A stretch of 34,773 nucleotides of DNA from a bacterium (GTDB taxonomy: Bacteria; Fibrobacterota; Fibrobacteria; UBA11236). The stretch is from the NCBI GenBank assembly GCA_900299345.1, contig OMJM01000049.1, positions 1 to 34,773 of the forward strand. Direction: 5' to 3'. A model generated the notes under the pieces. That model ran no database searches, was not told the DNA's origin, and saw only the letters and a program-made list of their open reading frames with translations. Positions 1 to 34,773 of this stretch are shown here, piece after piece; position 1 is the stretch's first letter, and every line of letters starts with the position of its first letter. Made by a program: the position numbers and the translations under genes.

Positions 1-1159
1 CATCCCGGTACTCCAGCAGCACTTGTTGCAGCGCTTCCTCCGGAACCGGGGTCAGGACGCTCTGGCCGTGGCGATGCGGTTGGCCGATGGCCTGCATGAG
101 AATGAACGCCAGGCCCTTATCGCGCTTCTTGTTGTCGCGCTGCGCGCTCTGCAGGATCTGGCCCACCGAGATGTCGGCCGGAATGCCGGGGATCTCCGGA
201 ATCCGGTTCAGCAAAGACATCTGCTTCTTGTACTCCGCATCCGGGAGAATGCCGAGAATGTTCGCCAGACGTCCGGCCACCTTCATGCCGTGATACACGG
301 CCTCACCGTGCAACACACGGCCCTGCGAAAGAAATTCCACCGCGTGGCCGACAGTGTGGCCGTATTCCAGCACCAACCCGAATCCGCGTTCGGTGGGATC
401 CTGTTTCGCAATCTCGAACTTCTGTTCCAGCGAATAGCGCAACAACTGGCGCAGCTTGGCCGCGGAAAGTGGATTGCCCTCCGCGAAATAGGCCATCGCC
501 GTTTCGAAATGCGCGCCGCCGAGAAGAATGGCGTTCTTGCAATACTCCACCAGCGAAGCGCGCAACTGGCGCGGGGATTCGGTGGCGTAGAAACGCGGAT
601 CAGCGAATGCTGCCGCCGGAACAGTGAACACACCCAAACGGTTTTTTCCGCTGGCGAAATTGATGCCCTGCTTGTTGGACACAATGACGTCGCTCTGTGC
701 CATCAAAGTGGTCGGAACATGCACGAAGCGGATACCGCGGTACATCAGGCTGGCGGCTAGACCGCCGAGGTTAAGCACCACGCCGCCGCCGAAATTCACC
801 ACCACTGAGGATTTGGTCGCACCGCGTTCGAACAGTTCCTTGCAGAGGATTTCCAGATTGGCAAGTTTTTTCTCGTTCTCACCTTCCGGAATCAACACGA
901 CTTCCGGGTCGAAGCGATTTGCCAAGACCTGAATCAGGAAGGCGCCGTAAAGATCAAAGACATGAGGATCGGAAACGACAAAAACCTTGTCCGGGGAAAG
1001 CTCCTGCAACAGACCCGGAAGCAGTTCCAACGCTCCATCACCGAAATGGATGGGCATATGCCCCGTAAGCGGGGAATTCCACGACTCCACGGCCATCAAG
1101 GTTTCGGCAGAGGAATGCGTTTTTGCGTCCGCGTTGGCCGCGGATTGGATGCGAACCAT
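1..1159 (-). CDS. eboD: EboD-like sugar phosphate cyclase (3-dehydroquinate synthase superfamily), 3' end cut by window edge
   Basis: The reverse strand encodes 386 residues up to the window edge, so only the extreme C-terminus is missing. It belongs to the NAD- and metal-dependent sugar phosphate cyclases (dehydroquinate synthase, 2-deoxy-scyllo-inosose synthase and relatives). The glycine-rich motif GGGVVLNLGG is at residues 124-133. The likely metal ligands are Glu205 (VEYCKN), His268 (EYGHTVGHA) and His284 (HGEAVYHG). A true AroB normally has an Asp where Asn130 sits, and a VDSSVGGKTGVN-type loop where this protein has SDVIVSNKQGIN (157-167). Both differences, and the C-terminal VLTPVPEE, resemble deoxy-inosose synthases and EboD rather than AroB. 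The ATG at 1159 is the only start before an upstream stop and has an AAGGTGG ribosome site about 10 bases upstream. It lies divergent from eboE, 105 bp apart, which is the main reason for the ebo assignment. The substrate and product are unknown. Confidence 0.82.
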   Translation of the reverse strand, partial: MVRIQSAANADAKTHSSAETLMAVESWNSPLTGHMPIHFGDGALELLPGLLQELSPDKVFVVSDPHVFDLYGAFLIQVLANRFDPEVVLIPEGENEKKLANLEILCKELFERGATKSSVVVNFGGGVVLNLGGLAASLMYRGIRFVHVPTTLMAQSDVIVSNKQGINFASGKNRLGVFTVPAAAFADPRFYATESPRQLRASLVEYCKNAILLGGAHFETAMAYFAEGNPLSAAKLRQLLRYSLEQKFEIAKQDPTERGFGLVLEYGHTVGHAVEFLSQGRVLHGEAVYHGMKVAGRLANILGILPDAEYKKQMSLLNRIPEIPGIPADISVGQILQSAQRDNKKRDKGLAFILMQAIGQPHRHGQSVLTPVPEEALQQVLLEYRD

Positions 1160-1264
1160 GTGGATAAACCACCTTTTAAAGTCAGGCGATGCCCGGTTTC
1201 TGGTTTAAAATACCCTTGAAACGACTTTTCGGGGCGTGAAAAATCGATTAGATCCTTATAAATC

Positions 1265-2425
1265 TTGCGAAAACAGGCACTTACATACTGCTCCAACGTC
1301 CATCCCTTGCAAAATCTGGCGGTTTGGAAGGAAAAAGTCCGTTACTTCGGTTCCGAGGTCGGCTCCCTGCTGGGCAAGAAACCCTTCCCGTTGGGACTTT
1401 GGTTCAATGAAGATGTGCTGAAGGAAATTCGGACCACAGGTATCGCCGGCCTCCACAAGGATTTGAATTCCTGGGGGGTCAACACTTTCACTTTGAATGC
1501 CTTTCCCCAAAGCGACTTTCACCAGCCCGTAGTCAAAAAGAAGGTCTACGTCCCTGACTGGACCGACCCGACACGTCTGAAATACACCCAACAATGTGCT
1601 GAGGTTTTGGCAGAATTACTGCCGGAAAATGGGTTTGGATCGATCTCCTCGTTGCCACTAGGTTGGCGCGAAGGTTGGACACAGCAACATTCGGAACAAG
1701 CCTCTGAAGCCTTGATCGAATTGGCGAAGTTTCTGAACGGGTTGCGGGAACGCACAGGCAAAACCATTGTGCTCGCCTTGGAACCTGAACCAGGTTGCGT
1801 ACTGGAGCGTACACCTCAAGTGTTGGAATTCTGGAACACGGTGTTACGACCCACCGCCGCGCGCGCGGGAGTTTCCGATCTCGCGGATGTTTATCTCGGC
1901 ATCTGCTACGACACCTGCCATCAGGCCGTGCAATTCGAAGAACCGGAAGTGGCTTTGGAAGCCTTACATCAAGCCGGAATTCCCATCCACAAAATGCAGC
2001 TCTCCAGCGCGCTGGAATTTCCCGCCAACACGGCGAAAGCCTTGCGCGAACAATTCGTGGAACCGAAATTCCTGCATCAAACCCGCATCAAGACGCTACA
2101 GAGTGTGATGGATTTCGACGATCTACCGCAAGCACTCGCAGCGGACGCAAATTTGCTCCAGTTTACTTGGCGTACGCACTACCATGTTCCGGTGCATGCG
2201 GAATCTTTGCTCAACAGCGCCGTCCGCACCACGCGCGACGACATGCTGCGTGCGTTACGTTATGCACTGAAGCACGATCTGTGCGGGCACTTCGAAGTGG
2301 AAACCTACACGTGGAGCGTGCTGCCCGAATCCCATCGTCCTCATTCGGACGTGGAACTGGCGGGATGTCTGGCAAAAGAATTGGATTTTATCCGGCACGA
2401 AATGCCAGGAGTTTTTAATGGCTGA
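1265..2425 (+). CDS. eboE: EboE, TIM-barrel metabolite-traffic protein (xylose-isomerase-like)
   Basis: This 386-residue protein matches the EboE family: a sugar-isomerase/endonuclease IV-like TIM barrel found almost only in ebo clusters. The N-terminal LTYCSNVHP is the family hallmark. Other barrel-type motifs are LALEPEPGC near residues 172-180, GICYDTCHQAVQFEEP (probable metal-binding strand ends), and HYHVPVH and FEVETYTW in the C-terminal third. It has no signal peptide, so it is probably cytoplasmic. The start must be TTG at 1265, because a stop codon (1259-1261) lies one codon upstream and the conserved YCSN motif begins only nine residues in. No convincing ribosome site is visible. 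It overlaps eboF by 8 bases, so translation of the two is likely coupled. Known biology: the ebo operon is required to move the scytonemin precursor to the periplasm in cyanobacteria. The reaction of EboE itself has not been defined. Confidence 0.88.
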   Translation: MRKQALTYCSNVHPLQNLAVWKEKVRYFGSEVGSLLGKKPFPLGLWFNEDVLKEIRTTGIAGLHKDLNSWGVNTFTLNAFPQSDFHQPVVKKKVYVPDWTDPTRLKYTQQCAEVLAELLPENGFGSISSLPLGWREGWTQQHSEQASEALIELAKFLNGLRERTGKTIVLALEPEPGCVLERTPQVLEFWNTVLRPTAARAGVSDLADVYLGICYDTCHQAVQFEEPEVALEALHQAGIPIHKMQLSSALEFPANTAKALREQFVEPKFLHQTRIKTLQSVMDFDDLPQALAADANLLQFTWRTHYHVPVHAESLLNSAVRTTRDDMLRALRYALKHDLCGHFEVETYTWSVLPESHRPHSDVELAGCLAKELDFIRHEMPGVFNG

Positions 2426-3794
2426 ACTGCAACCCACCGTCGTACTGAACATCGTCGGTCTTACACCGTCGCTGATCGGCGAGCACACTCCCAAGCTCAA
2501 AGCCTTCCGCAACCGCAATGCCTGTGCGCGATTGCAGGAACCGTTTCCAGCCGTGACGTGCACGAGTCAGGCCACCATGCTCACGGGGAAGCTCCCACAA
2601 GAACACGGCATCGTGGGCAACGGTTGGTACTTCAAGGATCTCGCCGAAGTCGGCTTTTGGAAACAAAGCAACTCACTGATTCAGGGTGAGAAGATTTACG
2701 ACACCCTGAAGAGCCGTCCCGGATTCACATGCGCCAAACTGTTCTGGTGGTACAACATGTATTCCGGGGCGGACTGGTCCGTGACGCCGCGACCGCATTA
2801 TCCTGCTGACGGCCGCAAGGTATTCGATGTTTACACGCATCCCATGGTTCTGCACGATCCGCTGGTAAAGGACTTGGGACCATTTCCCTTCCCCGCTTTC
2901 TGGGGCCCGATGGCAGGCATCGGCTCTTCGGAATGGATTGCTGCCTGCGCCAAGTGGACGCACGAGAATAAGCATCCGACGCTTTCGCTGGTGTACCTTC
3001 CGCATCTCGATTATTGTCTCCAAAAATTCGGACCCGGTGCGCCGGAAATTCCCGCGGAGCTGCAACGCATTGACACTGTGGCTGGAGACTTGATCGAATA
3101 CTTCGAGAAGCAGAACGTCAAAGTGCTGGTGGTGTCGGAATATGGAATCACGAAAGTCTCACGGCATACCGATCCGAACCGCATTTTGCGTCGGGCCGGA
3201 TTGCTCGAAGTGCGGCCCAGCGTGACGTGGGAATTATTGGACGCCGGAGCAAGCCGCGCCTTCGCGGTCTCGGATCACCAGATTTGCCACATCTACGTGC
3301 ATGACAAATCCAAATTGAATCAGGTCGTCTCGTTGTTCGAAAAGGAACCGGGCACCCGCCAGGTGATTCACGGCGAGGAACGCAAAAAGTACGGACTCGA
3401 TCACGATCGGGCCGGCGATGTGATTCTGATGGCCGAACCGGACAACTGGTACACCTACTATTTCTGGGAAGACGACAAACTCGCGCCCGATTTCGCGCGA
3501 TGCGTGGAAATCCATCGCAAGCCAGGTTACGATCCCGTGGAACTGTTCATGGATCCCAAGAATCCTTTCGTCAAGGGCAAGGCGGCGATGGCCTTGCTCA
3601 AGAAGAAGCTGGGATTCCGTTATTACATGGATGTGATTCCACTCGATGCATCTCTCATCAAAGGTTCACACGGAACTCCTGCCGACGATCCGGCCGAAGC
3701 TCCGTTGTTGATCTGCGACGCATCTTTGGTCAATGCGACCTCGATGCCGATGACTGCGGTGCGCGATGTGATTGCCAGAGCTGTGACCGGATAA
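2418..3794 (+). CDS. eboF: EboF, alkaline-phosphatase-superfamily (nucleotide pyrophosphatase/phosphodiesterase-like) protein
   Basis: This is a 458-residue member of the type I phosphodiesterase/nucleotide pyrophosphatase branch of the alkaline phosphatase superfamily. The nucleophile region is PAVTCTSQATMLTG (residues 44-57, probable Thr47), followed by the typical PQEHGIVGNGW. Later metal-ligand regions are YLPHLDY, VVSEYGITKVSRH and KGSHGTPADD. The residue corresponding to the first metal-binding Asp of many relatives is Asn11 in VVLNIVGLTP, a change worth checking. No signal peptide is visible. Its ATG lies inside the end of eboE (8-base overlap), and it ends 5 bases before rnhA. Position directly after eboE in an ebo cluster supports EboF. 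Its substrate is not known, though a phosphoester or pyrophosphate on a carrier or metabolite would fit the family. Confidence 0.82.
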   Translation: MAELQPTVVLNIVGLTPSLIGEHTPKLKAFRNRNACARLQEPFPAVTCTSQATMLTGKLPQEHGIVGNGWYFKDLAEVGFWKQSNSLIQGEKIYDTLKSRPGFTCAKLFWWYNMYSGADWSVTPRPHYPADGRKVFDVYTHPMVLHDPLVKDLGPFPFPAFWGPMAGIGSSEWIAACAKWTHENKHPTLSLVYLPHLDYCLQKFGPGAPEIPAELQRIDTVAGDLIEYFEKQNVKVLVVSEYGITKVSRHTDPNRILRRAGLLEVRPSVTWELLDAGASRAFAVSDHQICHIYVHDKSKLNQVVSLFEKEPGTRQVIHGEERKKYGLDHDRAGDVILMAEPDNWYTYYFWEDDKLAPDFARCVEIHRKPGYDPVELFMDPKNPFVKGKAAMALLKKKLGFRYYMDVIPLDASLIKGSHGTPADDPAEAPLLICDASLVNATSMPMTAVRDVIARAVTG

Positions 3795-3799
3795 AACCC

Positions 3800-4285
3800 A
3801 TGCCTGCCACGTTCGAAAAAAAGATCGAAGCCTGGGCGGACGGATGCTGCCTCGGCAATCCCGGCCCTGGCGGCTACGGCGTAGTGCTGCTGCACGACGG
3901 CCATCGCAAGGAATTGAAGGGCGGGTTCAAGCACACCACCAACAACCGTATGGAAATCCTCGCGGCCATTAAGACGTTGGAAGCTCTGAAGGAAAAATGC
4001 CACGTCGTGCTGCACTCCGATTCACAGTACGTGGTCAAGGCCATGAACGAGGGTTGGGCCGAGAAGTGGAAATCGCGCGGCTGGAAAACCCAGGGCAACC
4101 AACCAGCCATGAATCCCGACCTCTGGCAACGCCTGCTGCGATTGCGGCTGGACCACAAGGTTGAATTCAAGTGGGTCAAGGGCCATAGCGGCGTACCGGA
4201 GAATGAACGCGCTGATGAACTGGCCAAAGAGGCCGCGCAAGGCGCGGATCTTGAAGAGGACGCAGGTTACCTTTTACCCCGATGA
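3800..4285 (+). CDS. rnhA: Ribonuclease HI
   Basis: A 161-residue ribonuclease HI, which cuts the RNA strand of RNA-DNA hybrids. All four acidic catalytic residues are visible: Asp14 (ADGCCLGNPGPGGYG), Glu52 (NNRMEILAAI), Asp74 (HSDSQYV) and Asp139 (ERADELA). The basic handle region (EKWKSRGWKT) and the KGHSG motif with the conserved His are also present. Length is typical for the bacterial enzyme. The frame stays open upstream to 3500, inside eboF, but the first 100 codons there match nothing. The ATG at 3800, just before the conserved core, is the sensible start. It sits 5 bases after eboF and its last bases overlap the next start (ATGA), so it appears co-transcribed with the ebo genes. Confidence 0.95.
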   Translation: MPATFEKKIEAWADGCCLGNPGPGGYGVVLLHDGHRKELKGGFKHTTNNRMEILAAIKTLEALKEKCHVVLHSDSQYVVKAMNEGWAEKWKSRGWKTQGNQPAMNPDLWQRLLRLRLDHKVEFKWVKGHSGVPENERADELAKEAAQGADLEEDAGYLLPR

Positions 4286-4965
4286 CGCAACGCAGCTATA
4301 AATACTACGACCTCGTCATGGCTTCGTTCGTGACGGTGTTGCTGTGCGCCAACGTGATCGGCGCCGCCAAACCCGCGCACATCGGCTCCTTCACCTTTGG
4401 AGCCGGAGTGCTGTTCTTCCCCATCAGCTACATCTTCGGTGATGTGCTGACCGAGGTATACGGCTATGCCCGCGCACGCAAAGTCGTATGGGCCGGATTC
4501 GCCGCCATGATCTTCGCCTCCATCATGAGCACGGTGATCGTGAAACTTCCCCCGGCGCCGGGATGGCCGCACCAAGCGGCGTATGAAACCGTGTTCGGCA
4601 GCACGCCGCGCATCGTGCTGGCCTCCATCGGCGCGTTCTTCTGCGGCGAGTTCGCCAACTCCTTTGTGCTGGCCAAGATGAAAATCCTGACGAGCGGAAA
4701 ATTTCTCTGGGTGCGTACCATCGGTTCCACCATTGTGGGCGAAGCCGTGGACTCCCTCATCTTCTACCCGCTCGCGTTCTACGGCGCATGGGGCAACAAC
4801 TCGCTGGTGCTGCAGGTCATGGTGACCAACTACCTCCTCAAGACCGGATGGGAAGTTGTGGTCACACCGTTCACCTACCTCGCGGTGAATTTCCTGAAAC
4901 GCGTGGAGCACGAAGACTACTACGACCGCGATACCGATTTCACGCCCTTCTCCCTGAAGACCTGA
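4282..4965 (+). CDS. yhhQ: Queuosine precursor transporter (YhhQ/DUF165 family)
   Basis: A 227-residue polytopic inner-membrane protein of the YhhQ family, which imports queuosine precursors (preQ0/preQ1 or queuine). Family features are the N-terminal helix with VLLCANVIGAAK, then FGAGVLFFPISYIFGDVLTEVYGY (core motif, about residues 40-62), and IGSTIVGEAVDSLIFYPLAFYG (about 153-174) with the conserved GE..DS polar residues inside a membrane helix. About six hydrophobic segments are visible and the tail is charged and cytoplasmic. Start and rnhA stop share ATGA. rlmN follows after 3 bases, so the genes are probably translated in sequence. No queuosine biosynthesis gene is present in the window. 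The link with RlmN is only that both serve RNA modification. Confidence 0.92.
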   Translation: MTQRSYKYYDLVMASFVTVLLCANVIGAAKPAHIGSFTFGAGVLFFPISYIFGDVLTEVYGYARARKVVWAGFAAMIFASIMSTVIVKLPPAPGWPHQAAYETVFGSTPRIVLASIGAFFCGEFANSFVLAKMKILTSGKFLWVRTIGSTIVGEAVDSLIFYPLAFYGAWGNNSLVLQVMVTNYLLKTGWEVVVTPFTYLAVNFLKRVEHEDYYDRDTDFTPFSLKT

Positions 4966-4968
4966 TCC

Positions 4969-6054
4969 ATGGACATCCTCGGTCTTCCCCGCGACGTACT
5001 CCGCCGCGAGTTTGCTGCCTTGCACAACCGGCCCGGCAAAGGTGCGTATCACGCCGACGCCGTGTTCCAGACCTTGTACCGCAAAGGAATTTTCGATCCT
5101 GAAACGATGGAAGAGTTTACGGACAATCCTGCGCTGGCACAAACGGCCAAGCAGCACCTCCGTTTCAACCTTCCCACGCTGGCCGGAAAGAAGATCGATG
5201 GTGACACCTACAAGTTCCTTCTGAAACTGGATGACGGTCTGGAGAGCGAGAGCGTGGTCATTCCCATGCGCAAGTACAAGACGCTGTGCGTGTCTTCGCA
5301 AGTGGGTTGCAAGATGGGGTGCCGTTTCTGCGAGACCGCGCGCATGGGATTCGTCCGGCATCTCACGGCAAGTGAAATTGTCGCACAAGTCATGGTCGCA
5401 CGGCACGTGCTCGGTGAACCCGTCGAGAACATCGTCTTCATGGGCATGGGCGAACCGCTGGATAATTTCGATCACGTGGTGAATGCCATCCGCATCCTAT
5501 CCGATGGCAGTGGCCTTGCGATTCCCAGTCGTTCGATCACAGTGTCCACAGTGGGACACGTTCCTGCGATTCTGAAACTGGCGGAACTCCGGAGGAATGA
5601 ACCGCACGAATGGGGACGATTGCGCCTGGCCGTTTCGCTCAACGCACCGGATGATGAAATCCGCGAAGCCATCATGCCCGTGAACGGGCAATGGTCCATG
5701 GCGGAATTGAAAGACGCTCTGCAACAATGGCCGCTGACGCATCCCGACGATTTCATTTTCACGGAGTACGTGCTACTGCACGGCATCAATGACGGACCCG
5801 AACACGCGCATATGCTGGCAGACTATCTGCGTGGGCTCAACGCCTGTGTGAACCTGATTCCCTACAATCCGGGATTGGACGGAACGTACGCGCGACCGAA
5901 CTCGGATCAGGTGAAAACTTTTTTCCATATATTGCAGGACGCGGGGCAGCGCTGCCGTATTCGGGGTACCAAGGGCGACAATGCCATGGCGGCCTGCGGA
6001 CAACTGGGTAATCGTACCTTGGGAAGAAAACGACCCGCTTTGGAGACGGTATGA
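4969..6054 (+). CDS. rlmN: RlmN-family radical SAM rRNA/tRNA adenine C2 methyltransferase
   Basis: A 361-residue radical SAM methyltransferase of the RlmN/Cfr family, which methylates adenosine (A2503 of 23S rRNA, and in some species A37 of tRNAs). The 4Fe-4S cluster cysteines are Cys114, Cys118 and Cys121 in GCKMGCRFC. The GMGEPL motif for SAM binding lies near residue 160. The C-terminal Cys343 in MAACGQL is the cysteine that takes part in methyl transfer in this family. An N-terminal helical RNA-binding region fills about residues 1-90. Cfr, the C8-methylating resistance relative, cannot be fully excluded by eye, but chromosomal position in a housekeeping operon favours RlmN. The ATG lies 3 bases after the transporter stop, and the end overlaps ogt by 4 bases. 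Confidence 0.9.
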   Translation: MDILGLPRDVLRREFAALHNRPGKGAYHADAVFQTLYRKGIFDPETMEEFTDNPALAQTAKQHLRFNLPTLAGKKIDGDTYKFLLKLDDGLESESVVIPMRKYKTLCVSSQVGCKMGCRFCETARMGFVRHLTASEIVAQVMVARHVLGEPVENIVFMGMGEPLDNFDHVVNAIRILSDGSGLAIPSRSITVSTVGHVPAILKLAELRRNEPHEWGRLRLAVSLNAPDDEIREAIMPVNGQWSMAELKDALQQWPLTHPDDFIFTEYVLLHGINDGPEHAHMLADYLRGLNACVNLIPYNPGLDGTYARPNSDQVKTFFHILQDAGQRCRIRGTKGDNAMAACGQLGNRTLGRKRPALETV

Positions 6055-6512
6055 CACAAACAGCTTTGATCAATTCCCCGATCGGTTCATTGCGATTGAC
6101 TTCGGATGAAAAAGGTTTGACCTGGGTTGATTTTCTGAGATCGAAAAGAACAACGCCCTCCAAATACGCCGCATCGTTCCGTTTGCAGGAGAAGGCCTTG
6201 AAGGATTTTTTCACCAAGGGAAAATCCCTGCCGAAATTTTCGTTCGGTGACCGCGGCGGCACGGAGTTCCAGCGCAAGGTCTGGCGCGAGATTGAAAAAA
6301 TCCCACTGGGCAAAACGCGGACCTATGCGGACATCGCCAAGGCCATTGGCAAACCAGGCGCCTCACGCGCTGTGGGTTCGGCCTGCGGCGCCAATCCCAT
6401 CCCCCTCTTCGTTCCCTGCCATCGCGTGGTGGCATCGAACGGCGGACTGGGCGGATTCAGCGGCGGGTTGGATATCAAGAAGAAATTATTGCGCCTCGAA
6501 GGCGCGCTTTAG
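6051..6512 (+). CDS. ogt: Methylated-DNA-protein-cysteine S-methyltransferase (O6-alkylguanine repair)
   Basis: A 153-residue suicide DNA repair protein that takes alkyl groups from O6-alkylguanine onto its own cysteine. The active-site motif PCHRV is at residues 122-126 with Cys123 as acceptor. The helix-turn-helix region FQRKVWREIEKIPLGKTRTY with the arginine finger in SRAVGSACGANP precedes it, and the closing GLGGFSGG and KKKLLRLEG motifs follow. The N-terminal domain is short and divergent, as is common. It overlaps rlmN by 4 bases and ends the forward operon. The next gene is convergent, with only 10 bases between and no clear terminator. Confidence 0.93.
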   Translation: MTQTALINSPIGSLRLTSDEKGLTWVDFLRSKRTTPSKYAASFRLQEKALKDFFTKGKSLPKFSFGDRGGTEFQRKVWREIEKIPLGKTRTYADIAKAIGKPGASRAVGSACGANPIPLFVPCHRVVASNGGLGGFSGGLDIKKKLLRLEGAL

Positions 6513-6522
6513 TTCCCAAAAA

Positions 6523-7593
6523 CTATTTGTCCGTCGGCAGCGCGTTCTTGCGCCGACCGTCGGACTTCCACTCTGCGCCCTTCCATTCGAAGGGAATCAC
6601 ACCGTCGGGATTTATGCGGGAAGTTTTGGGCACAGTGAGAATTTGGGTCGCGTCGTTGATGTACACGGCGCTGTCCAGCACCACGCGGCGGTAGCGGTTG
6701 AAGTTGTCGTTCGCCGCCCACGCCATGCCGCGCAGCAACAGGATTCGGAACACCGGATCGCTGAAGGACGTCTGCAAATGGCCCATGATGAAACCGTACA
6801 CGCGTCCCGATTTTCCGGGCGGAGAATAGGTCCATAGTGCCGTGCGCGCAGCGGTCTGACTTTGGAACGTTTCGTTGCTGGTGGCCAGCACGTTGACGCT
6901 GTCCGGATGGCCGAACAATGGGAAATACATCTCGTCGTCGAACTGCAAGGTGTCAGGCAGGCCCGCGAGAATGGGGCTGTTGGTCTGCTTCCTGAAACTC
7001 AAGCTAAGATGTCCCTCGCGGTAGGTCGTGGTGGTGGCCGTGGTGCTTCCAGCCTTCCACGCGATTCCGGTCCGATCGGCCCACTGATCCTGATACATCT
7101 GGTGCGGGTAATTCCCCGGATGCATGGTGACGAGCCCTTTGCCACGCGCCAGAAAAGCGTCCATCTGCGCAAACTTGTTGGCATCCACGACGATGGGTGA
7201 CGTTTGTCCAGCCAAGGGTGTGCAGGTGGTACCCGTGTTGCTCTGGCAATTATGCGTCCGCAGATACATGACCACGAGATCCGCCGCCTGCCATTGCGCT
7301 TCAGTGGGCCAGTAATAGGCAAGGGAAACCGTGGTGTTGTGCATCTTCGCAAGCAAGGGCTGCCAACCCCTCGCAAACTTTTCGTATTCGTGCTGACCCG
7401 TGGCGTGATCGTGTTCACCCCACACTAGCACGATGTTCAGCGGCGTAAACGGACCAGCCGTGTCTGCAGGATTGGTTACTGCACCGAGAATGCTTTGAAC
7501 CTGGCTCCAACGATGGGTTTGTGAAAACGCCAAGCCGATGCACAAGGCTTGTGCGAGCAAAATCGTGGACGAATGTCTGAATCGCTTTGTCAT
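6523..7593 (-). CDS. Secreted ThuA-like (glutamine amidotransferase-fold) protein
   Basis: A 356-residue protein with an N-terminal signal peptide (MTKRFRH then a hydrophobic stretch ending near AFSQ, about residue 25). The remainder matches the ThuA-like family, which has a class I glutamine-amidotransferase fold and is often linked to sugar metabolism. Supporting segments are LNIVLVWGEHDH (about 52-63), AADLVVMYLRTHN, GKGLVTMHPGNYPHQM, a YREGHLSLSFRKQTNSPILAGLP strand-helix block and FDDEMYFPLFG (about 218-228). The enzymatic function of most ThuA proteins is unknown and no catalytic triad can be named here. The C-terminus is lysine- and arginine-rich (KSDGRRKNALPTDK) and shows no clear T9SS tail, unlike the second ThuA protein in this window. 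It is a stand-alone gene converging on ogt. Confidence 0.75.
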   Translation of the reverse strand: MTKRFRHSSTILLAQALCIGLAFSQTHRWSQVQSILGAVTNPADTAGPFTPLNIVLVWGEHDHATGQHEYEKFARGWQPLLAKMHNTTVSLAYYWPTEAQWQAADLVVMYLRTHNCQSNTGTTCTPLAGQTSPIVVDANKFAQMDAFLARGKGLVTMHPGNYPHQMYQDQWADRTGIAWKAGSTTATTTTYREGHLSLSFRKQTNSPILAGLPDTLQFDDEMYFPLFGHPDSVNVLATSNETFQSQTAARTALWTYSPPGKSGRVYGFIMGHLQTSFSDPVFRILLLRGMAWAANDNFNRYRRVVLDSAVYINDATQILTVPKTSRINPDGVIPFEWKGAEWKSDGRRKNALPTDK

Positions 7594-7655
7594 GCGAGGA
7601 TTCCTATTGGTAGGAAATATACCGCGCCCGCGCTTCCAAGACTACCGGTCTTTTT

Positions 7656-8720
7656 TCACAAAGCTTGAATCCAACTCCGCAAGGCTTCCCAAGCCTCCAA
7701 TTCTTCCAAATTCCAGTGGGTTTCATCGCCCGCCTTCAAAGGTGGATTGGAGCCTACCGTTTTCAGCGTCCAGATGGGAATCGTGTTTTTTCGACGCAAC
7801 ACAAGATGCCGCGAAGCCCCGTTGCGCATTTCCCAATAACCGTAGGGGCCTGTCCGCTTCTCATCTGTCGGACCGAAGTAGGCCGCGCAGCGCGTACCCA
7901 CGGCATCGGAGAGGTGCATGAGTCCACTGTCGTTGCCGAGAAAAAACTTCGCGAACCGCAGCGTTCCCGCCGTCTCGGCCAAGGATCGAATCGGAACTTC
8001 CATAATCGCATCGCGGCAACCCGCGGCCACGGCTTTGCGCAGATCCTTTTCCTCGGGTCCACCCACCAGCACACACGGCCATCCGGTTTCGCGATGAACG
8101 TGTGCAATCATTTTTGCGAATACTTCGGGCGGCAAACGCTTGGCATCCATACCGCGTTCGGCGCTGGATCCCGGATGACAGGCGAAGAACGGCATCGACG
8201 GAAGTCTTTCCGGAGATTTCACGTCCGAAGGGAAAAAAGGATCGGTTGCGTTTTGAATCGCGGTTCCCAAAAATGTTTCGACGAGCTTGAGGTTCTGCAA
8301 GGTATCGTGTGTGTCGGTCAAGGGCAGCGAGATGTGCTGAATCCACTCCGGCGCTTTCTGATTCGGATATGCAAAACCCATGCGAAACGCGGATCCCGCA
8401 AGGCGGTGAAAGGCTGTGAACTTCCAGTGCGAAGCGGGAAATAATGCCACGCTGTGCGTGAACTTCTCCGCGCGCACTTCGCGCAACAGCGAGATACCCT
8501 TGCCCAGTCCTTCGCCGTCCGGATCCCATTCAAACACGCGTCCGAAGAGATTACTGGCGCGGGCCATGTCGCCGATACCTGACTTTAGCGCCAAGAGCGA
8601 AACGCGATCCTTGCCCACGGCATCTGACAGTGCTTTCAATGCCGGTGTGGCCATGATGAAGTTCCCCAACCCGATGGGACACAACACCAAAGTCTTCCCT
8701 TGGCGGGGATTGGGAATCAT
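7656..8720 (-). CDS. Glycosyltransferase family 9 (heptosyltransferase-like)
   Basis: This 354-residue protein resembles family 9 glycosyltransferases (ADP-heptose:LPS heptosyltransferases). Visible features are the N-terminal nucleotide-fold loop LVLCPIGLGNFIMATPAL with the following KDRVSLLAL strand, the mid-protein FFACHPGSSAERGMDAKRLP donor-domain entry, CVLVGGPEEKD, and the donor-binding FFLGNDSGLMHLSDAVG followed by AAYFGPTDEKRTGPYG. It probably acts at the cytoplasmic face on lipopolysaccharide core or another surface glycan. The frame is open to a TTG at 8780 inside the upstream gene. The ATG at 8720, just before the conserved loop, was preferred, but neither has a strong ribosome site. 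It lies downstream of a small membrane-protein gene in the same direction. Acceptor and donor cannot be told from sequence. Confidence 0.8.
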   Translation of the reverse strand: MIPNPRQGKTLVLCPIGLGNFIMATPALKALSDAVGKDRVSLLALKSGIGDMARASNLFGRVFEWDPDGEGLGKGISLLREVRAEKFTHSVALFPASHWKFTAFHRLAGSAFRMGFAYPNQKAPEWIQHISLPLTDTHDTLQNLKLVETFLGTAIQNATDPFFPSDVKSPERLPSMPFFACHPGSSAERGMDAKRLPPEVFAKMIAHVHRETGWPCVLVGGPEEKDLRKAVAAGCRDAIMEVPIRSLAETAGTLRFAKFFLGNDSGLMHLSDAVGTRCAAYFGPTDEKRTGPYGYWEMRNGASRHLVLRRKNTIPIWTLKTVGSNPPLKAGDETHWNLEELEAWEALRSWIQAL

Positions 8721-8757
8721 GTTCGTTGCTTGAGGCACGGGGAAAAGATCGAAAATG

Positions 8758-9333
8758 CTAGCGGGAATGACGACGCGCAATCCCCGAGGCAGCGAGGAAA
8801 AATCCCGTGGATCGACTCACGGGCACGAAGATCGCCAACAAGATCAACTGCGTCAAGGTCGTCCATTCACCGTTGAACAACGCGGCCAACAAAGCGATGG
8901 GCACAATGCCGACACCGAGAAAGAACAGTCCGAGGATGACGGCGAATAGTCCCCACAGGTTATAGGTCAGGAGCAGGCTCCACATCCACAGAGTGAATCC
9001 AAAGACATAGGACGCGGCGATGATACCGAGTCCGGCGAACAGGCGGGTACGGGGAATCACAGCCAGCGGAGCCAGCACCAACACAGTGATCAGCAAAGCG
9101 AACCTTGAGAGCCCCGAGAGCAAGGGATACGCTCTCTGCCCGGCCCACACACCGCCCTTGACGAACATGACGATCACGAGGGCGACTGCGGCCAGTATGC
9201 CAAGGGTGATGATCCACCGGCTGGTGGATCGGAAAATCGTCTTTACTGCCGCCTTGGCATTTTCTGCAGCGGTGGGAGTTTTGGGAACGAAGACACCGTC
9301 TTCGTTTTGTTCGTATCGGATGGGGCCGTTCAT
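8758..9333 (-). CDS. Hypothetical membrane protein
   Basis: The product of 191 residues is not one I recognise. A hydrophilic N-terminal segment of about 38 residues (NGPIRYEQNEDGVFVPK) is followed by about five strongly hydrophobic stretches, near residues 40-62, 72-92, 97-117, 119-148 and 158-180, and a short basic tail (ARRHSR). It looks like a small integral inner-membrane protein of four or five helices. It precedes the family 9 glycosyltransferase on the same strand, with either a 37-base gap or a short overlap depending on that gene's start, so they may form a unit. A TATAAT sequence on the reverse strand (9345-9350) lies just upstream of its start but has no good partner element. Confidence 0.7.
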   Translation of the reverse strand: MNGPIRYEQNEDGVFVPKTPTAAENAKAAVKTIFRSTSRWIITLGILAAVALVIVMFVKGGVWAGQRAYPLLSGLSRFALLITVLVLAPLAVIPRTRLFAGLGIIAASYVFGFTLWMWSLLLTYNLWGLFAVILGLFFLGVGIVPIALLAALFNGEWTTLTQLILLAIFVPVSRSTGFFLAASGIARRHSR

Positions 9334-9414
9334 GGTCCGGCAAGATTATATAAACGGACGCGGATAGAATATGCGAAAAGGCAGCCTTTCCTTTACCTTG
9401 CCGTTTTTAATTTT

Positions 9415-9451
9415 ACCCGGGTGATATTGACAAAAATATTATTACCCGGGT
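9415..9451. promoter_or_regulatory. Pair of ACCCGGGT palindromes, likely operator
   Basis: Two identical 8-bp palindromes ACCCGGGT lie at 9415-9422 and 9444-9451, each flanked by T/A-rich bases (TTTACCCGGGTGATATT and ATTACCCGGGTATTATT). Their centres are 29 bp apart. The first lies just upstream of the -35 element of the promoter described next. The second fills the spacer and touches the -10 element. This is the layout expected of a repressor operator for the DUF2239 gene. No regulator gene is adjacent, so the cognate protein is unknown. Confidence 0.65.
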
Positions 9452-9456
9452 ATTAT
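9427..9456 (+). promoter_or_regulatory. Sigma-70-type promoter of the DUF2239 gene
   Basis: A perfect TTGACA (9427-9432) is followed after 18 bases by TATTAT (9451-9456). The predicted transcription start falls near 9462-9464. That would make the upstream ATG at 9464 essentially leaderless, and so favours the in-frame ATG at 9488 as the real start. The element is much closer to consensus than any other promoter region seen in the window. Confidence 0.65.
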
Positions 9457-9487
9457 TATATCAATGAAAGAGTCCGAAACCCAAAAA

Positions 9488-10069
9488 ATGACTGAAAAGA
9501 CCTATGCCGCATTTGAAGGCCAAGAGCTGATAGCCCAAGGCTCCCTGGCTGATGTAGCCTCCAAGGTCAAACAACGCATGGGCGGCTCACTCAACTGCCC
9601 GGCACTGATATTCAACGACGAGACCGGCAATGTGATGGATTTCAACTTCCAGGGCTCGGAACAGGACGTGCGCAAGCGGCTGGAAGTGTTCACTGAAAGC
9701 GGTCCGTCCGATGCACCTGAAAACACCGGCCCTGGCCGCCCGCGGCTCGGCGTGGTCTCCCGCGAAGTATCTCTTCTCCCCCGGCAATGGGAATGGCTGG
9801 CGTCCCAATCCGGCGGCGCATCGGCCACACTGCGGCGACTGGTGGATGAAGCGAGGAAGAAATCCCTGCAAGGAACCTCGGTGCGACAGGCACAGGATCG
9901 CACCTACAAGTTTCTCTCCGTGATGGCCGGAGATCTGCCAGGCTTTGAAGAAGCAGTGCGCGCTCTTTACCGGAAAGATCGGAATGGGTTTATGGAAAAG
10001 ATGTTGGGATGGCCAAGAGATGTGAAGGAATATGCCATGAAGATAGGTGCTGGATCGTTCAGTGGATAA
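9488..10069 (+). CDS. DUF2239 family protein
   Basis: A 193-residue protein of the DUF2239 family, whose function is not known. The N-terminal half (TYAAFEGQELIAQGSLADVA, ALIFNDETGNVMDFNFQG) is a small alpha/beta domain. The middle carries the family signature GRPRLGVVSREVSLLPRQW followed by GGASATLRRLVDEARK, which resembles a ribbon-helix-helix or helix-turn-helix-like DNA-binding segment. The C-terminal third (YKFLSVMAGDLPGFEEAVRALYRKD) is helical. The ATG at 9488 matches where homologues start (MT..TYAAF). An in-frame ATG at 9464 is possible but would sit at the predicted transcription start. The gene stands alone, divergent from the membrane-protein gene, and is likely controlled through the two palindromes upstream, perhaps by an unlinked repressor or by itself. 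Confidence 0.85.
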   Translation: MTEKTYAAFEGQELIAQGSLADVASKVKQRMGGSLNCPALIFNDETGNVMDFNFQGSEQDVRKRLEVFTESGPSDAPENTGPGRPRLGVVSREVSLLPRQWEWLASQSGGASATLRRLVDEARKKSLQGTSVRQAQDRTYKFLSVMAGDLPGFEEAVRALYRKDRNGFMEKMLGWPRDVKEYAMKIGAGSFSG

Positions 10070-10151
10070 TCTTCACGCTACTTGTGTGCTCAAAAATTGA
10101 GCGTGTTCCCGCGTAATGGCTAGTTTTCCTCCCTTTCAAATAAGACCAACC

Positions 10152-13100
10152 ATGTTCCGCCCCATATCCCCCGATGTCACCTTCCCCAGCCTCGAAGAGG
10201 CGATCCTCGCACTTTGGGAAAAGGACGATGCCTTCAAGCAAAGCGTCGCGCGGCGGCCGGCGGAAAAAACCTTTGTCTTCAACGACGGCCCCCCGTTTGC
10301 CACCGGCCTCCCGCACTACGGCCACCTCCTGGCCGGAACGATCAAGGACATCGTCCCCCGCTACTGGACCATGAAGGGATACCGGGTCGAGCGGCGTTTC
10401 GGTTGGGACTGCCATGGCCTGCCCATCGAGAACATCATCCAGGATCAGCTCGGCCTGCACACCGTCCGCGACATTCAGAACCACGGCGTGGGCAAGTTCA
10501 ACGAAGCCTGCCGCGCGGGCGTGCTGAAGTACACCAAGGAATGGCGCAAGACCGTCTCGCGCATGGGCCGCTGGGTCGATTTCGACAACGAATACAAGAC
10601 CATGGACCTCTTCTTCATGGAGACGGTGTGGTGGGTGTTCAAGCAATGCTTCGACAAGGGACTGATCTATCAGGGCTGGCGCATTCAGCCGTACAGCCCC
10701 GCGCTGGCCACACCGCTCAGCAACTTCGAAGTCAATCAGGGCTACCGCATGCGGCAGGATCCCTCCGTAACCTTGAGCTTCCCGCTCGAGGGATCCGACG
10801 AAGCGCTGCTGGTGTGGACCACCACGCCGTGGACCCTGCCCAGCAACCTCGCCATCGCCCTCAAGGAGGATCTCGAGTACGCGCTGGTCGCGCACGAGGG
10901 AGCGAAATACTGGATCGCGGAATCGCGGCGGATGGCTTACTTCGGCGAAGGATCGGTGGTGCTGGATCGCGTGCTTGGCAAGGCGCTGGCCGGACGGCGG
11001 TACAAGCCTCTGTTCGAGTTTGCGCCTTACATGACCGAAAAGCAATACTCCGTGCTGCTGGCGGATTTCGTCAGCGACTCTGACGGCACGGGCGCGGTGC
11101 ACATAGCGCCGAGTTTCGGCGAAGAAGATTTTCAGCTCGGCAAGCAGGAAGGACTGGGCCTGTGGGATCCGCTGGATGCCGAGGGCAAGTTCACCCATTT
11201 GGTTCCCGAATGGATTGGTATTGGAGCCAAGGACGCAGACAAGTCCATCCTCCACCACCTCAAGGCCGAAGGCCGTGTGTTCAAGCACGAAACCTTCGAG
11301 CACAGCTACCCGCATTGCTGGCGCACCGACGTTCCGTTGCTGTACCGCGCGCAGAAGAACTGGTTCCTCGCGCTGGACAAGGAAATCACGTCCCAAGATG
11401 GTGTGACGAAAACTTTGAAACAATGGATGATCGATTCCAACCAGCAGATCCGCTGGGTGCCGGAGCACATCCGCGACGGGCGTTTCGGAAAATGGCTGGA
11501 AGGCGCGCGCGACTGGAACCTCTCCCGCAACCGCTTCTGGGGAACTTGTATTCCGGTGTGGATCAACGAAGACAACGACATGCTGTGTGTCGGAAGCCGC
11601 GAAGAGTTGGAAAAACTTTCCGGCATCAAGGTGGATGACCTGCACAAGCACATCGTCGATTCCATCGCGATCAAAAAAGACGGCAAGGAATATCGCCGCA
11701 CGCCCGAAGTGCTGGACTGCTGGTTCGAATCAGGTTCCATGCCGTACGCGCAGAGCCATTACCCGTTCGAGAACCGCGCCGTATTCGACGCCTCCTTCCC
11801 GGCCGACTTCATCGCTGAGGGACTCGATCAGACGCGCGGCTGGTTCTATACGCTCACCGTGTTGTCTGCGGCGCTGTTCCAGAAGCCCGCCATGAAGAAC
11901 GTGATTGTGAACGGCATCATTCTGGCCGAGGACGGCCAGAAGATGAGCAAGCGTTTGCGCAACTACCCGGATCCGAACGATCTCATCGACCGCGTGGGCG
12001 CGGACGCCATCCGCCTGTTCATGATCGACTCCGCCGCCGTGAAAGCCGAGGAACTCAAATTCTCCGAGACCGGCGTGCGCAACATCGTGCGCGCCGTGCT
12101 GCTTCCGCTGTGGAATTCGGTGTCACTGTTCACGACCTATGCGAATGCCGACGCCTCCAAAGGCCAATTGACCTGGAAACCGGGACAGAATCTGGTTTCG
12201 GAAAATGAACTCGACCGTTGGATTCTTTCCGATCTACAGGCGTTGCTGAAGCGCGTGTCGGTGGAAATGGAAAACTACCGGCTCTACAACGTGGTGCCGG
12301 CGCTGGTGGAATTCGTGGACGATCTCACCAACTGGTACATCCGCCGCTCGCGTCGACGCTTCTGGAAATCGGAAAACGATCGGGACAAGAACGGGGCCTA
12401 TGCCACGCTGTATCGCGTACTGGTGGATTTCTCCAAAGCCTTGGCTCCTTTCCTGCCGTTCATGGCGGAGGAGATTTATCAGATCCTCGTGCGTGAACCT
12501 TCCTCCGTCGGGGCGGACGGCCGTCCGCCCGTACAGTCCGTGCATCATTGCGATTATCCGGTGTTCGATCCGGCCTTGTACGACGAAGCGTTGAACGGGA
12601 AAATGGCATTGGCACGTCAGGCTGTGAATCTGGGTCGCGCCTTGCGCGCCGAGCGGAATATCAAGAACCGCCAACCGTTGCGCCAACTCAAGATTGTGGT
12701 GCGTGGCGAAGAGCAAGCCGCGTGGCTGCGCTCGCTTGAGGATTTGATCCGCGACGAACTCAACGTCAAGGAAGTCGAAATTTCGCTGGACGAGTCCTCC
12801 TTTGTCACCTACAAAGCCAAGGCCAATTTCAAATCCCTGGGCGCGAAGCTCGGCAAGAACATGAAGGCCGTGGCCGATCAAATCGCCAAACTCGGGCACG
12901 CCGACATCAAATCCATGCTCGAGGGCAAGCCTCTGGTGCTGGGGGAACATTCCCTGTCGGCCGAGGACTTGCAGGTGATCCGCGAGGTGCAGGAAGGACT
13001 GGCTGTCACCGCGACCGCGGAACTGACCGTGGCGCTCGATACCACGGTGGATGAAGCACTGCGGCTGGAGATGCTGGCGCGGGAAACCGTCAGCAGGATC

Positions 13101-13343
13101 CAGAACCTGCGCAAGGAGGCGGATCTGGCCGTCACCGACCGGATCGACGTGCGTTTAAATGATGTGACACCCCTGTTGCGCAAAGCTTTGGAAGCCCATC
13201 TTTCATATATTTCCGCGGAAGTTTTGGCCGTTTCCCTCGGCTTCGACACGGCGGGTGAGGCACCCGTTTCCGGCGAGGTGGAAGTGGACGGCGAACGGGG
13301 TCGTATATTCATCGCGATCAACCCAGGAAAGGACCTGGCATGA
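10152..13343 (+). CDS. ileS: Isoleucine-tRNA ligase, eukaryotic-like (type 2)
   Basis: A 1063-residue isoleucyl-tRNA synthetase that charges tRNA-Ile. The class I signatures are HYGH at residues 55-58 and KMSKR at 597-601. The editing (CP1) domain contains WTTTPWTLPSN. The C-terminal region carries the anticodon-binding helical bundle (LTNWYIRRSRRRFW) and a long tail. HYGH, KMSKR, the N-terminus MFRPISPDVTFPSLEE and the length point to the eukaryotic-like IleS2 class rather than the usual bacterial HIGH/KMSKS form. IleS2 enzymes are known to resist the antibiotic mupirocin. The ATG at 10152 fits the conserved family start; an in-frame ATG at 10116 adds 12 unmatched residues. It overlaps the next gene by 4 bases. 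Confidence 0.95.
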   Translation: MFRPISPDVTFPSLEEAILALWEKDDAFKQSVARRPAEKTFVFNDGPPFATGLPHYGHLLAGTIKDIVPRYWTMKGYRVERRFGWDCHGLPIENIIQDQLGLHTVRDIQNHGVGKFNEACRAGVLKYTKEWRKTVSRMGRWVDFDNEYKTMDLFFMETVWWVFKQCFDKGLIYQGWRIQPYSPALATPLSNFEVNQGYRMRQDPSVTLSFPLEGSDEALLVWTTTPWTLPSNLAIALKEDLEYALVAHEGAKYWIAESRRMAYFGEGSVVLDRVLGKALAGRRYKPLFEFAPYMTEKQYSVLLADFVSDSDGTGAVHIAPSFGEEDFQLGKQEGLGLWDPLDAEGKFTHLVPEWIGIGAKDADKSILHHLKAEGRVFKHETFEHSYPHCWRTDVPLLYRAQKNWFLALDKEITSQDGVTKTLKQWMIDSNQQIRWVPEHIRDGRFGKWLEGARDWNLSRNRFWGTCIPVWINEDNDMLCVGSREELEKLSGIKVDDLHKHIVDSIAIKKDGKEYRRTPEVLDCWFESGSMPYAQSHYPFENRAVFDASFPADFIAEGLDQTRGWFYTLTVLSAALFQKPAMKNVIVNGIILAEDGQKMSKRLRNYPDPNDLIDRVGADAIRLFMIDSAAVKAEELKFSETGVRNIVRAVLLPLWNSVSLFTTYANADASKGQLTWKPGQNLVSENELDRWILSDLQALLKRVSVEMENYRLYNVVPALVEFVDDLTNWYIRRSRRRFWKSENDRDKNGAYATLYRVLVDFSKALAPFLPFMAEEIYQILVREPSSVGADGRPPVQSVHHCDYPVFDPALYDEALNGKMALARQAVNLGRALRAERNIKNRQPLRQLKIVVRGEEQAAWLRSLEDLIRDELNVKEVEISLDESSFVTYKAKANFKSLGAKLGKNMKAVADQIAKLGHADIKSMLEGKPLVLGEHSLSAEDLQVIREVQEGLAVTATAELTVALDTTVDEALRLEMLARETVSRIQNLRKEADLAVTDRIDVRLNDVTPLLRKALEAHLSYISAEVLAVSLGFDTAGEAPVSGEVEVDGERGRIFIAINPGKDLA

Positions 13344-13981
13344 ACAAGGCCAAGAAAAAAGCGGCGGCATCCAAGCCAAAAAGCGTGAAGAAGCCCGCCG
13401 CTAAAAAGCCCGCAGCGAAAGCCAAACCCGCCAAGGCCAAAACCGTTGCCAAGCCTGCGGCAAAAGCCGCGCCTAAGACTGTTGCCATGGCCAAGCCGGC
13501 AATGCGCGCCTTGCCCAAGCCCATTGCCTCCAAGAATCCCAAAGGAAAAGATTCGGTGTCGAAACAAACCTCCAACCGCAGCCGCCTGAACAAGGAAGAG
13601 CTGAAGTTTTTTGAAAAGCTGTTGAACGAGAAGAAAGAGACTTTGATTCAGGAGCTCGACTATCTCGAAGACAACACCATGCGCCTCAACGCCAAGGACG
13701 GCGCGGGCGATTTGTCCAGCCACGCCTACCATCTGGCCGATCACGCCACGGAAACGCAGGATCGCGAGCAGGCCTTTCATCTCGCCAGCCGCGAAGGCCG
13801 GTATCTGAACTATATCGAGGAAGCCTTGGATCGCGTGCGCGCCGGAACCTACGGCTTGTGCAAAAACTGCGGCAAGCTCATTCCGAAGGCGCGCTTGGAA
13901 GCTGTTCCCACGGCCAAGATGTGCATCGACTGCAAGGCCAAACAAGAGCAGGCCATCGAAGCCGAAGCTCCAGCAGCCTGA
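13340..13981 (+). CDS. DksA/TraR-type zinc-finger protein with histone-H1-like N-terminal tail
   Basis: A 213-residue protein in two parts. Residues 1-80 are a Lys/Ala/Pro-rich, disordered, strongly basic tail (KKPAAKKPAAKAKPAKAK) like bacterial histone-H1-type nucleic-acid-binding tails. Residues 82-200 form a DksA/TraR-family module: a helical hairpin with GDLSSHAYHLADHATE at its tip and a C4 zinc finger (Cys174, Cys177, Cys195, Cys198). The tip resembles the YteA/YocK branch rather than E. coli DksA, which has Asp residues needed for RNA polymerase control. A role as regulator of RNA polymerase is inferred. The basic tail could add DNA or RNA binding. The start overlaps the ileS stop (ATGA), so it is probably co-expressed with ileS. 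Confidence 0.85.
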   Translation: MNKAKKKAAASKPKSVKKPAAKKPAAKAKPAKAKTVAKPAAKAAPKTVAMAKPAMRALPKPIASKNPKGKDSVSKQTSNRSRLNKEELKFFEKLLNEKKETLIQELDYLEDNTMRLNAKDGAGDLSSHAYHLADHATETQDREQAFHLASREGRYLNYIEEALDRVRAGTYGLCKNCGKLIPKARLEAVPTAKMCIDCKAKQEQAIEAEAPAA

Positions 13982-14001
13982 TCTGTTTTAGAAACCGTCC
14001 A

Positions 14002-14223
14002 TTATTTGGATTTTGATTTACAGTCGCGGTGCGCGGCCTTGGCCTTTTGATGCGCTTCGCGGCTGCAATCCTTGCGCTCCTTTTTATCCGTCTTTTCCTT
14101 GCACACCGCCATGTCCGCCTTGAAGGTGTCCCGGACGGCTTTCATGCAATCGCCGCGCTCGGAAGCCATCGCAGCAGGAGCCAACAAGGCCGATGAAAGA
14201 ATCAAGGTTGCCAGAAATTTCAT
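14002..14223 (-). CDS. Small secreted Cys/Lys-rich protein, unknown function
   Basis: A 73-residue protein with a clear signal peptide (MKFLATLILSSALLAPAAMA, cleavage near residue 20-21). The mature part is about 52 residues, highly charged, with four cysteines (DCMKAV, AVCKEK, DCSREA, DCKSK) at roughly even spacing and a lysine-rich end (KSKSK). The ATG at 14223 has a strong GGAGG site about 9 bases upstream and places the signal peptide at the start; ten extra residues from further upstream were rejected. The cysteines could form disulfides or bind metal in the periplasm. I do not recognise a family. It is convergent with the zinc-finger gene (20 bases apart). Confidence 0.7.
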   Translation of the reverse strand: MKFLATLILSSALLAPAAMASERGDCMKAVRDTFKADMAVCKEKTDKKERKDCSREAHQKAKAAHRDCKSKSK

Positions 14224-14306
14224 GATGCATCCTCCCCGCATCCCGCGGCACACGCCGGAATGATGCGCGACGGGGAAGTTACAAAACAGGGGAGGCCGAA
14301 GCCCAC

Positions 14307-15239
14307 CTAGCCGAAACGGAATCCTTCCGCACCCCTCAGGCCGTTCACGAAATCGATTCCCGAGATTTTAGGCTTGCCTTCCCATTGCACTTCGAGCAGC
14401 CGCAAAGAGCCGTTTCCGGCGCTGATAAGGGGATGTTGGGCCGCATCCAGATAGAGAACACCCGGTTCGGTCGGTGCTTCCCCGGCCACCACGGAGGCGC
14501 GATGAATCCGCAACACACGACCGGATTCCTTCTCGGTGGTGTGGCACAAAGGGTAGGGATTGAAGCCGCGAATGCGGTTGTGCAACACAGTCGCTGAAAG
14601 CTTCCAGTCGATCGCTCCATCTTCTTTTTTCAATTTAGGGGCCGGGGTTGCATGCAGGTGATCCTGTTCTTTGGGAACAGCAATACCCGTTTCCAAATCC
14701 TTTAATGTCCGCAGCAACAAATCACGACCCATGACACTCAGCCGTGCGAACAACTCTCCGGCAGTTTCTTCGGGACCGATGGCAGTTTTTTCCTGCGCCA
14801 GGATTTTTCCGTGATCCACCTCGGCGTCAAGCTGGAAAATCGTCACGCCGGTTTCCGAATCGCCGTTGGCAACCGCCCACTGAATCGGAGCGGCGCCACG
14901 ATATTTCGGCAGTAGTGACCCGTGGATGTTCACGGCGCCCATGCGGGACAACGGGAACAAGGTGGCCGGCAGAATGCGGAAAGCCACCACGACCAATAGA
15001 TCCGCTTTTTGTTCTTCAATAAGTTTGTGAAACTCCGGACTCTTGAGAGACTCGGGCTGCGCCACAGGCAAACCCAACTCCAGTGCTTTTTCTTTGACCG
15101 GAGGCATGGCCAATTTTTGTCCGCGGCCCTTGGGTTTGTCGGGCTGCGTCACCACCAGTTTGACACGGTGAGCCTTTGCCAGCGAATCGAGCACCGGCAC
15201 GGAAAACGCCGGAGTGCCCATGAAAACCAAATTCAACAT
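14307..15239 (-). CDS. fmt: Methionyl-tRNA formyltransferase
   Basis: A 310-residue enzyme that formylates Met-tRNAfMet for translation initiation, using 10-formyl-tetrahydrofolate. The start MLNLVFMGTPAFSVPVL is typical. The catalytic residues are Asn104 and His106 (VNIHGSLLPKYRGAAPI) and Asp142 (EVDHGKIL). The C-terminal tRNA-binding OB-like domain follows (HNRIRGFNPYP, then GSLRLLEVQ). The ATG at 15239 was chosen because it directly precedes the conserved strand; a TTG 12 codons earlier has no support. The peptide deformylase gene that often accompanies fmt is not here. It lies 39 bases after rfbB on the same strand. Confidence 0.95.
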   Translation of the reverse strand: MLNLVFMGTPAFSVPVLDSLAKAHRVKLVVTQPDKPKGRGQKLAMPPVKEKALELGLPVAQPESLKSPEFHKLIEEQKADLLVVVAFRILPATLFPLSRMGAVNIHGSLLPKYRGAAPIQWAVANGDSETGVTIFQLDAEVDHGKILAQEKTAIGPEETAGELFARLSVMGRDLLLRTLKDLETGIAVPKEQDHLHATPAPKLKKEDGAIDWKLSATVLHNRIRGFNPYPLCHTTEKESGRVLRIHRASVVAGEAPTEPGVLYLDAAQHPLISAGNGSLRLLEVQWEGKPKISGIDFVNGLRGAEGFRFG

Positions 15240-15278
15240 GAAACTCAGATTAGAAAACGCGGAAACCGCCCGCAAACA

Positions 15279-16247
15279 TCACGATTTCTTCAGCGGCCGC
15301 CACCAAGATTCATGGGTCTTGTACCATTCCACTGTGAGCGGAAGACCAGTCTCGAAGCGATGCTTCGGCTCCCAGCCCAGTTCGCGGCGGATCTTGGAAG
15401 CATCGATGGCGTAACGGCGATCGTGTCCGAGACGATCGGGCACGTAGCGGATGGAGGATTCATCCTTGCCGAGCAGTCGCAGGATTTCCCGCGCGATGTC
15501 GATATTCTTCCACTCGTTGTTGCCGCCGATGTTGTACGTCTCTCCGGCCTTGCCTTTTTCCAGCGCCAGCAAAATACCGCGACAGTGATCTTCAACCTGC
15601 AGCCAGTCACGCACGTTCTGCCCATCCCCGTAAATCGGGATTTGCAAACCGTCCATGAGATTGGTGATGAGCAACGGGATCAATTTTTCCGGATACTGAT
15701 AAGGACCGTAGTTGTTGGAACAGTTGGTGATGACCGTATCCATGCCGAAGGTATGGTGGTACGCGCGCACCAGCAAATCCGATCCCGCCTTGCTGGCGGA
15801 ATAAGGAGAGTTGGGCGCATAAGGCGTGGTCTCGGTGAAATAGCCGGTGGGCCCCAGCGAACCGTACACTTCGTCGGTCGACACGTGCAGGAAGCGGCGG
15901 AGCTTGAATTCTCGCGCGAACTCAAGCAAGATCTGTGTTCCCATCACATTGGTCTGCACGAAAATTTCCGGGCCGGTGATGGAACGATCCACGTGCGACT
16001 CCGCCGCGAAGTGAACCACGGCATCGGGTTTGTCCGCGAACACTTCGGCCATTTTTGCTTTGTCGCAAATGTCCGCATGCACGAAGCGATAGCGGGGGTT
16101 GGACGCCAGATCCGCGAGGTTGGCCGGATTGCCGGCATAGGTCAGCTTGTCCACATTGGTGATACGCCAGTCCGAACGTTCACTGAGAATGAGACGCACA
16201 AAATTGCTGCCGATGAAGCCGCAGCCGCCTGTTACGATGAGATGCAT
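15279..16247 (-). CDS. rfbB: dTDP-glucose 4,6-dehydratase
   Basis: A 322-residue short-chain dehydrogenase of the RmlB/RfbB type, converting dTDP-glucose to dTDP-4-keto-6-deoxyglucose for surface sugars such as rhamnose. Visible are the NAD motif TGGCGFIGSNF (6-16), DKLTYAGN, FAAESHVDRSI, STDEVYGSL with the catalytic Asp-Glu pair, and the YSASKAGSD catalytic Tyr/Lys motif. NCSNNYGPYQYPEKLIPL and the C-terminal RPGHD-like RLGHDRRYAID block complete the family pattern. The ATG at 16247 starts the first Rossmann strand; the frame continues upstream to 16583 but only as antisense of the kinase gene. No rfbA, rfbC or rfbD is adjacent, so it is a solitary copy between a two-component system and fmt. 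Confidence 0.95.
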   Translation of the reverse strand: MHLIVTGGCGFIGSNFVRLILSERSDWRITNVDKLTYAGNPANLADLASNPRYRFVHADICDKAKMAEVFADKPDAVVHFAAESHVDRSITGPEIFVQTNVMGTQILLEFAREFKLRRFLHVSTDEVYGSLGPTGYFTETTPYAPNSPYSASKAGSDLLVRAYHHTFGMDTVITNCSNNYGPYQYPEKLIPLLITNLMDGLQIPIYGDGQNVRDWLQVEDHCRGILLALEKGKAGETYNIGGNNEWKNIDIAREILRLLGKDESSIRYVPDRLGHDRRYAIDASKIRRELGWEPKHRFETGLPLTVEWYKTHESWWRPLKKS

Positions 16248-16281
16248 AGGGGGTGTAATATGCAAAAAGCGGGGCGCGCCG

Positions 16282-18048
16282 CTACACCAAAAGTCCGACG
16301 CGTTCCTCCGGAACTTCCAGAGAGAAACGGCTGCCCTCGCCCAAAACACTCTCCGCCGACACTTGAATACCGTAGCGTTGCGCCGCGTGCTTGACGATGG
16401 CAAGCCCGAGGCCGGTGCCTTCACCGCGCGCACGCGCGGAATCTCCGCGATAAAAACGTTCGAAGAGGTGCGGCACCATGTCCGGGGGAATACCTTGCCC
16501 CGTGTCGCGCACACTGAAGACGCGTGCACCTTCTTCCCATTCGGCCTGCACCTTGCCGGCGGGGCGGTTGTAGCGTACGGCATTGCCGATCAGATTTCCT
16601 ATCAGCAAATCGAGATCGCGCGGCTCCATGTTCCAGATCAGATTTTCCGGAACGCGATTCTCGAAACGAATGCCGTTTTTTTCCGCCTCGACGCGATGCT
16701 GGTTCCACGCCGCCTGAACGAAAGCGTGTATGGGCAGCGGCTCGGTGTGTGCCGGGGCATTCTGGTTCTCGAGTTGGGAAAGATTGAGCAAATCCTTGAC
16801 CAGATGCTGCAGGCGCAGCGCATTGTCCTGCACTTTGCGCAGGAAGTGTTCCAGCATCTTGGGATCGGTCATGGCGCCGTTGAACAACGCCTCCGTATAT
16901 CCAAGAATGGAGGACAACGGCGTCTTGAGTTCGTGAGATGCGTTGGCGACAAAATCGGTCTTGACGCGATCCAGATTCCGGAAGCGCGTCACATCCATGA
17001 CGGTCAGCAGGGATTCACCATTCTGATTTTCGCCGGGCAGCAGCGGACGCAGATGGCAAACCAGATCGAATGCCTGTTCCGGGCTTTTGTCCACCTGAAA
17101 CACCGGAAGCCGCTTGGGGCTCGTATCCGCTATCCATTGCAACAAGCCCTCATGTGACACGGCTTCCGCCAAAAGTTTTCCTTCAAGAGGTCCCGCCTCC
17201 GCTTTCAATGGCAACAGACGAAGCGCCGAGGGATTCACGGCCCTCACAAAGCCCTGTCTGTCCAGCAGAAGAATTCCTTCTTCCAACCGATCAAGCACGG
17301 CGCGCAAGCGGTCGCGCTCCTGTTGCAACCCCGAGGACAAGCGCCCCACCGCATCGGCGTATTCGGCAAAGGCCTGATTGAGTATTTCCGCTTCGCGAAA
17401 CGGAGCGGCCCAGCGCAAGGGTTTGGAGACATCGCGGGCTTCTCCGCGCAACCGCAACAGGGGACGGCTGATGCGCCGCGAAATCCAAAAGGCGATGGCG
17501 GCCGCTGTCAAAAAGAACAAGGCCAGCTCCCACAACGAAGTGTGTAAAGCGGCATTTCGGAAATGGTGCAAAGTGCTCGATCCTGCAGCCATGCGCAATA
17601 CAATGCCCTTGGGTTGCAGCGCCTTGGCCACGTACAGCATCTCCGCGCCGACTGTGCGGGAGAAACGCCGTGAAGTGCCAAAACCGTCCTTGCGCGCCGC
17701 AAGAATCTCAGGGCGTAAGGCGTGGTTCTCGACCAAGGAAAGGCTGTCCCGCGGAATGTGCGAGTCAGCGATCAATTTCCCGTCCGGAGCTACAAAGGTG
17801 ACGCGATACCCCTTGAAGAGAGCGACGGCCCGAGCCAGAGAGTCGGCGCGGGGAAATTTCAGAAGATCCGGATCCTGCTCCGTCTCATGTGCCAGCCAAT
17901 CCAAATCGCCACGCAACTCGGATTGCAGTTCTGAGTAAAAGGCGTTTTCGGTGGACTGGTATAGACGCCACGTCAGTACGGCAAACGCCAGTCCCAGCGC
18001 CGTGAGAAGAACGAGAAAGCGGGTGAACAGGGAGGAACGGGAACGCAT
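16282..18048 (-). CDS. phoR: PhoR-like sensor histidine kinase
   Basis: A 588-residue membrane sensor kinase. A first membrane helix (about residues 8-27) and a second (about 171-189) enclose a periplasmic sensor region of about 140 residues. Then come a HAMP-like linker (RRISRPLLRLRGEA), a PAS-like domain (about 245-355), and the kinase core. The phospho-accepting His372 is in ASHELKTPLS. The ATPase domain has the N box NLIGNAVRYN, the G1 motif DTGQGIP, the F box LFERFYRG and the G2 motif GTGLGL. The PAS plus HAMP order and the adjacent PhoB-like regulator 29 bases upstream argue for a PhoR/PhoB-type pair. No phosphate transport genes are in the window, so the phosphate signal is inferred from family only. 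Confidence 0.88.
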   Translation of the reverse strand: MRSRSSLFTRFLVLLTALGLAFAVLTWRLYQSTENAFYSELQSELRGDLDWLAHETEQDPDLLKFPRADSLARAVALFKGYRVTFVAPDGKLIADSHIPRDSLSLVENHALRPEILAARKDGFGTSRRFSRTVGAEMLYVAKALQPKGIVLRMAAGSSTLHHFRNAALHTSLWELALFFLTAAAIAFWISRRISRPLLRLRGEARDVSKPLRWAAPFREAEILNQAFAEYADAVGRLSSGLQQERDRLRAVLDRLEEGILLLDRQGFVRAVNPSALRLLPLKAEAGPLEGKLLAEAVSHEGLLQWIADTSPKRLPVFQVDKSPEQAFDLVCHLRPLLPGENQNGESLLTVMDVTRFRNLDRVKTDFVANASHELKTPLSSILGYTEALFNGAMTDPKMLEHFLRKVQDNALRLQHLVKDLLNLSQLENQNAPAHTEPLPIHAFVQAAWNQHRVEAEKNGIRFENRVPENLIWNMEPRDLDLLIGNLIGNAVRYNRPAGKVQAEWEEGARVFSVRDTGQGIPPDMVPHLFERFYRGDSARARGEGTGLGLAIVKHAAQRYGIQVSAESVLGEGSRFSLEVPEERVGLLV

Positions 18049-18077
18049 GCGAACGATAAGATACGTTCGCCCTCAAT

Positions 18078-18767
18078 TTATTCGAGGGTGTAACCTTCTG
18101 TGTCCCATTGATAGCCGAAACCTGTGACGGTCCGGATGCACGTCCCGTAGGACATGAGCTTTTCGCGCAAGCGGGTCACCGCCACGTCCACGCTCCGCAG
18201 GCCGGCCTTGGCATCCATACCCCAGGCGCGTTCCAGCAAGGTTGAGCGGTCGACGGTCTTGGGCTTGGCTTCAAGCAATGCCTTGAGCAAGGAGAACTCG
18301 CGTGGCGAGAGATGAATGCGCCCATTGTTGATGTCCACCCGATGGCTGTCGAGGGAAATGCGAAGACCTTGAAACACGTAATCTTCTCCGCCCCGGACAC
18401 GCCGCATCAAGGCGCGGACACGGGCCGTGAGCTCACGGGGCGAAAAAGGCTTGGTGATGTAATCTTCCGCGCCCACTTTGAAACCAGCCAGCTTGTCGGT
18501 TTCCTCATCACGCGCGGTCAGAAAAATGACAGGGACGCGTTCCATGCGTTCGTCACGTTTCATGCGGCGGCAAAGTTCTGTTCCGCTCATGTCAGGAAGC
18601 ATCACGTCCAGCAATGCCATGTCCACACTCTCATCGGTGAGAATGGACAGGGCTTCGTTTCCGGACTTGGCGGGAAAAACCCGGAATCCCTCGGATTCCA
18701 GACTGTAAGTGATCAACTCCAGAATATCGGCGTCGTCTTCGGTAACGAGAACACTGGGACCTTGCAC
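18078..18767 (-). CDS. phoB: PhoB/OmpR-family response regulator
   Basis: A 229-residue two-domain regulator. The receiver domain has the acidic pair Asp11/Asp12, phospho-acceptor Asp54 (LLDVMLPDMSG), Thr84 and Lys106 (YITKPFSP). The C-terminal winged-helix DNA-binding domain spans about 130-228 (HLSPREFSLLKALL, RSVDVAVTRLREKL, RTVTGFGYQWD). The GTG at 18767 was chosen as start because an AGAGGA site lies a few bases upstream and the receiver begins at once. The longer frame from TTG 18794 has no ribosome site. It is the first gene of the phoB-phoR unit, divergent from the ABC ATPase gene. Confidence 0.88.
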   Translation of the reverse strand: MQGPSVLVTEDDADILELITYSLESEGFRVFPAKSGNEALSILTDESVDMALLDVMLPDMSGTELCRRMKRDERMERVPVIFLTARDEETDKLAGFKVGAEDYITKPFSPRELTARVRALMRRVRGGEDYVFQGLRISLDSHRVDINNGRIHLSPREFSLLKALLEAKPKTVDRSTLLERAWGMDAKAGLRSVDVAVTRLREKLMSYGTCIRTVTGFGYQWDTEGYTLE

Positions 18768-18877
18768 GTGCGTTCCTCTATCCTTTTGAAGCAAAAAATT
18801 TACCGCCTAAAACCCGCCCTCCCAAGAGCAAACCTGTTTCAGGCATATTACCACGCCGTACGTCCATGTAAATTTGC

Positions 18878-19681
18878 ATGAATATGGGTGAAAAACAGCA
18901 AAAAAAACTGCTCGACGTCCGCAATATCGAGGTGATGCGCGGACAGACCGTGGCCTTGCGCGATTTCACATGGACGGTTCACAAAGGCGAACATTGGGCT
19001 GTGCTGGGTCCCAACGGTTCCGGTAAAAGCACGGTGGTTCAGGTTTTACAAGGTTGGCTCTGGCCGCAGGCTGGGGAAGTTTCCGTGCTGGATCGCAACT
19101 TCGGATCGGATGATGTGGATGAATTGCGCCGCCATGTGGCGTGGGTGGGCAGCGAGGTGGAACCGGAATTCCCGGCCCATCAAACCGTGTCGGATCTGGC
19201 TGTGTCGGGCTCGGTGGGAACCTTGGGGATCCAATTCCAACTTCCCGATGCCAAACAACGGGCATCCGCAAAAAATGCGCTACGACTGCTTCGTCTGATG
19301 CCTCTGGCCAAACGACCTTTCAACCGGTTGAGTCAGGGACAACGTCGGCTGGCCGTTATTGCGCGCGCTTTGGCGATGAATCCGCAACTATTGCTATTGG
19401 ACGAGGCAACTTCTGGTCTGGATCCGGTAGCTCGCGAACGTTTTCTGGAACGAATCGAGGGCCTTCTGGGTCCGAAATCCCGACCCTTGGTCGTTTACAT
19501 CACTCACCATCTGGAAGAGGTTCTGCCGGAGTTCACCCATGTGCTATTGTTGCGCGAAGGCAAGGTCGTAGCCGCCGGACCCCGGAAAAAAGTTCTGACG
19601 CCAAAGTTATTGGAAAAAACCTTTGCCGCCCGTTTCGCTCTTTCCGAACGCAACGGGCGATTGTGGGCACGGATCGTTTAG
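18878..19681 (+). CDS. ABC transporter ATP-binding protein (orphan)
   Basis: A 267-residue single ABC ATPase. Walker A is GPNGSGKST (44-52), the signature is LSQGQ (151-155), Walker B is LLLLDEAT with Asp175-Glu176, and the switch His lies in YITHHLEEV. The arrangement and the C-terminal segment ([15 protein letters not shown]) resemble the ModF/PhrA-type and iron-complex-like ATPases that carry out molybdate- or metal-related or regulatory roles. No permease or binding-protein gene is nearby, so its partner and substrate cannot be assigned. It is divergent from phoB, and its last 4 bases overlap the end of the convergent ssb gene. Confidence 0.85.
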
Positions 19682-20127
19682 AACGGCAGATCGTCTTCGG
19701 GTGCCGGAGGAAGACTGGCGCCCGCCGGGCTCTCGGAACGCATCGGGGCGCTGTCTCCGCCACGGGAGTATCCCTCGGAAGAACCACCGCCATCGCGGGG
19801 GCTGCCCAGCATCACCATGTTGTCCGCCAGCACCTCGGTCATGTATTTCTTCTGTCCGTTTTGATCGTCCCAGGAGCGGGTTTGTAAACGACCCTCGACG
19901 TAAATCTGTTTTCCTTTGCGCAGGTATTTCTCCGCCACCTCGGCGAGACCGCGCCACATCACGATGTTGTGCCATTCGGTCTTTTCCACCTTCTGACCGT
20001 TCTTGTCGGTATAGCTTTCGGTGGTGGCGATGGAAAAGTTGGCGACCTTGACGCCGGATGGCACAGCGCGCACTTCCGGATCCTTGCCGAGATTTCCGAT
20101 GAGCATGACTTTGTTGAGGGAACCCAT
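19678..20127 (-). CDS. ssb: Single-stranded DNA-binding protein
   Basis: A 149-residue SSB protein that coats single-stranded DNA during replication and repair. The OB-fold occupies about residues 1-110, starting with [18 protein letters not shown] and including [20 protein letters not shown] and [18 protein letters not shown] Gly/Ser/Pro-rich flexible linker follows. The acidic tip EDDLPF at the very end is the contact site for partner proteins. The start has an AAGGA sequence upstream. The gene ends converge with the ABC ATPase, overlapping by 4 bases. Confidence 0.96.
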
Positions 20128-20222
20128 GAGACTTTATCCTTTTCTCCCCGGAGGCCCGGGGGCACTGATGGTTGGTACGTTCTTTCCGGCAACTACCTTT
20201 TGCAGTTCACCGGAGAAAAACG

Positions 20223-21317
20223 TTGAGCAAAGATAATCGCGTCAAACTGCCGCTGGATCGCCTGCCGGAACTGTGGCCCAAGTCCCTCAAAAATGTCGCG
20301 TTGGGAGCGGTTTTGCATCCCGCTTCCATATCGGCGTCTCTCACCCATGCCTCGGACGTGCTCAAATCCCACGACGGTACTTTGTTCCGGCTCAAGGCTC
20401 TATTTGGTCCGCAGCACGGGTATTTGGGCCAGACCCAGGACAATATGATCGAATGGGGTGGTTTTACGCACCCGTTGTGGAACATCCCGGTATATAGCCT
20501 GTACGGAGAGCATCGCGAACCCACTCCTGAAATGTTGGAGGGGCTGGACGCTTTGCTCGTGGATATGCAAGACGTCGGCGCGCGTTATTACACCTTCATC
20601 TGGACCCTGTACCTGTGTATGCGCGCCTGTGAAAAAAAGGGTATTCCTGTTGTGGTGCTGGATCGCCCCAATCCCATCAGCAATACCGTGGAAGGCCCGA
20701 TCCTGAATCCCGACTACCGCAGCTTCGTGGGATTGCATCCCATTCCCGTGCGCCACGGAAAAACCATCGGGGAACTCGCGCAACAATTCAAACGAGAAGC
20801 GTTTCCCAACTGCGAACTGTATGTGTTGCCGATGGAAGGGTATGATCCGACGGCCTATTTCGAAGACACGAGATTGCCCTGGGTGCTGCCGTCGCCGAAC
20901 ATGCCCACAGTAGACACGGCCGTGGTGTATCCGGGCATGTGTCTGTTCGAGGCGACCAATGTTTCGGAAGGCCGGGGAACGTCGCGACCTTTCGAACTTT
21001 TCGGCGCCGCGTGGATTCGCGCGCAGGATTTCTGCGACAAACTCAATCGCGAAAATCTACCCGGCGTATGGTTCCGCGAAGCGTACTTCCAACCCACCTT
21101 CCATAAATTCTCCGGCCAACTCTGCGGTGGCGCGCAAATGCACATCACGGATCGGAAATCCTTTCTGCCGTTCCACACCGCCGTTGTGGTTCTGAACAAC
21201 CTGCGCCGCGATTATCCGGAAACCTTCCGCTGGAAGGAACCGCCGTACGAATACGAGTACCATAAACTTCCCATTGAAATCCTGATCGGCGGGCCGCTGG
21301 CTTCGGTGTTCCCCTGA
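20223..21317 (+). CDS. namZ: NamZ-family exo-beta-N-acetylmuramidase (DUF1343), short C-terminus
   Basis: A 364-residue member of the DUF1343/NamZ family; characterised members remove MurNAc from the non-reducing end of peptidoglycan fragments. Family motifs are FGPQHGYLGQTQDNM, PVYSLYGEHREPTPEML, VDMQDVGARYYTFIWTL, VVLDRPNPIS, VRHGKTIGELA, LPSPNMPTVDTAVVYPG and TNVSEGRGTSRPFEL. The TTG at 20223 was chosen because GGAG lies 7 bases upstream; 17 extra residues from an ATG at 20172 lack support. No signal peptide is visible, so it is probably cytoplasmic. The protein stops soon after PPYEYEYHKLPIEIL, so about 35-45 residues usually present at the end of the family appear to be missing. It overlaps the nucleotidyltransferase start (TGATG), which suggests joint use of the released MurNAc. 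Confidence 0.85.
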   Translation: MSKDNRVKLPLDRLPELWPKSLKNVALGAVLHPASISASLTHASDVLKSHDGTLFRLKALFGPQHGYLGQTQDNMIEWGGFTHPLWNIPVYSLYGEHREPTPEMLEGLDALLVDMQDVGARYYTFIWTLYLCMRACEKKGIPVVVLDRPNPISNTVEGPILNPDYRSFVGLHPIPVRHGKTIGELAQQFKREAFPNCELYVLPMEGYDPTAYFEDTRLPWVLPSPNMPTVDTAVVYPGMCLFEATNVSEGRGTSRPFELFGAAWIRAQDFCDKLNRENLPGVWFREAYFQPTFHKFSGQLCGGAQMHITDRKSFLPFHTAVVVLNNLRRDYPETFRWKEPPYEYEYHKLPIEILIGGPLASVFP

Positions 21318-22207
21318 TGTCCCTCGCGGCGTTCCTTCTGTGCGCGGGTTATGGTCAGCGTTTAAAGCCTTTGACTGAACGCCTCGCCAAACCCGCCATT
21401 CCGTTCCAAGGCAAAAGCGCACTGGAGATCAACAAGCGTCGAATCGATATTCTGAAGCCTGAAAAATGGCTGGCGAATACCCACCACCTTCCGGAACAGA
21501 TTGAAGCCATCTGCAAACGTCTGAACATCGAAACATTGCAAGAACCCGAGATTTTGGGAACGGGAGGTTGCATCGCAAATGCCGCATCCATCCTGAAGCA
21601 CTACGATCATTTTCTGGTGCATAATGCGGATCTGATTCATTCCATCGATCTCCAACGACTTTTCTCTCTGCACCAATCTTCGGAGGCATTGGCAACATTG
21701 GCCGGCGTCCGCCATCCGGATCACAACTCCCTTTCAGTGGATTCAACTGGACGACTACAAGGGATTCACGGTTATGAGGGATTTACCTCGTCCATGGAAT
21801 CGTCGCGTTTCACCTTCGCGGGCATTGCGTTTTACCGGAAAGATTTTCTGGATTTTGTAACCGCAGGTGTGGAAGACATCAAACGCCATTGGACACACGC
21901 TCTGAAATCGGGCGAAAAAATTCAGGTTGTGGATTGTGCGGCTTCAGCATGGCACGACTTCGGGACACCGCAGGGTTTATGGGAAGCGGCGAAGTTCATG
22001 ATGGAAACAACCGGTGAGTTCGGTTATCAATACCCGTCAAAGCCGGGCGAAAAGCCTTATGTGTCCAATGAAGCGGGACAGGAGGGGTTGCCGGAGGGGT
22101 TGAAAAACGTTTTGGTTTATGAGGAACACCCGGGAGTAATTCCGTCTGGCACTTATAACATTATTCTAGGTGTCGATTTTGATTGGAAAACGAAGGCGTC
22201 AAGTTAA
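21317..22207 (+). CDS. Sugar-1-phosphate nucleotidyltransferase, MurU-like
   Basis: A 296-residue nucleotidyltransferase. The N-terminal signature LLCAGYGQRLKPLTERLAKP (about 6-25) is the nucleotide-binding loop of NTP-transferases. GTGGCIANAASIL and FLVHNADLIHSIDL (about 98-111), the metal- and sugar-binding region, follow. This layout resembles MurU, which makes UDP-MurNAc from MurNAc-1-phosphate in peptidoglycan recycling, though other sugar nucleotidyltransferases are possible. The C-terminal 75 or so residues (ending GVIPSGTYNIILGVDF) extend beyond the usual MurU length. Its start overlaps the NamZ stop by one base. The pairing with NamZ supports a recycling role, although no MurNAc kinase (AmgK) gene is visible. 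Confidence 0.72.
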   Translation: MSLAAFLLCAGYGQRLKPLTERLAKPAIPFQGKSALEINKRRIDILKPEKWLANTHHLPEQIEAICKRLNIETLQEPEILGTGGCIANAASILKHYDHFLVHNADLIHSIDLQRLFSLHQSSEALATLAGVRHPDHNSLSVDSTGRLQGIHGYEGFTSSMESSRFTFAGIAFYRKDFLDFVTAGVEDIKRHWTHALKSGEKIQVVDCAASAWHDFGTPQGLWEAAKFMMETTGEFGYQYPSKPGEKPYVSNEAGQEGLPEGLKNVLVYEEHPGVIPSGTYNIILGVDFDWKTKASS

Positions 22208-22279
22208 ACCACCACGACAACACACCACAAATAATTCCATTTCGTTATCTTATGCACAATCGAGTTGTTCGGAGGGATC

Positions 22280-23689
22280 ATGCTCTTCTCAAAATCTTCA
22301 TCATACGCGGCTATTGGATTTCTGATGTCTGCGGTTCCGATTTTCTCCGCAGCTCATGAAATTTTCAATCTGCAATTCAACGACTCGACAAATCTGGGAA
22401 CCCAAACCGGTCTTGCAACGACGGGGACGCTCTATGGGGATGTCCACACCGCAGCGGATTTTTCTGGAGCCGCAGATTTTGGGACCACAGGTCGCATCCA
22501 ATTCCCGGGCTTCGTACAACCCAAAGGGAATTTTTCGATTGAAGCACGTTTCCGTATCCGGGATTATTTTCCGTCGGATCCATTCATCTCGGATTTGGTG
22601 AACACGGGATCCTGGGTCGGCACCCCTCCACAGGGATTTGCGTTCCGCGTGGGTGCGGGCTACTTCTACCCTCCGCTTCCGCGTGCAGCCTATGCCTCGG
22701 ATGCGGAATACCAGGCTGCTCTCGCGCTTCTCAGCGTAGGCCAAAGGGCGGATTTAGGCAAATGCCTTGGTGATTTCGCGATCGCCGTCTCGCAAGGGAG
22801 TGGCTCTTGGAAAGAGATCATCACAGATCGCTGCGTGGAACGAAATCGCTGGATTCACATGGTCGCCACCTGGGACGGACAAAATTCGCGCCTCTATATG
22901 GATGGCTGGGATGTCACCGATCCATGGCGGAATAGCGGCGTCGGATTGTCCACGAAACTGGACAGTACTGCGCCTATCACTGTCGGTGCCCGCTATTTGA
23001 GTAATTCCGATGGACGCCACTTTAACGGCCTCATTGATTTCGCCCGCATCGTAGACACCGCCATGAGCGCAAAAGAGATCCGCAACCGTTATTGGCAAAC
23101 CCTTTCATCTGACGAACGCACGCGAACATGCGCGACTTGGCTCCCCTCTTTTCCAGTCGGTGGGCGTTTCATCCGCGGAGATGGAGATTTCTGTGTACGT
23201 TCGGCAGATCCCGATCATTGCGGAACCAGCTGGCACAAAGGAGATTCCATCGACGTCGAATTCTCACGGGATGCCGCGTTCGACACCGTTTTTGCATCCT
23301 TTCCAGTCACTGATACTGTATTCAAGGTGGACGCCCGCTATCTGCAAGGAAAAAAATCCTTTGAAGGGCAGACCTACTGGAGAACACGGCCTCACTCTGC
23401 CGGTGTTTTAAAGAAATCCGCAGCTGTTACTTCGGATTGGAGCCTTCCCGCCACCATGGTGCTCAGCCTCGATGGGACGCCAACATCTTTGACTGCGCAG
23501 AATACGCCGCACAGAATTGTCGCATGGAAAGACAGAACTGTTTTTCTTCCGGAAGCGCAGTATCCCAATCCTCCCACGATTTTTGGCCTGGACGGAAAGG
23601 CCATCACCGGCGCCTTCACAGCATGCTCAGGTGGTTGGTGCTTGCAAAGTATGCCATCAGCCGTCCCCAGTGTGTTCTTTGTGAAATAA
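22280..23689 (+). CDS. Secreted LamG/concanavalin-like protein
   Basis: A 469-residue exported protein. The signal peptide is SSSYAAIGFLMSAVPIFSAA (about residues 6-25). A LamG-type jelly-roll domain spans roughly residues 25-265: GNFSIEARFRIRD, then WIHMVATWDGQNSRLYMDG, then ITVGARYLSN and FNGLIDFARI with MSAKEIRNRY. Two Cys-containing, beta-rich segments follow, and the extreme C-terminus (TIFGLDGKAI, ending in PSVFFVK) looks like a short T9SS-type sorting strand. The ATG at 22280 has GGAGGG 5 bases upstream and gives a proper signal peptide. It probably binds carbohydrate at or outside the cell surface; the ligand is not predictable. Confidence 0.75.
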   Translation: MLFSKSSSYAAIGFLMSAVPIFSAAHEIFNLQFNDSTNLGTQTGLATTGTLYGDVHTAADFSGAADFGTTGRIQFPGFVQPKGNFSIEARFRIRDYFPSDPFISDLVNTGSWVGTPPQGFAFRVGAGYFYPPLPRAAYASDAEYQAALALLSVGQRADLGKCLGDFAIAVSQGSGSWKEIITDRCVERNRWIHMVATWDGQNSRLYMDGWDVTDPWRNSGVGLSTKLDSTAPITVGARYLSNSDGRHFNGLIDFARIVDTAMSAKEIRNRYWQTLSSDERTRTCATWLPSFPVGGRFIRGDGDFCVRSADPDHCGTSWHKGDSIDVEFSRDAAFDTVFASFPVTDTVFKVDARYLQGKKSFEGQTYWRTRPHSAGVLKKSAAVTSDWSLPATMVLSLDGTPTSLTAQNTPHRIVAWKDRTVFLPEAQYPNPPTIFGLDGKAITGAFTACSGGWCLQSMPSAVPSVFFVK

Positions 23690-23736
23690 AACCATCTTTA
23701 GGCGTTGTATCTTTTCCGTCGCCTTACGGGCACGGC

Positions 23737-24846
23737 ATGAGCAGACCCCGCCTTTCCTACTACTCCTACGATTGTCTCGGAAATCCTTGGGTTTCGGGGG
23801 GCGGTGCCGTGCGGGATTTCGAGATCCTCAAGCGTTTCGTCCGACACGCCGAAGTCACGTTGTTCGTCGGGAAATATCCGGGCTTTCGGGAGGAATCCCG
23901 CGAGGGAATCCGGATTCGAGGAATCGGATTCGGGCGCTCCAACAAGTGGTGTCGCATGACCTTCGCACTGGCGGCCAATTTCCGCATCCTGCTGGATCGG
24001 GCGCAAATCATCGGCAACAGCGCTTCGATTTACGCTCCCGTTTTGACAGGGCTGTTCAGGGGGCGGCGCTTTTATGCCGTGTACCACCACTATGTGGGAA
24101 AAAGATCGCAAGAAAAATTCGGAGTGGTTGGACTGGTTCCAAGAATTCTGGAACAAATCATGCTTCGCTTCGGACGCCGTTACGTCATCTCGAACGCCGC
24201 CGTGGCCGAAAAAGTGCGCTCCATGAATCCAACGGCCGATGTGTTCACCACGTTCAACGGATTTGCGCCTTCCCTGCTGGCCTTGAAATCACAACTTGCG
24301 TCTCCACCCTTCATCCTCTTCGTGGGGCGTTTCGACATTTACATGAAAGGCCTCGATCTTTTAATCCACGTCTTTGGGGAAGTCGCGGCTTCGTACGGCG
24401 TCGATCTCACGCTGGCTGGACGAACCTCACAAGAGGCGCTTTCCAAATTGCGAGGCATCGTCCCGGATTCACTCCAGCATCGCGTGCGTTTTGAAACCGG
24501 AATTTCCGAGGAACGTAAGGCGGAGTTGCTGGCTTCCTGCCTGTTTTTCTGCTCACCTTCGCGTTTCGAAGGTTTTGGAATCGCGGCTCTGGAGGCCAAC
24601 GCCGCGGGATGCGCCGTGCTTGCCACGGACGTGGACGGCTTTCGCGACAGTCTGGCCTTGGGTGAAACGGCGTTGGCAGTGCCGCCCAACGATCCGTCCG
24701 CGTTGAAAACCGCCATGATCCGGCTGATCCAGGACGCGCGACTTCGGGAACAACTGGGACGACAGGGGCGTGAACGCGCTTCAGCGTTCAGCTGGGATTC
24801 CATCGCGGAGAAGGAGTGGATCCGGATTCGCGCGATACTGGATTAA
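23737..24846 (+). CDS. Glycosyltransferase family 4
   Basis: A 369-residue GT-B fold glycosyltransferase of family 4. The N-terminal acceptor domain begins MSRPRLSYYSYDCLGNPWVSGGGAVRD, with the glycine-rich loop. The donor domain starts at FILFVGRFDIYMKGLDLLI (about residues 188-206). The donor-binding motif CSPSRFEGFGIAALEANAAG contains the paired Glu of the E-x7-E motif. The start at 23737 fits the family; the frame is open to 23437 but lies within the LamG gene. It probably builds a surface or lipopolysaccharide glycan. The last 66 bases overlap the end of uvrC on the opposite strand. Confidence 0.85.
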   Translation: MSRPRLSYYSYDCLGNPWVSGGGAVRDFEILKRFVRHAEVTLFVGKYPGFREESREGIRIRGIGFGRSNKWCRMTFALAANFRILLDRAQIIGNSASIYAPVLTGLFRGRRFYAVYHHYVGKRSQEKFGVVGLVPRILEQIMLRFGRRYVISNAAVAEKVRSMNPTADVFTTFNGFAPSLLALKSQLASPPFILFVGRFDIYMKGLDLLIHVFGEVAASYGVDLTLAGRTSQEALSKLRGIVPDSLQHRVRFETGISEERKAELLASCLFFCSPSRFEGFGIAALEANAAGCAVLATDVDGFRDSLALGETALAVPPNDPSALKTAMIRLIQDARLREQLGRQGRERASAFSWDSIAEKEWIRIRAILD

Positions 24847-26652
24847 TTTCTCCGCAACGGATTTTCCCGCGACTACTGACAATTCTTCCAACGAAGCTTC
24901 CTTGACCTTCAACGGGGATTTGAAAGCCCGCAAGAGCTTGAACTTGGTCTTCTCCCCGACGCCCGGAACCTCGTCCAGCCATGACTCGATCAGATGCGTC
25001 TTGCGTTTGCTCCGTTGAAAAGTGATGGCGAAGCGGTGCGCTTCGTCGCGCACCTGTTGCAGCAGGCGCAACGCAGCCGAGGCCTTCGGCAGCAAAATGG
25101 ACTCCTCGTGTCCGGGTAGAAAAACCTCTTCCAGTCTTTTTGCCAGACCCAGAATCGGAATGTCCTCACATCCTTGCTCTTTCAAAGCTTCCAACGCCGC
25201 GTGCAATTGGCCCTTACCCCCATCGATCAGAATCAAATCCGGAAACGCTTTTCCCTCTTCCTTGAGGCGCCTTAAGCGGCGCGAGACGATTTCATGCATC
25301 GACGCAAAGTCGTCGATCCCATCCACGGTTTTCACGTTGTAGTGACGGTAATCCTGCTTGCGTGGCTTTCCATCCACGAACACCACTTGTGACGCCACTG
25401 TGTCCGTGCCGGAAAGATGGGAGATGTCGAAACCCTCAATGCGGTTTGGCGGAGCAGGCAAAGCCAAATCCTCTTGCAAGGCGGTCACGCTGTAATTGCG
25501 TCGATCGCGGCTTTCGCGCCTTGCGAGATATTCGGTGAGCTGCATGGAGGCGTTGGCCAGCGCCAAGTCCAGCTGCTTGCGCTTTTCGCCGCGTTGTGGG
25601 ACCTCCAAAGTCACCGGGGCTGCGCGCAGTTCGCGCAGCAAGGCCTCCATGTTTTCCTCTTGCGGTGGCACATGTGAAAGCAACACCTCGCGCGGAATCT
25701 CACCCTGACTGCGACCGAGATAATAGGACTTCAGGAATCCGGTGATCGCAGCGCTTTCGTCCTGCTCCAGCGGCAGGCTCACTTCAAACTGCTTGCGATC
25801 CGACAACAGACCCTCACGCACTTCCAGCACCACGATACTGCCCACCTTGCCCGTGCGCTGGATGGCGATCAAATCCTTGGGATCCTGATCCGAACCCAGA
25901 TCAACGCGCTGGCGTTCTTGCACAGTTTCCAGATCACGCAATTGGTCGCGAATGCGGGCGGCCTCCTCGTAGTGTTGTTCCACTGAGGCCTGCTTCATCG
26001 CCTGTTCCAATGCCGCTTTCAATTCCCGATGGCGCCCTTTCAGCAAAAGCACGGCTTCATCGACCAGCTTGCGGTAACTTTCCCGATCGATGAGATGAGC
26101 GCAGGGTGCGTCGCAACGTCCGATGTGATAGCTCAGACACGGACGCACGGGTTCAGCCAGTGGCAGTTTCAAATCGCAATCCCGCAGACGAAACGTCCGG
26201 TTCAGGAACTGTTGGATGTTCCGCATGGCGCGGGCGTTGGTATAGGGGCCGAAATAGAGATCCTTCCCCTTTTCGGCATGCCGGGTCACGAGCAGGCGGG
26301 AAAAATCTTCTGAGAGGGTCACGCGAAGATACGGGTATCGTTTATCGTCCTTCAGGTCGACATTGTAGCGTGGTGTGTGCTTGCGGATGAGATTAGCTTC
26401 GAGGATGAGCGCTTCGACCTCGGTGTGCGTGACGATCCACTCCATGTCTTTTGCTGCATCGCGCAAAACGGAGGAGGCCAGATGATTGTCTGCGGCCGGG
26501 CCGGTGAAATACCCGCGCACCCGGTTGCGCAGATTCACTGCCTTGCCGATGTAGATGAGATCTCCCTTTCCATCCTTCATCAGATAGACGCCGGGAGAAT
26601 TGGGAAGCAGGGCGAGCTTCTCGCGAATGGCCCCGGCCGGAGTTTCCGTCAT
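24781..26652 (-). CDS. uvrC: UvrABC excinuclease subunit C
   Basis: A 623-residue UvrC, the nuclease that makes both incisions in nucleotide-excision repair. The GIY-YIG domain is at the N-terminus (GVYLMKDGKGDLIYIGKAVN). A Cys-rich segment (CDLKLPLAEPVRPCLSYHIGRCDAPC) and the UVR motif helix (HYEEAARIRDQLRDLE) follow. The RNase-H-like 5' nuclease domain has IEGFDISHLSGT and LILIDGGKGQL with the catalytic Asp residues, and DEAHRFA. The helix-hairpin-helix pair lies at the end (LDEVPGVGEKTKFKLL). Length is typical. The last 66 bases overlap the convergent glycosyltransferase gene. It lies downstream of the second ThuA gene on the same strand (26 bases apart). Confidence 0.96.
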   Translation of the reverse strand: MTETPAGAIREKLALLPNSPGVYLMKDGKGDLIYIGKAVNLRNRVRGYFTGPAADNHLASSVLRDAAKDMEWIVTHTEVEALILEANLIRKHTPRYNVDLKDDKRYPYLRVTLSEDFSRLLVTRHAEKGKDLYFGPYTNARAMRNIQQFLNRTFRLRDCDLKLPLAEPVRPCLSYHIGRCDAPCAHLIDRESYRKLVDEAVLLLKGRHRELKAALEQAMKQASVEQHYEEAARIRDQLRDLETVQERQRVDLGSDQDPKDLIAIQRTGKVGSIVVLEVREGLLSDRKQFEVSLPLEQDESAAITGFLKSYYLGRSQGEIPREVLLSHVPPQEENMEALLRELRAAPVTLEVPQRGEKRKQLDLALANASMQLTEYLARRESRDRRNYSVTALQEDLALPAPPNRIEGFDISHLSGTDTVASQVVFVDGKPRKQDYRHYNVKTVDGIDDFASMHEIVSRRLRRLKEEGKAFPDLILIDGGKGQLHAALEALKEQGCEDIPILGLAKRLEEVFLPGHEESILLPKASAALRLLQQVRDEAHRFAITFQRSKRKTHLIESWLDEVPGVGEKTKFKLLRAFKSPLKVKEASLEELSVVAGKSVAEKLIQYRANPDPLLLRDGIPAER

Positions 26653-26678
26653 GTCGGTAAATTAGCTGCGCAAACCTC

Positions 26679-27707
26679 TCAAGGCTTTTGCAGATAGAGG
26701 CTCCGGAAGGCTCCCTTATTGGAGATCAGGACTTCCAGATAGTACGCGCCCTGTGGCAAAGGCGACAGGTCGTAATTGGAGGCCTTGGAACCGCTTCGGA
26801 AGAACACTTTCTTACCCGTCATGTCGGTAATCCTTACCGTGTGCGGTTCATCGAAAGGAACTGCAATCTGACTTTGGTGGAGATCCAGCAATGGCTGCAG
26901 CGCGGCCCGCCCACGAAGCCCCGTGGTCGCGATTCCTGCACCCCACTTGATGGCTTGCACCACCTGCCCCTTGAATTCAGGACGCTTCCATGTTTGGCCG
27001 TCATGACCGCTGCAGTTGTAATACACCCAGCCATTGCCCTGTGCGCGAACCCAAATCCACGGTGTGGCGGTATCAACGGTGTTCATGCGGGATCGCGCAA
27101 GGATAATGGTATCTGAGGTGAAACTCTTGTGGCGGCGGCCCTCATCCCAGTAAGGCTGTCCGCCGGTGGCAGTGGCCGAGGTCGGCAGCGCAGTCGTTCC
27201 AGTAAGCGAAGCATGAAGCGGTTGCTTGAAAGTGATGGTGCCGCCATTATCGGACGTGCCGTTGCCATGATCCAGGAAAAGTCCCCCTAGCAGATTACCC
27301 CAATTGGCGCTGAGTGTTCCATTGTTGAGATACGTGTTGGTGGATCCGTGAAAGGCCACGGCCACATGCCCTGCGGCTATCCAAGAAATAAAATTGCTTA
27401 GCTGAGTAGCCGACATGTCTGTCCCGGTTTGATCGGTGGTGTAGAGGAACGCCACGTCATATTGGGCCAGACTGTCCGGATTCAACCAGGAATGCGAAGT
27501 GGCCTCGCGATAATTCAGTGTGAGGTTGTTGGCGGCGAAAACCGGCGTAAGAGTGTCTCTCAAAGCGCGTGAATTGTGCGTGGTGGTGGTTGTGCCACCC
27601 CAGAACAACACGCGAATCGGCGACTGGGCAAAGGACAGGGTTCCCACTACAAAGGTCATCAAACCGAATTTGGTTGCAAAGCAGTTCCACTTGTTCAAAT
27701 TCAGCAT
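26679..27707 (-). CDS. Secreted ThuA-like protein with T9SS-type C-terminal tail
   Basis: A 342-residue exported protein. The signal peptide (NKWNCFATKFGLMTFVVG, ending near LSFAQ) is followed by a ThuA-like domain, residues about 28-265: PIRVLFWGGTTTTTHNSRAL, YDVAFLYTTDQTG, AAGHVAVAFHGSTNTYL, PWIWVRAQGNGWVYYNCSGHD and a final FKGQVVQAIKWGAG. The last 60 or so residues (VRITDMTGKKVFFRSGSK, then NYDLSPLPQGAYYLEV) look like a type A T9SS sorting domain. The ATG at 27707 has GGAG about 5-8 bases upstream; the earlier ATG at 27830 adds 41 residues and no signal sequence. Family context suggests a role in sugar utilisation. It is divergent from the PVC-type gene, 282 bp away. Confidence 0.8.
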   Translation of the reverse strand: MLNLNKWNCFATKFGLMTFVVGTLSFAQSPIRVLFWGGTTTTTHNSRALRDTLTPVFAANNLTLNYREATSHSWLNPDSLAQYDVAFLYTTDQTGTDMSATQLSNFISWIAAGHVAVAFHGSTNTYLNNGTLSANWGNLLGGLFLDHGNGTSDNGGTITFKQPLHASLTGTTALPTSATATGGQPYWDEGRRHKSFTSDTIILARSRMNTVDTATPWIWVRAQGNGWVYYNCSGHDGQTWKRPEFKGQVVQAIKWGAGIATTGLRGRAALQPLLDLHQSQIAVPFDEPHTVRITDMTGKKVFFRSGSKASNYDLSPLPQGAYYLEVLISNKGAFRSLYLQKP

Positions 27708-27802
27708 TGGTTTCTCCTTCAAGTTCCCACCCGCAACGCTTTTCAACCTTGGAAAGCGCATATCTCCGTTAAATCTATACCGTTCTCTGTCTTTTGAGTG
27801 AA

Positions 27803-27830
27803 ATAATACGAGTATCCCTTTAAGACGCAA
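27803..27830 (-). promoter_or_regulatory. Possible promoter of the second ThuA gene
   Basis: On the reverse strand TTGCGT (27825-27830) and TATTAT (27803-27808) are separated by 16 bases, giving a start near 27796 and a leader of about 90 bases. The elements fit the sigma-70 pattern moderately well. Confidence 0.35.
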
Positions 27831-27936
27831 AAATAACGAAAATGAAGAATTTTTCGGCTTATTTCGAATCGGGAAGCAATGCTTTTCATCAAGGATCGTT
27901 TCATAAAAGTACCATTTTGGCTTGACTTACCGTTCA

Positions 27937-27977
27937 AAGCCCTTACCTTAAAGGGCTTGATTGGATACCCTTTTTTT
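27937..27977 (+). promoter_or_regulatory. Alternative stem-loops in the leader of the PVC-type gene
   Basis: AAGCCCTT (27937-27944) can pair perfectly with AAGGGCTT (27951-27958) across a 6-base loop. AAAGGG (27950-27955), part of that second arm, can pair instead with CCCTTT (27968-27973), and this is followed by more T residues, to 27977, as in an intrinsic terminator. The two stems exclude each other and lie 13 to 53 bases before the start codon. The arrangement is what an attenuator would look like, but no effector or leader peptide is apparent. It could also be chance pairing in an A/T-rich leader. Confidence 0.4.
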
Positions 27978-27989
27978 AATGAGGTTGGA

Positions 27990-30260
27990 ATGTTTATGCG
28001 CAACACGATTTTGATTTCAAAAGGACTGATCGTTCTCTTGACTGCCGGTTATCTGACTACGGTTTTTTCCCAAACTTCCTGCCCGGCGTTCACCTACGTG
28101 AAAACCAACACCGTAGATCCAAACTGGCCCGACAGCACGATTCCCAAGTGGCCCTCCACGGCCAGCAATGCAGGATATCCGTATTTCACTCGTTATACGC
28201 TCCCGCTTCCCGCATCCAGTGCCCAGAACTGCGTCCAGCTTCCGACCGGATTCAGCAAAAGATTGTGGGCCACTGAAGATCAGAACATGTCCGGGGTTCA
28301 TGCCTTGGTCGCTATGAACTGGGACGAAAAAGGCCGGTTGTGGGGTGTGGAAACCAGCGACTATCCCAATCGCGTGCTCAGCAACCCCATGCCGGGCGGT
28401 GGCGGAAGCGATCGCATCGTGATTCTCGAGGACACCGACGGCGACGGAGTGGCGGACCGACGCAAAATTTTTGCATCCGGCTACAACCTGCTGACGGGCA
28501 TCGTGGTCACCACCAATGGCGTGATTGTTTCCATGGCTCCGAATATTTTATTGCTCAAGGATGATAATGGCGACGATGTCGCGGACAATCCGCAAGGCCA
28601 GATTCTCTACACCGGTTTTGGAAGAAGCGATACGCACGCAACCATTTCCAATCTGACCTACGGCTTGGACAACTGGATTTACGCATCCATCGGTTATTCT
28701 GCCGGAACGAACATCCGTAACCCCACCACCAACCAGACATTCTCCAGTTCCTGGTCGCAGCGCATCATGCGCTTCAAGTCTGATGGTTCAGCCATCGAGG
28801 CCCAGACCTCCCTGACCAACAACACCTGGGGAATCGGAATTTCAGAAACCGGACAGATTTTTGCATCCACAGCCAACCGGGATCATTCCTTTCACGAGGT
28901 CTATCCCGGGCAATCACATCGCACGCCGATTTATAGTGGAGCCGATCAAGGCTACGTGCCCGAAACGCCGGTGTACTCCTCTTGGACCAGCGTGGCTCCC
29001 TTCGCCCACCCCCATCCAATCACACCGCATTGGAACATCAACAACCCCGGATATGCCGGCTCTCCCAACCACTCCCTGTACACGGCACGGCAGTTTCCCC
29101 AGAAATACTGGGATCGCATCGCGTTCGTGTGCGGTCCCCAGCACCATCTGGTGCACCAGATGTTTCTGTCACCATACCGGAGTACGTGGAGAGGTGCAGA
29201 GGACACCACCGAACCCAACATCTTCGCCAGCACGGATCCCTCATCCGCGCCCATCCAGGCCACCGTGGGACCCGATGGAGCCCTCTGGGTTCTTGACTGG
29301 TACAACTACCTGACGAACCATAATGGCATTTGCGGCAAGATCGCCTGTGGGACTGGTGCCGCACAAATCTCTCCCATTCGGGACACCACCCGGACACGGA
29401 TTTACCGGATCAGCTATGACGCTCGGCCATTGGACGCCATATTGAATTTGTCTCAGGCCTCCGAGGATCAATTGATCGAGACGTTCGGCCATCCCAATCT
29501 GTTCTGGCGGCTGCAGGCACAGCGCCTGCTTCTGAAGCGGGGCGCGAATGCCGGTCTCATCACCAAGCTCACGAACATTCTCTCCACCAACACGGTCAAT
29601 GATATGGGTGAATCTCCACAGGTCATTCACGCGCTGCGAACCCTGGAAGGCTTCGGATTATTCACCAGTGCACCTTCCACCTGGGTGCCCATTCTGAAGG
29701 ATCTGATGCTCCATCCTTCCCCCGGGGTCCGATGGAACGCCATTGATGCGTTGCCCAACAACGCCTTGTCCACCACCGCCATTCTGGATCAGGGACGAAT
29801 CAACGATCCCAATGCGCACGTCCGCATCCGTGCGTTGTACAAACTCTCCATTCTGCCAGGCACCAAGAGCGGGCAGATGTACACGCCTTACGTCAACTTG
29901 GACGCGGGATTGCCCGTCAATTATTCACAAAACCGTTTCACTGCCGTGGGTGGGCTGACACAGACCAGCACATTGCCCACCATACCGCCTCTTCGCGATC
30001 CCGTATCCATCAACGGCAAAAACGCGCCCGTCTTTCAAGGGGAGATCTCCGTCACCTATCGCAACGGCCTGGAGATTCGCGGAATAAATTTCGCCTCAGG
30101 CACCTTGACGATTTGGAATGCAAAGGGAATACAGGTGGCCCGATTGAGCGTCGCGGGCGGCAAAGTGGCGGAAAGAGCAGCCCTTGCCGAGGGCGTTTAT
30201 TCGTACACCATCAACATCCAAGGCGCCATCCGCACCGGGCGGTTCTCAGTCTTTGAATAA
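27990..30260 (+). CDS. Secreted PVC-type beta-propeller/HEAT protein with T9SS-like tail (putative sugar dehydrogenase-like)
   Basis: A 756-residue exported protein with a signal peptide (ILISKGLIVLLTAGYLTTVFSQ, cleavage near residue 28). The large N-terminal part matches the PVC-type 'putative membrane-bound dehydrogenase' family with an NHL/quinoprotein-like beta-propeller: MNWDEKGRLWGVETSDYPN, and DGDGVADRR at about 148-157 with a second DDNGDDVADN at about 190-199 (calcium-type loops). LTYGLDNWIYASIGYS and TVGPDGALWVLDWYN follow. HEAT-like helices follow at about 495-620 (HPNLFWRLQAQRLLL, HPSPGVRWNAIDAL, DPNAHVRIRALYKL). Most relatives end in a CXXCH haem domain; this one does not and ends in a T9SS-like tail (LTIWNAKGIQVARL). 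The ATG at 27990 has GAGG 5 bases upstream. The enzyme activity is unproven. Confidence 0.78.
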   Translation: MFMRNTILISKGLIVLLTAGYLTTVFSQTSCPAFTYVKTNTVDPNWPDSTIPKWPSTASNAGYPYFTRYTLPLPASSAQNCVQLPTGFSKRLWATEDQNMSGVHALVAMNWDEKGRLWGVETSDYPNRVLSNPMPGGGGSDRIVILEDTDGDGVADRRKIFASGYNLLTGIVVTTNGVIVSMAPNILLLKDDNGDDVADNPQGQILYTGFGRSDTHATISNLTYGLDNWIYASIGYSAGTNIRNPTTNQTFSSSWSQRIMRFKSDGSAIEAQTSLTNNTWGIGISETGQIFASTANRDHSFHEVYPGQSHRTPIYSGADQGYVPETPVYSSWTSVAPFAHPHPITPHWNINNPGYAGSPNHSLYTARQFPQKYWDRIAFVCGPQHHLVHQMFLSPYRSTWRGAEDTTEPNIFASTDPSSAPIQATVGPDGALWVLDWYNYLTNHNGICGKIACGTGAAQISPIRDTTRTRIYRISYDARPLDAILNLSQASEDQLIETFGHPNLFWRLQAQRLLLKRGANAGLITKLTNILSTNTVNDMGESPQVIHALRTLEGFGLFTSAPSTWVPILKDLMLHPSPGVRWNAIDALPNNALSTTAILDQGRINDPNAHVRIRALYKLSILPGTKSGQMYTPYVNLDAGLPVNYSQNRFTAVGGLTQTSTLPTIPPLRDPVSINGKNAPVFQGEISVTYRNGLEIRGINFASGTLTIWNAKGIQVARLSVAGGKVAERAALAEGVYSYTINIQGAIRTGRFSVFE

Positions 30261-30268
30261 TGACGATG

Positions 30269-30297
30269 GCTCAACGCGCTTCTAAAGCGCGTTGAGC
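30269..30297. terminator. Perfect 13-bp stem-loop between convergent genes
   Basis: GCTCAACGCGCTT (30269-30281) pairs perfectly with AAGCGCGTTGAGC (30285-30297) across a 3-base loop, and the loop is the TAG stop codon of the reverse-strand cytochrome gene. It lies directly between the ends of two convergent genes, so it may end transcription or protect 3' ends on both strands. Neither strand has a U-tract after it, so it is not a classic intrinsic terminator. Confidence 0.55.
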
Positions 30298-30875
30298 GAG
30301 TCGCGAATGCGTTTGACTTCCCAGACCGCGATTGAATCCATGGCGATTTCGGCGACGCTGCGGGGAGTTTTGATACAACCTGTCTCGGTGCAAGATACGA
30401 CCGTGGAGTCATTCCGCTGAACGCGCAAGAAAGTCAGAACCGCGGCGATCTCCTGGTTAGACATGCTCTGTCCGAGGGAAGGCATGAAACCGTTGTATAC
30501 CTGGCCGTTGACCCGAATTGTATCGGAAAGGCCCTTGAGGAGAATGCGCACGGGGCGAAGCCGCACGGCCATGAAATAATCCGAATTGGCCTGAGGGGGA
30601 GCTCCTTCACTTCCACCACGGGCATCGGCACCATGGCATCCAGTGCAGCCCATATCGCTGAAAACCTGTTCGCCCTGGGTTATAAGAGTCGCCCGCGATA
30701 CGCACAACGTGTCATTTTGCTTGCAGACATAGTTATCCGGAGTATTACTGCCGCCATCCTTGCTATCCGATCCCAAACAACCGTTGAATATTACGCCGGT
30801 AAAAAGCGAGGCTGCAATGATGTACAGCGCGGAGGATTTTCCGGAAAAAAGTCGGGTGAATCGCTTGTTTAACAT
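30282..30875 (-). CDS. Lipoprotein c-type cytochrome
   Basis: A 197-residue exported single-haem cytochrome. The signal peptide with a lipobox-like VIFNGC (Cys33) suggests lipid anchoring. The haem motif CTGCH is at residues 77-81 and the probable axial Met131 lies in NGFMPSLG. QEIAAVLTFLRVQ is the typical C-terminal helix of the class I fold. Two further Cys pairs flank the domain (Cys51/Cys58 and Cys162/Cys167), perhaps disulfides. The ATG at 30875 has a GAGG site about 8 bases upstream, and the longer frame to 30923 adds nothing. Its position, end-to-end with the haem-less PVC-type protein, suggests it could accept electrons from that protein, but this is inference. Confidence 0.85.
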   Translation of the reverse strand: MLNKRFTRLFSGKSSALYIIAASLFTGVIFNGCLGSDSKDGGSNTPDNYVCKQNDTLCVSRATLITQGEQVFSDMGCTGCHGADARGGSEGAPPQANSDYFMAVRLRPVRILLKGLSDTIRVNGQVYNGFMPSLGQSMSNQEIAAVLTFLRVQRNDSTVVSCTETGCIKTPRSVAEIAMDSIAVWEVKRIRDSLNAL

Positions 30876-31051
30876 CGTTTTTCCTCGTGGGTTGCTGAAG
30901 AATCCATGTCTTACGGGTTTCAAAAATAAACTCGTTTCTCCTTGGAAAAACAGCGTTATCCATGAACCCCGAACCCGACGACAAATTACGGCATTATATT
31001 AAGCGGGCCTGCCGAAAACGAAGGTGGATTTTGAAAGAAAAGAGATTACCA

Positions 31052-33253
31052 ATGCTTCGAATTTCTCAATGGAAAGGGCTCTGGGTGGCTTTAACCGCCA
31101 TCCCCTGCCTCGCGGATCCGCTGTTGATCCCAAGCAATGTATTGACGGCGACTTTTACGACGCAGCAACACCCATATGCCGCGTCCATGAATTCCTTCCT
31201 GCAAAGTCAAGGCGCATACACAGGCAACTTTACGCCCACCGGTCTTTCTCGCGCCGATTACCTTCCCCTGATCAACAGCATCACGCGCGCATTGCAGAAG
31301 ATGCAAGCCTCCAACGGGGCAATCATCGATCCAGTGTTGAACCGTGAGGACAAATTCTCTTCACCCGCCTATGCGCACTGTGTCTCCGTGCTGTTCAAAA
31401 GCGGATACGCACCACTGACCGACACCGCGTTTCTGAACTCCGGTATGCGCGCCATGACCCTTTCCATCTCCGAAATGACAGGCAATACCGTTCCCGACTC
31501 CCACGGGGATTTTTTCACCGTGCTTCTGATGCAGGCTTACCAGAACTTCAACGGCATCGTACCGACCGCCACGTTGAGCACGTGGAGAACCAACCTCGGT
31601 AGAATCGCACCCGGAACGGTGTATCACAACTCAGCGCAGAACTGGATCGCCTTCAACATGTCCGGCGAGTTCATGCGCTATCAGGAAGGATTGACCACCA
31701 TCGATTGGGTCCAGACACGGATGACATCCCAGGTCAAGAGCATGGGCACGGATGGTCTCTATCAGGATACCACCGCCATCGACACCACCAACAAAAACCT
31801 GAATGGGTTTTCCTTCGCTTATGACAACGTGGCCCGCATGGTGCTCGGAGTCATTGCCCGTGGAGGCTATGCTGGAACCTATTCGGCGGAATTGAACCGC
31901 GCCCTTTGGAAAGGCGGTTGGTCCGGATTGCTGTACCAGTCTCCCGCGGGTGAGGTGCCGACGGGAATGCGCAGCTCGCATCATTTGTGGAACGAAGGCT
32001 ATGCCGCCGCGAACTACGAGATGTGGGCGAATCAATACAAGATGGCGGGCTATCCCAATATCGCGGGCGCTTTCAAGCGCGCAGCCATGCTTTCATTGGC
32101 AGCGAACAAGCTGTGGCTGCAACCCGACGGTGCGGGCTACGTCACCAAGGCGCGTTACGCCCCGTCCCAGAAATGGGGTTACATGGCCTATTCCGGTTTC
32201 GCCGACTACAACGCGCTGGCCGCATCCGTTCTGGGTTCCGCATGGCAAATGTCCGATTCGACCATCTTGGAACAGCCCGCTCCCGCCGACATCGGCGGCT
32301 ATGTGCTTCCCGTGCTTTCCGGCTTCAAAAAGATCTTCGCCAGCGCGGGCGGAACCTACGCCGAGTTCGACATCCGCGGGGATCAATCGCACAATCCCAC
32401 CGGCCTTATCCGTGTGCATTTGAAGACTTCGCTCCCGCAACTCGGTCCTTCAGACGGAGCCATGGCCGGGCACATCGCGAGCGCTCAGTATTGGCCGCTT
32501 TATCCGACCGCCGATGCAGCCGGGTTGCCCAACACCGGCGTCGGTCCGGGCTGGCTGGTGAGCGGAACCTGGAAAACCCTCGGTGCGATGCAGCAGTTAC
32601 CAACGGTGACCATTTTAGAGCAAACCCAGGCGCGCGCGTCCTTCCGCGTCAGCTATACCATCGATTCGAGTTCGAAGCTGAACGAAATGGTGATCGTGGA
32701 ACCGGGCGGTGTGACCGTAATCGATTCGGTGATCGGCGGAGGCATCAACGGATTGCGGATCTACTACCCCATGTTGCTTACAGACGGCGAGCAGACCTCC
32801 ACGGTGTCGGTGAACGGAAACTCGGTGATTCTAGGCTTGCGCGGAAAAGGCTCGCAGTTTTACATGACAAACCCTTCGGCTTCGCTGGTGCGAACCAATG
32901 TCACACGCAACCATCGCAATGGCCGCTGCGAACTCATCTATGCGGATGTGGGCCGCACGGCCGAATATCACGTGACTGCCTGGCCGGTATATACGCCGGT
33001 TTCTGTGCAACGATCTTCGCGTACGACGCCGCAGAGGGGCCCGTTGATTGCCTATGACGGAGCGTTTCTACAGGTGGAGGAATCCGGGTTGCATCGCGAG
33101 GAAATCCGGACTCTCACGGGACATCTTCTATGGTCCAACGAAAGCCGGGGACGAGCCCGTTATGATCTGCGCGAAGTCGGACATGGAGCAGGCGTTCTCA
33201 TGCTCATGGTAAAAGGCGAGAAAGGCCTTTCCATCCGAAAGATGGTGCGCTAG
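31052..33253 (+). CDS. Large secreted toroid-like protein with T9SS-like tail, putative glycan-active enzyme
   Basis: A 733-residue exported protein with a signal peptide (WKGLWVALTAIPCLA, cleavage near residue 22). The first half (about 30-420) is helical with repeated aromatic and glycine motifs, such as LQKMQASNGAIIDPVLNRED, FSSPAYAHCVSVLFKSG, RSSHHLWNEGYAAANYEMW and YMAYSGFADYNALAASVLG. This is the style of an (alpha/alpha)6-toroid seen in polysaccharide lyases and some glycoside hydrolases. The second half (about 430-650) is beta-rich, like the beta-sandwich that follows such toroids. The last 75 residues resemble a T9SS tail (REEIRTLTGHLLWSN, ending in GEKGLSIRKMVR). I cannot name a family or a substrate. 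The ATG at 31052 has an AAGAGA sequence upstream, and a signal peptide follows directly. Confidence 0.65.
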   Translation: MLRISQWKGLWVALTAIPCLADPLLIPSNVLTATFTTQQHPYAASMNSFLQSQGAYTGNFTPTGLSRADYLPLINSITRALQKMQASNGAIIDPVLNREDKFSSPAYAHCVSVLFKSGYAPLTDTAFLNSGMRAMTLSISEMTGNTVPDSHGDFFTVLLMQAYQNFNGIVPTATLSTWRTNLGRIAPGTVYHNSAQNWIAFNMSGEFMRYQEGLTTIDWVQTRMTSQVKSMGTDGLYQDTTAIDTTNKNLNGFSFAYDNVARMVLGVIARGGYAGTYSAELNRALWKGGWSGLLYQSPAGEVPTGMRSSHHLWNEGYAAANYEMWANQYKMAGYPNIAGAFKRAAMLSLAANKLWLQPDGAGYVTKARYAPSQKWGYMAYSGFADYNALAASVLGSAWQMSDSTILEQPAPADIGGYVLPVLSGFKKIFASAGGTYAEFDIRGDQSHNPTGLIRVHLKTSLPQLGPSDGAMAGHIASAQYWPLYPTADAAGLPNTGVGPGWLVSGTWKTLGAMQQLPTVTILEQTQARASFRVSYTIDSSSKLNEMVIVEPGGVTVIDSVIGGGINGLRIYYPMLLTDGEQTSTVSVNGNSVILGLRGKGSQFYMTNPSASLVRTNVTRNHRNGRCELIYADVGRTAEYHVTAWPVYTPVSVQRSSRTTPQRGPLIAYDGAFLQVEESGLHREEIRTLTGHLLWSNESRGRARYDLREVGHGAGVLMLMVKGEKGLSIRKMVR

Positions 33254-33276
33254 TTCAAGCAACATCACAATCCGAA

Positions 33277-33309
33277 AACAAAAACCCCTCTCCCATATCG
33301 GGAAAGGGG
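33277..33309 (-). terminator. Intrinsic terminator of the rpoA-rplQ operon
   Basis: On the reverse strand a 10-bp stem (CCCCTTTCCC with GGGAGAGGGG, one G-U pair) and a 5-base loop is followed by TTTTTGTTTT. It lies about 25 bases after the rplQ stop. This is the clearest intrinsic terminator in the window. Confidence 0.88.
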
Positions 33310-33333
33310 CCTCTGAAAAGAATCGAAGAAGGT

Positions 33334-33852
33334 TTATTCAGCGGCGGGGGCTTCAGCAGCCGCTTCGGCCGGCTTGGCTTCGCTCTTGGTGATGTTCACC
33401 TTTTTCTTGGCCGTCTTGGGCTTGGAAGCCTTGGACTTCGAAGACCTCGCCGGTTTACGCGGTGAAATCTCTTCCTCCACCAAGGCGATCAAGGCCAATT
33501 CCGAACTGTCACCCTGACGGCGTTCCGCGAGCTTGAGCACACGGGTATATCCGCCGGCGCGCTTGGCGTAGCGGGAACCGAGATCCGAAAACAACCCCTG
33601 CAAAACCGTGGGATCCTTGACAAAACGAGCCGCCTGACGACGCGCCGAAAGGTCGCCCTTCTTGGCGTAGGTGATGAGGCGTTCGACGAGACCGCGCACG
33701 ACTTTGGCCTTGGCCACCGTGGTGACCACTCCGCGCTCCATGGGCTCGGACTTGAGGCCCTTCAACAGAATCGAAGTGGCCAGGTTGTTGAGCATGCCGC
33801 GGCGGTGATCCGTGTCGCGGTTCAGGCGGTTGCGTTTAACTCCGTGTCTCAT
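33334..33852 (-). CDS. rplQ: 50S ribosomal protein L17 with long Lys/Ala-rich tail
   Basis: A 172-residue ribosomal protein L17. The first 120 or so residues are the standard fold (RHGVKRNRLNRDTDHRRGML, then TTVAKAKVVRGLVERLI and GGYTRVLKLAERRQGDSSELALI). The usual bacterial length is about 115-130, so residues about 130-172 are an extension rich in Lys, Ala, Pro and Glu (KPARSSKSKASKPKTAKKK). It lies 53 bases after rpoA, the usual order at the end of the alpha operon. Confidence 0.97.
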   Translation of the reverse strand: MRHGVKRNRLNRDTDHRRGMLNNLATSILLKGLKSEPMERGVVTTVAKAKVVRGLVERLITYAKKGDLSARRQAARFVKDPTVLQGLFSDLGSRYAKRAGGYTRVLKLAERRQGDSSELALIALVEEEISPRKPARSSKSKASKPKTAKKKVNITKSEAKPAEAAAEAPAAE

Positions 33853-33905
33853 GGCACAAATTCCTTTGCATCAAGACACCGGGTCGAACCCGGCGTCTTG
33901 AAAAA

Positions 33906-34773
33906 TTACCGGTCATCTCCGAGATAATAGTCGACGTCCATGCCGAAGCGCAGGCCGATGTTGCTCAGGACCTCGTTGAGTTCGATGAGCGACTTGCGGC
34001 CGAAGTTCTTGTACTTCAGCATTTCCGATTCCTGGTTGCGCACCAGATCGGCGAGCGTGTGAATGTTGGCGCAGCGCAGACAGTTGCTGGAGCGCACCGA
34101 CAGTTCGAGTTCGTCCACGCGGGTCTTGAGCAGTTGCTTGACGCGATCGCGCTCCTCGTCCCGCACGACTTCCTCGGCGGATTCGAGTTCGCCCTCGAAA
34201 TTGATGAGCATCTCGACGTGATCGACGAGCAGCTTGGCGGCATACGCCATCGCGTCCTCGGGCTCGATGCTGCCATCGGTCCAGATCTCGATTTCAAGAC
34301 GGTTGAAGTCCGTGCGCTGTCCCACGCGCGTGTCCGTCACTTCGTACGACACCTTGGAGACGGGGCTGAAGTCCGCGTCGATGGGAATGACACCGATGGG
34401 ATCGTCCTCGCGCTTGAGCTCCTCGGCGGAAACGTAGCCGCGACCGTCGGAGACTCGCAGTTCCACGGTCAGGTTGCCGTTCTTGCTCAGCGTGGCGATG
34501 TGGAGATCCGGGTTGAGGATCTTCACGGCCGGGTTCTGCTCGATGTGCTCGGCGCGAACCTCACCCTCGCCTGAGACGTCGATGCGCAGCGTGGCGTCCT
34601 CGTCGGACAGCAGCTTGACGCGCAGGCGCTTGAGGTTCAGGATGATTTCGGAAACGTCTTCCTTGACGCCTTCCAGCGTGGAGAACTCATGGCTCGCGCC
34701 CTCAAAACGGACCGAGACCACGGCCGCCCCCTGAAGGCTAGACAGCAGCACGCGGCGCAGGGCGTTGCCCAGC
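33906..34773 (-). CDS. rpoA: RNA polymerase alpha subunit, 5' part beyond the window
   Basis: The frame is open to the right edge, and the first visible residues (LGNALRRVLLSSLQGAAVVSV) are internal to the N-terminal dimerisation domain, so the start codon lies outside. The visible 288 residues include the rest of the N-terminal domain and the flexible linker. The C-terminal domain (CLRCANIHTLADLVRN, then YKNFGRKSLIELNEVL) contacts UP elements and activators. It precedes rplQ. Confidence 0.97.
   Translation of the reverse strand, partial: LGNALRRVLLSSLQGAAVVSVRFEGASHEFSTLEGVKEDVSEIILNLKRLRVKLLSDEDATLRIDVSGEGEVRAEHIEQNPAVKILNPDLHIATLSKNGNLTVELRVSDGRGYVSAEELKREDDPIGVIPIDADFSPVSKVSYEVTDTRVGQRTDFNRLEIEIWTDGSIEPEDAMAYAAKLLVDHVEMLINFEGELESAEEVVRDEERDRVKQLLKTRVDELELSVRSSNCLRCANIHTLADLVRNQESEMLKYKNFGRKSLIELNEVLSNIGLRFGMDVDYYLGDDR

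Follow-up and report, generated by a model that had tools for sequence, protein, structure and literature searches.

A DksA-like zinc-finger protein with a histone-H1-like N-terminal tail encoded next to ileS in a Fibrobacterota genome

The gene and its surroundings

The window, a stretch of 34,773 nucleotides from a bacterium of the Fibrobacterota, carries downstream of ileS a gene for a protein in which a Lys/Ala/Pro-rich amino-terminal tail precedes a DksA-like helical hairpin and zinc finger. The elements of the locus are the following:

10116-13343, + strand: ileS, isoleucyl-tRNA synthetase, upstream gene with ATGA overlap (TIGR00392, 900.8 bits; open reading frame)
13330-13333, + strand: Shine-Dalgarno sequence AGGA, 6 nt before the ATG (from the sequence; a comparable stretch precedes the ATG of the congener G002)
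13340-13981, + strand: DksA-like zinc-finger protein with a basic N-terminal tail, 213 residues (open reading frame, PF01258, model, PDB comparison)
13340-13579, + strand: Lys/Ala/Pro-rich H1-like tail, residues 1-80, net charge +24, without predicted secondary structure (sequence, AlphaFold2)
13592-13702, + strand: hairpin helix 1, residues 85-121 (AlphaFold2 model)
13730-13747, + strand: hairpin tip HLADHA, residues 131-136, equivalent to the D71-A76 region of E. coli DksA (alignment)
13733-13843, + strand: hairpin helix 2, residues 132-168 (AlphaFold2 model)
13844-13951, + strand: C4 zinc finger PF01258, residues 169-204, with Cys 174, 177, 195 and 198 (profile match, alignment)

The open reading frame at 13340-13981 is a genuine gene, the ATG of which overlaps the stop codon of ileS as ATGA. 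Sequence, PF01258 profile and structural model agree with the anatomy given in the original prediction, namely an 80-residue Lys/Ala/Pro tail ahead of a DksA-type hairpin and a C4 finger. A start downstream of the tail is unlikely, since the Shine-Dalgarno sequence and the ATG are common to G002; a shorter isoform arising from an internal start is possible. Between the gene and fmt lies a further reading frame of 83 residues on the opposite strand (14002-14253, −), rich in Lys, Cys and Asp, which may encode a secretion signal, has a related sequence in the same position in G002 and yielded no match in Pfam or NCBIfam.

An ileS gene was found upstream in all ten genomes of the window's family and in the single genomes read from two further families (f2 and f13; families are given by our own labels), whereas no ileS was seen in the 30 genomes of the Fibrobacter-containing family f3 or in any other family read, over about 1.5 to 4.5 kb of upstream sequence that was partly cut by contig ends. 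A scan of genome contigs, which kept 80 of 99 confirmed relatives, included seven loci not labelled Fibrobacterota (one Calditrichaeota, two LCP-89, one 'Acetofilamentum' and three other bacteria), all of them likewise with ileS upstream. Their next long downstream reading frame was lspA in five (L041, L044, L045, L047 and L048) and a protein with a pseudouridine-synthase domain in L081 and L107; in the phylum reached via L107 four of five genomes gave a match. Linkage to ileS is an ancient arrangement of genes. Of the 11 genomes in the relatives set that show this linkage, one has the ATGA overlap and the other ten have gaps of 19-84 nt (with the start chosen by hand in two). An amino-acid supply circuit through ileS coupling is therefore poorly supported. 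Rfam gave no match to the window at gathering score, and a T-box or other known RNA element was accordingly rejected. The translational coupling originally predicted thus stands as an overlap in the window, while the link to amino-acid supply drawn from it has little support.

Core fold, family placement and polymerase-facing residues

Scanning Pfam at E 0.001 yielded PF01258 (zf-dskA_traR) as the sole match, with 55.3 bits against a gathering cut-off of 24.9 over residues 169-204, and no CarD_CdnL_TRCF domain was found in the protein. The four zinc ligands are present with the spacing CxxC-17-CxxC. No other PF01258 match turned up in the genome, which also gave one RelA/SpoT match.

The AlphaFold2 model, built on a 52-row alignment, predicted the two long helices and the finger region mostly with high confidence, the residues 121-130 between the helices having a mean pLDDT of 57. 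Foldseek placed P. aeruginosa DksA2 (4ijj, E 5e-07) and E. coli DksA (1tjl, E 4.8e-06) at the top ranks. VIA-align gave Z 13.5 over 126 residues for 1tjl and 13.4 over 122 residues for 4ijj, values close to the limit of about 13 under which helical folds can share merely a common arrangement. Other DksA chains (13.0 and 12.7) came next, then Chlamydia Dks (10.3), and no other helical protein exceeded 9.9; rows below rank 5 were mostly generic helical hairpins and were left out. Because of this proximity to the limit, the sequence matches obtained with phmmer matter besides the fold (4ijj, E 3.2e-10; 1tjl, E 5.9e-09). The predicted fold comprises the long hairpin and finger region of DksA proper.

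On the NCBIfam profiles the protein scored below the cut-offs of the DksA equivalogs TIGR02420 and NF033459 (72.2 against 115.5; 71.5 against 105), and the best match was the YteA family TIGR02890 with 96.1 bits over residues 88-204, itself below the cut-off of 134.4. The alignment to 1tjl was ungapped over E. coli residues 72-143, and residue equivalents were counted in the 52-row alignment. The tip retains the equivalents of D74 (Asp in 49/52 rows) and A76 (Ala in 45/52) and exhibits His in place of D71 (47/52), so that the full DxxDxA motif is absent. The equivalents of R91 and K139 are Arg and Lys in every row. Neither of the two residues of ppGpp site 2 in DksA proper was found, as the K98 equivalent is Lys in 0/52 rows (Tyr in 32, Gln in 15, other residues in 5; Tyr158 in the window protein) and the R129 equivalent is Val in 52/52 (Val189). 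Based on the His at D71, the replaced K98 and R129 and the NCBIfam ranking of YteA ahead of DksA, we file the protein as a YteA-like member of the DksA/TraR superfamily and not as DksA proper.

For E. coli DksA, passages of PMC7676912 describe that K98A or R129A variants retain RNA polymerase binding but fail to sustain ppGpp binding at site 2. PMC9239242 describes both tip Asp residues as essential for DksA function and suggests that a TraR homolog may be less active because it lacks the first of them. Taken together with the residue equivalents, these reports make RNA polymerase binding by the core plausible, suggest that the hairpin tip is not fully canonical and render a DksA-type ppGpp pocket unlikely. 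The polymerase interface of the original prediction hence holds for the D74 and A76 equivalents and is weakened at D71, and the ppGpp-pocket residues K98 and R129 are replaced.

In the families f7-f12, only one of the four zinc cysteines is retained (C-T-S-G) in all 12 proteins aligned (L148, L149, L151-L157, L160-L162), and based on the loss of the other three their finger is probably metal-free. The DksA-like proteins of family f4 (L014, L015) contain a 10-residue insertion in the finger with Cys-Cys-Cys-His ligands.

We also looked up the omega subunit (PF01192) with regard to ppGpp site 1. It gave no match in the window's genome, and none of 61 genomes (this one and 60 relatives) scored over the cut-off; 57 of the 61 exhibited only a weak match (E up to 1), compared to matches in all 14 control genomes. 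Omega appears to be very divergent or missing in the class.

Composition and distribution of the tail

The 80 tail residues comprise 23 Lys, 2 Arg, a single acidic and no aromatic residue, with 68% being Lys, Ala or Pro. The model shows them as unstructured, with block pLDDT values of 50-73, and the tail is H1-like in the sense of being Lys/Ala/Pro-rich, almost devoid of acidic or aromatic residues and predicted to be disordered. Its best 50-residue stretch with at least 10 Lys contains 42 Lys, Ala or Pro residues, whereas 60 first-order Markov simulations of the window gave at most 20, indicating that the composition is not due to chance. Lysine is encoded by a mixture of AAG (12) and AAA (11), and no tandem repeats were found at 13300-13700, which argues against simple slippage. 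A sequencing or slippage artefact was rejected as origin of the tail on these grounds and on the strongly basic tails in all four congeneric genomes.

Such a composition is not a genome-wide habit, as it was found in just two of 941 open frames sampled over 208,776 bases of the genome, including the window, one being the DksA-like gene and the other a frame selected by pattern. A search of the genome's proteins (E up to 10) using the tail as query returned only the tail itself. A K-x-A DNA pattern gave six matches in the genome, compared to eight when reversed as a control; of the six, two lie within basic segments of other reading frames, one on contig C91 and one in the 3'-terminal part of a C56 frame. 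The C91 locus (L188, about 2992-3369, −) encodes a second Lys/Ala/Pro-rich protein, whose short amino-terminal portion is acidic and whose long carboxy-terminal portion is basic and H1-like.

Comparing the window with G002, the same residue was encoded by 43 of 75 aligned tail codons and by 119 of 131 core codons. NG86 estimates were dN 0.33 and dS 1.9 for the tail and dN 0.05 and dS 1.1 for the core, with dS near saturation; YN00 returned no value for the tail. The tail net charge stays at +23 to +39 in 4/4 genomes of the genus, with one or two acidic residues. Thus, the tail sequence evolves fast while its charge is kept within the genus.

The protein was matched in 61/61 genomes of the relatives search and its core in 160 of 167 genomes of the phylum, for 58 of which the amino terminus was read; the survey of tails covered Fibrobacterota. 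For G002, G003 and G053 we took a later ATG as the start in place of the first one. An amino-terminal extension was present in all ten family genomes searched, and in five it was strongly basic, defined as at least 40 residues with a net charge of at least +20. These five comprise 4/4 genomes of the window's genus and 1/6 of the sister genus, so that the condition under which the original prediction was to fall, a tail missing from every close relative, does not hold. The other five sister-genus tails were 45-54 residues long with a net charge of only +4 or +5. Farther away, strongly basic tails were observed in f5 (2/2, with the G054 frame open at the contig end) and f12 (1/2; G099 likewise runs off its contig); there were none in f3 (0/30), f2 (0/1), f4 (0/2), f7 (0/4), f8 (0/2), f9 (0/2), f10 (0/1), f11 (0/1) and f13 (0/1). 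Less strongly basic extensions are found in f9 (59 residues, +13; 30 residues, +12) and f10 (48 residues, +19).

Extensions of at least 40 residues are absent from f2 (1/1), f4 (2/2) and 28 of 30 f3 genomes, a count that includes G055 as tail-less, the state of which cannot be judged because its frame meets the contig end with 21 in-frame Lys/Pro-rich residues before the chosen ATG. The two f3 exceptions are G109, probably an artefact of start choice, and G040 (L144), where a Lys/Glu-rich extension of 63 residues and net charge +11 differs from the rest of f3 read. Overall, extensions among the relatives span 0-183 residues with widely variable charge, and the core is 80-89% identical to the window protein in the eight family rows aligned: tail length and charge vary by lineage and the core is conserved.

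Proposed mechanism and comparison with known systems

We tentatively read the protein as a secondary-channel factor with a disordered tail that binds nucleic acid nonspecifically, in parallel to myxobacterial CarD, a reading to which we assign slightly less than even confidence. As the only DksA/TraR-superfamily protein detected in the genome, it would insert its hairpin into the RNA polymerase secondary channel, with the tip residues D134 and A136 near the active site and the C4 finger at the rim, as judged from fold and residues. By analogy to the E. coli mutants it would act without a DksA-type ppGpp pocket, the two decisive residues being Tyr158 and Val189. The polycationic tail would leave the hairpin base, bind DNA or RNA and hold the factor near the nucleoid and the transcribing polymerase, thereby raising its local concentration and not conferring sequence specificity. 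Absence of extensions of at least 40 residues from f2, f4 and 28/30 f3 genomes indicates that the core works without the tail. The mechanism originally predicted, in which the tail places a secondary-channel regulator on nucleic acid, is partly supported. A broader scenario, in which Fibrobacterota convergently with CarD evolved a nucleoid-tethered, ppGpp-blind secondary-channel factor whose reach on the nucleoid depends on a fast-evolving H1-like tail that was gained or lost several times, is speculative and on balance doubtful.

Several observations weigh against our reading of a secondary-channel factor with a nucleic-acid-binding tail, namely the His in place of D71, the Z values near 13 for a helical hairpin, the weak charge of 5/6 sister-genus tails and the missing tails in f2, f4 and most of f3. 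The last two would also fit a tail that is a loosely constrained disordered appendage, serving solubility or expression or being mere filler, with only the core being of importance. The wide variation in extension length and charge next to a well-conserved core and the nearly charge-balanced sister-genus tails argue for such an appendage; the consistently strong basic charge with one or two acidic residues throughout the genus, the recurrence of strongly basic tails in f5 and f12 and the rarity of the composition among the open frames sampled argue against it, and we consider it rather unlikely. Should the protein have left the secondary channel altogether, with finger and tail serving another nucleic-acid role, the replaced D71, K98 and R129 and the scores below the NCBIfam DksA cut-offs would be explained, whereas the retained D74, A76, R91 and K139 equivalents, the four zinc cysteines and the full-length DksA-type fold would not be expected, making such a departure very improbable.

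Alternatively, the tail might bind polyphosphate or another polyanion and couple the regulator to starvation via polyphosphate. PPK1 (PF02503) is present in all ten family genomes; the tail contains 9 Lys within 20 residues, the lysine count given for polyphosphate-binding EngA and SrmB in PMC12077175, without having four consecutive Lys; and H1-like AlgP associates with polyphosphate granules, as stated in part of PMC9239181. However, the most Lys/Ala/Pro-rich tails (f5, 2/2 genomes) occur in genomes without a PPK1 match, and PPK1 is also found in tail-less genomes, e.g. G025 and G012, so that we regard polyphosphate as an improbable main target. As a separate observation, the PPK1 match in the window's genome (C65:51554-52117) contains one internal TAA, unlike the matches in three congeners.

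The protein makes two questions accessible. According to the abstract of PMC6970531, DksA-family factors exert their effect through RNA polymerase, to which they bind, and not through binding to promoter DNA; a natural DksA-like factor with a strong amino-terminal polycation allows one to ask whether DNA tethering changes the promoters controlled by such a factor. Likewise, a protein without the site-2 ppGpp residues allows one to ask how the stringent response is wired in a lineage with an Rsh enzyme and no DksA-type ppGpp pocket. A full-text literature search, with subscription papers mostly outside its scope, yielded no published tailed DksA (lysine-rich, H1-like, in Fibrobacter or in ileS context).

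Among known systems, the window protein resembles E. coli DksA (1tjl) and P. aeruginosa DksA2 (4ijj) in the fold of hairpin and finger region, and E. coli DksA also in the D74, A76, R91 and K139 equivalents. It differs from both in the 80-residue basic tail, and from E. coli DksA in having His for D71, Tyr for K98 and Val for R129. The YteA family TIGR02890 is the best NCBIfam match, yet the protein remains below its cut-off; the YteA tip motif presumably resembles the tip of the window protein. Bacillus subtilis YlyA, which we take to be a DksA-like RNA polymerase-binding protein with the gene order ileS-ylyA-lspA, was compared by gene position. Its likeness lies in the gene adjoining ileS, as described in PMC5282499.

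The tails of AlgP and PhaF are likewise Lys/Ala/Pro-rich, but C-terminal and with longer KPAA repeats. To our knowledge, neither protein has a DksA core. For AlgP, sections of PMC9239181 describe the KPAA-rich tail as H1-like and predicted to be disordered, with DNA-binding peptides. The nearest functional parallel to the tailed DksA-like protein is myxobacterial CarD. It joins an RNA polymerase-binding module to a Lys/Ala/Pro-rich DNA-binding region, histone-H1-like in CarDAd (PMC9304148, in excerpt), and, according to PMC4374960, its DNA-binding domain is needed for full activity although the RNA polymerase-binding domain alone has some activity. CarD binds the beta subunit and carries its tail at the carboxy-terminus (PMC4374960), and thus differs from the window protein in its RNA polymerase-binding domain, its target and the position of the tail, which is amino-terminal here. 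The architecture nevertheless has a precedent in CarD, another RNA polymerase-binding family.
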